Below the pieces are notes generated by a model. That model saw nothing but the letters and a program-made list of their open reading frames with translations, was not told where the DNA came from and ran no database searches. From an uncultured Spirochaetales bacterium (lineage in GTDB: Bacteria; Spirochaetota; Spirochaetia; Sphaerochaetales; Sphaerochaetaceae): a stretch of DNA of 55,564 bases. The stretch's first letter is position 1. Every line of letters starts with the position of its first letter. Of this stretch, positions 1 through 55,564 are shown in pieces. The stretch covers positions 1-55,564 of the forward strand of contig CASEAG010000007.1 of NCBI GenBank assembly GCA_949285785.1. Direction: 5' to 3'. Position numbers and translations under genes: made by a program.

Positions 1-169
1 CCTTTGCCAGGAGTCTGATGTTCTGTGTCCGCGGCAGTCTGTAGCCCTTCTCGTAGCCGCACAGCGACTGCTTGCTTATGACATGCCCGGTCCTCTCGCT
101 GACCTCCTCCATAGTCAGGCCGCGCTCAAGTCTGACCTCCTTGAGCCGTCTTGCGAACACGTTGTCCAT
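1..169 (-). CDS. XRE-family helix-turn-helix regulator, 3' end cut by window edge
   Basis: The first 56 codons of a small DNA-binding protein read leftwards out of the window. The N-terminus reads MDNVFARRLKEVRLERGLTM and continues EEVSERTGHVISKQSLCGYE, the pattern of a Cro/CI-type HTH domain with its recognition helix around residues 28-40. The ATG is preceded by GGAGGTGG nine bases upstream. It lies just downstream of the butyrate kinase gene on the same strand with a 56-base gap. What follows the HTH cannot be seen; many such proteins carry a peptidase or cupin domain next. Family assignment is fairly sure, target unknown. Confidence 0.75.
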   Translation of the reverse strand, partial: MDNVFARRLKEVRLERGLTMEEVSERTGHVISKQSLCGYEKGYRLPRTQNIRLLAK

Positions 170-225
170 AGCGGGAATCCACCTCCTGTGGAAAACATTA
201 CCATGCCACAATCCGGAATGCAAAC

Positions 226-1320
226 TCATTCCCAGCCGAATCCGCCGAATACGGGCCTTCCCGTATACACATGCGCCTCGGCCTCTCCGCTGAGCACCTT
301 CATGACGCTGGAGCACATGGCCTCCTGCTCGACTTCGCCCGGGTACACTTCGATCGGTGCGATCCAGCCGCACCGTGAACGGATGCCCTCGACGATGTCA
401 TCGAAGCGTACGAGACCTCCGGTGAGAAGAATCGCATCGACCTTACCCGAGAGCACGCAGGCCATCGACCCGATGGCCTTGGCGATCTGGTAGACCATCG
501 CATCCCAGACGAGTGTGGCATGCTCATCACCCTTTTCCCTCATCTCGTGCACACGGTCGGCGGAGGATGTCGCGAAGTGGCTGACGAAGCCTCCGGAGCG
601 CGAGCACATCGCCTCCAGATCGGACGGTTCGTGCGTCTCGAGGTAGCGGGCCACCTCCATCACGGGGATGCATCCAAGCCTCGTCGGAGTAAAAGGTCCG
701 TCCCCGCCGGCACCCTCCGTGCCGTCGATCATGCGCCCATGCTCGTGCGCGGCGATCGTTATTCCTCCGTCGATATGGCAGACGATGAAGGAGCACTCCT
801 CATACCTTCTTCCCATCTTGGCTGCATGGAGGCGGGCGATGCCCTTCTGGTTCAGCACATGGGACTGGGCGCGCCTGTAGACGCCCTTGAGCCCGGTGAT
901 GCGGGCAAGCGGAGCCAGCTCGTCGACATTCGTCGGGTCCACCGTGTACATCGGCTTCCCATACCGTTTGCCGAAGTCGTAGGCCATCATGACGCCGAGC
1001 TTGGCAGGATGGTCGCTGCCGCCAACGTCGTCCATGGTGTCCTTCACGAGCCGCTCGTCGATGACCATGACACCTTCGCTCTGGCTGTATGCACATCCTC
1101 CGCGTCCGACGAAGACATCGATTGAGGCGATATCGACTCCATGCTCCTGAAGAAGTTCCAGGACGACACCCTTTCTGAAGGGCAGCTGGTCGTTTGTCGT
1201 CGGATACTCCAGAAGCTGCGGCGCATCATGGAACACGCTGTGTGTGAAAACCTCCACGCCGTCGTCGAACACGCTGACCTTGGTCGAGGTGGAACCGGGA
1301 TTGATGACAAGCATTCTCAT
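226..1320 (-). CDS. buk: butyrate kinase family (acetokinase fold)
   Basis: Cytoplasmic ASKHA-fold kinase of 364 residues, close to the usual 350-360 of butyrate kinases. The N-terminus MRMLVINPGSTSTKVSVFDD is the adenosine/phosphate-1 motif of acetate/butyrate kinases. Further along are the GRGGC segment, HIDGGITIAAHEHGRMID with the second phosphate loop, and LTGGLVRFDD near the end. The enzyme interconverts butyryl phosphate plus ADP with butyrate plus ATP; branched-chain acyl phosphates are also possible substrates. No phosphate butyryltransferase gene is next to it, so the substrate is not fixed by context. The open frame extends upstream to 1557 but homology starts at the ATG at 1320; an in-frame ATG at 1314 is an alternative. 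Confidence 0.88.
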   Translation of the reverse strand: MRMLVINPGSTSTKVSVFDDGVEVFTHSVFHDAPQLLEYPTTNDQLPFRKGVVLELLQEHGVDIASIDVFVGRGGCAYSQSEGVMVIDERLVKDTMDDVGGSDHPAKLGVMMAYDFGKRYGKPMYTVDPTNVDELAPLARITGLKGVYRRAQSHVLNQKGIARLHAAKMGRRYEECSFIVCHIDGGITIAAHEHGRMIDGTEGAGGDGPFTPTRLGCIPVMEVARYLETHEPSDLEAMCSRSGGFVSHFATSSADRVHEMREKGDEHATLVWDAMVYQIAKAIGSMACVLSGKVDAILLTGGLVRFDDIVEGIRSRCGWIAPIEVYPGEVEQEAMCSSVMKVLSGEAEAHVYTGRPVFGGFGWE

Positions 1321-1387
1321 GCCACCAATGGTACTCCTCCCGCTCGGCTGGAGGTCAAGCTCGGCAGGGATTGTAAAAGCGAAGGAT

Positions 1388-1498
1388 ATGATGAAAAGAG
1401 CCTTCGATGCAGGTCTGCGGTTCCTGCGGATCTTGAAAGAGGTTCTCGGCCTGTTCAGGGATATGAAAGATCTCCGCCGTCCCAAAGCCAAAAGGTAA
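1388..1498 (+). CDS. 36-residue amphipathic basic peptide, copy A of a tandem pair
   Basis: A short frame that starts ATGATG and encodes MMKRAFDAGLRFLRILKEVL followed by GLFRDMKDLRRPKAKR. It has exactly the same length as the peptide at 1908-2018 and about 16 identical positions without gaps, including GLFRD and the RP.A.R end. Residues 5-25 could form an amphipathic helix with a basic tail, as in small membrane-active peptides and type I toxins. Its ribosome site (AGCGAAGGAT) is weaker than that of copy B. It is followed after 22 bases by the 206-base repeat. I recognise no named family. Role as a toxin is inference. Confidence 0.55.
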   Translation: MMKRAFDAGLRFLRILKEVLGLFRDMKDLRRPKAKR

Positions 1499-1520
1499 GC
1501 GGAGATGATCCAAATTTCTT

Positions 1521-1726
1521 GAGGCCGCCGTCTTGCTGGCGACTCTTCGTATGGCAATACTACAACCCGATCAGACAGTCAATCAATGTCACGTGGCAAA
1601 GGGGGAACGTCACCCGTTAATGCGGAAGCCTATTGTTCACCGCTCTTCCTCCTTCTCCACAGTGGGCAGGGGGAAGTCCTTGGCGCTCAGGGTACGTATG
1701 TCATCTTCATCAGGATTTCCCTCATG
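1521..1726. repeat. 206-base conserved block, copy A (candidate structured RNA)
   Basis: This block matches 2042-2247 over 206 bases without gaps and with about 15 mismatches by eye. It starts GAGGCCGCCG and ends CTCATG, and lies 22 bases after the stop of peptide A. The first 75 bases hold only two differences. It has no convincing gene: a shared frame (PPSCWRLFVWQYYNPIRQS) ends in copy A but stays open in copy B. The block is better conserved than the peptide genes before it, so it is likely a functional RNA such as a 3' untranslated region, an antisense antitoxin, or a mobile repeat. The remaining 180 bases up to peptide B hold nothing I can name. Confidence 0.7.
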
Positions 1727-1907
1727 CAAAAACGTCCGGCCTGCCTCGAAGAACATGTATGATGGATTCTTATCCGAATCCGTCTTGCACGCTGTCAGCA
1801 TGTTCTGGTAGTGTTTCCCAGTCGCCAGCAGATGACAGACGGTGGCCTCTGGACCTGCAGAGGAAGAGCAATCTTCCTAAACCACTGCAGGAAAGGAGGT
1901 GAAGGAT

Positions 1908-2018
1908 ATGATAAAAGCAGTACTTGAAGTGATTCTTGTACTCCTGAAGGTTCTCCGAGAGATCTTCGGCCTATTCCGGGATAACAAAAATTCCCACCGT
2001 CCGAACGCCAATCGATGA
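1908..2018 (+). CDS. 36-residue hydrophobic basic-tailed peptide, copy B of a tandem pair
   Basis: Paralogue of the peptide at 1388. It encodes MIKAVLEVILVLLKVLREIF then GLFRDNKNSHRPNANR. Residues 4-23 form a strongly hydrophobic stretch, long enough to enter a membrane. It has a near-perfect ribosome site, AAGGAGGTGAAGGAT directly before the ATG, which argues that it is translated. The conserved 206-base block starts 23 bases after its stop. Size, hydrophobic helix, charged tail, tandem copies and a conserved RNA block next door are the usual picture of type I toxin-antitoxin modules (Ldr, Ibs, Fst type), but no named family is recognised. Confidence 0.65.
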   Translation: MIKAVLEVILVLLKVLREIFGLFRDNKNSHRPNANR

Positions 2019-2041
2019 GTGGGAATAGAAACCATTGATCT

Positions 2042-2247
2042 GAGGCCGCCGTCTTGCTGGCGACTCTTCGTATGGCAATATTACAACCCGATCAGACAGT
2101 CAGTCAATGTCACGTGGCAAAGGGGGAACGTCACCCGTCAATGCGGAAGCCTATTGTGCGCCGCTCTTCCACCTTCTCCACTACGGGCAGGGGGAAGTCT
2201 TCGGCGATCAGGGTACGTATGGCATCTTCATCATGATTTCCTTCATG
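2042..2247. repeat. 206-base conserved block, copy B (candidate structured RNA)
   Basis: Second copy of the block at 1521-1726, in the same orientation and the same distance from its peptide gene. A possible long-range stem joins ACCCGATC near base 45 with GATC-A-GGGT near base 165; copy A keeps only part of it. The opposite strand of both copies carries a short frame M(R/K)EI(L/M)MKM(T/P)YVP, too short to judge. Bases 2248-2394 hold the leader of the binding-protein gene, with an AGAAC/GTTCT hairpin around 2269-2282 and no promoter I can assign. Confidence 0.7.
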
Positions 2248-2394
2248 TACAAGGCGGACGGCAGTCAGACAGAACCTCCGTTCTGCCTGGCGACTCGACG
2301 AAAAAAACTTCGCATGACGTTTTCTTCATGTGTTACACTTTCCTCAGAACTTTACAAAGTTTTCATAGTTTCTTTACAAAAAGGAGGAAACAAG

Positions 2395-3747
2395 ATGAGA
2401 AAGACCATGAAAGCACTGGTCATCTTCGCAGTCGTCCTCGCCATGGCGCTGCCCGTGTTCGCAGGCGGTGAAGGCGAGAGCACAACATCCACACAGCTGT
2501 CTCCCGTACAGGAGATCATCAAGCAGGCCGAAGGCATGACGATGGAGGAGCTGGCACAGAAGGCCATCGAGGAGTCGAACGGCAAGATGTTCTACGGCGT
2601 CGGAAACTCCAGCCGCGGAAAGACCGCCCTTCCCCTCTTCATCTCCTGGCTCCAGACCTTCGACCCCAGCTACACTCTCAACTACGAGTGGCAGCAGCCG
2701 AAGAACAACAAGATCTTCGACCAGCTGACGGCCGACTCCCTCAAGGACCAGGGAACGTTCGCGATGACCCTGATCCAGGACGGCAACCAGATCGAGAGCA
2801 AGATGGTGCGCACCGGCATCCTCGACACCTTCATCCCCAAGGAATGGGCCGAGGCCAACGGCACCACGGCCGAGGAGTACACAGGCTACCTCCCGCTGCA
2901 GACCCTCAACAAGGTCTTCATGTACAACAACACCGGAAGCAAGACCTATGACAACGTCTGGGACTTCGTCGCACCTGGCGAGCACGGACTGTTCATGGAC
3001 ATCGACTCCGAGATCGTCGGAAAGAACTTCCTGTACATGCTCACCGCCGACCAGTATGCAACGACGCTGAAGAACGCGTTCGACGCCCTCAGCGACAGTG
3101 AGAAGGCCATCTTCCAGCCCACGATCGACGAAGTCGCATCCGACGCCGCCGACCTCGGACTCGGCGAGAACGGCAAGTACGCCCTTGCATGGATCAAGCT
3201 CTGGGTCGAGAGCTACAACGCCCAGACCGATGACGGACCCATCTGCAACACTCTCGTCGCCGCTTCCGCAACCGACCAGTTCGGACTTCTGGTCTACTCC
3301 AAGCTCAGAAGCGTCGAGGAGTCCGCGACCGTCTCCAAGAAGAACGTCGACATCGCAGCCTACAACGACGGCTATCAGGGATTCGGAGGCTACGGCTACT
3401 GCCACTACCTCTTCGTCACCGACAACTCGCCGCTTCCCTGGACCGCCTGTGCGTTCATCGCCTACATGGTCAACACGGCAGACGGCTTCTCCGCATGGGG
3501 CAAGGACATCGGCGGCTATTCGTCCAACCCGGACGTCGCGGCAGAGACCGAGGCCATCTACCAGCACCAGACCGGTGGAATGGCAGAGGACGGCGTGACC
3601 GTCGTCTTCCCGGCCCTCAACGACCGTGGCGGCGACTGGTGGCTTTCCGGTGACAGGCTCGTCATCGAGGACCCCGCCTACTGCGCATCCGTATCGTTCA
3701 CCGTCGGAAGCTGGATCGAGATGCTCTCGAAGTACACTCCGCAGTGA
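2395..3747 (+). CDS. ABC transporter extracellular solute-binding protein
   Basis: 450-residue secreted binding protein. The start MRKTMKALVIFAVVLAMALP followed by VFAGG is a Sec signal peptide cleaved after VFA; there is no lipobox cysteine, so it would be free in the periplasm or held some other way. The mature part follows the type II iron/putrescine/thiamine-like binding-protein pattern and ends SWIEMLSKYTPQ. AAGGAGGAAACAAG before the ATG fixes the start; the longer frame from 2107 runs through the repeat and is not used. It is the first gene of an importer operon with the permease (3810) and ATPase (5632). The ligand cannot be told from the sequence. Confidence 0.85.
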   Translation: MRKTMKALVIFAVVLAMALPVFAGGEGESTTSTQLSPVQEIIKQAEGMTMEELAQKAIEESNGKMFYGVGNSSRGKTALPLFISWLQTFDPSYTLNYEWQQPKNNKIFDQLTADSLKDQGTFAMTLIQDGNQIESKMVRTGILDTFIPKEWAEANGTTAEEYTGYLPLQTLNKVFMYNNTGSKTYDNVWDFVAPGEHGLFMDIDSEIVGKNFLYMLTADQYATTLKNAFDALSDSEKAIFQPTIDEVASDAADLGLGENGKYALAWIKLWVESYNAQTDDGPICNTLVAASATDQFGLLVYSKLRSVEESATVSKKNVDIAAYNDGYQGFGGYGYCHYLFVTDNSPLPWTACAFIAYMVNTADGFSAWGKDIGGYSSNPDVAAETEAIYQHQTGGMAEDGVTVVFPALNDRGGDWWLSGDRLVIEDPAYCASVSFTVGSWIEMLSKYTPQ

Positions 3748-3767
3748 GTCGCAACTGATTTGACTCG

Positions 3768-3795
3768 CATGCCCCTGCCATCCGGCGGGGGCATG
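3768..3795 (+). promoter_or_regulatory. intercistronic stem-loop between binding protein and permease
   Basis: CATGCCCCTGCC and GGCGGGGGCATG form a 12-bp stem (one T-G pair) with the 4-base loop ATCC, 20 bases after the binding-protein stop. No run of T follows, so it is not a clean terminator. Such hairpins often protect the upstream message and give more binding protein than permease. Confidence 0.65.
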
Positions 3796-3809
3796 TCATG
3801 GGAAGACAT

Positions 3810-5630
3810 ATGGCAAGGACCAATTCAACAGCCACCGGCAGGATAATGCTGAACAGGGTGCGCACATTCCTCTCCAAACCGCAGAACGTGATCCTCCTGC
3901 TGATGGGAATAGTGCTCACGGCGAGCACAGTGGCGCCGATAGTCGCAATCGTGCAGGACACGATCAAGATACACCCCGGAACGATAGACGAATACCTTTC
4001 CGGACGCAGCAGCGGCTATACGCTGGCCAACTACATAGACCTGTTCACCTCTCCGCTCGCGAAGCGCAACCTCTGGGAGCCTCTGCTCAACACGATATGG
4101 CTGTCGGTCGGTTCGTGCGCCGTCGCGATACTCTATGGAGGCATCTTCGCCTTCCTGATCACAAGGACGAACCTCAAGGCCAGGAAATACCTGAGCTCCA
4201 TCTTCATATTCCCCTACATCATGCCCCAGTGGACCCTGGCGGTCGTCTGGCAGCACATGTTCTCGTCCAATGCCGTCACCGGCACGTCCAACGGACTGCT
4301 GGCGTCCTTCGGCATCGTGATGCCGGCATGGTGGTGCGTGGGACTGTTCCCCAGCGTGGTGGTCCTCGGACTGCACTACGCCCCATTCGCCTACATCCTC
4401 ATCGGCGGCATCTTCCGCAACATGGATGCCAACCTCGAGGAGGCGGCGACCATACTCGACACCCCGAAGTGGAAGACGATGCTGCGCATCACGATCCCGA
4501 TGATCAAGCCGGCCATTCTCTCCACGATCCTGCTGGTCTTCGGCGGCGCGATGGGAAGCTACCCCGTTCCGCACTACCTGAACCTCACCACGCTGTCCAC
4601 CAAGTACGTGTCCATGAACGACAAGTACACCGGCGAGGCCAGCATCCTGGCGATCATCATGATGCTCTTCGGCGTCGCGATCATGTTCGCCAACCAGCTG
4701 AGCATCAGGAGCCGCAAGAACTACACCACCGTCACCGGAAAGTCCGGCCAGATCTCGAAGATCAACCTGGGCAAGGTCGGCAAGTACATCATAGCCGTGC
4801 TGCTGATAGTCCTGACCTTCTTCACCTCGATCTTCCCGATCATCTCCTTCGCCTTCGAGACCTTCCTGCCCAACCCGGGAGACTACAGCTTCCTGTACAC
4901 GGGCGATGCATCCAACCTGACGACGAAGTGGTGGCTTACGAACGAGAACATCACCGAAAACGGCATGTACGGCCAGATGGGAATACTGCACAACGCCACC
5001 ATCTGGAGAGCCTACGGCGGCACGATACTCGTCGCAGTATGCTGCTCGCTGTTCGCAGGCACCGTGGGTACTATGATCGGCTACGCGGTGTCCAAGTGCA
5101 GAAGGTCCAAGGCCGCCAACTACGTCAACTCTGTGGCCTTCCTGCCCTACCTGATGCCCTCGATCGCCGTCGGAGCCGCGTTCTTCGTGCTCTTCTCCAA
5201 CCAGTACATAAACCTGTTCAACACGTACACGCTGCTGATCATCGTCGGCACGATCAAGTACATCCCCTTCGCATCCAGGAGCGCACTGAACTCCATGCTC
5301 CAGCTGTCCGGAGAGATCGAGGAGGCCGCGCTGATCCAGAACGTGCCGTGGACCAAGAGGATGACGCGGATCATCATCCCGATCCAGAAGACCTCGATCC
5401 TCAGCGGCTACCTGCTGCCGTTCATGACCTGTCTGAGAGAGCTCAGCCTGTTCATGCTGCTGTGCGTGCAGGGCTTCATACTCGCCACTACGCTGGACTA
5501 CTTCGACGAGATGGGGCTGTACGCCTTCTCCAGCGGAATTAACCTGATACTCATCATTACGATCCTTGTCTGCAACACCATCGTGAACAAGCTCACAGGT
5601 GCCAGCATCGACAGCGGAATAGGAGGTTGA
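3810..5630 (+). CDS. ABC transporter permease, two permease domains fused
   Basis: 606-residue inner-membrane protein with about twelve predicted helices made of two binding-protein-dependent permease domains in one chain, as in FbpB or PotBC-like fusions. Each half carries its coupling helix: EEAATILDTPKWKTMLRITI around residue 210 and EEAALIQNVPWTKRMTRIII near residue 515. The halves are joined by a loop near residues 300-330. The ATG at 3810 follows GGGAAG at good spacing; an in-frame ATG at 3798 would put its ribosome site inside the hairpin. The stop is one base from the ATPase start, so the subunits are translated together. Substrate unknown. Confidence 0.88.
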   Translation: MARTNSTATGRIMLNRVRTFLSKPQNVILLLMGIVLTASTVAPIVAIVQDTIKIHPGTIDEYLSGRSSGYTLANYIDLFTSPLAKRNLWEPLLNTIWLSVGSCAVAILYGGIFAFLITRTNLKARKYLSSIFIFPYIMPQWTLAVVWQHMFSSNAVTGTSNGLLASFGIVMPAWWCVGLFPSVVVLGLHYAPFAYILIGGIFRNMDANLEEAATILDTPKWKTMLRITIPMIKPAILSTILLVFGGAMGSYPVPHYLNLTTLSTKYVSMNDKYTGEASILAIIMMLFGVAIMFANQLSIRSRKNYTTVTGKSGQISKINLGKVGKYIIAVLLIVLTFFTSIFPIISFAFETFLPNPGDYSFLYTGDASNLTTKWWLTNENITENGMYGQMGILHNATIWRAYGGTILVAVCCSLFAGTVGTMIGYAVSKCRRSKAANYVNSVAFLPYLMPSIAVGAAFFVLFSNQYINLFNTYTLLIIVGTIKYIPFASRSALNSMLQLSGEIEEAALIQNVPWTKRMTRIIIPIQKTSILSGYLLPFMTCLRELSLFMLLCVQGFILATTLDYFDEMGLYAFSSGINLILIITILVCNTIVNKLTGASIDSGIGG

Positions 5631-5631
5631 C

Positions 5632-7263
5632 ATGCCTGAGATAAGACTTGAACACGTGACCAAGAGATGGGGCCGCTTCTATGGAGTCGACGACCTCACC
5701 CTCACGATAAAGGACAATGCTTTCGTTACGCTTCTTGGTCCTTCCGGATGCGGAAAGACCACGACGCTGAGGATGATCGCCGGCCTCGAGACGCCCACCA
5801 GCGGCAGGATAACCATCGGCGACACCGTCGTCTTCGACAGCGAGAAGGGCATCAACATGCCGGCAAATAAGAGGAAGGTCGGCTTCCTCTTCCAGAACTA
5901 TGCGCTGTGGCCCAACATGACGGTCTACCAGAACATCGCATTCGGCCTGTCCAACATCAAGGAGGAGATGGACACCTACAGCGACGAGGCCCGTGAGGCG
6001 GCACGTCTGGTCGCGGCCCTCTCCTCCCCCGCCAACGCGCTTGCAGCCATCGAGGACTCCAGGGGCAAGGACGGCAAGGTCGACGAGAAGAAGGCCCTTG
6101 TGCATCTCACCGAGTCGCTCCTGATGCCGATGTCAAGCGCGAAGAAGCTTTACAGGATCCTCACGTCGTCGAAGGACTATTCCGGCGACATCGCCACGCT
6201 CAAGGCGACGATCGACAGCGCCAGGAGCAAGGCGGAGGCGGCAGGCGGCTCTCTGGACGACCAGTACAGGATCGTCAAGGGCGGCCAGGTCGTCAGAAGC
6301 GTCAGGAAGCTCACGAAGGACGAGATCGACCTGTCGGTGAGGCGCGTCTCGAAGCTCGTCAAGATCGGCATGTTCATGGACCGCTACCCCGCGGAGCTCT
6401 CCGGCGGCCAGCAGCAGCGCGTCGCAATCGCAAGGACGCTTGCCCCGGAGCCGGCAGTCCTGTTCATGGACGAGCCTCTTTCCAACCTCGATGCGAAGCT
6501 CAGGCTCGAGATGAGATACGAGCTGCAGAGACTCCATGTCGAGACGGGAAGCACATTCGTCTACGTCACCCACGACCAGATGGAGGCCATGACGCTCGCC
6601 ACCGACATCTGTCTGATGTCGAACGCGGTCCTGCAGCAGTACGCCGCTCCTCTGGATGTCTACAACAGACCGGCGAACCTCTTCGCCGCGGACTTCGTCG
6701 GCAACCCCTCTATCAACTTCGTCGAGGCCAACGGCCAGCAGAGCGGAGACGGAACGGTCCAGCTCACGCTCTTCGACGGAATGAAGGCAACATTCCGCCC
6801 CGCATCCCCGCTCTCTCTGGACGAATGGAGAAGACAGCGCGATGCTGATGCGAAGGCGGCGGAGGATGCCCTCAGGGCCAAGAGCCAGATGAAGGGCTAC
6901 GTGGAGAAGAGCAACAAGGACGAGGTCTTCCACTACCACATCCAGAGGACCGAGGAGATCGACGAATCGCTCGAGGGCGCGAAGACAATCGACGACGACG
7001 ACTTCGTGCTCGGCGTCAGGCCGGAGCTGATCGAGATCGACGAGAACGGCGCGCTCGAAGGCGAGATCTACGGCGCCATGCCAACCGGCATGGAATCCAC
7101 GATCAAGGTGCGCATCGGAGACTTCCTGCTGACCGGAGTCATCTTCGGCAACAGCCACTTCAGGATTGGGACCAGGATCAGGATGTCGATCTCGAGCGAC
7201 AGGATCATGCTCTTCGACAGGTCGTCAGGACGTCTCGTGACGCTCGGGTCGCTGGAGTTCTGA
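5632..7263 (+). CDS. ABC transporter ATP-binding protein with large helical-domain insertion
   Basis: 543-residue MalK/PotA-type ATPase that powers the permease at 3810. Visible motifs are Walker A GPSGCGKT (36-43), Q-loop Q88, signature LSGGQ (256-260), Walker B VLFMDEP (276-282) and switch His314, all intact. The distance from Q-loop to signature is about 168 residues, against about 52 in MalK, so roughly 115 extra residues (about 112-228) lie in the helical domain next to the permease contact. A second charged, alanine-rich insert (about 395-455) splits the C-terminal TOBE region. AGGAGGTTGAC gives the start. Most ATPases of this family have 350-380 residues. Confidence 0.9.
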   Translation: MPEIRLEHVTKRWGRFYGVDDLTLTIKDNAFVTLLGPSGCGKTTTLRMIAGLETPTSGRITIGDTVVFDSEKGINMPANKRKVGFLFQNYALWPNMTVYQNIAFGLSNIKEEMDTYSDEAREAARLVAALSSPANALAAIEDSRGKDGKVDEKKALVHLTESLLMPMSSAKKLYRILTSSKDYSGDIATLKATIDSARSKAEAAGGSLDDQYRIVKGGQVVRSVRKLTKDEIDLSVRRVSKLVKIGMFMDRYPAELSGGQQQRVAIARTLAPEPAVLFMDEPLSNLDAKLRLEMRYELQRLHVETGSTFVYVTHDQMEAMTLATDICLMSNAVLQQYAAPLDVYNRPANLFAADFVGNPSINFVEANGQQSGDGTVQLTLFDGMKATFRPASPLSLDEWRRQRDADAKAAEDALRAKSQMKGYVEKSNKDEVFHYHIQRTEEIDESLEGAKTIDDDDFVLGVRPELIEIDENGALEGEIYGAMPTGMESTIKVRIGDFLLTGVIFGNSHFRIGTRIRMSISSDRIMLFDRSSGRLVTLGSLEF

Positions 7264-7294
7264 TCGGACAGATAGACAACGGTTTCACTGCTTC

Positions 7295-7328
7295 GAAGGT
7301 CGGGCTGATGCCCGGCCTTCTTTCTTTC
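7295..7328 (+). terminator. rho-independent terminator of the ABC operon
   Basis: GAAGGTCGGGC and GCCCGGCCTTC form an 11-bp stem (one T-G pair) with loop TGAT, followed by TTTCTTTCC, 32 bases after the ATPase stop. Confidence 0.85.
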
Positions 7329-7528
7329 CATCCGTCTTTGATCGAAGATCCGTTTCACAAACCGCATGGTCGCCATACAGATGAACATGTTCTGATTTGC
7401 CGTCTTTCAAACAGAACTATGCATATAAGACCAGTTTCAGGCAATCGTTGCAGATTCGTCCATGCCGTAAAATTTACGCGATTTTCCCCATTCACAGCCG
7501 TTTTCACATGCTCTTAGACTACCATTAT

Positions 7529-7544
7529 CCGTAAACGATTACGG
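7529..7544. promoter_or_regulatory. LacI-type operator palindrome before the regulator gene
   Basis: CCGTAAACGATTACGG is a perfect 6-bp inverted repeat with a central ACGA, close to the central-CG palindromes used by LacI-family proteins. It lies 19 bases before the TTG start of the LacI-type gene, where binding would block its own transcription. The rest of 7329-7562 holds no gene that I can support. Confidence 0.6.
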
Positions 7545-7562
7545 AAGGGAGATGACAGTACA

Positions 7563-8606
7563 TTGAGCAGACAGAGCAGTCTAAAGAGCATAGCGGACAA
7601 GGCCGGGGTGTCGATCACCACGGTCCATCGCGCACTTACCGGAAAGAAGGACTGCTCTGCCCAGATGCGGGAGAGGATCCTCGCCATCGCGGCTGAAGAG
7701 GGATACGAGTTCAACTACTACGCGGCCTCCCTCAGGAGGACCCGGCTGAAGATCGCCGTGATAATGGGGACTCATGACAGGGATTCGCGCTTCTTCGTCG
7801 ACAGGATCGCAGACGGTATCCAGAGGTGCATCGATGCCAACAGCCAGTTCAACATCGACTACCGGTTCCTGACGTACACGGGACGGGATATGACATCGGC
7901 CAAGGCCGGTCAGATCGTCTCGGACCTGAAGAAGGAGACCTTCGACGGCGTGCTGATGCATGTGCTCAAGCTTCCTGACAAGGCGATCGAGGACCTGTCC
8001 AAGGCGCTCTCCGGCGATATGCCGGTCGTCGCGGTGGAACTCAATCCCACATCCCGTCAGGACGTGTGCACAATAAGCACCGACAACGAGGTGGCAGGGC
8101 GCATGGCAGGGGAGATCGTCGCCAAGCTCACCCGTTCATCCGGGAAGGTCTACATCTTCAGCCAGGAGATGAATCTCAGCGATGCGAACGCGATAGAGGC
8201 CAGGAGGGAGATACTCTCGAGACGTGACGACCTCGAGGTCGTCGACATCCCCCTTCCCCTCACCGGAGACGAGTCCGTCTACTCCACGATAAGGGACTAC
8301 GTCAACCAGCGCCCTGCAGCGATATACGCGACATGTGCAAGACATACCGTGCGTGTGGTCAAGGCCCTTGGCGGAATAAAGAAGGTCGGCACCGTCATTG
8401 GAAGCGAGCTCTTCGACGAGAGCAGGGAGGCCCTGCACAAGGGCATCATCGATGCGGTCATAGACAAGAGGCCAGGGCAGATGGGCTACAGGGCGATGGA
8501 CATGCTGCTGGCAACTCTGATCAGGAAGGTCCCCATGGAAAGGGGGATCGCCATCGAGCCGCGCCTTGTGCTCAACGCCAATTCGGAGTGCACCTACGAA
8601 GGCTGA
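7563..8606 (+). CDS. LacI-family transcriptional regulator
   Basis: 347-residue repressor. The LacI HTH is at residues 7-26 (SLKSIADKAGVSITTVHRAL), followed by the hinge and a type 1 periplasmic-binding-like sugar domain from about residue 60 (LKIAVIMGTHDRDSRFFVDR), more like the Peripla_BP_4 variant than classic LacI. The start is a TTG: the frame is closed further up, and the nearby ATG at 7553 is out of frame. The GPH symporter gene follows after 46 bases and the MBL-fold gene after that, so it probably controls both. Ligand unknown. Confidence 0.88.
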   Translation: MSRQSSLKSIADKAGVSITTVHRALTGKKDCSAQMRERILAIAAEEGYEFNYYAASLRRTRLKIAVIMGTHDRDSRFFVDRIADGIQRCIDANSQFNIDYRFLTYTGRDMTSAKAGQIVSDLKKETFDGVLMHVLKLPDKAIEDLSKALSGDMPVVAVELNPTSRQDVCTISTDNEVAGRMAGEIVAKLTRSSGKVYIFSQEMNLSDANAIEARREILSRRDDLEVVDIPLPLTGDESVYSTIRDYVNQRPAAIYATCARHTVRVVKALGGIKKVGTVIGSELFDESREALHKGIIDAVIDKRPGQMGYRAMDMLLATLIRKVPMERGIAIEPRLVLNANSECTYEG

Positions 8607-8652
8607 CCAGGAAGAAAAGGAAATCCACTTCAAGAAGGAGAATATAGGAAAA

Positions 8653-10104
8653 ATGGAAACGGCAAGACAGATCGATCCCGGCTACGTACAGTACGTGAAG
8701 TCGGCACCGAAATTCAGCCTGAAGGACAAGATCGGCTACCTGTGCGGTGACTGGGGATTCAATTCCCTGCAGGTCATCATCAACGCCTACTTCATGCTGT
8801 TCTGCGTCAACGTGATGGGCATTGATGCGGTGCACTTCGCGGCGATCATCTTCATCTGCAAGGCCCTCGACGCCCTCAACGACACGTTCATCGGACGCTG
8901 CGTCGACAAGAGGGTCCCGGGCAAGGGCGGCAAGATGCGACCATGGATCAAGTGGTTCGCGATCCCCTACGCCGTTATGACGGTGGTCATGTTCATCAAC
9001 ATCACCTCGGCACCCTACGTCGTGAAGATCGTCTGGGTTCTCGTGGCCTACTTCATCTGGGGCGTCGTCGGAACGTTCATCAACGTTCCTTATGGTGCGA
9101 TGAGCAACATCATCACCACGAACCAGGTCGAGAGGACGGAGCTGTCCAACTTCCGCTCGATCGGAAGCCTGCTGGGGAACGTCGGCGTCACGACGATCGT
9201 CCCGCTCTTCCTCTTCGATGCGAACAACGACCCGATCGCCTCGCGCTTCATCGTGCTGAGCATAGGACTGGGCATCTTCTGCCTCGTGTGTCTCTGGGTG
9301 ACCCATCACTTCGTGCATGAGAGGGTCCTGGTCACCGACAACACGGCGGCAGGTCCGCAGAAGGTCAACTACCTGGAGGTCGTCAAGACGTTCGCGAAGA
9401 ACAGGATCATGATCGCGGTCGTCCTGTCCTACATCGTCTACAAGATCTTCAACCAGACTCTTTCGCAGCTGAACCAGTACGTCTTCATGACATACTTCCA
9501 GGACACGACGCTACTCTCGTTCTCGTCCCTGTTCACGATGGTCCCGATGATCGTCGGCATGATCTTCCTCAAGCCGCTGGTCAAGAGGTTTGGAAAGAAG
9601 ACGCTGTGCACATGGCCGCAGCTCGCATCCGCGGTGTTCTACCTGATCACGATGCTCTTCCCCGTCTCTCCCGTGATGTGGATCGCATGCCAGGTGCTCG
9701 CATCGCTGTGCGTCTCGCTGTACGGCCTGCTGCTGTGGTCGCTGATCGCGGACGCCGTCGACTACCAGGCATACCTGTCCGGATCGAGAAACGACGGAAC
9801 CGTCTACGCCACCGTCACCTTCCTCGTGTTCTTCGCGGGAAGCCTGAGCACCTCGATCATCGCCCTGCTGCTCGAGCTGGTGGGCTATGATGCGACCCTG
9901 GGTTCCATGAACCAGCTTGCAGGCGTACCCGAGAGGATCAAGATGCTCGCCGGATTCTGGCCGGCACTGGGTGCGATCATCTCGTTCATCTGCTTCCAGT
10001 TCATCTACAATATTTCCGATGCGGAGATGAAGCGTGTCAGCGACTCTCTCAACAGGAAGAGCGAGGAGGCCGAGAAGAAGGCCCTCGAGGAGGAGAAGAA
10101 TTGA
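8653..10104 (+). CDS. GPH-family sugar:cation symporter (MFS_2)
   Basis: 483-residue inner-membrane transporter with about twelve helices. The segment LKDKIGYLCGDWGFN near residue 20 and DALNDTFIGRCVDKR near 80 are the typical helix 1 and loop 2-3 signatures of the glycoside-pentoside-hexuronide family; DAVDYQAY near 370 is another. Members carry oligosaccharides, pentosides or uronides in symport with Na+ or H+. AGGAAAA stands before the ATG; the upstream frame overlapping lacI is not used. The C-terminus is a charged coil (RKSEEAEKKALEEEKN). It overlaps the next start in TTGA, so the two are translationally coupled. Given the surrounding pathway a uronide or plant glycoside is likely, but this is inference. 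Confidence 0.88.
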   Translation: METARQIDPGYVQYVKSAPKFSLKDKIGYLCGDWGFNSLQVIINAYFMLFCVNVMGIDAVHFAAIIFICKALDALNDTFIGRCVDKRVPGKGGKMRPWIKWFAIPYAVMTVVMFINITSAPYVVKIVWVLVAYFIWGVVGTFINVPYGAMSNIITTNQVERTELSNFRSIGSLLGNVGVTTIVPLFLFDANNDPIASRFIVLSIGLGIFCLVCLWVTHHFVHERVLVTDNTAAGPQKVNYLEVVKTFAKNRIMIAVVLSYIVYKIFNQTLSQLNQYVFMTYFQDTTLLSFSSLFTMVPMIVGMIFLKPLVKRFGKKTLCTWPQLASAVFYLITMLFPVSPVMWIACQVLASLCVSLYGLLLWSLIADAVDYQAYLSGSRNDGTVYATVTFLVFFAGSLSTSIIALLLELVGYDATLGSMNQLAGVPERIKMLAGFWPALGAIISFICFQFIYNISDAEMKRVSDSLNRKSEEAEKKALEEEKN

Positions 10105-10934
10105 TCAGACAGAGCACGAGGGAACTTGCTCCACACACCTGGTGCATCGACGAGTTCGGACTCGTCAACGCCTTCGTCGTCGAAGGCGCTGACAGAAGCG
10201 CGGTGATCGACACCGGGTGCGGATACGGCGACATCAGGAAGGTCGTCCAGGATCTTACGGACAAGCCGCTTGAAGTCCTGCTCACCCATGGCCACCCGGA
10301 CCATTGCGGCGGAATCTACCACTTCAAGGACTGCCGTATCTTCATGAACGATGGAGACAGGCCGCTGCTGAACATGAAGATGCCCGGCTGGGGCCTCGGC
10401 AGGGACTTCATGAAGATGTATGTCGAAACCAGAGGGCCGGTACGCTGTCCCGGAAAGGAGAAGGAGGTGCTGGCCACGATTCCCGCCAAGGAGCCGGACT
10501 GCAGCTTCGAGTACCAGAATGTGGACGACGGGGACACGATCGACCTGGGTGGCAGAGTGCTGGAGTGCATCCACACGCCAGGCCACTCGGATGGCAGCAT
10601 CTGCTACCTCGACAGATCGTCGCGCATCCTCTTCTCGGGAGATACCGTGAACAACAGCATCATCCTGATGAGACAGCCCGGAAACGACCCATGCCTCATC
10701 GAGAAGTACCAGAGGACTCTCGAGAAGCTGTGGGCAAGGCATGAGGACTTCGACCGCCTTGCGATCGGCCACGATGGAGATGTCATCGACAACGGGATAA
10801 TCCACGACTACCTGACGATCACGCGCGGCGTGCTTGATGGAAGCATCAGGGGTGCCTACGAGGAGGTCGGCTTCAGGAAGGGCGATGTCGCAAGATACGG
10901 CAAGGCCGAGCTGTGGTTCCACTGCGACGCTTGA
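10101..10934 (+). CDS. metallo-beta-lactamase-fold hydrolase
   Basis: 277-residue cytoplasmic MBL-fold enzyme. The metal motif is THGHPDHCGG near residue 63, with further ligands in HTPGHSDGS (about 157-165), SGDTV (about 177) and a final GHDGD. The TTG start overlaps the symporter stop and follows GAGGAGAAGAA. Length and the glyoxalase-II-like layout suggest a thioesterase, lactonase or similar esterase. Coupling to a sugar symporter suggests that it opens a lactone or ester of the imported compound; that is inference. A second MBL-fold protein of a different subgroup is at 33350. Confidence 0.82.
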   Translation: MIRQSTRELAPHTWCIDEFGLVNAFVVEGADRSAVIDTGCGYGDIRKVVQDLTDKPLEVLLTHGHPDHCGGIYHFKDCRIFMNDGDRPLLNMKMPGWGLGRDFMKMYVETRGPVRCPGKEKEVLATIPAKEPDCSFEYQNVDDGDTIDLGGRVLECIHTPGHSDGSICYLDRSSRILFSGDTVNNSIILMRQPGNDPCLIEKYQRTLEKLWARHEDFDRLAIGHDGDVIDNGIIHDYLTITRGVLDGSIRGAYEEVGFRKGDVARYGKAELWFHCDA

Positions 10935-10965
10935 TGATAATACCTTCAAAATAGTGAATAGTTCT

Positions 10966-11003
10966 GACAGGCAGGGTCCGCCAAGCCCTGCCTGTCTCCT
11001 TTC
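10966..11003 (+). terminator. terminator between convergent operons
   Basis: GACAGGCAGGG and CCCTGCCTGTC make a perfect 11-bp stem with a 9-base loop, followed by TCCTTTCC. It closes the lacI-symporter-MBL operon and abuts the stop of the MATE gene on the other strand. Confidence 0.8.
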
Positions 11004-12362
11004 CTATTCGCGTCTGACTATAGTGTCCTTCGCCATGATCGTCTTCCACTTCGACGCCACGAGAATGAGCGAGAGGATTGCGGACAGTGCGTTCACGCTG
11101 GCGAAGTTGAGCCAGATTCCGGTCAGCCCCAGCCCCTGGAGGGCGAAGAGCATGACCATCGGGAACACCAGTGCCGTCGATATGCTTATCGTGGTGGCCT
11201 GTATGGGCATCTCGATGGCCAGGAAGAAGCTCTGCGAGGAGAACGATATCCAGCGGAACAGGAAGGCGAACGAGAACAGCGTAAGCGCTCCGGTCGCCTC
11301 CTCCAGCAATGGCAGGTTTCCGCCATCGACGAAGATCGATGCCAGGAGGCCGGGGAACGTGTGTATCAGCGTTGCCGCCGTGAGTGATATAACGAGGCTT
11401 GCGGCGATGCAGCACTTCTCTATCGAGCGGACCCGCGACATCAACCCTGCGCCCCAGTTGTATCCGATGGCAGGCTGCAGCGAGTCGCATGTACCGTAGA
11501 GTATCGGCTGGACAAGTCCATCCGCGTACATCAGCACGCCGTATGTAGACACGGCATCCTGTCCGCCCATGCGCACGAGCATCATGTTGAACACGATGCT
11601 GGTCAGCCTTCCCGCGATGTTGTTCAGGAAGCTCGGAGTACCGCTTGCAAGAATCCTCCTCACAACCGCCTTCGAGAAGCGGGGCCGGACGAACCTCAGC
11701 GCCCTGCGCCCCAGTGCGAACGGGACCAGTGCACTGACCACGACGACCGTCATTCCCAGGCAGGTTGCGAGCGCCGCCGACCAGACGCCCCATCCGAAGA
11801 CGAAGATGAACAGCATCTCCAGCACTGCGCTGGTGACGGACATGGCGATGTTGAGCCCCATGCTTGTCTTCACCTTGCCACATATCCTGAGGTAGTTGTC
11901 CAGAGCGAAGGTGAGCGTCGTCAATGGCGAGAACAGGGCATATACACGCAGATACAGCACGGCATAGTCCCTGAACAGACCATCAGCACCCATGAGCGTC
12001 ATCAGCAACGGGGCGCTCAGGAAAAGCAGTCCGCCCAGTGCGACGGCAGAGATCAGGATCATCAAGACGGACAGAGAGAAGATCCTGTTCGCTTCGTCCC
12101 TGTTCCCCTGCCCCAGGTTTATCGAGATGGGGACAGAAGAGCCGACACCGATCAGGTCGGCGACGGCGAAGTTGATGATCACGAATGGCATCGCCAGATT
12201 GAGAGCGGCGAAGGCCACACTGCCGAGACCCTGGCCGACGAACATGCCGTCCAGCGTCTGATACAGCGACGAGGCGAGCATGCTTATCGCACCGGGGATG
12301 GCTGTGATGAAGAATAGCTTGGCAGGCCTTGTCTGGGCAAAGAGCCTGTACTGGCTGTCCAT
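11004..12362 (-). CDS. MATE-family multidrug/sodium antiporter
   Basis: 452-residue inner-membrane protein with about twelve helices. The start region FFITAIPGAISMLASSLYQT then LDGMFVGQGLG and the segment VPISINLGQGNRDEANRIFS match MATE exporters (MepA/DinF side), which expel drugs or metabolites in exchange for Na+ or H+. The chosen ATG at 12362 follows GGAGGAAAC; an upstream in-frame ATG at 12395 lacks such a site. It stands alone, convergent with the MBL gene. Substrate unknown. Confidence 0.9.
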   Translation of the reverse strand: MDSQYRLFAQTRPAKLFFITAIPGAISMLASSLYQTLDGMFVGQGLGSVAFAALNLAMPFVIINFAVADLIGVGSSVPISINLGQGNRDEANRIFSLSVLMILISAVALGGLLFLSAPLLMTLMGADGLFRDYAVLYLRVYALFSPLTTLTFALDNYLRICGKVKTSMGLNIAMSVTSAVLEMLFIFVFGWGVWSAALATCLGMTVVVVSALVPFALGRRALRFVRPRFSKAVVRRILASGTPSFLNNIAGRLTSIVFNMMLVRMGGQDAVSTYGVLMYADGLVQPILYGTCDSLQPAIGYNWGAGLMSRVRSIEKCCIAASLVISLTAATLIHTFPGLLASIFVDGGNLPLLEEATGALTLFSFAFLFRWISFSSQSFFLAIEMPIQATTISISTALVFPMVMLFALQGLGLTGIWLNFASVNALSAILSLILVASKWKTIMAKDTIVRRE

Positions 12363-12612
12363 GTTTCCTCCAGAAAGTGCATGAAGAGATGTCATCCGTC
12401 ACAAACCGGATCACGGATGCTAGTTTACCGACAGCGAATCTAAAGTCAAGCAGGCTGCGTAGCAGATACGGCAGGGCATAGAATGCACCTCACGCTTTCA
12501 CTCTGTCACAAAACACAGAAAAAAATGTAATTCAATCGGCTTAAAACACATAAAAAGTGTGGTAGTATGATAACGACAGATAGCAGAAGTGCATATTGCA
12601 GGGGAGTGTGAT

Positions 12613-13947
12613 ATGGAAAGACAGATGATGGACGAACTCGTACGGTGGAAGGCAAGGGAGAACAGGAAGCCATTGCTGCTGAAGGGAGCCAGACAGACGG
12701 GCAAGACCTGGCTCCTGAAAGAGTTCGGAAGAAGAATGTATGACTCTTTCATCCATATCAACCTCGACAGGAATCCGGACATCGCCGAGATCTTCGCCGT
12801 CAACAAGAACCCCGAAGACATCATCCGGAAGCTCGAATACGCCACAAGGAAGAAGATCGAGCCCGGAAAGACTCTTGTCATACTGGATGAAATCCAGGCA
12901 TCCAGAGCTGCACTGAACAGTCTCAAGTACTTCAAGGAGGAAGCACCGGAATACCATATAGCTTCGGCAGGAAGCCTTCTCGGAATCTATCTGTCCGGCC
13001 TCATGGATGAAAGGGATTGGAAACGTGACGAACGCATTGATGAACTGACAGTCCCCGTCGGGGCGGTTGATGTCATGCACCTGTACCCAATGACCTTTCA
13101 GGAGTTCCTCCTTGCTGTCGATGACCAGATGCACGCATTCTATTCATCCATCATAAAAGGGCAGCACATAGAGAACATCTTCCATGAAAGGCTGAATGAA
13201 CTGTATAACCTCTATCTCATCGTCGGAGGGATGCCGGAATGCGTCGCCTCCTGGGCGCAGAACAGGGATTTCGATGAATTGGACCGGATCCAGGACGCTC
13301 TGGTGGAACTGTACGAATATGATGTGACAAAGTACCATGGCAGAATCAATCCAGACAAGATTCTTCTTGTATTCAGACGGCTGGTCAGTCAGCTGGCAAA
13401 ACCGAATGAGAAGTTCATATACGGTGCACTCAGGAAAGGAGCAAGGGCCACGGAGTACGAAGGTGCCATCGAATGGCTATGCTCTGCGGGACTTGTCAAC
13501 CGCGTCTACAACGTCACCAGACCAGAATTCCCACTCAAGGCATATGAGGACATTTCTGCGTTCAAGCTGTTTTTCTTCGACACCGGACTGCTGAAGCATA
13601 TGGCACAGCTGGACAACTCGCCCATTCTCACGAAGACAAGCTATCAGTTCAAGGGACCATTGAGCGAGAACTTCGTCCTGCAGCAGCTGACAGGACAATT
13701 CCCTGCAACCATCGCCTACTACAGCACAAAGAACATGGAAATCGATTTTCTGCTCCAGGCAGGATCACGCCTGATTCCAATGGAAGTCAAGGGAGAGGAG
13801 GACAGGAGGGCACCTTCATTCAAGCGCTATCTAAGCGAACACGAACCCGATATGGCAATCAGATTCTCCAAGATGGGCTATCAGGATGCGGGAAGCTTCA
13901 CCAACATGCCTCTATATCTGGCAAGCCGGCTGAAGGACCTGATCTGA
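12613..13947 (+). CDS. AAA-family ATPase with DUF4143 nuclease-like C-terminus (copy 1)
   Basis: 444-residue protein of the widespread AAA_14/DUF4143 group. The P-loop is GARQTGKTW (about 27-35), Walker B TLVILDEIQ (about 94-102), sensor region ASAGSLLG. The C-terminal half carries ENFVLQQL and EIDFLLQAG...IPMEVKGEE, which fits a PD-(D/E)xK-like D-x-E-x-K core. The biological job of this family is not established; it is common in gut bacteria and often carried on accessory DNA. AT-rich codons compared with the flanks suggest acquisition. GGGGAGTGTGAT is the ribosome site. Bases 12363-12612 upstream hold only AT-rich promoter-like sequence. A second family member is at 48057. Confidence 0.85.
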   Translation: MERQMMDELVRWKARENRKPLLLKGARQTGKTWLLKEFGRRMYDSFIHINLDRNPDIAEIFAVNKNPEDIIRKLEYATRKKIEPGKTLVILDEIQASRAALNSLKYFKEEAPEYHIASAGSLLGIYLSGLMDERDWKRDERIDELTVPVGAVDVMHLYPMTFQEFLLAVDDQMHAFYSSIIKGQHIENIFHERLNELYNLYLIVGGMPECVASWAQNRDFDELDRIQDALVELYEYDVTKYHGRINPDKILLVFRRLVSQLAKPNEKFIYGALRKGARATEYEGAIEWLCSAGLVNRVYNVTRPEFPLKAYEDISAFKLFFFDTGLLKHMAQLDNSPILTKTSYQFKGPLSENFVLQQLTGQFPATIAYYSTKNMEIDFLLQAGSRLIPMEVKGEEDRRAPSFKRYLSEHEPDMAIRFSKMGYQDAGSFTNMPLYLASRLKDLI

Positions 13948-14000
13948 AGCTTCCAGCTACCCCACCCTGCGGGTACGTGTGAAAAGTGTAATAAACAGAA

Positions 14001-14025
14001 CCAGCCTCTGGTTATCGGAGGCTGG
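14001..14025 (-). terminator. terminator after the lipoprotein gene
   Basis: CCAGCCTC and GAGGCTGG form an 8-bp stem with a 9-base loop. Read on the minus strand it is followed by TTCTGTTTATT, a fair T-rich tail, 22 bases after the lipoprotein stop. Confidence 0.6.
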
Positions 14026-14046
14026 CCGAGTGAGAATTGATATCGA

Positions 14047-14502
14047 CTATTGGCTTTGTTCCACAATCGTGAATGGTGAATCCGTAACTACTTCCTCCCC
14101 GCCAACAGAATAGGAGACCTCCAACAATTGACTATTCTGTTTTCTGGCATGAATTACCCTGACATCCCCGTCACCAAGTTCATATTCCAGGAAATAATTA
14201 TATCCTATGAACGATTGATTCAAAATCTTAATACTACTTGGAAGAATCCCTTCTGCATCTACTTTTATATTGTCCTTGGAAAATACTACTGTGACTTCAA
14301 CCGGATCACCATTTTCACCAAGGGGAAGCGAACCCTTAAAAGTTCCATACAGCCACTCTGGTACATTAATCTTATCCGTTCCCAGGTCCTGCTCAGTATA
14401 GCCCTCATCTTCAGGAGTCTTGTTGTCTCCATTGCAGGACACTCCGACGACAAGTGTCAGGGCAACGAGAAGGGCCAGCAGGAAATACATCGTCCTCTTC
14501 AT
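14047..14502 (-). CDS. small lipoprotein of unknown function
   Basis: 151-residue predicted lipoprotein. MKRTMYFLLALLVALTLVVG followed by VSC gives a positively charged start, a long hydrophobic core and a relaxed lipobox with Cys23, of the kind accepted by spirochaetes. The mature part begins NGDNKTPEDEGYTEQD and is acidic with beta-type alternation (WLYGTFKGSLPL, VEVTVVFSKDNI). GGAGG at seven bases supports the ATG at 14502 rather than the GTG two codons upstream. No domain is recognised. Its promoter holds a run of eight C, which may make its expression switch. It would sit on a membrane surface. Confidence 0.72.
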   Translation of the reverse strand: MKRTMYFLLALLVALTLVVGVSCNGDNKTPEDEGYTEQDLGTDKINVPEWLYGTFKGSLPLGENGDPVEVTVVFSKDNIKVDAEGILPSSIKILNQSFIGYNYFLEYELGDGDVRVIHARKQNSQLLEVSYSVGGEEVVTDSPFTIVEQSQ

Positions 14503-14532
14503 ATCCACACCTCCGGATCATGTTTTGTCCAA

Positions 14533-14560
14533 ATTCTATATGGGGGGGGCGGTTAGTAAA
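14533..14560 (-). promoter_or_regulatory. promoter with C8 homopolymer spacer
   Basis: On the minus strand TTTACT (14560-14555) and TAGAAT (14538-14533) are 16 bases apart, and eight of the sixteen spacer bases are an unbroken run of C (G on the plus strand, 14542-14549). The start of transcription would be near 14526, 24 bases before the lipoprotein ATG. Slippage in the run would change the spacer length. Confidence 0.5.
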
Positions 14561-14693
14561 GAGCAACTCGTGGCGCTGAATGGAATATCACACAAATGTG
14601 ACATGGACACAAGATGGCCGCCTCACCGGCTGGTCAATATGGTCAGAACAACAGACCCGTTTTGGATTTAGGATTCCCAATATATTATTAAAT

Positions 14694-14712
14694 GCTTTTA
14701 GTAAATAAAAGC
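14694..14712. mobile_element. possible left-end hairpin of the TnpB element
   Basis: GCTTTTA and TAAAAGC form a perfect 7-bp stem with loop GTAAA in a strongly AT-rich stretch (about 14655-14806) that differs from its flanks. Subterminal hairpins mark the ends of IS200/IS605 elements. The exact left boundary and target motif cannot be fixed by eye. Confidence 0.4.
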
Positions 14713-14806
14713 TAATATAAATACAGGCATTCATGTATATACTGAGCAAATAAACCCTTATAATACAACAAATTATGATTGAAAAACCAATGCCATCCAT
14801 GTTATT

Positions 14807-15967
14807 ATGAAAAGTATGGAAATCACACGCGCCGCATGCATTTGGATAACTCCAGACGATGATACGAGAAGGGTATTCGAGGCCACTATGGCGGCATACA
14901 GGAAGACGTACGAGACATATGCCCGTGCTTCAATCGAGAACAAGACCACATCCAGATACCGGCTACATGAATTGGCGTACAGAAAAACCCGGGCTCTTGC
15001 TCCCGACCTTCCTGCTTCACTGAACCAGGCTGCAAGGGACTGGGCATCTACAGACATCAAGGCATACAACACGATGCACCCAAAGCGGAAATTCAAGAAG
15101 GTACCGTCTTCCGGTGGAATGAGGAGCATGGCATATACGCTGAGTGTATCGTCATTGCGAGGGAACCTGCTTACATTCTCCACTGTCAAAGATAGACGCC
15201 GTTTCCTGATCGAGATTCCAGACCACTTCATCAAACGTTGGCTTGAACCCGCTTTAAGCTGGAAATACAACGCAGCGACAGTCACCCTCACGAAGAAAGG
15301 AAAGCTGAAGGTCTGTCTGACATTCAGGATACACTTCCCGGACACGCCCAGAATCGAAGGAGAAGTGCTAGGGGTAGACAGGGGGCTCTACAACATAGTA
15401 GCAACAAGTGACGGCGAACTTTACAAGGGAAACAGGATACGGGCAACCAGGCGCAAGTACGCCCATGCAAGGAAGACATGTCAGAAGAAAGGCACCCGCA
15501 GTGCAAAGAGAAGGCTGAAAGCCATCTCGGGGCGGGAAGAGCGGTTTCGAAACGACATGAACCACTGCATATCGAAGGAGCTTGCGAACAGACCCGGGAT
15601 ATCCGTAATAGTCCTCGAGGACCTGTCCTCGATCCGCAGTCTGAGCAGGAAGGAGAAAAACGGCAAGAAGTCACGTACATGGCTCTCAGGTTGGTCCTAT
15701 CGTGACCTGGAGACGAAGATCGTCTACAAGTGCCAGACCACCGGCAGAACCGTGGTCTGGGTCGATCCCTCCTATACAAGCCAGACATGCTCGCATTGTG
15801 GGCACGTGGACAAGGAGAGCAGAGAGAAAGGCCTGTTCAGATGCACGAAGTGCGGGCATGAGGAACAGGCGGACATCAATGCGGCCAAGGTCATCAGGGA
15901 CAGATACATCACCGCACCACAGGAGGCGCGGCAGGCCGCAGTCAACCGGCCAGGGAAGTTCCGATAG
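14807..15967 (+). CDS. tnpB: TnpB RNA-guided endonuclease (IS200/IS605 type)
   Basis: 386 residues, the normal length for TnpB. RuvC residues are in place: Asp in GVDRGLYNIV (about 191), Glu in VLEDLSSIRS (about 271), and Asp in QADINAAKVI (about 356). Between the last two lies a four-cysteine zinc finger, CSHCGH...CTKCGH. So the nuclease looks intact. No TnpA transposase is nearby, so this is a stand-alone TnpB that would need transposase in trans. An alternative start is the ATG three codons later. The guide RNA would overlap its 3' end (see 15985-16072). Confidence 0.9.
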   Translation: MKSMEITRAACIWITPDDDTRRVFEATMAAYRKTYETYARASIENKTTSRYRLHELAYRKTRALAPDLPASLNQAARDWASTDIKAYNTMHPKRKFKKVPSSGGMRSMAYTLSVSSLRGNLLTFSTVKDRRRFLIEIPDHFIKRWLEPALSWKYNAATVTLTKKGKLKVCLTFRIHFPDTPRIEGEVLGVDRGLYNIVATSDGELYKGNRIRATRRKYAHARKTCQKKGTRSAKRRLKAISGREERFRNDMNHCISKELANRPGISVIVLEDLSSIRSLSRKEKNGKKSRTWLSGWSYRDLETKIVYKCQTTGRTVVWVDPSYTSQTCSHCGHVDKESREKGLFRCTKCGHEEQADINAAKVIRDRYITAPQEARQAAVNRPGKFR

Positions 15968-15984
15968 GAATCTTCTTCAGATGG

Positions 15985-16072
15985 ATGGGGTGCCACAGGT
16001 AGACCGGAGACGGAGCCTGTGGATACGACACCTACGTCCAAGTCTTCTGAGACAGTTGACATCGTACCCCAT
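15985..16072 (+). ncRNA. putative right-end / omega-RNA region of TnpB
   Basis: Directly after tnpB lie nested hairpins: CCACAGG/CCTGTGG (15993-15999 with 16016-16022), flanked by GGTG/CACC, then GTCT-TCTG-AGAC (16042-16053), all enclosed by ATGGGGT/ACCCCAT (15985-15991 with 16066-16072). In known elements the omega-RNA starts inside the tnpB 3' end and its guide begins at the right end of the element. Position and orientation fit; the precise scaffold end and guide start are not determined. Confidence 0.45.
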
Positions 16073-16156
16073 GCTCCAGGTGTACGCCATTTTGGGATTG
16101 TGACGGCACACCCAGGAAGGGGCTGGACAACTTCTCCTTTCGTTGTAACGATTTGT

Positions 16157-16212
16157 CATCTCCTGTTGTTTGAACACATGTATTTGTAATATTCTCTTAC
16201 TAACAGGAGATG
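16157..16212 (+). promoter_or_regulatory. 11-bp inverted repeat around the ROK gene promoter and ribosome site
   Basis: CATCTCCTGTT (16157-16167) and AACAGGAGATG (16202-16212) are perfectly complementary, 34 bases apart. The right arm contains the ribosome site AGGAGA of the ROK gene. A possible -10 TAATAT lies between the arms near 16186. The pair could be a two-site operator or an RNA hairpin that hides the ribosome site. Confidence 0.6.
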
Positions 16213-16216
16213 CGCC

Positions 16217-17359
16217 ATGATCAACTTCTCGAAGCCCGAGAACGCAAGACTCATAAACAGACTCAAGGTCATCAACGCCCTCAGACAGACCGAAGGACTC
16301 AGCAGGGCCCAGCTCGCCCGCGAACTGGGCATCAACAAGGTCTCCATGGGAGAGATCGTCCAGAGCCTCGTTGACGAGGGCGTGATAAGCGAAGGCACCA
16401 AACAGCAGGTGCAGGTCGGGCGCCCCGGCACGATGCTGTCGTTGAACGGCGAGCACGCCTGCGTCATCGGCGTCGACATCGGCACACGCGTGGTCACGAT
16501 CACGCTCTACTCGCTCTTCGCCGAAGCCCTGAGGATGGAGCGCTATCCCAGCGGGGAGTTCAAAAGCGAAACGGACTACCACGATGCCATCGACAGGGCC
16601 GTGAAGAAGTTCGTTTCGATTTCCCCCGCCCCGGTCATCGGCATGTGTATCGCGATGAACGCGACGATCGAAGGTGGAGGAAGGATCGTATCCTCCTTCA
16701 TCGAGCCGCTGGATGACAACGACACCTTCATACACCTGTTCGACGACTACCCCTTCCCCGTGATACTCTCACCGGCCCTGATCTGTGCGGCAGAGGCCGA
16801 AAGATTCTACTTCCAGACCACTCTCGAGAACATGCTCTTCATAAACTGGGGGGAGCATCTGTCCTCCGCGCTCATACTCAAGGACAGGATCCTGCCGTCG
16901 ATGAACTTCGCACATATCCCGATGGCGCATCGCAACCTGTGCCACTGCGGTTCGGTCGGCTGTCTGGAGACGATTGCATCCGGCTTCGGTCTCAGGCAGG
17001 AGTCCGAACGCGAGACGGGATCCGCCATGAGCGGACGCGACATGATCCGGGACGAGGAGCGCTTCTCGCCCTTCCTGATGAAGGCATGCGAGGCCATTGC
17101 CAAGGCGCTCGTGTTCGCCATCGCCTCCACCGGAGCCGGTGCGATACTCATAGGCGGAGGACTGTCGAATCTTCCTGACAAGTACTTCGCATACATGCTG
17201 GACACGTTCACCTCGAGCGCTTCCGTCCCGTTCAAGGACGTCCCCATATACCGCTCATACTATAAGGAGAAGGGAACCGTACAGGGTGCGGGGCTGAAGG
17301 CTTTGGAGGAGTTTTTCTTCAGAAGGAACCTGCTGCTGAAGCTGGAGGACGAGAACTGA
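16217..17359 (+). CDS. ROK-family transcriptional regulator
   Basis: 380-residue NagC/XylR-type repressor. An N-terminal winged HTH (about 20-60, SRAQLARELGINKVSMGEIV) is followed by a ROK domain that starts GVDIGTRVVTITLYSL near residue 90. The zinc motif CHCGSVGCLE (about 240-249) is present. The sugar-kinase catalytic pattern is not obvious, as in ROK repressors that only sense sugars. CAGGAGATGCGCC precedes the ATG. It lies between the TnpB island and the putative small RNA; the target is not evident, perhaps its own promoter through the inverted repeat upstream. Confidence 0.88.
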   Translation: MINFSKPENARLINRLKVINALRQTEGLSRAQLARELGINKVSMGEIVQSLVDEGVISEGTKQQVQVGRPGTMLSLNGEHACVIGVDIGTRVVTITLYSLFAEALRMERYPSGEFKSETDYHDAIDRAVKKFVSISPAPVIGMCIAMNATIEGGGRIVSSFIEPLDDNDTFIHLFDDYPFPVILSPALICAAEAERFYFQTTLENMLFINWGEHLSSALILKDRILPSMNFAHIPMAHRNLCHCGSVGCLETIASGFGLRQESERETGSAMSGRDMIRDEERFSPFLMKACEAIAKALVFAIASTGAGAILIGGGLSNLPDKYFAYMLDTFTSSASVPFKDVPIYRSYYKEKGTVQGAGLKALEEFFFRRNLLLKLEDEN

Positions 17360-17363
17360 GGGC

Positions 17364-17454
17364 AAAAAGAAACCGCCTAAAGTAATCCTCTGGGCGGCAA
17401 CCTCCTTAGTCCCTACTGGAACAAATGCAACCGGTCATGGACCAGGTGCGGTAT
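17364..17454 (-). ncRNA. putative small RNA, antitoxin-like, about 90 bases
   Basis: A complete transcription unit without a convincing gene. It starts near 17454, 7 bases after a strong promoter, and ends in the hairpin CCGCC/GGCGG (17373-17397) followed on the minus strand by TTTCTTTTT. It contains CTAAGGAGGTTGCCGCCCAG, a built-in anti-SD-like and GC hairpin arrangement that resembles the shared tail of holin-like type I toxin-antitoxin pairs. An 18-codon frame starting at the ATG near 17459 is probably incidental. Confidence 0.5.
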
Positions 17455-17460
17455 ACGGTC

Positions 17461-17488
17461 ATTATCGCACCAAAAGAGCTCAAGTCAA
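17461..17488 (-). promoter_or_regulatory. sigma-70 promoter of the small RNA
   Basis: TTGACT (17488-17483) and GATAAT (17466-17461), 16 bases apart, with an extended -10 (TGCGATAAT). This is one of the best promoter matches in the window. Confidence 0.65.
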
Positions 17489-17511
17489 AGGCTTTTGATG
17501 GGCCGATTCAC

Positions 17512-17535
17512 GAAAAAACGATGTTTTTTCATCGT
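17512..17535 (-). terminator. terminator overlapping the stop of the small minus-strand gene
   Basis: On the minus strand ACGATG-AAAAAA-CATCGT is a 6-bp stem with an A6 loop, followed by TTTTTT. The TGA of the 76-residue gene lies within it. Confidence 0.7.
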
Positions 17536-17759
17536 CTTATGAGCTTCACGCCATACGAGCCCCGGAACATCCTGGCCGCAACCACGTCGTATTCGCATCC
17601 ATCGATCTCGATGACGCCAGGGGCGACGGTACGCCATGCCAGCCCCAGACGTTCGGCGTGGTTTACGGCTACCTCCATGGCCTCTTCTCCGGTCGGGGCT
17701 CTCCAGACATCGTTCCATCCATCGATGACAATCGTCCTTCTGAAGAATGATGGCAGCAT
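17529..17759 (-). CDS. small protein of unknown function, 76 residues
   Basis: Unrecognised small protein, reading MLPSFFRRTIVIDGWNDVWR at the start and VVAARMFRGSYGVKLIRR at the end. Support for a real gene: GGAGGTCGG ten bases before the ATG, and a terminator hairpin exactly at its stop. The sequence mixes beta-type alternation with an acidic centre (APTGEEAMEVAVNHAERLG) and no membrane segment. It lies between the GH105 terminator and the small RNA, transcribed in the direction of both. An overlapping shorter frame (17485-17718) is not favoured. Confidence 0.55.
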   Translation of the reverse strand: MLPSFFRRTIVIDGWNDVWRAPTGEEAMEVAVNHAERLGLAWRTVAPGVIEIDGCEYDVVAARMFRGSYGVKLIRR

Positions 17760-17802
17760 CGGGATCCGACCTCCATATGTAATACTAGTGCGAAAGGAAT
17801 CG

Positions 17803-17830
17803 AAAAGGCCATCCCCGCGAAGGGATGGCC
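17803..17830 (-). terminator. terminator of the LplABC-GH105 operon
   Basis: GGCCATCCC and GGGATGGCC form a perfect 9-bp stem with a 6-base loop, followed on the minus strand by TTTTCGATT, 28 bases after the GH105 stop. Confidence 0.85.
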
Positions 17831-17858
17831 GACCACAAAGGAGAACGTTTTTCCATTA

Positions 17859-18956
17859 CTATGCCATCTCGCTCTCGAGCAGGGCCAGGATGAACGGCCC
17901 GACGCCCTTGAAGTCGTCACGCTTCTGAGGCTCGAGGAAATAGTACTTGAGAGAACCGTCGCGATACGGGTTTCCACCCAGTCCTGCGACCGAACATATT
18001 CCGTCCAGATGGTAGATGCCATTCTCGTCGCATGTCAGGTAGACCCTCTTGATGCCTTCGATGGCCTTCCTGCCGTACTCCAGGTACGATTTGTCGAGTA
18101 TCCCCTTGCGCACGCCCTTGCAGTACAGATACGCGAACATGGATGTTCCACTCGTCTCGAGGTAGTTGCCGACACTGTCCTGGCAGTCGGGGACCTGGTA
18201 CCACAGGCCGCTCTCGCTCTGGAACGGGACGAGGGCCTCGGCAAGGGAGCGCACGATCTCGTTGATGCGTGCCCTCTTCGGATGATCCGAGGGCGTATAG
18301 TCCAGCACATCCAGCAACGCCATGCCGTACCAGCCGATCGAACGTGACCAGAAATGCGGGCTCAGGCCTGTCTCGATGTCACTCCAGCGCTGGCCACGCG
18401 ACTCGTCGTACGCATGATAGAGAAGGCCTGTCTTCTCATCACGCAGCGTTTCATATGTCAAGATCAGCTGGTTGAGGACATCATCCAGCTCATCGGCATC
18501 GTCATGTCTCTTTGCGTATTCGGCGTTGAACGGTCCCTGCATGTACAGGCCGTCCAGCCAGATCTGCCAGGGGTAGATCTCCTTGTGCCAGTAGACCCCG
18601 CTGCGTGTGCGCGGCTGGTGGATCAGCTGGCTCCTGAGCCGGTCGGAGGCCAGGGCGAACCTCTCCTCCCCGCTCCTGTCGTACAGCGGGAACAGGGCGC
18701 GACCTGCATTGATCTGGTCGAGGTTGTATTCGCCTTCCCTGTATGTGGCGATCGTTCCATCGGGTCCGATGAGTCTGTCGTACATCGAGTAGACCCACGG
18801 GTAGATGGAATCGTCCTTGTGCCATTCGGCACTCCTGAGAGATGCATAGAGCACCAGTCCGTGCTCATAGTGCCACAGCATCATGCCCGGTCTGTAATAG
18901 CTCTCCACGCTCTTGGCGATCGCCAGGGACAGGGGCATCCGGCTTGTCTGTCTCAT
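17859..18956 (-). CDS. GH105 unsaturated rhamnogalacturonyl hydrolase (YteR/YesR-like)
   Basis: 365-residue alpha6/alpha6-barrel hydrolase without signal peptide, hence cytoplasmic. Matches include WHYEHGLVLYASL near the start, DQINAGRALFPLY, the catalytic-region block QIWLDGLYMQGPFNAEYA with its Asp, HFWSRSIGWYGMALLDVLDY, ETSGTSMFAYLYCKG and GVGPFILALLESE at the end. GH105 enzymes hydrate the terminal unsaturated uronate of pectin-lyase products and release it from rhamnose. It is the last gene of the LplABC-type operon, so the importer probably brings in such fragments. ATG at 18956 follows GGAAGGATGAAG; an ATG two codons upstream is possible. Confidence 0.9.
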   Translation of the reverse strand: MRQTSRMPLSLAIAKSVESYYRPGMMLWHYEHGLVLYASLRSAEWHKDDSIYPWVYSMYDRLIGPDGTIATYREGEYNLDQINAGRALFPLYDRSGEERFALASDRLRSQLIHQPRTRSGVYWHKEIYPWQIWLDGLYMQGPFNAEYAKRHDDADELDDVLNQLILTYETLRDEKTGLLYHAYDESRGQRWSDIETGLSPHFWSRSIGWYGMALLDVLDYTPSDHPKRARINEIVRSLAEALVPFQSESGLWYQVPDCQDSVGNYLETSGTSMFAYLYCKGVRKGILDKSYLEYGRKAIEGIKRVYLTCDENGIYHLDGICSVAGLGGNPYRDGSLKYYFLEPQKRDDFKGVGPFILALLESEMA

Positions 18957-18978
18957 CTTCATCCTTCCTTGTCTGAAA

Positions 18979-19006
18979 CGATGGCCGACACTTCTGCCGG
19001 CCATCG
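18979..19006 (-). promoter_or_regulatory. intercistronic stem-loop after the binding-protein gene
   Basis: CGATGGCCG and CGGCCATCG form a perfect 9-bp stem with a 10-base loop, between the binding-protein stop and the GH105 start. It lacks a T-run. Placement matches the hairpin at 3768 after the other binding-protein gene. Confidence 0.65.
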
Positions 19007-19032
19007 CATCCGAAGTGTAATGTCGTCAGGCC

Positions 19033-20604
19033 TCAGCGGACAAGTCCGTTCTCCTGGGCATATGCGACACCCTGTGCATTCCAGTCGGCTCCGCCGATGG
19101 CGTTGAACTGGTCGAGGAACGCCTGCCAGTTCTCCGGGGTGAGCGCTCTCTGTCCGGAGAGGAACTCCGCCAGGGACTGCTCGTAGTAGCGCTGCACGTC
19201 GGCGTTGGGTGTCGGCATCTGGCCGCTTCCGATGGCTGCCGTCCAGTACTTGGACTGCATCTCGCGAAGAGCGGTGAGAGCGGACATCGTCTTTCCGGAA
19301 GTCGCCGTCGTGTAGGTCGGGTAGCGGCTGGCAAGCTCGGTGTCGGAGTTGTAGAAGACCATGTTCCTGAGCTGGGTGTAGACCTGGCCCTGGGTACCGC
19401 TGAACGCGTTGTCGCCGAGGTCTCCGGCAACGGGGACGCCGTTCTCGTCGAGCACGTAGTTGACGCCCTCCTGGCCCCATCCGCACAGGAAGTAGCCTTC
19501 GTCGCTGCTCATCCACTCAAGCAGTTCGCAGATCTTCTCGGCCTTGCCGGCGTCGACTGCATCCTGGCTCATGGCGTAGATCCTGTAGTTCTGGTCATAT
19601 GCTCCGACGGAGGCCAGTCCCTCCGGTCCCTTGGGAGGATCGACGATGATCCACTCGCCATCGGGGAAGTTGGCGTCGAACGGTGCGTAGTTGGCCTCTG
19701 CGGCGTAAGCGGCGTTCTGCTCCTTCATGATGCCGAACCTGCCCTGCTTCCATGCAGCGCGGAAGTCGTCCTTCTTGTAGGTCAGCCAGTTGGGGTCCAT
19801 GACGCCCTCTTCGCACATCTGACGGATGTAGACCATAGCATCGTAGAACTCGGGCTTGTAGACGTTCAGGCCGAGGTTCTCCTCCTCGAGGCACCACAGT
19901 CCGTCGACGCCGAATGCACCGAGGATCGGGAACAGACGTGCTCCGGGATAGCCCTTGAGCGTCGCGTCGGACTCGATGTAGGCACCGTAGCCGTATGTGT
20001 CGTCCTTGCCGTTTCCATCGGGATCGTCATAGGTGAAGGCGATCATGACCTCCATCAGCTCGTCGAGGTTCGTGGGGACATCGAGACCGAGGTTGTCCAG
20101 CCAGTCCTTCCTGATCAGCAGGCCCTCGTTCTTGGCGACGGATCCGGGGGATGCGAAGCCGTAGCTGTGGCCGTCGATGGTGCTCATGGCGATCGAGTCG
20201 GCATCATACTGCTGAGCCGTGCGGTTGGGCATCAGGGCATAATAGTCGTCCACAGGAGCGACGAGACCCTGGTCGACGAGACGTGTGAGGACGGGGCGGC
20301 TGACCATGAACAGGTCGGGAAGGCTGTTGCCTGCGGCCGCGGCCTGGATCCTGACGTCCTGGTCGCTCTCGTTGGAGGGCAGAACGCTCAGATGCAGATC
20401 GATTCCATGCTCCTCGCGAAGGATGTCGTAGCCCACCCAGTCGTCGGGGATGGGCCCTGCCTCGGTGATGGCAGCGCCATACCAGAGGTTGATCGTCACC
20501 GTACCATCGGCGTTGACCGCCGTGGTCTTCTCGGAACCACCGGCCGCGAAGACGACCGTGCAGGCCATCAGCGCGACGAGAAGCAGAGAGAGTAGTCTTT
20601 TCAT
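19033..20604 (-). CDS. LplA/YtcQ-type extracellular oligosaccharide-binding protein
   Basis: 523-residue secreted binding protein. MKRLLSLLLVALMACTVVFA is the signal peptide; the cysteine at residue 15 lies inside VALMAC and could serve as a lipobox (LMAC), though cleavage after VFA is also plausible. Long binding proteins of this kind (over 500 residues, with GNSLPDLFMVS and LEWMSSDEGYFLCGWGQEG) go with LplB/LplC permeases and no dedicated ATPase. GGAGGTAAAA precedes the ATG. It is third in the operon behind the two permeases and before GH105. Likely ligand: rhamnogalacturonan or oligogalacturonide fragments, by context. Confidence 0.88.
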   Translation of the reverse strand: MKRLLSLLLVALMACTVVFAAGGSEKTTAVNADGTVTINLWYGAAITEAGPIPDDWVGYDILREEHGIDLHLSVLPSNESDQDVRIQAAAAGNSLPDLFMVSRPVLTRLVDQGLVAPVDDYYALMPNRTAQQYDADSIAMSTIDGHSYGFASPGSVAKNEGLLIRKDWLDNLGLDVPTNLDELMEVMIAFTYDDPDGNGKDDTYGYGAYIESDATLKGYPGARLFPILGAFGVDGLWCLEEENLGLNVYKPEFYDAMVYIRQMCEEGVMDPNWLTYKKDDFRAAWKQGRFGIMKEQNAAYAAEANYAPFDANFPDGEWIIVDPPKGPEGLASVGAYDQNYRIYAMSQDAVDAGKAEKICELLEWMSSDEGYFLCGWGQEGVNYVLDENGVPVAGDLGDNAFSGTQGQVYTQLRNMVFYNSDTELASRYPTYTTATSGKTMSALTALREMQSKYWTAAIGSGQMPTPNADVQRYYEQSLAEFLSGQRALTPENWQAFLDQFNAIGGADWNAQGVAYAQENGLVR

Positions 20605-20656
20605 TTTTACCTCCATTTGAAGAATCGGATTTCTCCTTTTCAGTTTCCTTGATATG

Positions 20657-21595
20657 TCAACCCTTGACCGCTCCGACCATAGTACCCTTGGTGAAGTACT
20701 TCTGGATGAACGGATAGGCTATGACCATTGGGATTGCGCTCATGAACACCGATGCCGCCTTGATGGCCTCGATGGGAGCGTTGCCGAATGCGCTGACCTC
20801 GACGTACTCGTTCATGCCAGCCGCCATGAGGATGTTCCTCAGCAGGATCGGCAGCGGGTTGAGGTTGCTGTCCTGGATGTACAGCATGGCGTTGAAGAAG
20901 TTGTTCCAGAACGACACGCCGTAGTACAGTCCGATCGTCATCACGATCGCCTTGGACAGCGGCATCACTATCCTCATCAGGATCTGGACCTCCGAACAGC
21001 CGTCGATGCGCGCGCTCTCCTTGAGCTCGGCGGGGATGCCGTCGAAGAACTGTCTCATGATGATGACGTTGTATGTGGAGATCGCACCAGGAAGGAAGAC
21101 CGCGGCGAGGTGGTCCATCAGCCCGATGTTCTGCACGAGGAGGTAGGCCGGTATCATGCCTACGTCGAACACGTACGGAATCAGGACGATGGTCGTGAGG
21201 ATCTTCCTGCCCGGCAGCGACTTCACCGACATCACGTAGGCCAGGGGGATGGTCAGTATGAGGGCGCAGAAGACGCCTCCCACGAGGATCTTCAGGCTGT
21301 TGGTGAACGCCATGAGGAAGCCGTTGTTTCCAAGCAGCGCCTTATAGGCGTCGAAAGACCAGTCCCAGGGGGCCAGGAACATGCCCTCGAGGTATGTTCC
21401 GATATATGTGTTCGGACGGAACGACAGTGTCACCGTCGACCACAGCGGGATCAGGATGATGATGAGCATGAGGACCATGAACACGTCGACCACGATCTGG
21501 AAGACCTTGTCGGCCCTGGTGGGGCGTACCGTGCTGTTGTGCATCTTGGGCTTGAGATGCACCCTCTCCTTCTTCTTTGCAGTTGCTTCAGCCAT
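20657..21595 (-). CDS. ABC permease, LplC/YtcP type
   Basis: 312-residue permease with six predicted helices. The coupling helix is GIPAELKESARIDGCSEVQI followed by LMRIVMPL. The C-terminus PFIQKYFTKGTMVGAVKG is the hallmark ending of CUT1 permeases of the LplC/YtcP group. It pairs with the permease at 21610 and the binding protein at 19033. No ATPase is encoded in the operon, so a shared MsmX-type ATPase elsewhere in the genome is expected. Confidence 0.92.
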   Translation of the reverse strand: MAEATAKKKERVHLKPKMHNSTVRPTRADKVFQIVVDVFMVLMLIIILIPLWSTVTLSFRPNTYIGTYLEGMFLAPWDWSFDAYKALLGNNGFLMAFTNSLKILVGGVFCALILTIPLAYVMSVKSLPGRKILTTIVLIPYVFDVGMIPAYLLVQNIGLMDHLAAVFLPGAISTYNVIIMRQFFDGIPAELKESARIDGCSEVQILMRIVMPLSKAIVMTIGLYYGVSFWNNFFNAMLYIQDSNLNPLPILLRNILMAAGMNEYVEVSAFGNAPIEAIKAASVFMSAIPMVIAYPFIQKYFTKGTMVGAVKG

Positions 21596-21609
21596 TGCGT
21601 TCCCCCCTG

Positions 21610-22551
21610 TCAGAAGAGTGAAGAGCCTTCACTGAATTTCGAGACGAGTCTGTTGGACACGAGCACAAGCAGCATTCCGATGATGCCCTTGAACAGTCCC
21701 ACAGCGGTGGCAAGGCCGAACTGGAAGTTGAGCAGTCCCTGTCTGTACACCCAGGTGTCGATGATGTCGGCCACGGAGTAGACCTGCGGGCTGTACAGCA
21801 TGTACATCTGGTTGAATCCCGCGTCGAGGATCGTTCCGATCTTCAGCAGCAGGACGGTGACGATGACCGGTTTGATCGACGGCAGCGTTATGTAGCGCAC
21901 CCTCTGCCAGCTGTTGGCACCCTCGACCATGGCGGCCTCGAAGAGGGAGACGTCGATGTTCATCAGGGCGGCGATGAAGATGATTGCGGACCATCCCATC
22001 TCCTTCCAGGCATCCGACAGCAGTACCACCCAGGGGAAGGCCTTGACCGACGACAGGAAGTCTATCGGCGTGCCGCCGAACAGCTTGATGATGTCGTTCA
22101 GGATTCCGGACGAGGGCGAAAGCAGGGCGAACAGGACGCCGTACATGATGACCCAGCTGAGGAAGTGCGGAAGATACGCAAGCGTCTGCACGGTCTTGCG
22201 AAGCGCGTAGTGCGTGCACTCGTAGATCGCAATCGAGAGTATGATCGAGACCGGCAGGCTTATTATTATCTTTCCGAAGGAATAGAACAGCGTGTTCCTG
22301 AGAAGCTCCCAGAAATAGAAGCTGTTGAAGAAGTCCTGGAAGTTCTGGAAACCGATCCAGGCCGATCCGATCACGCCGTCACGCGCGCGGAAGTCCTTGA
22401 AGGCGATCTGCGCGTTGAAGATCGGAACGTACTTGAAGACAATGTAGAACACAAACGGAATCAGAAGCAGGAGATACACGTCCTTGTGTCTGACGATCTC
22501 GCGCTTCAGATTCGGCTTGGGCACCGTAATCGCAGCGTCTTTCCTTTGCAT
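21610..22551 (-). CDS. ABC permease, LplB type
   Basis: 313-residue permease with six predicted helices, first gene of the operon. The start VRHKDVYLLLLIPFVFYIVF (with KREI before it) and FNAQIAFKDF are typical of LplB. The coupling helix reads SLFEAAMVEGANSWQRVRYI. GAGGTGGAAAA precedes the ATG. It lies 173 bases downstream of the giant AraC-type regulator on the same strand, with an AT-rich gap (22552-22724) likely to hold its own promoter; that gap has no further gene. Confidence 0.92.
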   Translation of the reverse strand: MQRKDAAITVPKPNLKREIVRHKDVYLLLLIPFVFYIVFKYVPIFNAQIAFKDFRARDGVIGSAWIGFQNFQDFFNSFYFWELLRNTLFYSFGKIIISLPVSIILSIAIYECTHYALRKTVQTLAYLPHFLSWVIMYGVLFALLSPSSGILNDIIKLFGGTPIDFLSSVKAFPWVVLLSDAWKEMGWSAIIFIAALMNIDVSLFEAAMVEGANSWQRVRYITLPSIKPVIVTVLLLKIGTILDAGFNQMYMLYSPQVYSVADIIDTWVYRQGLLNFQFGLATAVGLFKGIIGMLLVLVSNRLVSKFSEGSSLF

Positions 22552-22724
22552 TTTTCCACCTCGTATGGAAAGTATGTGGTCGCTTTGCGGAAAAATGCTT
22601 GCACAAAATTGTAAAATTCAGACTTGCCGCACCGCGGGACAGGCGGACGGAAGAGAGGAAGACACCCCATGAAACAGTGCCGGACCACATACGGATTGCA
22701 CAAAAACGAACTTGCTCCGCCCGG

Positions 22725-25700
22725 CTATCTGCGCACCTTGCCGGGAGCGACGCCGACGATCTTCTTGAACACGCGGCAGAAGTACGCCTGGTCCTGGAAG
22801 CCCGTCTCGCTGGCCACCTCGTTGATCGTCTTGCCGCTCGTCCTGAGAAGCGTCATGGCGAGCTGGATGCGGTAGCGGTTCAGGTAATCCCACGGCGAAA
22901 TGCCCATGTCCTTCTTGAATATCCTCGTCAGATAGTCCTCGGAGATGTTCACGCTGTCCGCTATCTGCCAGCGGCTTATCTGGGAGCAGGCATGCCTGTT
23001 GAGGAAGGCTATGGCCCGCTTGACCAGGGCGCCTGTCAGGGGCGGAAGCACCTGGCCTCCGGCATACACCCCTATCAGGCGCGAGATGAACTCGTCCGAT
23101 TCGCATATCGCCGTGTTGCAGATCAGCAGGGACGGCTGGTCGACTATCGACTCGACATCCTCCATGCCGAAATGGTCGCAAACGATCAGGATCGGGGAGG
23201 AGGCACAAAGCCTGTCATGTCTGAGCGTGTCCACGAGATGCGCATCGCAGCAATCGAGGATGACCAGCGACGGCGTCTCGCGCACATCGCCCATCATCGC
23301 CTCGAAGCTGTCGTAGGACAGTCTGCGTCCGAAGGCATCCAGACGCGACAGGGCCTCTGGCAGAGAGCCCAGCGTCAGTATGGCCTCTCCATGGCCATGC
23401 ACGCCGGAGTGGACCGATGCGCACAGGCTCGTCCACAGGTCGCCTTCGTATGAAGGGAGTCCGGTGCACAGGAACGGCAGGTCGCGCGTGCTCTGATGCC
23501 CATGCAGCAGATTGAGCACGAAGGCGTCCCCGTCTCCGGGCGACGACGCATCATAGGCGATCTGAGTGAGGTTGTCGGGCAATGTGAACGAGGATGCCAG
23601 CGCCGAACTGTCCACCACCTGGACCTGGCTGAAGCCGTCCAGCCAGGAGGGAGGAGGCGTCCCGACATCTCCACGCAGGAACATCATGGTCCCGTAGCCG
23701 GGATCCACATGCGCCCCCGACAGCGTGGGCCATGGAAGGAGAACCATGACCCCATGCTCCTTGAAGTGGAACGATCCGGACATCAGGACGACCGTACGCT
23801 CGGCCAGCTGCAGCGCCGGGTTGTTGCGCACGAGATTCGGATGCCAGCGCTCCACGTGGAAGGATATCATCAGGCCCACAGGCGCGTTCTGTACCAGGAT
23901 GTCGACATGATCCCGTCCGCCCGACTCCAGCGCGATGTCACGCAGGATGTCGAGAACATGCTCCAGCTTGGCCATGTCGGTGTACAGCGCCGGCACCTGC
24001 TGCGGCATCGACATGCCCTCGAGAGAGCGCCGCGAGGCGTAGCCTGTGAGGAACGCCGTCATGTCGACGAGCGTCGGCTCCACCTCCACCTCCCCCTTCT
24101 CCGTCAATACCAGGTCCAGCAGATGCTCGGCCTTTACCAGACTTGGAAGCGCATCCTGACGGACCTTCGGGTCCTGGCTGGAGGCGAGTGTCCGGCGGAT
24201 TGCGGACAGAGGCTCCCTCAGCTCTTCGGAGACGTTCGCGTAGAACTCCTTGTTCGTCCTCTCCGCGTTCTCCGCCAGGATCCTGGCCCTTCCGGCCTCC
24301 TCTAGAAGAGTGATGCCCTTGATCGCGGAGGCGATGGAGGCCATCACGTCCTCGATCAGCGCGGCCTTGTGCCTCCTGTCGACCTCCAGGACCAGATGCC
24401 CGATGCACTCGCTGTCGCTGATGACGGGCTCCACGACATAGGCGCCGGTGTCGAGCAGTGCGTCATAGCGCGGCGGAAGCAGACGGGGATACGGGAAGTC
24501 CTCCGGCTCCAGTCTTTCGGATATCTGGTTGTAGCCGGCGACGAGCCGGCTGGTCACCCCGTCCCCGTCCATCGCCAGATACGCCTGCCTGAAGCCGAGC
24601 TGGACAAGGTATTCATGCATTGCGGAAGAAAGACCGTCCATCGTCCTGGTCGACAGAAGTGCCATCTTGAATCCGTTGAGCGTGTTGGTCAGGCCTATCC
24701 TCTCGTACTCCACCCTGCCGGCATGGTGGACGCTGGTCTCCAGCACCACCCTGTGCAGGTTCTTCTGGCAGAAGTCCCTCACCTCTGGCGAAAGCGGAAG
24801 CAGGATGGAGAACCAGTGGAACACCTCCACCAGGTCGTCGACCTCGCCTCCCGTGGAGAAGTAGTTGCGGCAGATCATGGCAAAGCGTGAGAGGAAGTTG
24901 TCCTTCTCCCTTGCGCTGGGGTTCTCGAGCCTGGTCGCGTACTCCGTGAAGTACTCCAGGTCCTCCCGCCTTATGCGCCCGGCGCAGAAGGTCATGGCCC
25001 AGGAGATGAAGGAGGAGGCGTCCCCGATGGCCCTGGCTGCGGCCTCAGGTCCGCCGAACGAGTCGTGGCAGCCGCACGAGCGTCTGACCACCAGGTCTGA
25101 TGCCAGGCGAATGTCTTCGCAGGACGTGTTTCCATCCAGCATGGACAATATCGTCCTGGCCGCGCTGTCCATCATGGCGGCGGCAGGCATCCTGACCGTC
25201 GTGGGAGGCACGGACAGCAGCTTGTTGGAGTCGTTGTCGTTGAACCCGCCGACCGCCACGGAGGAAGGTATGTTCACCCCCAGCTCCTCAAGCCGTCTGA
25301 CGGCATCCAGCATCATCAGGTCCGAGGCGCAGACCATGGCATCGAAGTCAAGGGACGGCACCAGGCCCCGCGTGTGCATGATCTCGTCGAGGGCCTGCCT
25401 CCCCTCGCCCCATGGGTACGGGCTTGACACCAGGTCCGGGTCGTACTGCACCCCGCAGTCCCTCACGGCATCGCAGTAGGCCCTGTAGCGCTCCTGGCTC
25501 GAGGAGTGGTTCTCGGGACCGCGCAGGTAGACGATCCTCTTTCGCGCATGCACCCGTATCATGTGGCACACGAGGTCGTAGAAGCCCTGATAGGCGTCGA
25601 AGTCCACAAGGGGGATGCCGGGGCCGACCTTGAGACCAATCGTCACGGTCGGGATGCCGGCGAAGCGCTCCATGAACGAACACACGTCCTGCACGCTGGC

Positions 25701-25934
25701 GTCTCCCGTCAGGGAGCTGGTCCAGGCCACCAGACCGTCCATGTTCTGTGCACATGCGAAGTCGTATATCCGGTTGCGCAGGTATTCGTCATGACCTCTG
25801 TAGCCCAGCCTTCCACCCGGGATGATGAAGACGGCCTGTCCCGTGGTGTCGAAGGAGTTCAGACAGCGCCGCCACATGCGCACGCTGGTACCCTCGTGTA
25901 TCGATGCCAGGATGAATGCCACTCGTCTGCCCAT
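22725..25934 (-). CDS. giant hybrid regulator: LacI-like sensor, dead kinase core, pseudo-receiver, AraC HTH
   Basis: 1069 residues in one chain. Residues 1-290 resemble a LacI/periplasmic-binding sugar domain without the usual HTH (VDFDAYQGFYDLVCHMI, AVGGFNDNDSNKLLSVPPTT), ending at RRSCGCH. A sensor-like middle part follows. Around 560-580 is a histidine-kinase dimerisation box, FYANVSEELREPLSAI, where the phosphoacceptor His is replaced by Glu; the ATP-binding region behind it lacks the N-box Asn. A receiver-like segment (about 820-965) keeps SLVILDCCD but not the full acidic pocket. The last 100 residues are an AraC double HTH (ISRWQIADSVNISEDYLTRI, FQDQAYFCRVFKKIVG). It probably senses a sugar and activates the LplABC-GH105 operon directly. 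Confidence 0.85.
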   Translation of the reverse strand: MGRRVAFILASIHEGTSVRMWRRCLNSFDTTGQAVFIIPGGRLGYRGHDEYLRNRIYDFACAQNMDGLVAWTSSLTGDASVQDVCSFMERFAGIPTVTIGLKVGPGIPLVDFDAYQGFYDLVCHMIRVHARKRIVYLRGPENHSSSQERYRAYCDAVRDCGVQYDPDLVSSPYPWGEGRQALDEIMHTRGLVPSLDFDAMVCASDLMMLDAVRRLEELGVNIPSSVAVGGFNDNDSNKLLSVPPTTVRMPAAAMMDSAARTILSMLDGNTSCEDIRLASDLVVRRSCGCHDSFGGPEAAARAIGDASSFISWAMTFCAGRIRREDLEYFTEYATRLENPSAREKDNFLSRFAMICRNYFSTGGEVDDLVEVFHWFSILLPLSPEVRDFCQKNLHRVVLETSVHHAGRVEYERIGLTNTLNGFKMALLSTRTMDGLSSAMHEYLVQLGFRQAYLAMDGDGVTSRLVAGYNQISERLEPEDFPYPRLLPPRYDALLDTGAYVVEPVISDSECIGHLVLEVDRRHKAALIEDVMASIASAIKGITLLEEAGRARILAENAERTNKEFYANVSEELREPLSAIRRTLASSQDPKVRQDALPSLVKAEHLLDLVLTEKGEVEVEPTLVDMTAFLTGYASRRSLEGMSMPQQVPALYTDMAKLEHVLDILRDIALESGGRDHVDILVQNAPVGLMISFHVERWHPNLVRNNPALQLAERTVVLMSGSFHFKEHGVMVLLPWPTLSGAHVDPGYGTMMFLRGDVGTPPPSWLDGFSQVQVVDSSALASSFTLPDNLTQIAYDASSPGDGDAFVLNLLHGHQSTRDLPFLCTGLPSYEGDLWTSLCASVHSGVHGHGEAILTLGSLPEALSRLDAFGRRLSYDSFEAMMGDVRETPSLVILDCCDAHLVDTLRHDRLCASSPILIVCDHFGMEDVESIVDQPSLLICNTAICESDEFISRLIGVYAGGQVLPPLTGALVKRAIAFLNRHACSQISRWQIADSVNISEDYLTRIFKKDMGISPWDYLNRYRIQLAMTLLRTSGKTINEVASETGFQDQAYFCRVFKKIVGVAPGKVRR

Positions 25935-25980
25935 GTCTCAACTATATTCCCGTTTCCGGCGGCGGGCAACAAAAACAGTG

Positions 25981-26025
25981 CGTTTTAGTGCAAATCCACC
26001 TGCAATGGAATTTTGCATAAAAACG
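25981..26025. promoter_or_regulatory. phased TGCA repeats / imperfect inverted repeat in divergent region
   Basis: Three TGCA elements at 25989, 26001 and 26014 lie 12-13 bases apart. The outer pair sits in an imperfect inverted repeat, CGTTTTAGTGCAAA with TTTTGCATAAAAACG. It lies between the giant regulator and uxaB, which diverge. It may be an operator of the AraC-type protein or of another regulator. Confidence 0.4.
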
Positions 26026-26058
26026 TCGTCCGCAGGCCCGTGGAGGAAGTCAATTTTG

Positions 26059-26100
26059 TTGACAACGGACATATGCGGGTTTAAAGTGGAATCATGTTTC
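26059..26100 (+). promoter_or_regulatory. uxaB promoter with degenerate KdgR-like box
   Basis: TTGACA (26059-26064) and TAAAGT (26082-26087) are 17 bases apart. Immediately downstream, across the expected transcription start, is GGAATCATGTTTC (26088-26100) followed by ATTTCGG, which resembles the palindrome GAAACATCGTTTC plus ATTTTCGG in front of kdgA (46843). The left half is degenerate. Confidence 0.5.
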
Positions 26101-26236
26101 ATTTCGGGTCTGGACAGCATTTCGGCTACATGTCGCATCTCATCGGAGAACTCACGTGTCCACCCGACTCCAACAGTCCATGCGCCGGCCCTGTCCGGCA
26201 GATGAATACACAACGCATCCACATCAGGAGGATAAG

Positions 26237-27718
26237 ATGAAAGGCATAGTCGAAACAGTGAAGACAGTCGACAGGCCCATAAGGGTCCTGCAGTTCGGTG
26301 AGGGCAACTTCCTCAGGGCGTTCGTCGACTGGATCGTCGACAATCTCAACGAGAAGGCGGGCTTCGACGGCAACGTCATGATGGTCCAGCCGCTTGCAAA
26401 CGGCATGGGAGACATGATCAACGCCCAGAAGGGCCTGTACACCACCTGTCTCAGGGGCATCCAGAACGGAAAGCCCGTCGAGGAGTTCAGGCAGATCACG
26501 TCCGTCGCGGGCTGCATCAACCCGTACAGCGACTACGATGCGTTCGCCTCCCAGGCCGAAAACCCCGACCTCAGGTTCGTCATCAGCAACACCACCGAGG
26601 CAGGAATCGCCTACCATGCGGGAGACAGGCTCGAGGACAGACCCCAGGTCAGCTTCCCCGGCAAGCTGTGCGCCTTCCTCTACAGACGCTACAAGGCCTT
26701 CGGCGGCGATGCCTCCAAGGGTCTGGTCATGATCCCCTGCGAGCTGATCGACAAGAACGGCGACAACCTCAGGAGGATCGTCCTGCAGTACGCAGACGAA
26801 TGGAAGCTTGAGAAGGAGTTCGTCGACTGGGTCGAGAACGCCTGCGACTTCTGCAACAGCCTCGTCGACCGCATCGTACCGGGCTACCCCAGGGCCGAGG
26901 CCGACGCCATCTGCCAGAAGCTTGGCTACAAGGACAACCTGATCGACACGGCGGAGATCTTCCACCTGTGGGTCATCGAGTGCCACAGGAGGTCCTATGA
27001 GGACGAACTGCCCACGGCGAAGGCCGGACTCAATGTCGTGTGGACCGACGACATGACGTTCTACAGGACGCGCAAGGTGCGCATCCTCAACGGCACCCAC
27101 ACCATGATGTCGCTGGCATCCTATCTGTGCGGCATCGACACCGTCGAGGACTCCGTCAAGAGCCCTGTGGTCGGACCCTTCATGCGCGATGGACTGTTCA
27201 ACGAGATCATCCCGTCCATGGACGGCGACGTCGAGGAGCTGAAGAAGTACGCATCCGACGTGCTGGAGAGGTTCGCCAATCCGTACATCGAGCACCTGCT
27301 GCTGTCCATCTCCCTCAACAGCGTGTCCAAGTTCAAGACCCGCGACCTGCCCTCCGTTCTGGGCTACGTCCAGAAGACCGGAAGGCTGCCGCAGCACCTG
27401 GCGCTGTCGATCGCCGCGCTCATCGCCTTCTACAGGGGTACGGAGTTCGAGGGCGACGCCCTTGTCGGCGACAGGAACGGAGGAAAGTACCTGATCAAGG
27501 ACAGCAGGGAGTACCTGGAGACGTTCGCCTCCATCTACGGCGCCCAGCACAAGTGCAACGGCTGCCTGTCCAAGGCCCTTTGCGACGGCATTCTCACGAA
27601 GGAGGACTGGTGGGGCATGGACCTGACGACCATCCCCGGCCTGAGGGACGCGGTCGAGGGCTACCTCGTGAAGATCTTCGACGAAGGCATGGAAGCCGCC
27701 ATCAGGAGCCTTGCATAA
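26237..27718 (+). CDS. uxaB: tagaturonate reductase (altronate oxidoreductase)
   Basis: 493-residue enzyme of the long-chain mannitol dehydrogenase family. It reduces tagaturonate to altronate with NADH. The N-terminal VLQFGEGNFLRAFVDWIVD is the nucleotide-binding start; NTTEAGIAY (about 120), the active-site Lys region NGTHTMMSLASYLCG, and GPFMRDGLFNEI are characteristic. AGGAGGATAAG fixes the ATG at 26237; a longer frame from 26156 has no ribosome site. It is the first gene of uxaB-uxaA-uxaC-regulator, with four bases to uxaA. Confidence 0.95.
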   Translation: MKGIVETVKTVDRPIRVLQFGEGNFLRAFVDWIVDNLNEKAGFDGNVMMVQPLANGMGDMINAQKGLYTTCLRGIQNGKPVEEFRQITSVAGCINPYSDYDAFASQAENPDLRFVISNTTEAGIAYHAGDRLEDRPQVSFPGKLCAFLYRRYKAFGGDASKGLVMIPCELIDKNGDNLRRIVLQYADEWKLEKEFVDWVENACDFCNSLVDRIVPGYPRAEADAICQKLGYKDNLIDTAEIFHLWVIECHRRSYEDELPTAKAGLNVVWTDDMTFYRTRKVRILNGTHTMMSLASYLCGIDTVEDSVKSPVVGPFMRDGLFNEIIPSMDGDVEELKKYASDVLERFANPYIEHLLLSISLNSVSKFKTRDLPSVLGYVQKTGRLPQHLALSIAALIAFYRGTEFEGDALVGDRNGGKYLIKDSREYLETFASIYGAQHKCNGCLSKALCDGILTKEDWWGMDLTTIPGLRDAVEGYLVKIFDEGMEAAIRSLA

Positions 27719-27722
27719 GACC

Positions 27723-29234
27723 ATGGAGAGACTGATAAGGATAACCCCCAGAGACAACGTCGCCGTCGCCATCGAACCGCTGTTCAAGGGCGACGTGGTG
27801 AGTGTCGAAGGCAGAAACATCACGCTGACTTCCGACCTGCCCGCCGGACACAAGATGGCGATTGAGGACATCAGGCAGGGAGAGAAGGTCATCAAGTACG
27901 GCTATCCGATAGGGGCCGCCACGTGCGACATCGCGAAGGGCTCGCACGTGCACGCCTTCAACATCAGGACGCTGCTGAGCGAGGATGCCAGCTACACCTA
28001 TGACGAGGCCGTGGCCAAGGCGTACATCGAGGAGGCCCGCGAGCGCGAGCTCGGCTGGAAGGACAAGGTGCCCACGATCATGGCCTACGAGAGGGCCGAC
28101 GGGGACATCGGCATCCGCGACGAGATCTGGATTGTGCCGACTGTCGGCTGCGTCAACCGCATCGGGGAGAAGCTGGTCGAATGGGCGCGTGCGAATCTCG
28201 ACGTCAAGGACGGCATCCACGTGTGGACGCACCCCTTCGGCTGCTCGCAGCTTGGAGGCGACCACGAGAACACCAGGAGGATTCTGGCGGACCTGGTCCA
28301 CCACCCCAACGCCGGCGGCGTGCTGGTGCTCAGCCTGGGATGCGAGAACAACACCCCCGAATCGTTCCGCGAGCTGGTGGGGGATGTCGACGAGTCGCGC
28401 GTCAAGTTCCTCACCTGCCAGAAGGTGGAGGACGAGATCGCCGAAGGCCAGAGGCTTCTTTCGCAGATCGCCGAGGCCATGAAGGACGACAGGAGGACCA
28501 GCGTGCCGCTGTCACATCTGCGTGTCGGCTTCAAGTGCGGCGGATCCGACGGCTTCTCCGGCATCACGGCCAATCCTCTGGTGGGACGCTTCTGCGACGA
28601 GCTGACCGCCATGGGCGGCACGGCCATCCTCACCGAGGTGCCCGAGATGTTCGGCGCCGAGCAGGTGCTCATGGACAGGGCCGCCGACCGCGGCGTCTAC
28701 GAGCAGATCGTCAAGCTCATCGAGGACTTCAAGCACTACTTCACCTCGCACGGCCAGGTGGTGTACGAGAACCCCTCCCCCGGCAACAAGGCAGGTGGCA
28801 TCTCGACGCTCGAGGACAAGAGCCTGGGCTGTGTACAGAAGGGCGGACGCAGCGTCGTCACAGGCGTCGCGCAGTACGGCGAGAGGATCACGAGACCTGG
28901 ACTGAACCTGCTCTCGGGACCCGGCAACGACATCGTCTCCACCACAGTGCAGAGCGCTGCCGGAGCCCACATGATCCTCTTCACCACCGGACGCGGAACC
29001 CCGCTCGGGTCACCCGTGCCGACGGTGAAGATCGCCACGAACGACGACCTGGCCAGGAGGAAGGCCGACTGGATCGACTTCAACGCGGGGCGCGTCCTGG
29101 GCGAGGATGCCCAGAAGGTCACCAGCGACCTGCTCCAGTACATCGTGAAGGTCGCATCCGGGGACATCAGGACCCGCAATGAAACCAACGGCTATGCCGA
29201 AATCTCGATTTTCAAGGACGGAGTAGTATTATGA
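27723..29234 (+). CDS. uxaA: altronate dehydratase
   Basis: 503-residue cytoplasmic iron-dependent lyase that converts altronate to 2-keto-3-deoxygluconate. The N-terminal SAF domain (about 1-95) is followed by the catalytic part with VPTVGCVNRIGEKL, HPFGCSQLGGDHENTRRILA, LSLGCENN and ETLxGF-region GFKCGGSDGFSGITANP. The ATG has a weak ribosome site; a TTG four codons upstream (27711) is an alternative. Its stop overlaps the uxaC start in ATGA. Confidence 0.95.
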   Translation: MERLIRITPRDNVAVAIEPLFKGDVVSVEGRNITLTSDLPAGHKMAIEDIRQGEKVIKYGYPIGAATCDIAKGSHVHAFNIRTLLSEDASYTYDEAVAKAYIEEARERELGWKDKVPTIMAYERADGDIGIRDEIWIVPTVGCVNRIGEKLVEWARANLDVKDGIHVWTHPFGCSQLGGDHENTRRILADLVHHPNAGGVLVLSLGCENNTPESFRELVGDVDESRVKFLTCQKVEDEIAEGQRLLSQIAEAMKDDRRTSVPLSHLRVGFKCGGSDGFSGITANPLVGRFCDELTAMGGTAILTEVPEMFGAEQVLMDRAADRGVYEQIVKLIEDFKHYFTSHGQVVYENPSPGNKAGGISTLEDKSLGCVQKGGRSVVTGVAQYGERITRPGLNLLSGPGNDIVSTTVQSAAGAHMILFTTGRGTPLGSPVPTVKIATNDDLARRKADWIDFNAGRVLGEDAQKVTSDLLQYIVKVASGDIRTRNETNGYAEISIFKDGVVL

Positions 29235-30634
29235 GAAAATTCATGGACAAGGATTTCCTTCTTATGAACGACACTGCGAAGGAGCTGTTCTTCAACCACG
29301 CCAAGGACATGCCCATCTTCGACTATCACTGCCATCTGATCCCATCCCAGATCGCCGAGGACAAGAGGTTCACGACGATCACCGAGGCATGGCTCGGAGG
29401 TGACCACTACAAGTGGAGGGCGATGAGGAGCAATGGCGTCAACGAGGAGCTGATCACCGGCAATGCGGACCCCTTCGACAAGTTCATGGCCTGGGCCGGC
29501 ACGATGGAGAACCTCATCGGCAACCCGCTCTACCACTGGACACATCTGGAGCTGCAGCGCTACTTCTGCATCTACGACGTGCTCAACAGGAAGAACGCCA
29601 GGAAGATCTACGACGAGGCCAACGAGAAGTTCGCAGACGACCCCGAGCTGTCGGTCTTCGGAATCATGAAGAAGTTCAATGTCTACGCAGTCGGAACGAC
29701 GGACGACCCGGCCGACGACCTGGCGATGCACCAGAAGATCATCGCCGAGGGCAAGTGCCCGGCCAAGGTCATCCCGTCCTTCCGCCCCGACAAGGCCATC
29801 CATATCGAGAAGGACGACTTCGTGGAGTACCTGCCAAAGCTCGCCGCCGCTGCGGGAGTCGAGATCAAGAGCGTCGACGACGTCGTCGAGGCACTGGTGA
29901 AAAGGCTCGAGTTCTTCGTCTCGCTCGGATGCAGGGCGACCGACCACGCGCTGGTCTACTGTCCACACACCTTCTGGACGAAGGCCGAGGTCGACAAGGT
30001 CCTGCAGAAGAAGCTGTACGGCAACCAGCTGACGGACGAGGAGGCGGATGCCTACATCACCTACGTGCTCTACGCCATGGCCAAGGAGTACAGGAGACTG
30101 GGCATCGTCATGCAGCTGCACTTCGCGTCCATCCGCGACAACAACACCACGATGTTCCGCAAGCTCGGCCCCGACACCGGCTACGACGCCTCCTATGACG
30201 GCGAGCTGGCGAAGGACGTATCCACGTTCTTCTCGCATCTGAGCGCCGAAGACATGGTCCCCAAGACGATCTTCTACTCCCTCAACCCGAAGGACTACTA
30301 CTCGCTGGGCACACTGATGGGCTGCTACCAGGGCGATGGAATCCCGGGCAAGATGCAGCTGGGATCCGGCTGGTGGTTCTGCGACCACAAGGACGGCATG
30401 TACGAGCAGATGAAGGTGCTTGGAAACCTCGGACTGCTCTCCCGCTTCGTCGGAATGCTGACCGACTCCAGAAGCTTCCTCTCCTACTCCAGACACGAGT
30501 ACTTCAGGAGGATACTGTGCAACCTGATCGGAACCTGGGCGGAGGATGGAGAGATCTTCTACGACGAGGAGCAGACCGGACGCATCGTCGAGGACATCTG
30601 CTTCAACAACGCGAAGAACTACTTCGAGGGCTGA
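29231..30634 (+). CDS. uxaC: glucuronate/galacturonate isomerase
   Basis: 467-residue amidohydrolase-fold isomerase, the standard UxaC length. It turns galacturonate into tagaturonate (and glucuronate into fructuronate). The metal-site motif FDYHCHLIP is at about residues 29-37, with TEAWLGGDHYKWRAMR, QLHFASIRDNN and RFVGMLTDSRSFLSYSRHEY further on. Translation is coupled to uxaA by the four-base overlap. No uxuA/uxuB is nearby, so the galacturonate branch is the one covered here. Confidence 0.95.
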   Translation: MRKFMDKDFLLMNDTAKELFFNHAKDMPIFDYHCHLIPSQIAEDKRFTTITEAWLGGDHYKWRAMRSNGVNEELITGNADPFDKFMAWAGTMENLIGNPLYHWTHLELQRYFCIYDVLNRKNARKIYDEANEKFADDPELSVFGIMKKFNVYAVGTTDDPADDLAMHQKIIAEGKCPAKVIPSFRPDKAIHIEKDDFVEYLPKLAAAAGVEIKSVDDVVEALVKRLEFFVSLGCRATDHALVYCPHTFWTKAEVDKVLQKKLYGNQLTDEEADAYITYVLYAMAKEYRRLGIVMQLHFASIRDNNTTMFRKLGPDTGYDASYDGELAKDVSTFFSHLSAEDMVPKTIFYSLNPKDYYSLGTLMGCYQGDGIPGKMQLGSGWWFCDHKDGMYEQMKVLGNLGLLSRFVGMLTDSRSFLSYSRHEYFRRILCNLIGTWAEDGEIFYDEEQTGRIVEDICFNNAKNYFEG

Positions 30635-30665
30635 GCCGTTGAGAGAAGCGGAAGACAGGAACAGG

Positions 30666-31412
30666 ATGAGCGCGGTGGAGCGGACGGTCCGCATCCTCGA
30701 GGTGCTGTCCAGGGCGGGTGCCATCAATCTCGAGAACCTCTCGAGGGAGACGGACCTGCCCAAGGCCACTCTGCTGCGCTTCCTGGGAACGCTTTCTGCG
30801 CTGGGCTATGTCTGCAGGGACGATGCGGACCGCTACTCGCTCACGCTCAAGCTGTTCTCGATAAGCTCCAGGGCGCTGCAGCACAGTGATCTGATCGCGA
30901 AGGCCCGCCCCTTCGCCCAGCAGCTGTGCCAGAGCCTCGGAGAGACCGTCCACATGGGCATCCTCGAAGGCGACAGGGCCGTGTACGTGCTCAAGGAGGA
31001 GTCCAGCTACACGCTGAGGATGTACTCCAGGATCGGCAAGACGATTCCGCTGTACTGCACGGCGATCGGCAAGATCTTCCTGTCGCAGATGGGCGAGGAG
31101 GAGCTGAAGACATACCTGGGCTCCCATGTCCTCAAGCCCTACACCACCCATACCGTGGGCAGCGTGGAGGCGCTCAGGGACCAGCTGGAGCTCATACGCC
31201 GCCGCGGCTGGTCGATAGACGACCAGGAGCACGAGGACAGCGTGATGTGCCTCGCCAGCCCCGTCAGGGACTACACCGGACAGGTCGTTGCGGCGATGTC
31301 GGTCTCATGGCCGATCTTCCGCTTCAACCAGGCGGACTTCGAGAAGATCGTCAGCGAGATCACGAGCGCAACCGACCAGCTGTCGGCCATCATGGGATGG
31401 GAGAGATCCTAG
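30666..31412 (+). CDS. kdgR: IclR-family regulator, probable KdgR
   Basis: 248-residue repressor. A winged HTH at about 5-60 (AVERTVRILEVLSRAGAINL, LPKATLLRFLGTLSALGYV) is followed by the IclR ligand domain (about 75-245, with GETVHMGILEGDRAVYVLKE, TAIGKIFLS and DDQEHEDSVMCLASPV). As last gene of the uxa operon, and with KdgR-like palindromes at kdgK/kdgA and uxaB, it likely senses 2-keto-3-deoxygluconate. The ATG at 30666 follows AGGAACAGG; a TTG at 30639 would add nine residues. The gene name rests on context and operator similarity. Confidence 0.82.
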   Translation: MSAVERTVRILEVLSRAGAINLENLSRETDLPKATLLRFLGTLSALGYVCRDDADRYSLTLKLFSISSRALQHSDLIAKARPFAQQLCQSLGETVHMGILEGDRAVYVLKEESSYTLRMYSRIGKTIPLYCTAIGKIFLSQMGEEELKTYLGSHVLKPYTTHTVGSVEALRDQLELIRRRGWSIDDQEHEDSVMCLASPVRDYTGQVVAAMSVSWPIFRFNQADFEKIVSEITSATDQLSAIMGWERS

Positions 31413-31442
31413 AAATGCCGATGTGATCGGGAAAAAGGACAC

Positions 31443-31475
31443 AAGGCTCCGGGCATCGGTTTCCGGAGCCTTTTT
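31443..31475 (+). terminator. terminator of the uxa operon
   Basis: AAGGCTCCGG and CCGGAGCCTT form a perfect 10-bp stem with a 10-base loop, followed by TTTTT counting the stem end. Confidence 0.9.
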
Positions 31476-31573
31476 CCAGGCGATGGCTCAAGGTGTCGCT
31501 CTTCAAGAGCGTACAGTTCGTCTCCACTGAGAAACGAGCCCCCGTATGATGTGGTGTCGAAGTCGAAGCCGCA

Positions 31574-31616
31574 TTTTTACAATCATGAATGATGGCATCA
31601 GAAATGATTGTAAAAA
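31574..31616. repeat. 43-bp symmetric element, 13-bp arms plus nested palindrome
   Basis: TTTTTACAATCAT (31574-31586) and ATGATTGTAAAAA (31604-31616) are perfect 13-base inverted arms. The 17-base centre holds GATGGCATC, whose own symmetry axis (31595) is that of the outer arms. The T-run is on the 5' side of each strand, so it is not an ordinary terminator. It sits between convergent genes. The stretch 31476-31693 has no gene. Confidence 0.65.
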
Positions 31617-31641
31617 CATCATTCCCGACGGGAAGATGACA

Positions 31642-31666
31642 GGAGCCCCGGCGCCGCCGGAGCTCC
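31642..31666 (-). terminator. probable terminator hairpin of the sodium symporter gene
   Basis: GGAGCCCCGGC and GCCGGAGCTCC pair with one mismatch around the loop GCC. It lies 28 bases after the symporter stop on the minus strand. The following T-tail is poor, so termination strength is uncertain. Confidence 0.45.
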
Positions 31667-31693
31667 TGCAGTGCTTCATGATGTCCTGTAGGC

Positions 31694-33124
31694 TCACTCC
31701 TCCACAGGGATGTAGGCGGATGGCGCCGCAGGCCGTCCCATCCTGTGCTCGATGACGTTCACGATGAGGAACGTCAGGGTGCCGACGGCACAGCCGAAGA
31801 CGACGGGAAGAACTCCAAGATAGAAGTCTCCGCCGGAGAGTATCTGCCAGAAGACGACGCCGACCGTTCCCGTGATCACGGACAGCCGTCCTGCGTTCTT
31901 CGTGGCGTTCGGCATTACCAGCCCCAGTCCATACGCGGCGAACGGGCCCGAACAGCGTATGGCGAAGGCGAAGGTGTTCATCATGATGATGTTCACCCCG
32001 AGGAACGAGATCAGCATGGCGATGACGCAGAAGACAACATTGGATACACGGGTGTAGAAGATTGTCTTCCTGTCGTCCAGCTCGACATGGAAGTTCGACT
32101 TGACGATGTCGTTCATGAACATCGTTGACATGCACAGCAGGTTCGAGTCCGCACTGGACATCGTCGCCGAGATGATTGCGGCCGAAACCAGACCGGTTAT
32201 GATGGTCGGGGCGAAGTGGTTCGTCACGCTCATCATCGAGGTGGCTCCCGTCATTCCGGGCACCATGTCCTTGACGGCGAGTGCGCACAGTCCGAGCAGT
32301 GTCGGGAATACAGCCATGGCGGCCATCAGCACGCCGGACAGCAGAGATGCCCTCATTGCGGTCTTCTCGTCCTTTGCACTCTCGAAGCGGCTGATCATCT
32401 CCGGGCCGGAGAGGAATGTGCAGAAATAGTTGAAGATGTAGCCGATGATGACCACCCAGCCTATCTTGGTGAACGACAGCTGTTCGCCTGGAAGCGCAGC
32501 GCTCACGGCATCCCAGCCTCCGCATCCGTGGACGACGAACGGCGTGGCGATCGCCAGGCCGGCGAGGATGATGATGAACTGCACCAGGTCCGAGATCTGG
32601 TCCGCGATCATGCCGCCGAGGGTCGTGTAGACGATGATGACCAGGCCGGCGATGAACAGGCAGACGTTGAGCGGGATTCCGGTCAGGGTGGAGATGACTC
32701 CGCCGGATGCCGCGACCTGGCTGGAGGTCAGGCAGAACAGCGCAAGGATGTTCAGGACGGCGGAGAAGGTCGCGCTGCCCTTTCCGAAACGCCTCTCTAT
32801 GACCTCGGGGATCGTGACGGCCATGGTCTTGCGGATGCGCGGTGCGAAGTACGCAAGGGGTATCATGGCGATCGATGCGGCCAGGACATACCAGATGGCG
32901 CTCATGCCCCAGTCCTCGAAGGCCTTCTGCGCGAGTCCGGTCGTGGACCCTCCTCCGATGTTGTTGGCGGACAGGGAGAAGGCGACCATGAAGATGCCCA
33001 TCCTCCTTCCAGCGACCATGTAGTCCTCGCTGTCCTTGATCTTGAGCTTGCCGACGACGAAGCCGACCAGCAGCATGCCGACCAGATAGACGGCGACGAT
33101 GACGAGAGCTCCCACGTTCGTCAT
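31694..33124 (-). CDS. sodium:solute symporter (SSS family)
   Basis: 476-residue inner-membrane symporter with about 13 helices. DSEDYMVAGRRMGIFMVAFS near residue 35, GGGSTTGLAQKAFEDWG, and GYIFNYFCTFLSGPEMISRF follow the SSS (SGLT/PutP) pattern, with the helix-8 Na+-site stretch SAAIISATMSSADSNLL. AAAAAGGAGGAAAGCCCT precedes the ATG; the long frame upstream to 33823 is not used. It is divergent from the MBL-fold gene at 33350. Solute unknown; a sugar acid or sugar would suit the region. Confidence 0.9.
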   Translation of the reverse strand: MTNVGALVIVAVYLVGMLLVGFVVGKLKIKDSEDYMVAGRRMGIFMVAFSLSANNIGGGSTTGLAQKAFEDWGMSAIWYVLAASIAMIPLAYFAPRIRKTMAVTIPEVIERRFGKGSATFSAVLNILALFCLTSSQVAASGGVISTLTGIPLNVCLFIAGLVIIVYTTLGGMIADQISDLVQFIIILAGLAIATPFVVHGCGGWDAVSAALPGEQLSFTKIGWVVIIGYIFNYFCTFLSGPEMISRFESAKDEKTAMRASLLSGVLMAAMAVFPTLLGLCALAVKDMVPGMTGATSMMSVTNHFAPTIITGLVSAAIISATMSSADSNLLCMSTMFMNDIVKSNFHVELDDRKTIFYTRVSNVVFCVIAMLISFLGVNIIMMNTFAFAIRCSGPFAAYGLGLVMPNATKNAGRLSVITGTVGVVFWQILSGGDFYLGVLPVVFGCAVGTLTFLIVNVIEHRMGRPAAPSAYIPVEE

Positions 33125-33349
33125 AGGGCTTTCCTCCTTTTTCGGATATGTGATAGTCAAGTCTAACCCGCATTCCGCGAATCCATAAGGTTTTATCGTC
33201 GGGTTCTTACGATTTTCCCGTTCCCTTCGTCCGCCATTGTCAGGAATGTGCACGGATCGGCAAACCTGTTGCATCGGCTTGCAGACGAAAGGCCTCTTGC
33301 GTTCCAAAAGCGGAGGCGGGAGAATGATGGACAGGAGGCTGAGGATGCC

Positions 33350-34039
33350 ATGACAGCAGTGAGGATCGACGATGCGACGTACTCCATCGAGGACGGGTTC
33401 GTGAGATGCTTTCTCATCATCGGAGGCGAAAGTGCGCTTCTTGTGGACAGCGGCGTCTCCGGCGACGGGGCGCTGGATGTGGCCAGGTCTCTCACATCCC
33501 TGCCGGTCGGCCTGGTGAACACACATGCAGACAGGGACCACATCGCAGGCAACACCGCCTTCGGGCACTTCATGATGCACCCTGCCGAGGCCGCCAACTA
33601 CTACAACCTCAACGGTGGAAAGGGAGACTTCACCCCGCTTGCGGACGGACAGGTTCTGGAGCTGGGCGGCAGGAGGATCGAGGTCGTTCTCATCCCCGGC
33701 CACACGCCGGGAAGCATCGCGTTGCTGGACGAGGACAGGAGAATGCTGTTTCCTGGAGACAGCGTACAGGACGGCGACATCTACATGTTCGGGCCCATGC
33801 GGGAGATGCACGCCTACATCCACTCACTGGAGAAGCTCGAGGCGATGTCGACACGCTTCGACCATGTCCATCCGTCGCATGGAAGCCTAAGCGTGGACAA
33901 GAGCATCATCCCGGTTCTTGCAATGAAGGCCCGGCTCTGCCTCGAGGGGAAACTCGAGAAGACGCCGGTCGAACTGATGGGAGGGATGCATGTCATGAGA
34001 CATGATGCCGGAGTCGCAGGATTCCTGATGGCCGACTGA
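33350..34039 (+). CDS. metallo-beta-lactamase-fold hydrolase (second, shorter type)
   Basis: 229-residue MBL-fold protein. The metal motif is THADRDHIAGN (about 63-73), with IPGHTPGSIALLD (about 121-133), FPGDSVQDGD and a late HPSHGS. It is a compact glyoxalase II-like hydrolase, distinct in sequence from the one at 10101. GAGGATGCC precedes the ATG. The first 100 bases upstream (33248-33349) form an open frame without a start signal and are not counted. The substrate is unknown. Bases 33125-33247 hold the divergent promoter region. Confidence 0.82.
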   Translation: MTAVRIDDATYSIEDGFVRCFLIIGGESALLVDSGVSGDGALDVARSLTSLPVGLVNTHADRDHIAGNTAFGHFMMHPAEAANYYNLNGGKGDFTPLADGQVLELGGRRIEVVLIPGHTPGSIALLDEDRRMLFPGDSVQDGDIYMFGPMREMHAYIHSLEKLEAMSTRFDHVHPSHGSLSVDKSIIPVLAMKARLCLEGKLEKTPVELMGGMHVMRHDAGVAGFLMAD

Positions 34040-34122
34040 AGCGGAGAGCGCACACCAGAGATTCGATTCATGCCATGCCCAGGTCGATGAGAAAGGCAGT
34101 CCTGCACATCCAATTGGGCGGC

Positions 34123-34194
34123 TTATCCAATTCCCGCGGCTATCAGAAGACCGATAACCGTGAAGACAATCATCAGTGTCTGATACGTGTCCAT
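34123..34194 (-). CDS. holin-like type I toxin peptide, 23 residues
   Basis: The peptide starts MDTYQTLMIVFTVIGLLIAA and ends GIG. It matches the pattern of the putative holin-like toxin family (short M-[ST]-x-[YF]-[QE]-A/T-L start, then one membrane helix) known from type I toxin-antitoxin systems. AGGTGATGGAGCT before the ATG is a good ribosome site. A small AATTGG/CCAATT hairpin spans the stop. No clear antisense RNA promoter is visible opposite, and the usual GC-rich shared terminator is incomplete (GCCGCCC only), so the module may be decayed or orphaned. Confidence 0.6.
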   Translation of the reverse strand: MDTYQTLMIVFTVIGLLIAAGIG

Positions 34195-34354
34195 AGCTCC
34201 ATCACCTACTTCCGCCCGGTAGTTCCGAAACGTGGTTGATCGATGCCAGCCGTCCACCGTTATGGCAGCGCCCGGCGTCTCTACATCATGCCACAAACAG
34301 CAGGGAGCCTCATTCCCGGTCATCCCGTAACCACGCTCAAGGAGTATTGTCTAA

Positions 34355-34387
34355 TCGGACTACTCTTCTTGTGGGGCAATAGTCCGA
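34355..34387. other. 8-bp inverted repeat upstream of the toxin
   Basis: TCGGACTA (34355-34362) and TAGTCCGA (34380-34387) are a perfect pair around a 17-base loop. It lies between the tRNA terminator and the toxin gene, in sequence without other genes. It could be part of the toxin leader or an RNA element; function is unknown. Confidence 0.45.
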
Positions 34388-34402
34388 TGGCCTCTGTATA
34401 CG

Positions 34403-34435
34403 AAAAGACCCTGAATCCTGGAGGAAACAGGGTCT
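34403..34435 (-). terminator. terminator of tRNA-Val
   Basis: On the minus strand AGACCCTG and CAGGGTCT form an 8-bp stem with a 14-base loop, followed by TTTTCG, 12 bases after the tRNA 3' end. Confidence 0.8.
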
Positions 34436-34447
34436 GGACTGGAATCA

Positions 34448-34519
34448 TGGGCGCGAGCAGGATCGAACTGCTGACCCCCGCCGTGTGAAGGCGATGCTCT
34501 CCCGCTGAGCTACGCGCCC
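34448..34519 (-). tRNA. tRNA-Val(CAC)
   Basis: A 72-base cloverleaf. The acceptor stem is GGGCGCG/CGCGCCC with discriminator A; the D arm is GCTCAGCGGGAGAGC; the anticodon stem TCGCC/GGCGG encloses loop TTCACAC with anticodon CAC; the T arm contains GTTCGATCC. CCA is not encoded. It is followed by its own terminator and lies 56 bases after the methyltransferase gene on the same strand. Confidence 0.93.
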
Positions 34520-34575
34520 GTCTGTCCGATGGGATGCATTATGGCCAAAAGAAAAGGAAATGTAAAGACAGGGCG

Positions 34576-35322
34576 TCAGGGCACCTTCTCCAGAAGATTC
34601 TCCTTTGTCGCCTTGACTATGAGCATCATGGGGCGCTCGAGCTCGCTCTCCAGCTCTGGATGTGCCTCCAGGAAGGCCTCGTCAGGCATGACCTCCCTCA
34701 CTGCATCAAGATGGAATGACAGGGCTATCAGAGGCTCCAGGATCTGGCTAAGCGTATGGTGGACCTTGCGGACGCTGCATCCAAGGAAGTTCGTGTCGCG
34801 CACGGAGGGACGGAAGTAGCCCTGCACTGGCCAGAAGAGACCATCCTCGTCCTTTTTGAACTCCTGCCTGATGCCCGCCGTGTACACAGGATGCTCGATG
34901 GTGAAGAGGAGCTGCCCTTGCCGCTTCAGCGTCCTGTGGATGAGTGCATAGACCTTGTCCAGATCCTCGATGTAGTGCAGGGCGAGGTTCGAGAAGACCA
35001 GGTCGAAGCCATCCTCGGGATACCGGTAGCCGAGAATGTCCTCCTGGATGAAGTCTATGTTCCTGTCGGGGAACTTCTCTCTTGCAACGGCGAGCATGCG
35101 CCCCGAAGAGTCCACTGCAGTGACGGATGCCGCCCCTTTCTCTGCGAAGAAGGCGCTGTGCCAGCCATAGCCGCAGCCGAGATCCAGCACATGCCTGCCC
35201 TCCACGGAGGGAATCAAAGGCTTCAGAGTGCTCCACTCCCCGCTTGCCTCAAGCCCGCCTTGGGAGCGATCCATCCTGCCGTAGGCCGAAAAGAAGGCCT
35301 CGTCATCGTATTGCGTCTTCAT
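34576..35322 (-). CDS. SAM-dependent class I methyltransferase
   Basis: 248-residue cytoplasmic methyltransferase. Motif I is HVLDLGCGYGWHSAFF (about 43-58), with the acidic motif II in VTAVDSS, motif IV GFDLVFSNLALHYIEDL and a post-motif TLKRQGQLLFTIEHP. The pattern is that of the UbiE/Tam-like group that acts on small molecules. GGAGGGCGGGAA supports the ATG at 35322. Substrate unknown. It lies 100 bases from the acetylesterase gene on the same strand. Confidence 0.88.
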   Translation of the reverse strand: MKTQYDDEAFFSAYGRMDRSQGGLEASGEWSTLKPLIPSVEGRHVLDLGCGYGWHSAFFAEKGAASVTAVDSSGRMLAVAREKFPDRNIDFIQEDILGYRYPEDGFDLVFSNLALHYIEDLDKVYALIHRTLKRQGQLLFTIEHPVYTAGIRQEFKKDEDGLFWPVQGYFRPSVRDTNFLGCSVRKVHHTLSQILEPLIALSFHLDAVREVMPDEAFLEAHPELESELERPMMLIVKATKENLLEKVP

Positions 35323-35422
35323 TTCCCGCCCTCCAGCCGGTGTCGGTTTCATGTCCAATTCCACTTTGCCTTCCATAGCCGCTGTGGCCAGGAAATCGGG
35401 AGATTCCTCATGCCATGCAGAG

Positions 35423-36091
35423 TCAGAGTCCCTTTCTCAGGAAAGGAAGATCGTAATCCCCCATCGCCTCGTACACGAGCCTTGCGATGGCACGGGCACC
35501 CTCAGGACGCAGATGCGTGTTGTCGCTCCTGCCCTCCGGATAGTTCTCATAGACGCCTGCAGGGAAGTTCATGAACCACTCCAGACTCTTCTCCTCGCCC
35601 ATGCGGTTGAGGATGGCCAGAGTGCGCTGCGTCATCTCCAGAAACGGGATCCCCTTCTCCCTTGCAACCGCCTCCATCGCCTCCGGATAGCCGAAATGGG
35701 TGTTCACCGCAACCCCGTTCTGGAAGTTGCGTCTGCTTATGGATGATGCCAGGATGACGGACACCCCCTTCTTCGAGAAGTTGTCAATCATGTAGCGCAG
35801 ATTCCTCCTGAAGCTTCCGTCCGGGTCGGTGTAGCGGAAGACCTCGGGCTTGTTCTCGTTGTGTCCGAACTGGATCAGGACCCAGTCGCCCTTTTGGGCC
35901 TTCCAGAAGCAGTCGTAGAAGACGCCCTCGAGGAGGATCATCTCTGTCGAGCGGCCGTTGAGGGCCATGTTGTCGAGAAGCCAGCCATCGGCAAGATAGG
36001 GCTGGAACATCTCGCCCCAGCCGGTCTCAGGACGGGCCGAAGCCTCCTTTACAGCACAGGTGGAATCACCAAGAAGAAACAGTGTCGCCAT
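35423..36091 (-). CDS. rhamnogalacturonan acetylesterase, CE12 SGNH type
   Basis: 222-residue SGNH hydrolase. Block I is FLLGDSTCA with Ser10, block II has NMALNGRST, block III FGHNENK with Gly and Asn, and block V SDNTHLRPEGA supplies Asp and His. This order matches RhgT/YesT enzymes that remove acetyl groups from rhamnogalacturonan. There is no signal peptide, so it would act on imported oligosaccharides together with GH105 and GH28. No ribosome site precedes the ATG; instead TAGATT lies seven bases upstream, as expected for a leaderless message. Confidence 0.88.
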   Translation of the reverse strand: MATLFLLGDSTCAVKEASARPETGWGEMFQPYLADGWLLDNMALNGRSTEMILLEGVFYDCFWKAQKGDWVLIQFGHNENKPEVFRYTDPDGSFRRNLRYMIDNFSKKGVSVILASSISRRNFQNGVAVNTHFGYPEAMEAVAREKGIPFLEMTQRTLAILNRMGEEKSLEWFMNFPAGVYENYPEGRSDNTHLRPEGARAIARLVYEAMGDYDLPFLRKGL

Positions 36092-36212
36092 ATGGGAGAA
36101 TCTAGCACGAAAGCACCCTTTGCGTCACTTCGCGGACACAGCAGTACAACAAGGCCCATACATTCCGTGTTTTCTTGGCACATCATCAGAATAAAGCCTG
36201 TGAATTTCCGTT

Positions 36213-36284
36213 TTGCACATTCTAAAAGCCATGATAGACTGAAAATGGAAAGACTGGTGGAGACTCCATCAGGACATCTCCACC
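36213..36284 (+). promoter_or_regulatory. hppA promoter and leader hairpin
   Basis: TTGCAC (36213-36218) and TAGACT (36235-36240) are 16 bases apart, which puts the transcript start near 36247. The leader then holds GGTGGAGA (36256-36263) and TCTCCACC (36277-36284), a perfect 8-bp stem, 30 bases before the start codon. The stem may affect message stability. Confidence 0.5.
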
Positions 36285-36314
36285 TCCCCGCATGAATCAA
36301 AGGAGGCGGAGCAC

Positions 36315-38384
36315 ATGCAGACATTCTTCATCCTATCGTTCCTGACATCCATACTTGCGTTCCTCTTCGCCCTGTATCTCTATCTCTGGGTGAAACGGCA
36401 GAAGGTCGTCAACGGAGAGATAGACAGGATCTCACTCCTGATCAAGAAGGGTGCCGACACCTTCATCGCCCGTGAATACAGGCTGCTTGGCATGTTCGCA
36501 GGCGTGGTGGCCCTCCTGATCCTGGTCCTGTTCCCCTCTCCCATCTGGAGCGGAAGACCCGTGGACAACATCATGACCGCAGTGGCCTATCTGGCGGGTA
36601 CGGCCCTGTCTGCACTGGCCGGCAAGATCGGCATACTCGTGGCCACGCTCTCAAACAGCAGGTGTGCCGAGAGCGCCCAGAAGGGTCTCAAGGACGCCTT
36701 CCTGGTCGGCTTCAGGGGAGGAGCGGTCATGGGACTCCTGGTCGTGGGCTGCTGCCTGTTCGGCGTCGCGGCCGTGCTGATGATCGCCGGCGACACGAGC
36801 GTGCTGCTGGGCTTCTCTTTCGGCGCAAGCTCCCTTGCCCTCTTCGCAAAGGCAGGAGGTGGAATCTTCACCAAGACGGCAGACGTCTCGGCCGATCTGA
36901 CGGGAAAGGTCGAGCTTGGAATCGCGGAGGATGATCCACGCAACCCCGCGGTCATAGCGGACAACGTGGGAGACAATGTCGGTGACGTCGCAGGAATGGG
37001 GGCGGACCTGTTCGACTCGAACGTGGCGGCCATGACCAGCGCCCTGGTCATCGCACAGGGTCTGGCAATGCCCGGCCTGGCCGCGATGGAGATGGTGCTG
37101 TGCTACTCCCTTCTCGGGCTCTTCGCCTCGATAATAGGAATCGCAACGGCGCGTGTCGGAAAGGACGGCAATCCGACAAGGGCGCTGAACAGCTCCACCT
37201 ATGTCACGACCGCGATCTTCCTGGCGCTTACGGCCGGAGCCACGGTCCTGTTCGAAGGCTTCTCCTGGAGGATCTGGCTGTCATCTGCCACGGGCCTGAT
37301 CGTCGGACTGGTCATCGGACTGACCACAGACTACTTCACCGACGACACGAAGCCCATAGTGAAGAGGGTTGCTCATGCCTCGGCGTCGGGACCCGCCTTC
37401 ACCATCCTGTCGGGAACCAGCTACGGCTTCATCTCGTGTCTGCCGGCCATGGTCGGCATCGCACTGTCCGCACTCATCTCATACCAGCTTTGCGCTCCCA
37501 TGGGTGACGGCTGCGCGATCTTCGGCATCGCGATGTCGGCGGTCGGAATGCTGTCGATCGTCGGCATGATCATCTCCAACGACGCATACGGACCGATCGT
37601 CGACAACGCCAGGGGTCTGGCGGAGATGGGAGGTCTTGGAGAGGACACCATAAGGACAGCGGACGAACTGGACAGCGCCGGCAACACGGTCAAGGCCGTC
37701 ACCAAGGGCTTCTCGATCGGAGCCGCCGGTCTCACGGTCATCTCCCTGCTGGGAGCATTCATGTCGGAGACAAACGTCGCGCTGGCCCAGCTGGGCAAGG
37801 AGGCGATCAAGGGATTCGACATCATGGACCCGACTGTGTTCTTCGGCCTCCTGGTCGGAGCCTCGATACCCGCCGTCTTCTCCGCCATGCTCATCCTCGG
37901 CGTCGACAAGAACGCACAGCGCATGGTCGCAGAGATACACCGCCAGTTCGACACCATCGTGGGCCTGAAGGAGGGAAAGGCGGATCCCGACTATTCGAAG
38001 TGCATCGACATCGCCACGCGCGGCGCGCTTCGCGAGCTGATTCCGGCAGGCATGGTCGCGATCGTCACCACCCTTCTGGTCGGCTTCATCGCCGGTCCTG
38101 CGGCAATCGGCGGCTTCCTGGTGGGCAACATAGTAAGCGGCCTTCTGCTCGCCCTGTTCATGTCGAACGCCGGCGGGCTGTGGGACAACTCGAAGAAGTA
38201 CGTCGAATCCGGAGAGGAAGGCGGCAAGGGCAGCGACGCCCACAAGGCCGCCGTCATCGGCGACACGGTGGGAGATCCATACAAGGACACCGCAGGACCT
38301 TCGATAAACACCCAGATCACGGTCGTCTCGCTGGTAGCATCCCTGGCTTCGGCGCTATTCGCATCGTTCTCGCTCTTCGGCTGA
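36315..38384 (+). CDS. hppA: membrane proton-pumping pyrophosphatase, K+-independent type
   Basis: 689-residue V-type pyrophosphatase with about 16 helices. It hydrolyses pyrophosphate and pumps protons. Catalytic motifs are GGGIFTKTADVSADLTGKVE with EDDPRNPAVIADNVGDNVGD right behind it, DNARGLAEM, and the C-terminal GDTVGDPYKDTAGPSINTQI. Residue 460, in GNTVKAVTKGF, is Lys; in this family Lys marks K+-independent enzymes and Ala the K+-dependent ones. AAAGGAGGCGGAGCAC gives the start. It is a single-gene unit with its own promoter and terminator. It would recycle pyrophosphate from biosynthesis into membrane energy. Confidence 0.95.
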   Translation: MQTFFILSFLTSILAFLFALYLYLWVKRQKVVNGEIDRISLLIKKGADTFIAREYRLLGMFAGVVALLILVLFPSPIWSGRPVDNIMTAVAYLAGTALSALAGKIGILVATLSNSRCAESAQKGLKDAFLVGFRGGAVMGLLVVGCCLFGVAAVLMIAGDTSVLLGFSFGASSLALFAKAGGGIFTKTADVSADLTGKVELGIAEDDPRNPAVIADNVGDNVGDVAGMGADLFDSNVAAMTSALVIAQGLAMPGLAAMEMVLCYSLLGLFASIIGIATARVGKDGNPTRALNSSTYVTTAIFLALTAGATVLFEGFSWRIWLSSATGLIVGLVIGLTTDYFTDDTKPIVKRVAHASASGPAFTILSGTSYGFISCLPAMVGIALSALISYQLCAPMGDGCAIFGIAMSAVGMLSIVGMIISNDAYGPIVDNARGLAEMGGLGEDTIRTADELDSAGNTVKAVTKGFSIGAAGLTVISLLGAFMSETNVALAQLGKEAIKGFDIMDPTVFFGLLVGASIPAVFSAMLILGVDKNAQRMVAEIHRQFDTIVGLKEGKADPDYSKCIDIATRGALRELIPAGMVAIVTTLLVGFIAGPAAIGGFLVGNIVSGLLLALFMSNAGGLWDNSKKYVESGEEGGKGSDAHKAAVIGDTVGDPYKDTAGPSINTQITVVSLVASLASALFASFSLFG

Positions 38385-38408
38385 CGAAGTCTTCGGATTC
38401 GATCGACA

Positions 38409-38437
38409 GGACCGGGCCGCCAAAGCCCGGTCCTTTT
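38409..38437 (+). terminator. terminator of hppA
   Basis: GGACCGGGC and GCCCGGTCC form a perfect 9-bp stem with a 7-base loop, followed by TTTT. Confidence 0.88.
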
Positions 38438-38508
38438 GACATGACAGCCTTCCCTCTTGTCTGACAAAATGCTAATGTTTGTCGAAAACCAATCCAGGGA
38501 GGCGCATC

Positions 38509-39246
38509 TTGTCCTATCTCGAAAGCGCGAACTCGCTGCCGCTGTACCTCATAGTCGGCGTCGTACTTCTCTTCATAGCAGGGCTTTGCCTGCTGTTCAT
38601 CGTCAAAAGCTATCGTGCTGGTCTTGCGATCGGCATGGACAGAAAGGTCCTCATAAAGGCCGTGACGTCATCCGCATCGTTCACCGTCCTGCCATCCATC
38701 TCCATACTTCTTGGCGTCATCGCCCTGGCGGGAAGTCTCGGCGTGCCTGTGGCCTGGCTCCGTCTGTCGGTCATAGGTAACCTGCAGTACGAGGCCACCG
38801 TGGCCGAGATGGCGGCAGAGAACATGGGCACCTCGCTTGACAGCTCGCTGCTCACGCTGGACCATCTGGTGACCATACTCGCCGTGATGACGTTCGGCAT
38901 CATCTGGGGCTGTCTCCTGTCGATCTTCACGATGAAGAAGTACTCCTCGAAGCTGGCCATAGGCAGAACCACGTCCGGAAATGGCGGAGGCTTCGCCTCG
39001 ATCGCCATGACGGCCATGATGATAGGACTGTGCTCGACCTTCGTGGGCAGCTACCTGTCACAGGCGCTGAGGACGACGACGTTCGTGCCCTTCCTCACGG
39101 CCCTGGTGTCGGCACTCTTCATGGCGCTGTTCGACGCACTCTCCAGGAGACGGTCGCTGCAGTTCCTGGACAGCTTCTCGCTGGCCCTCTCGATGCTTGC
39201 AGGCATGATCGGCAGCATCATCTTCACCATAGGAGGCATCAGATGA
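38509..39246 (+). CDS. multi-pass membrane protein, DUF5058-like
   Basis: 245 residues with about six membrane segments. YLIVGVVLLFIAGLCLLFIV opens the chain; later come SFTVLPSISILLGVIALAG, LRLSVIGNLQYEAT (conserved-looking, polar), FGIIWGCLLSIFTMKKYSSK and a final LAGMIGSIIFTIGG. It resembles DUF5058 as I remember that family; no search was run. GGGAGG eight bases before the TTG at 38509 fixes the start. The next gene overlaps in ATGA and a peptidase gene follows, so the three are one operon. A transport role is inferred. Confidence 0.72.
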   Translation: MSYLESANSLPLYLIVGVVLLFIAGLCLLFIVKSYRAGLAIGMDRKVLIKAVTSSASFTVLPSISILLGVIALAGSLGVPVAWLRLSVIGNLQYEATVAEMAAENMGTSLDSSLLTLDHLVTILAVMTFGIIWGCLLSIFTMKKYSSKLAIGRTTSGNGGGFASIAMTAMMIGLCSTFVGSYLSQALRTTTFVPFLTALVSALFMALFDALSRRRSLQFLDSFSLALSMLAGMIGSIIFTIGGIR

Positions 39247-39935
39247 ACATCAAGGAAGGGACATTCTCATACGAGGACTACACGGCCTCGATTCACAAAA
39301 GCGGTCGCATCGGGCTGTCCATAGCCCTGGTCATGCTGCTTGCCGCGCCGTTCGTATTCAGCCTCGTCACAGGAGCATCGATACAGTGGGACGGTTTCGC
39401 CAAGGCGTCCATAGCGGTGTGCATAATCTACATCCCGTCGTGCATCGTCGAATACCTGATCTACGTTCCTCTGCTTGGACCGGGTGCAAGCTATCTGGCA
39501 TTCATCACGGGAAACATCACGAACCTGAAGCTTCCATGCGCCTTCAACGCAAGGGAGACGGCCGGAGCAGAGGTCGGCTCGAAGGAGAACGAGATCGTCT
39601 CCACCCTGTCTGTAGCCACGAGCAGCCTCGTGACGATGCTCGTCATCTTCATCGGAGTCCTGGCCCTCATACCGCTGACACCGCTTCTGGAGAACCCCGT
39701 CCTCAAGCCGGCCTTCGACAACGTCATCCCCGCCCTCTTCGGAGCCCTGGGCTTCCAGTACTTCCGAAAGAGCCTGAAGCTGACCGCGATTCCGCTGGTC
39801 TTCATGACGGCGCTGTGCGTGGCCGTTCCCTCGATGACAGGTTCGACGAGTTTCCTGATAATAGCATGTGGCGCTCTGGCGATCGGAGCCGGATACGTCT
39901 TCTTCCGCAAGGGCTGGATCGGAGAGGTGAAGTGA
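39243..39935 (+). CDS. multi-pass membrane protein, partner of the DUF5058-like protein
   Basis: 230 residues with about six membrane segments: IGLSIALVMLLAAPFVFSLV, AVCIIYIPSCIVEYLIYVPL, a polar stretch GASYLAFITGNITNLKLPCA then FNARETAGAEVGSKENEIVS, LVTMLVIFIGVLALIPLTPL, and two at the C-terminus. The loop GxxxYLAFITGN(I/T)xNLKxP is striking and looks like a functional site inside the membrane. No family name comes to mind. It overlaps both neighbours by four bases or fewer (ATGA and TGATG), so the products are probably made in equal amounts and act as one complex. Confidence 0.7.
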   Translation: MNIKEGTFSYEDYTASIHKSGRIGLSIALVMLLAAPFVFSLVTGASIQWDGFAKASIAVCIIYIPSCIVEYLIYVPLLGPGASYLAFITGNITNLKLPCAFNARETAGAEVGSKENEIVSTLSVATSSLVTMLVIFIGVLALIPLTPLLENPVLKPAFDNVIPALFGALGFQYFRKSLKLTAIPLVFMTALCVAVPSMTGSTSFLIIACGALAIGAGYVFFRKGWIGEVK

Positions 39936-41239
39936 TGAAGCTGGAAGAGAAGCTTTCAAGGATGATACAGTGCGAGACCGTCAGCCAGGCAGGTGTCGAC
40001 AACAGCGCGAAGTTCCTGGCATTCCATGAAGTGCTCAGGCAGCTGTTCCCGAACGTCTTCGCTCATTGCCAGATCGAGAAGTTCGGCCAGGCCCTTCTCG
40101 TCAGATGGCAGGGCAAGACCAATCACGACCAGCCAATAATCCTGATGAGCCATCAGGATGTCGTGGAGGCAAGCGGCAAGTGGTCACATGAGCCCTTCTC
40201 CGGCGATATCGCGGACGGTCGGGTCTGGGGACGCGGAACCGTCGACACGAAGGGCTCCCTCATGTGCATCTTCGAGGCCCTGGACGAACTCATCGGACAG
40301 GGATACGAACCCGGGAGGGACATCTACATCTCCTCATCCGACGGCGAGGAGGTCAGCGGAGAGGGGGCACTGCTTGCGGCGAAGGCCCTCGAGGAGCGCG
40401 GCATAAGACCCCTCCTCGTCCTGGACGAAGGCGGCATGATCAAGGCAGAGCCCATAAAGGGCGCCAAGGGGCGCTTCGCGATGATGGGCACTCTCGAGAA
40501 GGGAACTTGCAACTTCCGCTTCGTCGCACGCGGCATGGGCGGACACGCCTCCGCACCCGGCAGGAACACCCCGCTGGTAAGACTTGGAGAGTTCATGAGC
40601 GACATCGAGCACCACGATCCCTTCAGGGCGAAGATGAACGCGACCACCATCGAGATGTTCCGTCGCCTGGGTCCGACGATGAAGGGTCCATTGGGCTTCA
40701 TACTCACGCATGCGAAGGCGTTCTCTCCGCTTCTGGAGAGGCTTCTGCCTAAGGTGAACAGGCTCGCCACCGCCATGATAAAGACGACATGCGCCTTCAC
40801 CACGGCACATGGAGCCGAAGGTCTTAACGTGCTGCCCGAAAAGGCATACGTTACGGCCAACTGCCGAGTCATCCATCATCAGGATGCGGACGAGACGTAC
40901 AGGATACTCGCCGAGAAGGCGAGGAAGTACGGTCTCGAGACCGAGATCATCAACAGCGGAAGAGCCTGCCCTGTGGTGGACCATGACAGCCCGGTATTCC
41001 ACAAGGTGGAGGATGCCATCCGGCAGTCCTTCCCCGGCGTCATCCCCTGCCCTTACGCGATGACAGGCGGAACCGATGCCAAGCATTTCTCCTCGATATG
41101 CGACAACGTCATACGCTTCGCTCCGCTGGAGATCGACGACCAGCAGTACGGATCGATCCACGGCATCGACGAGAACATCTCGATATCCACGCTGAAGGGC
41201 GGAGTCGAGTTCTACAAGCTCATCGTGAAGTCGTTCTGA
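39935..41239 (+). CDS. M20-family metallopeptidase
   Basis: 434-residue dizinc peptidase of the M20 (ArgE/DapE/CPG2/PepV) family. MSHQDVV (about 70) carries the first metal His and Asp; GRGTVDTKGSLMC the bridging Asp; SSDGEEVSGEG the catalytic Glu pair; GGTDAKHFSSICDNVIRFAP the last ligand His. The middle lid domain contains GMGGHASAPGRNTP. It is cytoplasmic. It would cleave a short peptide or acyl-amino acid, quite possibly one brought in by the two membrane proteins with which it is translationally coupled. Confidence 0.9.
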   Translation: MKLEEKLSRMIQCETVSQAGVDNSAKFLAFHEVLRQLFPNVFAHCQIEKFGQALLVRWQGKTNHDQPIILMSHQDVVEASGKWSHEPFSGDIADGRVWGRGTVDTKGSLMCIFEALDELIGQGYEPGRDIYISSSDGEEVSGEGALLAAKALEERGIRPLLVLDEGGMIKAEPIKGAKGRFAMMGTLEKGTCNFRFVARGMGGHASAPGRNTPLVRLGEFMSDIEHHDPFRAKMNATTIEMFRRLGPTMKGPLGFILTHAKAFSPLLERLLPKVNRLATAMIKTTCAFTTAHGAEGLNVLPEKAYVTANCRVIHHQDADETYRILAEKARKYGLETEIINSGRACPVVDHDSPVFHKVEDAIRQSFPGVIPCPYAMTGGTDAKHFSSICDNVIRFAPLEIDDQQYGSIHGIDENISISTLKGGVEFYKLIVKSF

Positions 41240-41255
41240 GAGAAAAACAAAGACA

Positions 41256-41299
41256 AAACGTAGGACGGGTTGGTGGTGTAATCAATCCGTCCTGCGTTT
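41256..41299. terminator. bidirectional terminator between the M20 and restriction genes
   Basis: AAACGTAGGACGG and CCGTCCTGCGTTT form a 13-bp stem (one G-T pair). On the minus strand it is followed by TTTTGTCTTTGTTTTT, a strong tail for the restriction gene; on the plus strand the tail is TTTC only. Confidence 0.8.
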
Positions 41300-41312
41300 C
41301 ACTGCAGAGTGG

Positions 41313-42800
41313 TCAGATATCTATCCCAAGTCCTTTGACGACGGAAACCATGTACCGCTGGTTTAACCAGAAGGATTGCTTAGTCATCCAGTCTCCGTTT
41401 GGTAGCTTGAATGCAAACTCTGGACCGGCCTTGTAATTATTGACGTAAACATGTCCCTTGATTTCGTGATACGAGTATTTCGAGTGAGGGCGGACATGAG
41501 CAATCGACCCAGGAATTCCCATACCAGGCAAGTCGTTTTCTATACGCACGCTACCATTGTTTAGAAATGTTGGAATGAGTGTGACTCCATTTGTCAGCTT
41601 GGCCTTTGTTCGCAACCAGCAATCCTGTAAGCCTCCGTAAATGTCTGTCTCGCTCATGGCCCAGAACCCGGATCCCAGGAAACGGCATACTTCGGAACCA
41701 TCCACCTTCTCTTTTCGCCAAATCGACAACAGGAACCTTGTCCCTTCAAAGTAGTCACAAAGGGCGGAATTCTCAAAAGAATCTTCATCGAAGACGCTTA
41801 GGAAATCTGATACGGGAAGAGATATGGACTCTTTCAAGGTTCCGTTCTCCTCAAAACGGATAGTCTTCAGAACAATATTCGCCTTCAGGAACTCTTCGCA
41901 TCGGTTGGAACGGACACCAAGCATGCGGAAAGAAAGATTTGACCATGAACTCCTTGCCGAAATCTCATATCCGACTTGCTCAGCTATTTCAATGTCGGTC
42001 ATTCCGATGAATCTTGACATCCGCTTGAGTGCTACAGTCTCAAAATCCCCACCTATCCTCTCCGCACGAACATAAGTGTCGCGGTCGTTCATGATGTAAT
42101 TGTTCTGCAGATAAGTCATATATGATGTCTTCAGACAAAAGGCCCGAGGTTTGGCCAAGGCAAACGGAGGATACCCTTGTCGTTTCATGGAAGAACCGTC
42201 TGCACCTTTGGTACAGGCTCCCAGATATTTCGTCATAGCCTCCGAAAGCTCGTTCGCCCTTCCCTGATAGACATAAGACATGATATCCGTCCAGTCCTGG
42301 CGGATTGTGGGCAAGTCTTCTGCTGGAACTGTGAACATAGTGACTTTGCAGAACGGAAAATCACCTCGATCTAGTCCCTTATGTTCGGATGGCCGCTTGT
42401 AGACACATAAAAGAATCCTTGCAAGCTTCTGCGCCAAGTGCGTCTCTTCGAATCGCTTGTTCCGACCTTCAATCTCATTGTCCTTGGGCTGATAACTGAT
42501 CATCGTTATGACAAGTCTCTCTCCAGCCTTCCACTTCTGCGTCGTAGTCTCTTCAACAGGAGTCGCTTTCAGTTCGACACCAAGCTCCTTGAAATCCGGA
42601 CTTTGATTGTTGTTGACCTTCAAACCAAGCGCCTCTTCGACGATATTTCCAATACTCCCCTTGTGGTTGATTGACTCCAGAAGCTTGCTTGCTTTTTCCG
42701 CATCCGGCGCATATGATGCAACTTCACGCACCGTCTCTCCCAGAATCAGACTGCGTACTGAAAACTCCAATGCTTCGACAGACGTCAAATCGACTTTCAC
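41313..42800 (-). CDS. Sau3AI/MutH-family type II restriction endonuclease
   Basis: 495 residues, near the 489 of Sau3AI. The N-terminal half has the MutH/Sau3AI catalytic core: GSIGNIVEEALGLK followed by SPDFKELGVELKATP, giving D-x6-E-x-K. The C-terminal half repeats a MutH-like layout without the catalytic residues (HEIKGHVYVNNYKAGPEF), as in Sau3AI where it binds a second site. Recognition of GATC is therefore likely. The start is a GTG at 42800 with GGGAGG eight bases upstream; a TTG further up (42815) lies in the ribosome site. It follows the methyltransferase gene after 117 bases. Lower GC than the neighbourhood points to transfer. Confidence 0.87.
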   Translation of the reverse strand: MKVDLTSVEALEFSVRSLILGETVREVASYAPDAEKASKLLESINHKGSIGNIVEEALGLKVNNNQSPDFKELGVELKATPVEETTTQKWKAGERLVITMISYQPKDNEIEGRNKRFEETHLAQKLARILLCVYKRPSEHKGLDRGDFPFCKVTMFTVPAEDLPTIRQDWTDIMSYVYQGRANELSEAMTKYLGACTKGADGSSMKRQGYPPFALAKPRAFCLKTSYMTYLQNNYIMNDRDTYVRAERIGGDFETVALKRMSRFIGMTDIEIAEQVGYEISARSSWSNLSFRMLGVRSNRCEEFLKANIVLKTIRFEENGTLKESISLPVSDFLSVFDEDSFENSALCDYFEGTRFLLSIWRKEKVDGSEVCRFLGSGFWAMSETDIYGGLQDCWLRTKAKLTNGVTLIPTFLNNGSVRIENDLPGMGIPGSIAHVRPHSKYSYHEIKGHVYVNNYKAGPEFAFKLPNGDWMTKQSFWLNQRYMVSVVKGLGIDI

Positions 42801-42827
42801 CCGGTAGCCTCCCAATGTTCACAAGTA

Positions 42828-42861
42828 GACTACCACAATCAGGCAAACACTACCAAATCAG
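42828..42861 (-). promoter_or_regulatory. direct repeat before the restriction gene
   Basis: On the minus strand CTGATTTGGTAGTG (42861-42848) is followed by CTGATTGTGGTAGTC (42842-42828), two copies about 19-20 bases apart just upstream of the endonuclease ribosome site. It may be an operator that delays endonuclease expression. Confidence 0.4.
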
Positions 42862-42917
42862 AATTTGATAAAACCCATATCTCAGCATGAAATAGCGACA
42901 GCGTAGGTTTTAGGATA

Positions 42918-44129
42918 TCAGTCTTTGATTTCCTGGATGCGTCTGCCCATGATTGCAATCAGGCCAACAACAAGAGCGTTTCCCATGCAGAAATACCTGA
43001 AATTCTGAGGCATGCCTGTGTTGGTCCAGTTATCAGGAAAACCATCAAGCCTTTCGCATTCCACTGGTGTAAGCAGCCTGAGTCTACCTGTCTCCGGATC
43101 CTTTACCACATGAGTCGACCTGTTCTTGGAGGATTCCCCTGTCAGCATTGTCCGACTGGGCTTATCCAGGTAATCGGGATAGGCTATCGGGCCTTCGGAA
43201 TAGTTATACTCATGTCCATTTGCAGACACGCGCTTCTCCTTCTTGGCACCCTTCATGTAGGCCCATTTGGGCTCATCTTCCGCCTTTATGTAGAAGCTTT
43301 CATCCACATTGTGCTCAAGGCACTCCCCAAGCGTCTTGCGAGGACCGTCATAGACAGCCTCGACACGCAGAGTCTGGATTGTGGATCCAATGCAATAGCC
43401 GCTGTTCTCGAATGCGGCGTGGAATCTGTCGGAAACAGCCTGGATATCATCTGGAATTTCTACTGTTTCGACACGGCAGATTTCCTCATATCGTCTGCAA
43501 TGGAAAGCCGGAGCAAAGAAACCATCCTTCAGAAGAATCTCATCTCCCGTCTTCCTGCCATAAAGCTTCTTCTGAATGTTCTTGTCCCTCGTGGCGAAGA
43601 TGAAAGTCCTTCTTCTCCTCTGTGGGAAGCCATAGTCGGCAGCGTTGATGACACGCCATTCTATGGAATAGCCTAGAGAGGAAAGACAGGCCAGGATGAT
43701 ACCGAAATCACGACCACGCTGCTTTGCAGGCGATTTGAGGAGCCGGTCCACGTTTTCAAGCAGAATGAATCTCGGCCTCTTGTCTGTAGCGATTCTGTAG
43801 ATTTCCCACCACAGCACACCTTTTTTCCCTTGGATGCCCTTGGAGTTTATCAGAGTTGATGCGACGGAATAGTCCTGACATGGAAAACCTCCCACAAGAA
43901 GCTCATGGCCGGGGATGTCCTTGCTGTCGACGGTTGCGACATCGACGTTGAGGTTCGTGCTTTCAGGGAAGTGTTCATTGTAGCAATCGAATGCCCACTG
44001 GCTTTTCTTGCCAGGCTCCCACTGGTTTGCAAATATGGTCTTCCATCCGGACTCGCCAAGCCCCAGATTGAACCCCCCTACTCCAGCAAAGAGCTCCACT
44101 ACGGTATTTTCCTGAACCTTCGTCGCCAT
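42918..44129 (-). CDS. DNA cytosine C5-methyltransferase of the restriction system
   Basis: 403-residue C5 methyltransferase. Motif I VVELFAGVGGFNLGLG, motif IV GGFPCQDYSV with the catalytic Cys, motif VI ENVDRLL, motif VIII QRRRRTF, and the IX/X region LTPVECERLDGFPDNW and GNALVVGLIAIMG appear in normal order. Paired with the Sau3AI-like enzyme it should protect GATC by methylating its cytosine, as M.Sau3AI does. AAGGG lies ten bases before the ATG. It is divergent from the HNH gene; the 157-base gap (44130-44286) holds both promoters and no gene. Confidence 0.92.
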   Translation of the reverse strand: MATKVQENTVVELFAGVGGFNLGLGESGWKTIFANQWEPGKKSQWAFDCYNEHFPESTNLNVDVATVDSKDIPGHELLVGGFPCQDYSVASTLINSKGIQGKKGVLWWEIYRIATDKRPRFILLENVDRLLKSPAKQRGRDFGIILACLSSLGYSIEWRVINAADYGFPQRRRRTFIFATRDKNIQKKLYGRKTGDEILLKDGFFAPAFHCRRYEEICRVETVEIPDDIQAVSDRFHAAFENSGYCIGSTIQTLRVEAVYDGPRKTLGECLEHNVDESFYIKAEDEPKWAYMKGAKKEKRVSANGHEYNYSEGPIAYPDYLDKPSRTMLTGESSKNRSTHVVKDPETGRLRLLTPVECERLDGFPDNWTNTGMPQNFRYFCMGNALVVGLIAIMGRRIQEIKD

Positions 44130-44286
44130 ATTTTCTGTACCCTTACATCACAATCTTAGTTGAAAAGAACCATCTTGAAAAGATCGATTCGGAGCTTAGC
44201 AGAAAAAAGATTTTCGATCAATCGCACCAGCCACTAGTCTGGAAGACTGTCGACTTGCCTGGTATCCTGGAGACAAGTATACGGAA

Positions 44287-45087
44287 ATGAGCAGAAACCC
44301 GAACTGGACAGAAGAGGAACTCATACTGGCATTATGTCTTTACTATGAGCTTCCATCCGGAAAGCATCATCAGAGCAATAAGGAAGTCGAGAATCTTGCA
44401 ACAAAGCTTGGGAGAAGAACGCCCAGTTCCGTTGCCTATAAGCTCGGAAATTTTAAATCGCTGGATGACCGTTATACAGGAAAAGGCATGACTAATCATT
44501 CCAAGCAGGATGAAAACATTTGGAACAAGTACCTTGACCATCCTGCCGAACTGTTCGAAAGACGCAATCAAATTCTAGCCCGATACCATGTCGACAGTGC
44601 TTCCGAACCGTCTGCGGACTATTGCCCTCTTCCCGATTCGGAGTTAGACAAGCTTGTCCATGAGATTGATTTCAGTGTCAAAGACAGAAAGAAACTACAG
44701 AACTGGCGAGAGAGCCAATGGGCTTTCCGCCTGTCTCTACTCAAAGGCTATGATTCACATTGCTGCCTTTCGGGGATAAGCAACACAGACTTTCTGGTAG
44801 CATCCCACATTGTCCCTTGGAGCATCGACAAGGAGAACAGGCTCAATCCAAGAAACGGACTGTTGCTGAACGTGTTCCTAGACAAGGCCTTTGACAAAGG
44901 ATATATCTCCATACGCAGCAACGACTACAAAGTACTGGTGAGCCCTTCGATAAGAGACGAAAAGCTGAAGTCGCAACTAGTACGTTATGAAGGGCAGACC
45001 ATTGCATTACCACGAAACCCAGCAAGAAGGCCCGACAACAGGTTCCTCGAATACCACAATGATGTAATATTCCGTCATCACATTTGA
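44287..45087 (+). CDS. HNH endonuclease, accessory gene of the restriction island
   Basis: 266 residues. The C-terminal domain is an HNH_2-type nuclease: CCLSGISNTDFLVASHIVPW (first His in ASHIVPW), then NPRNGLLLNVFLDKAFDKG with the Asn and Asp. The N-terminal part (WTEEELILALCLYYELPSG, RTPSSVAYKLGNFKSLD) is a small helical DNA-binding-like domain that often precedes HNH_2 in restriction loci. It may be an additional nicking or modified-DNA-restricting enzyme. Ribosome site is weak (CGGAA). AT-rich compared with the flanks. Confidence 0.82.
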   Translation: MSRNPNWTEEELILALCLYYELPSGKHHQSNKEVENLATKLGRRTPSSVAYKLGNFKSLDDRYTGKGMTNHSKQDENIWNKYLDHPAELFERRNQILARYHVDSASEPSADYCPLPDSELDKLVHEIDFSVKDRKKLQNWRESQWAFRLSLLKGYDSHCCLSGISNTDFLVASHIVPWSIDKENRLNPRNGLLLNVFLDKAFDKGYISIRSNDYKVLVSPSIRDEKLKSQLVRYEGQTIALPRNPARRPDNRFLEYHNDVIFRHHI

Positions 45088-45129
45088 ATCTACATGTGTT
45101 GCGACAAGCAATCATGCTATCCTTGAGCA

Positions 45130-45606
45130 ATGCAACTGAAACTCCACATCGACGGAATCCTCTTCTCTCTCCGGATAAGCAATTTCAACCCGGACTATGA
45201 CAATTCACAACTGATTGATTACTTTGATGCCTGGTGCAAAGTCTCGATTAGAATCGAATATAAAGGAACTCTACTGTACGAGCTCAAAAATGACGAGGCC
45301 TTGCTCTCCGGAGAGGTTGTAATACTGGCCAATGCGTTGCAGGACCTGGTTGACGGGCATGTCGAGAAAAAAAGGACACTTGAGAATCTCGAACCGATAA
45401 TCAAGTTCATCATCAAGAAGCACTGCGCAAAGATGCATGTCTATCTATGGGATGGCCCTGCACCGACACTGAACAAGATTGTTCTCGACTTCTATGACGA
45501 ACATGTCCAGATGCTTCTGTATTACCTACAGCTTGTTACAGGCAGGATATCGGAGTCGGACGAGCGAATCGCCAAGATGATTTCCGGCGGCTGTCTTTTA
45601 AACTGA
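45130..45606 (+). CDS. hypothetical protein of the restriction island, 158 residues
   Basis: Unrecognised. The start MQLKLHIDGILFSLRISNFN and later IRIEYKGTLLYELKNDEALL suggest a beta-rich N-terminal half; a helical half follows, with YDEHVQMLLYYLQLVTGRIS. The shape recalls small immunity-type proteins, but I cannot assign it. There is no ribosome site; an extended -10 (TGCTATCCT) ends six bases before the ATG, so the message is probably leaderless. It lies 42 bases after the HNH gene and shares its low GC. Confidence 0.65.
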   Translation: MQLKLHIDGILFSLRISNFNPDYDNSQLIDYFDAWCKVSIRIEYKGTLLYELKNDEALLSGEVVILANALQDLVDGHVEKKRTLENLEPIIKFIIKKHCAKMHVYLWDGPAPTLNKIVLDFYDEHVQMLLYYLQLVTGRISESDERIAKMISGGCLLN

Positions 45607-45656
45607 ACCCTGCCTGTGATGCGATACAAGCCAGAAGAAGGCAACGCAGAAAAAAG

Positions 45657-45688
45657 TCTCCGGGACAGGCATCGTCCTATCCCGGAGA
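45657..45688 (-). terminator. terminator of kdgK
   Basis: TCTCCGGGA and TCCCGGAGA form a perfect 9-bp stem with a 14-base loop; on the minus strand it is followed by CTTTTTTC. It lies 49 bases after the kdgK stop and separates it from the restriction island. Confidence 0.85.
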
Positions 45689-45737
45689 GAAACGATTTAT
45701 TTTCCAAGGAGAATCTTCATCTCTCGATGAACATGTG

Positions 45738-46772
45738 TCATCTCTGGACGCGTCCAGATCCGTCTCCCTTGCACAGGGCCTCGACCTCGCTGAGCCTGGT
45801 CAGGTTGAAGTCTCCGTCGATGGAGTGCTTCAGACAGGACGAAGCGACTGCGAAGTTGATGGCGTACTGCTCGTCGTCGTAGTGGCTCAGAGCATAGATG
45901 ATGCCTGCTGCGAAGGAGTCTCCACCGCCGACGCGGTCGACGATGTCGGTGATCTCGTAGTGTCTGGAGAGGTAGAAGCCGGTCTTGCCGCTGAGCGCTG
46001 CGCTCCAGCCGTTCCTGTCCGCGGACTTGCTCTCGCGAAGAGTGATGGCGACGACGCTGACGTTGGGGAACTGCTTCTTGACCTCGGCTGCCAGGGCCTC
46101 GTAGACCTTGGTGTCGAGCTCGCCCTTGGTGACATCGCTGTCGGCCTCGATTCCAAGGCACTTCTGGATGTCCTCCTCGTTGGCGATGATGACGTCTGCG
46201 TACTTGGCAAGCTCCCTCATGACCTCGGGTGCCTTCTTGCCGTAGTTCCACAGCTTCTTCCTGTAGTTGAGGTCGATGGAGACCGTGGCTCCTGCGGCCT
46301 TGGCCTGCTTCATCGCCTCGAGGGCGCAGTCGGCGGCTTCCTGGCTGACTGCCGGGGTGATGCCGGTGGTGTGGAACCATGTGGCGCCATTCATGATGGA
46401 GGCGAAGTCGAAATCCTTGACGGTGGACTTGGCGATGGCGCTCTCTGCCCTGTCGTAGACGACCAGGGAAGGTCTCTGGTTGGCGCCGGTCTCGAGGTAG
46501 TAGACACCGAGGCGTCCTCCCTTGACGCGGTTGATCGACTTCGTGTCGACTCCGTACTTCATGAGCTCCCTGACGCAGGCCTCGCCGACTGCGTTGTCGG
46601 GGACTGCGGAGACGAACTTCGCATCCTCTCCGAAGATCGAGAGGGAGACGGCGACGTTGGCCTCTCCGCCACCGAACGTGGCCTCGAGTGTCGGGCTCTG
46701 GAAGAGTCTCTGCCTCTCTGGGCTCTTCAGACGCAGCATGATCTCACCGAATGTGACGTATTTGTTAGCCAT
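45738..46772 (-). CDS. kdgK: 2-keto-3-deoxygluconate kinase
   Basis: 344-residue PfkB-family kinase. It phosphorylates KDG from the uronate pathway to KDPG. The start [20 protein letters not shown], with [15 protein letters not shown] (about 32-46), and the anion-hole signature [17 protein letters not shown] (about 290, catalytic Asp in GGGDS) are clear. GGAGGCAAATCC precedes the ATG at 46772; the upstream frame is not used. It diverges from kdgA over a 139-base control region with a KdgR box. Confidence 0.94.
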
Positions 46773-46804
46773 GGATTTGCCTCCAATTGTGTTCGTATAG
46801 CACG

Positions 46805-46833
46805 ATTGTAGGTCATAAAAATCCATCCGTCAA
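46805..46833 (-). promoter_or_regulatory. kdgK promoter
   Basis: On the minus strand TTGACG (46833-46828) and TACAAT (46810-46805) are 17 bases apart. Transcription would start near 46798, leaving a 26-base leader. Confidence 0.75.
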
Positions 46834-46842
46834 CAAAATTTC

Positions 46843-46855
46843 GAAACATCGTTTC
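46843..46855. promoter_or_regulatory. KdgR-type operator in the kdgK-kdgA divergent region
   Basis: GAAACATCGTTTC is a 5-bp inverted repeat with 3-base centre inside AAATTTCGAAACATCGTTTC and is followed by ATTTTC. It nearly equals the enterobacterial KdgR box (GAAAC-ATT-GTTTC core). It overlaps the kdgA -35 and ends ten bases from the kdgK -35, so one bound protein could silence both genes. Confidence 0.75.
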
Positions 46856-46880
46856 ATTTTCGGAAAACCCATGTTATACT
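46852..46880 (+). promoter_or_regulatory. kdgA promoter
   Basis: TTTCAT (46852-46857) and extended -10 TGTTATACT (46872-46880) with a 17-base spacer. The -35 is weak and shares bases with the KdgR box. Confidence 0.65.
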
Positions 46881-46911
46881 GTTCTCACCTTAGACGAAAA
46901 AGGAGTGGAAC

Positions 46912-47877
46912 ATGACCAAAACAGAACTCTTCAAGTTCTTCCATGACCTTGCGATCGTGCCTGTCGTCAAGATCGACGACGCCGCAAAGGCGGTCCCTCT
47001 TGCAAAGGCCATGATCAAGGGTGGAATCAACACGGCGGAAATCACATTCCGCACAGATGCGGCGGAGGAGGCCATCAGGCGCATCAGCGAGGCCTGCCCC
47101 GAGATGGTCGTAGGTGCAGGAACCGTCATCAACCCCTCTCTTGCCGAGAAGGCGGTCAAGGCCGGCGCCCAGTTCATCGTATCGGCAGGACTCAACCCCG
47201 AGACGGTCAGGTGGTGCAATGAGCATGACGTGCCCTGCTGCCCCGGCGTATGCACCCCCAGCGAGATCGAGATGGGTCTCTCTCTCGGACTTGATACGCT
47301 CAAGTTCTTCCCTGCCGAGACCAGCGGCGGCGTGAAGATGCTCAAGGACCTCGGAGGCCCCTTCCCCAAGCTGAAGTTCATGACCACCGGCGGCATCAAC
47401 CCCGCCAACGTCCAGGACTATGCCAGGACGCCCAACGTCATGGCCATCGGCGGCAGCTGGATGGTCAAGGCCGACCTCATCGAGAACGAGAAGTGGGATG
47501 AGATCACCAGACTGTGCGAAGAGGCCCTCAGGCTCGTCCAGTGCATGGAGCTGGTCCATGTGGGAATCAACACGGCCGACGCCGCGGAGGCAAAGAAGGT
47601 CGCAGACACATTCACCGCATTCGGCATGACGCTCAACGACGGCAATTCGTCCATCTTCATGGACAAGTCCATCGAGGTCATGAAGAGCCCGTTCTACGGC
47701 GCGAAGGGCCACCTTGCATTCAAGTGCCCGGACCTCGAGAGAACGGTCAGCTACCTGGGCAAGAAGGGCTTCACGGTCAAGGAAGAGAGCGTGAAGTACG
47801 ATGCCAAGGGCAAGATGAAGGTCTGCTATTTCAACGAGGAGGTCGGCGGCTTCGCCATCCATCTCGTGAAGGGCTGA
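46912..47877 (+). CDS. kdgA: KDPG aldolase fused to a glyoxalase/VOC-like domain
   Basis: 321 residues. The first 205 form a class I KDPG/KHG aldolase (Eda): IVPVVKIDD, AEITFRTDAAEEAI with catalytic Glu, VVGAGTVINP, and the Schiff-base Lys in LDTLKFFPAE. It splits KDPG to pyruvate and glyceraldehyde 3-phosphate, the last step of the uronate route. Residues about 212-321 (MELVHVGINTADAAEAKKVA, MKSPFYGAKGHLAFKCPDLE, GGFAIHLVKG) form a VOC-like domain with a HVGI start. Typical Eda has about 210 residues. AAAGGAGTGGAAC precedes the ATG. Confidence 0.9.
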   Translation: MTKTELFKFFHDLAIVPVVKIDDAAKAVPLAKAMIKGGINTAEITFRTDAAEEAIRRISEACPEMVVGAGTVINPSLAEKAVKAGAQFIVSAGLNPETVRWCNEHDVPCCPGVCTPSEIEMGLSLGLDTLKFFPAETSGGVKMLKDLGGPFPKLKFMTTGGINPANVQDYARTPNVMAIGGSWMVKADLIENEKWDEITRLCEEALRLVQCMELVHVGINTADAAEAKKVADTFTAFGMTLNDGNSSIFMDKSIEVMKSPFYGAKGHLAFKCPDLERTVSYLGKKGFTVKEESVKYDAKGKMKVCYFNEEVGGFAIHLVKG

Positions 47878-47901
47878 TCGCCATCACACATCGCTTCACA
47901 C

Positions 47902-47927
47902 GGGCGGCAGGGGACTGCCGCCCTTTT
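47902..47927 (+). terminator. terminator of kdgA
   Basis: GGGCGGCAG and CTGCCGCCC form a perfect 9-bp stem with loop GGGA, followed by TTTT. A damaged copy of this hairpin occurs near 49356-49372. Confidence 0.88.
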
Positions 47928-47970
47928 CATGTCCGGCGAAGAGACCATGCAGACGGACAGCCAGCTTGAT

Positions 47971-48034
47971 GAAAATCAAAAGTACAATCTTTGAATTTCA
48001 TCGAAAATCAAAAGTACAACTTGTGAATTTCATT
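47971..48034. repeat. two tandem 32-bp operator-like repeats
   Basis: Two abutting 32-base units start GAAAATCAAAAGTACAA and end GAATTTCAT. They differ at only a few positions in the middle and the last base. Each unit is also an imperfect inverted repeat, GAAAATCAAA against TTTGAATTTC. The second unit overlaps the promoter of the DUF4143 ATPase gene, so they are likely binding sites that control it. Confidence 0.7.
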
Positions 48035-48048
48035 GCTTTCATTATAGA
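48021..48048 (+). promoter_or_regulatory. promoter of the second DUF4143 ATPase gene
   Basis: TTGTGA (48021-48026) and TATAGA (48043-48048), 16 bases apart. The predicted transcript start is within two bases of the ATG at 48057, so the message would be leaderless. Confidence 0.55.
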
Positions 48049-48056
48049 ATGCAGAT

Positions 48057-49235
48057 ATGAAGAAACAATATGTGCGCAGAGTGCTGAACATGACAGGCAG
48101 TCTTGCGCGAAAATCACAGTTTCTGTTCGGTCCTCGCCAGACAGGAAAGACAATGTGGATGGACAACGAGCTCACGACAGCCGCATTCCGCTTCAACCTG
48201 CTTGAATCGAATACCTATCAGCGCCTGGCGGCCGACCCATCATACCTGAGACAGGTTCTGCGCCGGGACTCAGCGGAACAAGGGCTGGTCATAATCGACG
48301 AAATCCAGAAGCTTCCCTCTCTGCTGGACGAGGTGCACAACCTGATCGAAACCACGGGATTCAGATTCCTTCTGACAGGCTCGAGCGCCAGAAAACTTCG
48401 CGCTCAAGGAGTGAACCTGCTTGGTGGGAGAGCGGGATGGAAGGAAATGTATCCATTCGTCTATCCGGAGATCAGAGACATGGGCTATTCACTGGACCGG
48501 ATCTTCTCGAGAGGACTGGTTCCTTCCTGCTATCTGTCTACGGCACCGGACGAAGAGCTTTCGGATTACATAGGTCTATATTTAAGTCAGGAAATTCAAC
48601 AAGAGGGGCTGGTCAGGAACCTGCCGGCGTTCTCTCGTTTTCTGGAAGTCGCCGCACTGGCCAATGCGGAGATGATCAACTGTGCAAACATCTCCAAGGA
48701 GGTCGGGATAAGTGCAACGGGAATATCAGAATGGTTCCGCATTCTCTACGATACACTGGTCGGATTCGAAGTACCGGCATTTCAGAAGACGAAGAAGAGG
48801 AAGACCTATGCTACATCGAAGTTCTATTTCTTCGATGTCGGGATTGTCCGTAGAATACTCGGGTTGGAAAGGATCCAGGAGAACACCGTCGAATTCGGAA
48901 AGTTCTTCGAATCCTACATCGCACATGAACTGAGAGCGTTCCTCGGATACGTCCTCGGCTACCATGACAAGGATGGACGTCTATGCTACTGGAGGACACT
49001 GTCGAATCAGGAAGTCGACTTCATCGTCGATGGCAAGCTGGCAATAGAGACGAAGACGACAAGACGCTATTCGAACTCCGACCTGAAAGGATTGAGAGCC
49101 TTGAAGGAAGAAGGAATCTGTCAGCGCCATATCCTCGTATGCAGGGAGGAGCAGCCGCTGATGAGCGATGATGGAATCGAGATACTGCCATATAAGACGT
49201 TCCTCGAGGAGTTGTGGAGCCGCAGATTTCTATGA
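48057..49235 (+). CDS. AAA-family ATPase with DUF4143 nuclease-like C-terminus (copy 2)
   Basis: 392 residues, a second and divergent member of the group at 12613. P-loop FGPRQTGKTM (about 24-33), Walker B GLVIIDEIQKLP (about 75-86), sensor LLTGSSARKLR. The C-terminal half has SKFYFFDVGIVRRI, SYIAHELRAFL and the nuclease-like EVDFIVDGKLAIETKTT. There is no ribosome site. Unlike copy 1 it has tandem operators upstream. It sits between kdgA and a decayed duplicate of the kdgA 3' end, so it arrived by insertion. Function of the family is unknown; defence or toxin-like roles are only guesses. Confidence 0.85.
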   Translation: MKKQYVRRVLNMTGSLARKSQFLFGPRQTGKTMWMDNELTTAAFRFNLLESNTYQRLAADPSYLRQVLRRDSAEQGLVIIDEIQKLPSLLDEVHNLIETTGFRFLLTGSSARKLRAQGVNLLGGRAGWKEMYPFVYPEIRDMGYSLDRIFSRGLVPSCYLSTAPDEELSDYIGLYLSQEIQQEGLVRNLPAFSRFLEVAALANAEMINCANISKEVGISATGISEWFRILYDTLVGFEVPAFQKTKKRKTYATSKFYFFDVGIVRRILGLERIQENTVEFGKFFESYIAHELRAFLGYVLGYHDKDGRLCYWRTLSNQEVDFIVDGKLAIETKTTRRYSNSDLKGLRALKEEGICQRHILVCREEQPLMSDDGIEILPYKTFLEELWSRRFL

Positions 49236-49283
49236 CAGACATTGCAGCCGCACGGCATTGGAATCAATCCGGCGCCTGAAACA

Positions 49284-49372
49284 GGACGAGGCGGTCGGGA
49301 TCTTCGCCATCCCTCTTTTCACAGGCTGATGGCCATCACCCGGCTTTCACACGGACGGCAGAAGATTGCCGA
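49284..49372 (+). pseudogene. decayed copy of the kdgA 3' end and terminator
   Basis: GACGAGGCGGTCGGGATCTT then CGCCATCC, GGCTGATGGCCATCAC and CTTTCACACGGACGGCAG track the true kdgA end (47840-47923), which encodes GGFAIHLVKG, its TGA and the terminator. About three quarters of the bases agree by eye, and the terminator stem is broken. It follows the ATPase gene, so the gene is bracketed by direct copies. The rest of 49236-49622 shows no gene. Confidence 0.6.
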
Positions 49373-49561
49373 CTGTTCTGTTTTCAATGGAATGCAACAT
49401 GGCATTTGTCGCACCACCCCGGAATCAGGTCCTGATAATGGTGAAAAAGAATTCAACAAAAACTTTTTCAACATTTTCCATGTCAGGAGGAATCCAGCTC
49501 GCCACCGAAATCCCGAACCCCCTGTCAGTGCAAAACGACCAGACGAAGTCATGTGTAAACA

Positions 49562-49590
49562 AGAGCGCGACAGTCATCACGTCGCGCTCT
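49562..49590 (-). terminator. terminator of the GH28 gene
   Basis: AGAGCGCGAC and GTCGCGCTCT form a perfect 10-bp stem with a 9-base loop; on the minus strand the tail is TGTTTAC. It lies 33 bases after the GH28 stop. Confidence 0.75.
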
Positions 49591-49622
49591 ATTCATGTCC
49601 ACAAGTACATGGTGGAAGAATC

Positions 49623-50942
49623 TCAGTCCTCCATCACGATCTCCTGCTCGACGCCGTCGACATGCACGTTCTCCAGCTCAAGGTTCTCTACGAAGCGCAG
49701 CCTTATTCCACGCTGGTCTATCTCGGGCAGGCCGAGGAACATGTCGCTATGCGACACCGGCACCAGGTTCTGTGAAGCGACGGCGAAATGGCAGTCGCGG
49801 ATCTTCACGTTGGACACCTTCATCTCGGGCAGGCCGACTATCATGGCGGCGGATGCACGGGCGCCGGTGCCATGGCAGCCGGTTATCTCGAGGTTGTACA
49901 GCCTGGGCGTCTCATCCGTCACGGGCTGAGGATCGAGCGAGAAGCACGACATGTCGTTGCAGCCGCAGCGGTAGTACATGTTCACGGCCAGCGGGCACAG
50001 GTTATCGTTCATCGTCAGATTCCTGAAGACCAGGTCGTGGATGCTTCCGCCCCGCCCTCTTCTCGATTTGATCCTGATGCCGCGGTCGGTTCCGTCGAAG
50101 ATGCAGTCGCTGACCTCGATGTGGTCGATTCCAGCGGCGGTCTCGCTTCCGATGACGGCGCCTCCGTGGGCGGCCTTGACCGTGCATCCCCGGATCGCGA
50201 CGCGTGATGTCGGGGCGGCGTCCTCGATGCCGCTCCTGCCCGAGCCGCTCTTGAGCGCGATGCCGTCGTCACCGACATGGACGAAGCAGGACTCGACGAC
50301 CACGTCCGTGCAGCTCTCGATGTCGATGCCGTCCGTGTTGGGCGCATCGGCAGGGTTCTCTATCCTGAGGTCCCTGAGCACGATGTGGTCCGAGAACACG
50401 GGATGGATGGTCCAGAACGGGCTGTCGACTATCGTGAGACCCTCGATCGTCACGCCGCTGGACTCGTGGATCTGCACCAGAGGCGGCCTGAGAAACTGGA
50501 CCTGACGGCCACCGCCACCTCCGGGTTGGTCCTCGTAGCCGGGGTTGAGGGATGCGAACATCCTCTCGATGTCGGTCTGCGGACCGTCTGCGGCATTGCG
50601 CCTCAGGTTCGCCTGATCCCACCAGGCCTGGCCGCTTCCGTCTATCGTGCCTTTTCCCGTGATGGTGACGTTCCTCGCCCCGTCGATGTAGAGACAGGGG
50701 TGCATGCAGTGGCACTTCACTCCCTCCCAGCGGGTGTACACTGGTCCGTAGAGGGAGAAGTCCGGGATGAACTTCAGCACGGCCCCCTCCTCGAACTCGA
50801 TGCGGGTGTCTTCGTGGACCGTCAGCGGGCCCGTCATGTAGACACCCTTGAGAAGGACGAGCGTCCCCTTCATGTCAAGCAGCTCCTGCAGTGCGGCGGT
50901 GTTGTCCGTCCTGCCGTCTCCGTAAAGTCTGTATTCCTTCAT
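49623..50942 (-). CDS. GH28 polygalacturonase-type hydrolase, cytoplasmic
   Basis: 439-residue right-handed beta-helix hydrolase. The four GH28 motifs are present: NTDGIDIES (about 203), GDDGIALKSG (about 224, catalytic Asp pair), AHGGAVIGSE (about 255, here HGG), and RGIRIKS (about 283). The start MKEYRLYGDGRTDNTAALQE has no signal peptide, so it would act on imported oligogalacturonides as an exo-enzyme or related rhamnogalacturonan hydrolase. AGGAGGGGGTCCGAG precedes the ATG. It diverges from the isomerase gene at 51006 over a shared operator-like palindrome. Confidence 0.92.
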   Translation of the reverse strand: MKEYRLYGDGRTDNTAALQELLDMKGTLVLLKGVYMTGPLTVHEDTRIEFEEGAVLKFIPDFSLYGPVYTRWEGVKCHCMHPCLYIDGARNVTITGKGTIDGSGQAWWDQANLRRNAADGPQTDIERMFASLNPGYEDQPGGGGGRQVQFLRPPLVQIHESSGVTIEGLTIVDSPFWTIHPVFSDHIVLRDLRIENPADAPNTDGIDIESCTDVVVESCFVHVGDDGIALKSGSGRSGIEDAAPTSRVAIRGCTVKAAHGGAVIGSETAAGIDHIEVSDCIFDGTDRGIRIKSRRGRGGSIHDLVFRNLTMNDNLCPLAVNMYYRCGCNDMSCFSLDPQPVTDETPRLYNLEITGCHGTGARASAAMIVGLPEMKVSNVKIRDCHFAVASQNLVPVSHSDMFLGLPEIDQRGIRLRFVENLELENVHVDGVEQEIVMED

Positions 50943-50970
50943 CTCGGACCCCCTCCTGGAAGGTCGTTCC

Positions 50971-50999
50971 TTTACAAGGCAAGCCTTGTGAAATATTCT
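50971..50999 (+). promoter_or_regulatory. leaderless promoter with palindrome in the spacer
   Basis: TTTACA (50971-50976) and TATTCT (50994-50999) are 17 bases apart; the transcript would start at the ATG (51006). The palindrome ACAAGGC-AA-GCCTTGT (50974-50989) fills the spacer. It likely binds a dimeric regulator that controls the isomerase-like gene and perhaps GH28. Confidence 0.6.
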
Positions 51000-51005
51000 T
51001 CATTC

Positions 51006-51884
51006 ATGAACGAAATCGGATTCCGCGCCCATGACTTCGGATCCTTCGCAGGCGCGAAGGAACTCGCATCGTGCGTCTCGTCGGTGAAGTCGCCGGCGAC
51101 CATACAGCTGGCCATCGGCAAGGTCCTCAAGCCCTCCAGGCCCTGGAGGGAATGGGACGAGGAATACATCTCGTCCATCAGGGACGACCTCGCCTCTTAT
51201 GGCGTGCATGTCGCAGTCGTGGGCTGCTACATCAACCCCGTGCATCCGGATGAAGACGAAAGACGGGCGAACATCGAACGCTTCACCCGCTCGCTCGAAC
51301 TCAACCGTGCCTTCGGCTGCCGCATAGTCGGAACCGAGACGGGAAGCTGGAGCCCCGACATCTCCTACAGCTGCAGGACATATGACGAGAAGGTCTTCTC
51401 CGTCTTCATGGACTCCCTTGAGCAGATGGTCGCCTCCGCCGAGGCAAACGATGCCATATGCGCGATAGAGGCCGTCAGCCACAGGCACACGATCTGCTCC
51501 GTCGAGAGGATGGCCAGGGTGCTCGAGCTGGTTCCAAGCGACCACCTGAAGGTGATCTACGACCCTGTGAACCTCGTCCCGATAGACGGCATCGCCGAGA
51601 AGGACGGAAGCCATCGCGAAAGGCCTTCGGCCGAGGCCCAGACCGACTTCGTGCGCCAGGCTCTCGACGCCTTCGGCGACAGGATCTGCGCAATCCACTG
51701 CAAGGACTACATCCTGGACGACAAAGGCTTCAAGAAGGGGGACATCCCTGCCCTGACCGGTGTATTCGACTGGCAAGACGCTTTCAAAGAACTCGCAGCA
51801 AGGTCCATCGATGTGCCGGTGCTCCTGGAGAACCACAATCCGGCTACACTGCCAGAGACATTGTGCGCCCTAGGTAGATTCTAA
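51006..51884 (+). CDS. sugar phosphate isomerase/epimerase-like TIM-barrel protein
   Basis: 292-residue protein of the AP-endonuclease-2/xylose-isomerase-like family. The barrel strands show in GFRAHDFG, VAVVGCYINPVHPDEDERRA, RIVGTETGSW, ICAIEAVSHRH with a likely metal Glu, VIYDPVNLVP, and ICAIHCKDYIL; VLLENHNP closes the barrel. Metal ligands Glu, Asp, His and Glu are therefore in place. It may act on a sugar released from pectin, such as a rhamnose- or uronate-derived ketose; the substrate is unknown. Start chosen by the promoter, since no ribosome site exists and the long upstream frame is antisense to GH28. Confidence 0.85.
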   Translation: MNEIGFRAHDFGSFAGAKELASCVSSVKSPATIQLAIGKVLKPSRPWREWDEEYISSIRDDLASYGVHVAVVGCYINPVHPDEDERRANIERFTRSLELNRAFGCRIVGTETGSWSPDISYSCRTYDEKVFSVFMDSLEQMVASAEANDAICAIEAVSHRHTICSVERMARVLELVPSDHLKVIYDPVNLVPIDGIAEKDGSHRERPSAEAQTDFVRQALDAFGDRICAIHCKDYILDDKGFKKGDIPALTGVFDWQDAFKELAARSIDVPVLLENHNPATLPETLCALGRF

Positions 51885-51925
51885 CCCCCGTGTGCGAATC
51901 CTAAGCATACCTTGTTTTGCACTTT

Positions 51926-53074
51926 TCAGTACTGGAACAGGTCCGGCTGGGAGAACGTCACCGGCCTCCTGTTGTCCGCAAGCGTCTTCTCCATGTACGG
52001 GATGTCGAGCTCGAGGTCGAACACGATCCTGTTCAGCAGCTGCTCGGAGATCAGGTTCTGCTCGCAGAACAGATAGCACAGGGCCTTCTCGGCGATGAAG
52101 CCGGGTCGCAGGCTGTTCATGTACCTCTCCCCCTCCTCGTCGTCTCCGTAGCGCATCTCCAGGTTCCTGTACAGCTGCGAGGTGCGTATCGACGAGTGCA
52201 GCGCCTCCATCTCACGGAGCAGAGGGCCCGTATCGCCTCGGCTGGCGCTCTCGCCCAGAGGCTTGAGCGTGAAGAACGTGTATTCCTTGCCAGGCAGGTA
52301 GTGGTGCCTGTCGCAGCGTGACGCGTAGTTTGGCTCTGCCATGCTCTGCTTGACCCTGTCTCCACCCACGACGATCAGGGGGTCGAAGAACAGCGCAGGA
52401 CATTCCAGTCCGTCGACGCTGTAGTAGCGGTATGTGTAGAAGGCCGCGTCCATGCAGTCCGGATGCTCACAGTATGCGGTCAACGGGATGACGTCCGTGG
52501 CGATGTCCAGCATGAGGCGGGCCGTGTTGTTGAAAAGGTCGCGTCTGAAGTTCAGCACCAGCGTGGGAAAGATGAACATGCAGCCCTTCTCCATCGAGGC
52601 GTTGCGCACCACGTATGCAAGGCGCTCGTCGAAGAACGAGGCCTCGTCGATGATATACGTCCCAACCGTCGGGTTGTCGCGGATGACCTGCTCCAGGCCG
52701 AACGAGTCGCGGATGCGTGCGATGTTCTCGCCGCAGCGCACGTAGCCGCTGCGGTATGCAAGCGCGTCGTCAGGGTAGTCCGTGAAGCGGGTGCCGTCTA
52801 TCTCGGAGCGGATGAAGAATATGTTCCTGCGGTCCACATCCCCGGTGCTGGTCAGCTGTCCGACCCGACCGCTCTTGGTCTGGGCGACGGCGGCGTCGCG
52901 CCACACCCTGGCGGCGAACTCCGTCTTGCCGGAGCCCATCGGTCCTATCAGCAGGACGCGGCGGCCGGGCTTCGTGAAGTCGAAGTGGGTGAACGTGTCA
53001 TGCACGCTGAGAGTCGGAAAGCCCAGCGACTTGAGGAAGTCCTCGCTGGAGGGCTGTCGCTCAATAGTCGGCAT
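51926..53074 (-). CDS. thymidine-kinase-like P-loop protein with long extensions
   Basis: 382 residues, about twice a normal type II thymidine kinase. The kinase core is visible: Walker [11 protein letters not shown] (44-53), the TK acidic loop [10 protein letters not shown] (141-150), the lasso-like FRRDLF (177-182), and the zinc/substrate region [19 protein letters not shown] then VVGGDRVKQ and [10 protein letters not shown]. An N-terminal 35 residues and a C-terminal 120 residues are extra. It overlaps deoC by 14 bases, so nucleoside salvage is a sensible role; the extension might regulate or oligomerise the enzyme. Whether thymidine is the substrate is unproven. Confidence 0.78.
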
Positions 53075-53723
53075 CGGACGACTCCCCCTTCGCGATGGCG
53101 ACTCCTGCAGAGCAGCCCAGACGGCTGGCCCCCGCCTCCACCATCGCCCTTGCGCTCTCGGCGTCCCTTATTCCGCCGGAAGCCTTGACGCCGACATCGG
53201 CGCCGACGGTGCTCCTCATCAGGGAGACTGCATGCACCGTGGCTCCGCCCTTGGAGAAGCCCGTGCTGGTCTTGACGAAGTCGGCACCGGCCCTGACGGC
53301 GGTCCGACACGCCCTGACGATCTCGTCGTCGGTGAGCAGACAGGTCTCGAGTATGACCTTCAGGACCTTGCCCTTGCAGGCTTCGCGCACGGCCATTATG
53401 TCGTCCAGCACTCCATCCCAGTCGCCGTCCTTGACATAGCCCACGTTGATGACCATGTCGATCTCGTCCGCACCGTCCTCGACGGCAGACCTGGTCTCAT
53501 CCGCCTTGGCGCGGGTCGACATGGCTCCAAGAGGAAAGCCCACGACGGTGCACACCTTCACGGGACAGCCCTCGAGAAGCGTCCGGGCCTGGGCCACACG
53601 GCACGAGTTCACGCACACGGAAGCGAAGGAGTATTCACGCGCCTCCTGGCACAGTCTGGCGATCTGGGCGGATGTGGCGTCCGCCGCAAGCAGGGTATGG
53701 TCGATGATGGATGTGAGCTTCAT
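53061..53723 (-). CDS. deoC: deoxyribose-phosphate aldolase
   Basis: 220-residue class I aldolase that splits 2-deoxyribose 5-phosphate into glyceraldehyde 3-phosphate and acetaldehyde. IIDHTLL at the start, [47 protein letters not shown] with the Schiff-base Lys, and VKASGGIRD are all present. AAGGAGGAACAGC precedes the ATG. It is the first gene of a two-gene unit with the thymidine-kinase-like protein, whose start lies inside it. Confidence 0.95.
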
Positions 53724-53811
53724 TGCTGTTCCTCCTTGGCAGGGTCCTTTCAGGCTACTTCAAAAGAGTGAGGCTTGCAACTGGAATCCAAGCTGACTTA
53801 TCCTTTGTGCC

Positions 53812-54786
53812 ATGCTCTCATTCCTTACGAACAACTACACCTGGATACTCGTCCTCATACTCCTGATCAACATGTCGCAGCGCAGGATCCCCGGCAGCGG
53901 CAGGAAGCGCGTTGCGCTTATCTGGATCGCCGCGATCACGCTGGTGTACTACATGATAGTCGTAGTCAGCGCCATGTTCGCCGAGCCGTGGCCGACCATC
54001 GGCGTATGGGGCGGCCTTGCGCTCATGCTGGTGGCGATCATCGTCTTCCGCGACCGCGTATGGCCGTTCAGGCTCCACTGCAGGGACTGCAGAAAGAGGC
54101 TGAAGTGGGAGTTCGTCATCGGGCATGACGACAACCTGTGCCAGGACTGCCACGACAAGAGGCATCCCGAGGAGGCGGAGGCCAGGAAGGAGCGCGAGAG
54201 GCAGAAGCAGGAGGCGGCAAGACCCCGCGAGGAGGTCCTCAACGAATCCTACTCGAAGGCCAAAAGCGTGGAGGAGATCGACTGGGACATCTGGGAGCCC
54301 AACCACCGCTGTGTCATCACATATGTCCAGCGTGGCGACCAGCTGTTGTTCATAGAGAAGAAGCGCGGCCTGGGAGACGGCTATTTCAACGCCCCGGGCG
54401 GCCACATCGAAGAGACCGAGACGGCGGACGAGGCCGCCGTGAGGGAGACGAAGGAGGAGACCGGCGTCGACATCAAGGACCTGGACTACCGTGGCACGCT
54501 GCGCTTCCAGTTCAGCGACGGCACCAGGGAGATCGGCTACGTCTACTTCGCCACCTACGCAGGAGGCGAGCTTGCCGAGTGCGACGAGGCACGCCCGTTC
54601 TGGGTGTCAAGAGACGCCATTCCCTACGAGAACATGTGGGAGGACGACCGGCTCTGGCTGCCTGCGGCCCTCGAGGGCAGACGCTTCGACGCACAGTTCA
54701 TCTTCGACGACAGGAAGATGATCTCGAGCCGCGTGGAGATCCTCGACGAAGGGGACGGCGATGAAGAGACTTCTGGAGAGGGCTGA
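53812..54786 (+). CDS. membrane-anchored NUDIX hydrolase with zinc-ribbon-like segment
   Basis: 324 residues. Two membrane helices come first (WILVLILLINMSQ, about 10-22, and ALIWIAAITLVYYMIVVVSA plus GGLALMLVAIIVF to about 80). CRDCRKRLKWEF...CQDCHDKRH (about 90-118) is a CxxC pair likely to bind zinc. A charged coil follows (EEAEARKERERQKQEAARPR). The NUDIX domain (about 165-290) has the box GGHIEETETADEAAVRETKE followed by ETGV, and GDGYFNAPGG in front, like MTH1-type 8-oxo-dGTP diphosphatases. No ribosome site; TATCCT lies seven bases before the ATG. The 3' end overlaps yigZ by 26 bases. Confidence 0.83.
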   Translation: MLSFLTNNYTWILVLILLINMSQRRIPGSGRKRVALIWIAAITLVYYMIVVVSAMFAEPWPTIGVWGGLALMLVAIIVFRDRVWPFRLHCRDCRKRLKWEFVIGHDDNLCQDCHDKRHPEEAEARKERERQKQEAARPREEVLNESYSKAKSVEEIDWDIWEPNHRCVITYVQRGDQLLFIEKKRGLGDGYFNAPGGHIEETETADEAAVRETKEETGVDIKDLDYRGTLRFQFSDGTREIGYVYFATYAGGELAECDEARPFWVSRDAIPYENMWEDDRLWLPAALEGRRFDAQFIFDDRKMISSRVEILDEGDGDEETSGEG

Positions 54787-55354
54787 GGCCGAGATCGTCG
54801 TCAGGAAGTCGCGCTTCATCGCGATCGCGATGCCAATCTCCTCGCTGGAGCAGGTCAAGGACATCGTCAAGGGTGTCTGGAAAGAGCATGAGGGGGCCAC
54901 GCATGTGGTCCATGCCGCAGTCGCCGGGCCGTCCGGCACCATGTACTCCTGCTCTGACGACAGGGAGCCGAAGAACACGGCGGGTCGCCCCGCCCTGGAG
55001 GTGCTCAAGGGCAGCGGAATCACGGACATCGTGGTGTGCATCGTGCGCTACTTCGGAGGCACGCTGCTCGGAACAGGCGGTCTGGTGAAGGCCTACGGGG
55101 ACAGCGTCAAGGAGGTCCTCAAGGTCGTCAAATGTGAACAGATAGTTCCGCGATCAACCTTCTCGATTCTCACGGGATACGAGTTCTACGACAGGCTGAA
55201 GCGTTCTCTGGGCGAGTGGGACATCACCGGTCTCGAGGAGGACTTTGCACAGGGCATAACGATCACCGGAAACATCGCCGATGCCCAGAAGGACGACTTT
55301 GAGAAGACCTTCGGCACCATCACGATGGGCCGCTCCTCCCTCCGCTGGCTCTAG
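54761..55354 (+). CDS. yigZ: YigZ/IMPACT-family protein
   Basis: 197 residues, the normal size for the UPF0029 family. The N-terminal domain shows the signature KSRFIAIAMP, THVVHAAV, SDDREPKNTAGRPALEVL and VVCIVRYFGGTLLGTGGLVK; a smaller RNA-binding-like C-terminal domain follows. The family is linked to translation but has no settled bacterial function. GAAGGGGACGGCG precedes the ATG, which lies inside the NUDIX gene. Its TAG shares the bases CTAG with the stop of the convergent peptidase gene. Confidence 0.92.
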   Translation: MKRLLERAEAEIVVRKSRFIAIAMPISSLEQVKDIVKGVWKEHEGATHVVHAAVAGPSGTMYSCSDDREPKNTAGRPALEVLKGSGITDIVVCIVRYFGGTLLGTGGLVKAYGDSVKEVLKVVKCEQIVPRSTFSILTGYEFYDRLKRSLGEWDITGLEEDFAQGITITGNIADAQKDDFEKTFGTITMGRSSLRWL

Positions 55355-55564
55355 CGCAGGCTGAAGCGGCGGCTCTGGTCCTGAAGAGCCGGGGCCTTCG
55401 CATCCTCCGCATCCTCACGCGAGACGGCCCTGTTCTCCACGAACTTTATGCAGATCGAGACGACCTCCTCCAGTGTATGCTGGTCCAGCTTGTCCAGCGT
55501 GTCCTCCTTCGTGTGGATGATGTCGGAGGCGGCACCGGAGAGCGGGATGCCCATGAGCGTCACG
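55351..55564 (-). CDS. probable M28-family peptidase, 3' end only
   Basis: The last 70 residues of a larger protein whose start lies beyond the window. GIPLSGAASDIIHTKEDTLD followed by KLDQHTLEEVVSICIKFVEN is the C-terminal signature of M28 aminopeptidases, in which the His of IIHT is the last metal ligand. The methionine at 55563 is internal. The tail (EDAKAPALQDQSRRFSLR) is charged and unstructured. The stop overlaps that of yigZ. Confidence 0.72.
   Translation of the reverse strand, partial: VTLMGIPLSGAASDIIHTKEDTLDKLDQHTLEEVVSICIKFVENRAVSREDAEDAKAPALQDQSRRFSLR

Follow-up and report, generated by a model that had tools for sequence, protein, structure and literature searches.

Tandem units at the locus

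The window (the whole stretch of DNA analysed here, 55,564 nt from an uncultured Spirochaetales bacterium) contains two tandem 36-codon genes at 1388-1498 and 1908-2018 on the plus strand, each followed by a 206-nt block. The original prediction described this layout accurately. The gaps between stop codon and block are 22 and 23 nt, as it had given them, the two blocks differ, without gaps, at exactly 15 positions (about 15 had been counted), and the two peptides are 44% identical (about 16 of 36 residues). At the nucleotide level the genes agree at 69 of 111 positions (62%). The blocks lie within a direct repeat of 212 nt (1520-1731 and 2041-2252), which is 92% identical and has a spacing of 521. 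Of the 15 block mismatches, the first 68 nt hold two and the remaining 138 nt hold 13. In the source genome (2.05 Mb) the block matches only these two places, with E-values of 2e-107 and 3e-84, which rules out a chance similarity.

The limits of the module are not those first drawn, namely a gene plus its 206-nt block. In relatives, conservation ends about 65 nt into the block, and on the other side the conserved unit starts about 120 nt upstream of the gene, which is also where copy 2 is extended. The order of parts in this unit is a sigma-70-like promoter, a 5' arm (GTCGYCAGCAGATGACAGACGGTGGCCTC), a leader hairpin, a Shine-Dalgarno (SD) sequence, an ORF of 34-36 codons, a hairpin at the stop codon, and a 3' arm (GAGGCCRCCGTCTTGCTGGCGAC). 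A promoter on the opposite strand reads back into the gene.

Organization of the two copies

Judged by its sequence, copy 2 (about 1785-2107) is a complete unit in which all parts are present. Its predicted sense promoter (1785-1814, plus strand) consists of a -35 hexamer TTGCAC (1785-1790), an 18-nt spacer and a -10 hexamer TAGTGT (1809-1814), and +1 is expected near 1821. The 5' arm (1821-1849, plus strand), GTCGCCAGCA-GATGAC-AGACGGTGGCCTC, would form the start of the mRNA and pairs with 2042-2064 in the minimum free energy (MFE) fold, a pairing that covaries over 58 copies. Part of this arm (GGCCUC) could in addition base-pair with the SD. The MFE fold further contains a leader hairpin (1854-1891, plus strand; CCTGCAG-AGGAAGA-gcaa-TCTTCCT-aaacca-CTGCAGG) just upstream of the SD; in the alignment of relatives its shape is kept and its stems differ. 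The SD itself (1892-1900, plus strand), AAAGGAGGT, is strong and conserved in the alignment. It precedes the candidate toxin ORF (1908-2018, plus strand), which encodes the 36-aa peptide MIKAVLEVILVLLKVLREIFGLFRDNKNSHRPNANR and is supported by pN/pS and profile matches. The stop-codon hairpin (1990-2026, minus strand) is formed by ATTCCCAC (1990-1997) and GTGGGAAT (2019-2026), and on the minus strand TTTTGTT comes after it, where the antisense RNA is predicted to end. The 3' arm (2042-2064, plus strand), GAGGCCGCCGTCT-TGCTGGCGAC, is complementary to the 5' arm, and the promoter scan places the antisense promoter, TTGACT-18-TAATAT, at 2078-2107 on the minus strand. From these positions, two RNAs are predicted: a toxin mRNA of about 250 nt (1821-2073, plus strand), which is based on the fold and has a predicted 3' end, and an antitoxin RNA of about 85-90 nt (1983-2071, minus strand), which is placed by its promoter and terminator.

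Copy 1 retains the antisense end of the unit. Its ORF (1388-1498, plus strand) encodes the 36-aa peptide MMKRAFDAGLRFLRILKEVLGLFRDMKDLRRPKAKR. The stop-codon hairpin (1470-1506, minus strand), ATCTCCGC/GCGGAGAT, has an identical stem in four other loci (L004, L006, L015, and L068). The 3' arm (1521-1543, plus strand) is an exact pattern match, and the antisense promoter (1557-1586, minus strand), TTGATT-18-TAGTAT, is weaker and stands in the same register as in copy 2. Conserved sequence begins a few bases upstream of the ATG of copy 1, and a search for the family promoter, the 5' arm, and the leader found none of them in this copy.

Pairing of the mRNA ends

The predicted sense RNA (1821-2073) folds with -106.2 kcal/mol, compared with a mean of -71.2 kcal/mol for shuffled sequences (z = -7.1). 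In the MFE structure its first 29 nt are bound to its end by 23 base pairs. Such end-pairing is common to the family, since at least 15 end pairs are present in the MFE structures of 78 of the 82 RNAs folded, some of which are near-duplicates. Divergent copies have the arms GGCACTGC...GGCGGTTGGC / GCCAGCCGTC...GGCAGTGCC. Across the 20 indexed pairs of 58 distinct copies, 93.4% are standard pairs, and 14 of the 20 pair positions have Watson-Crick changes on both sides. When 3' arms are permuted between copies, none of 5000 permutations reaches the observed covariation; the same result (0/5000) is obtained inside subfamily B, while subfamily A, to which the window belongs, is too uniform for a separate permutation. 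Pairs were indexed and their covariation counted in Python, as a cross-subfamily MAFFT alignment of both arms misregistered the outer stem. Cognate arm duplexes average -42/-46 kcal/mol, compared with -26 kcal/mol for cross-subfamily and -20 kcal/mol for shuffled duplexes. Fold and covariation together show that the 5' and 3' ends of the mRNA pair.

Facing promoters and the predicted antisense RNA

Promoters are found at fixed positions outside both arms. On the sense strand, 47 of 68 copies have their best -10 hexamer upstream of the 5' arm with 6-7 nt between its end and the arm, and the mean promoter score is 9.28 (7.69 for shuffled sequences). The alignment consensus is TTGAAG-17/18-TAAGAT, and the hexamers of the window (TTGCAC and TAGTGT) are weaker. 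On the antisense strand, the end of the best -10 hexamer precedes the 3' arm by exactly 13 nt in 53 of 85 copies, and the mean score is 10.2 (8.0 for shuffled sequences).

Of 84 copies, 83 have a stem of at least 6 bp close to the stop codon; 52 distinct stems occur, many with a T-rich tail on the minus strand. According to this model, the hairpin and its tail would end an antisense RNA of about 85-90 nt. A generic terminator scan reports no terminator at this hairpin because the loop is too long for the scan. The predicted antisense RNA opens with the complement of the 3' arm, i.e., with the sequence of the 5' arm of the mRNA, and spans the last ~11 codons of the gene. Counted over the whole family, the subfamily A patterns find 36 3' arms and 26 5' arms; the excess might hint at orphan antitoxins that have been retained, in a count where the 5'-arm pattern misses arms with indels and contig ends truncate many copies.

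Interpretation as a probable type I toxin-antitoxin module

It is probable that the units of the window form a type I toxin-antitoxin module and represent a new superfamily. The original prediction had proposed a type I toxin-antitoxin repeat family. This guess is well supported by the anatomy of the unit and by comparison with related loci. The weak sense promoter of the window and the lack of a match to known toxin families above cut-off speak against it. Its reasoning, which started from a structured RNA in the block, is not, since the block does not behave as a structured RNA (see below) and is mostly specific to the locus.

In the proposed mechanism, the sense promoter would produce the ~250-nt mRNA for a short, amphipathic, basic peptide of membrane type, the putative toxin. 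The facing promoter would produce the ~85-90-nt antisense RNA, the putative antitoxin, whose span would take in the last ~11 codons, the hairpin at the stop codon, and the 3' arm. While the mRNA is still being made, its 5' arm (GGCCUC) would mask the SD and keep translation off. The 3' arm, once made, would capture the 5' arm, by which the SD would open and translation would be turned on. Since its 5' part has the sequence of the 5' arm, the antisense RNA would compete for the 3' arm; by taking it in place of the 5' arm, it would leave the SD closed, and the duplex of antisense RNA and mRNA would be a target for a double-strand RNase (RNase III).

The computed cost of opening the SD is 4.0/5.7 kcal/mol in the full RNA (subfamilies A/B), 5.9/8.0 kcal/mol without the 3' arm, and 5.4/7.8 kcal/mol when the antisense region is masked. 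With the 3' arm removed, the SD is mostly paired, either with the 5' arm (61% in A, 41% in B) or with the leader. Paired ends open the SD by about 2 kcal/mol on average; the effect is larger than 1 kcal in 46 of 64 copies and opposite in 5. If the arm pairs are shuffled in such a way that end-pairing is kept and the match to the SD is destroyed, the effect is lost (+2.12 vs +0.16 kcal/mol, 26 of 30 copies; p = 1e-6, which is optimistic as the copies are related). The differences in SD opening energy amount to only 1-3 kcal/mol, and several copies (L008, L013, and L019) show no switch. These models suggest that the structure of the toxin mRNA is conserved and that it controls access to the SD. 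The specific switch, in which end-pairing opens the SD and the antisense RNA closes it again, is a serious candidate on these energies, with the balance tipped slightly against it. With somewhat more hesitation, we suggest a general RNA frame on which toxins may be interchangeable, in which the antitoxin would be a molecular copy of the 5' end of the mRNA, and whose logic would be the reverse of that in hok and aapA.

Prior cases count against an inverted switch, because the end-pairing of both aapA and hok closes the SD (PMC6733600). A type I module with this conventional logic would have its full-length mRNA locked by end-pairing and activated by trimming of the 3' end, and the antisense RNA would destroy the trimmed form. 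The very stable and compact fold of the sense RNA would suit it, and sizes and plan match those of aapA3/IsoA3, which has an mRNA of 225 nt, an antisense RNA of 80 nt, and a 5'-3' long-distance interaction (PMC6733600). In the computed folds, however, it is the paired ends that leave the SD more open (in 46 copies, against 5, of 64), and trimming shuts the SD via the 5' arm. The conventional logic is unlikely to apply to these units.

Comparison with known type I systems

The aapA/IsoA systems of Helicobacter pylori have a toxin mRNA of ~225 nt with 5'-3' long-distance pairing and a cis antisense RNA of ~80 nt; they are multicopy on the chromosome, and their SD is masked during transcription (PMC6733600). 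The units described here resemble them in their multiple copies and in what is predicted for them, namely a short end-paired mRNA, a small cis antisense RNA, and masking of the SD during transcription. Whereas the toxin ORF of aapA/IsoA contains the antitoxin promoter, the predicted antisense RNA here would start beyond the 3' arm and copy the 5' arm of the mRNA; the pairing is predicted to open rather than close the SD, and the peptides are unrelated. The hok/sok system also has a stable full-length mRNA with 5'/3' end-pairing (fbi/tac) and a small toxin (PMC6733600). It differs in that the units described here have no mok-like overlapping frame and in that their predicted antisense RNA would cover the 3' end and not the leader; a search for sequence similarity to hok/sok found none.

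In Bacillus subtilis, the antisense RNAs of txpA/RatA and bsrG/SR4 are convergent with the toxin mRNA and overlap its 3' end. This arrangement is also predicted for the units described here, which are distinguished by their covarying end-pairing arms, by a putative antisense RNA that would mimic the 5' arm, and by other peptides.

A 2025 paper stated that, until its own cyanobacterial case, the known type I systems came from Proteobacteria, Firmicutes, and Tenericutes only; the narrow range is put down to searches that depend on known sequences (PMC12390103). The added case, msoT1/msoA1 of Microcystis, is a candidate type I system outside these three phyla (PMC12390103). It differs from the present units in being cyanobacterial, in being a single characterised locus, and in its unrelated peptide. 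In the open-access literature, no type I system was found for spirochaetes. The family described here would extend type I toxin-antitoxin systems to Spirochaetota and, if the interpretation is true, would give spirochaetes their first type I toxin-antitoxin superfamily. The regulatory logic suggested by the frame is open to testing by compensatory mutations. In addition, facing promoters, covarying arms, and a stop-codon hairpin make a search signature that is independent of sequence and could be used to find more systems.

Peptides on one RNA frame

The peptide of copy 2 has 36 aa, a net charge of +4, an amphipathic character, and a basic tail. For the subfamily of the window, pN/pS is 0.44 in the ORF frame, compared with 0.84 and 2.12 when the two alternative frames are read, which indicates that the 36-aa peptide is under coding selection. 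A profile built from 17 peptides has matches in two genera, in 28 of the 139 genomes examined from the same family. In a class sample of 395 genomes, it finds only three weak matches outside the family (G234, G359, and G400; E 0.003-0.009). The strongest of these, in G400, was rejected as it sits inside a longer reading frame.

The same frame carries other peptides. The 3'-arm pattern of subfamily B is found at 66 places in 33 of the 139 genomes, compared with 3 for the reversed pattern, and its exact matches in the class sample fall in only three genera, all of one spirochaete family. The short hydrophobic peptides encoded by the units, with good SD sequences, fall into at least four or five kinds: the type of the window; MVLDILLKLADLASRALSLVTAILLFINNRPSSGKH; LFDLIIKALEFLVKAVSLAAAIWSSINNRPKHPGK; MDDYQILMIVFTVIGLIIASRK, MTDFELLSLVISIISLVILVRKK, and MSDYEILSLVFVVIGLVLVAMDHDGNKKGRH; and MIEKILEVVFWSLKLLSASLDIISAVKKSRHAKPNH. 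Since several unrelated peptides are found on one covarying RNA frame, toxin and regulator appear to evolve as separable parts. We consider it likely that the units make up a previously undescribed family of miniature toxin-antitoxin systems in gut-type spirochaetes of three genera.

Comparison of the peptides with Pfam, NCBIfam, and PHROGs gave no known toxin family above cut-off, and the RNAs have no match in Rfam. Some peptides on the frame (e.g., MTDFELLSLVVSIISLVVIVRKK and MSDYEILSLVFVVIGLVLVAMDHDGNKKGRH) look similar to the holin-like toxins of Hol_Tox (PF16935). Membership was rejected, as the best Pfam score is 11.4 bits (cut-off 23.3) and is reached by one scaffold peptide, with none for the others; the peptides of the window show no similarity to Hol_Tox.

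The amphipathic character of the peptide and the lack of an obvious pore former would also suit a non-toxic small membrane peptide, for example one that modulates a stress response or a transporter, under antisense control. The interchange of unrelated hydrophobic peptides on one frame is more typical of toxin-antitoxin systems, as are the patchy distribution (28 of 139 genomes) and the presence of tandem and decayed copies, and a non-toxic role is rather improbable.

Further copies and insertions

Tandem arrays of units are common. In one of them (L140; G033:C5, 6700-9200), four tandem units carry two different peptide types. The source genome has two further copies of the frame, L138 (G000:C31, near 164276) and L139 (G000:C35, near 12155), in both of which the 3' arm is present and the 5' part is absent. 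The unit on C31 is truncated at its 5' side and keeps the C-terminal part of a different peptide, and the unit on C35 is decayed.

Units are dispersed, multicopy, and often located at contig ends, and their arms form an inverted repeat. They could accordingly be regarded as a mobile or miniature repeat, where the arms are terminal inverted repeats for a transposase encoded elsewhere and the peptide is incidental; the two ends of one such element would covary as well. Against this, the promoters are conserved outside both arms at a fixed distance, so that the confinement of conservation expected of an insertion sequence (IS) or MITE is not seen. Moreover, the peptide is under coding selection, the inner hairpin and the SD are conserved, no transposase is present in the units, and the arms are not found in viral contigs. 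A mobile repeat is very unlikely, and a toxin-antitoxin module remains the preferred reading of the units.

In several genomes, IS ends (IS3-like, of at least two different kinds) sit within the loop of the stop-codon hairpin, which looks like an insertion hot spot. Units split by an IS are represented by left halves (L074, L075, L077, L079, and L096) and right halves (L005, L012, L017, L149, and L151), often at contig ends.

The 206-nt block and the history of the two copies

The 206-nt block has matches in 21 of the 139 genomes from its family. These matches span only its first 25-70 nt, except in a sister species (G008), where the match is 95% identical. The phage, plasmid, and viral collections gave no match at the sensitivity used. 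Folded alone, the block is no better than its shuffles (z = -0.68), and it has no match to Rfam at gathering thresholds. Permissive Rfam scans gave chance-level matches away from the element, with the exception of a HEARO (IscB-associated) RNA-like match directly downstream of one element (L026, 1-155; G009:C21), which scores 53.4 bits (gathering threshold 83).

The first ~65 nt of the block are, from sequence comparison, part of the conserved element. The conserved content of the block consists of the antisense promoter and the 3' arm that takes part in the 5'/3' end-pairing. The distal two thirds are locus-specific DNA that was carried along by the 521-bp duplication. Although this tandem duplication is real, a recent segmental duplication that carries a novel class of structured RNA in the 206-nt block is hardly credible and, given the fold, the short conserved part, and the lack of an Rfam match, is refuted for the block as a unit. 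The structured RNA originally suspected in the block is likewise not supported. Lack of covariation and restriction to this locus, which the original prediction had named as signs against itself, describe the distal block and do not describe the element.

On the minus strand, the distal part of block 2 (2134-2253) encodes LVHEGNHDEDAIRTLIAEDFPLPVVEKVEERRTIGFRIDG*, and its counterpart in block 1 (1613-1729, minus strand) is 77% identical to it and contains one internal TGA. Over 37 aa, LVHEGNHDEDAIRTLIAEDFPLPVVEKVEERRTIGFRIDG* has 46% identity to the C-terminal end of an AAA+ ATPase-like protein (G012:C2), a weak similarity (E = 0.006 only). The distal block is therefore probably a gene remnant, and it probably includes what has decayed from the 3' end of an AAA+ ATPase gene on the minus strand, coding for its C-terminus.

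The higher conservation of the non-coding part had been taken to mean that the RNA or the DNA is what is kept and that the peptide genes have drifted. It is instead an artefact of a mosaic history, as the two copies share their downstream DNA by duplication while their gene bodies match different genomes. The gene of copy 1 is 92-96% identical to copies of the G046/G071 type, and that of copy 2 is 95-99% identical to copies in G008 and G075. Since the two genes match those of other genomes so closely and each other at only 62%, their difference is due to replacement by recombination with another sub-lineage and not to drift.

In the sister species G008, a single fused unit (L101; G008:C6) is present, with the upstream DNA of copy 1 and the body of copy 2. 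This arrangement is consistent with loss of one 521-bp unit by recombination at the shared GAAGGATATGATgAAA, at the start of the peptide gene.
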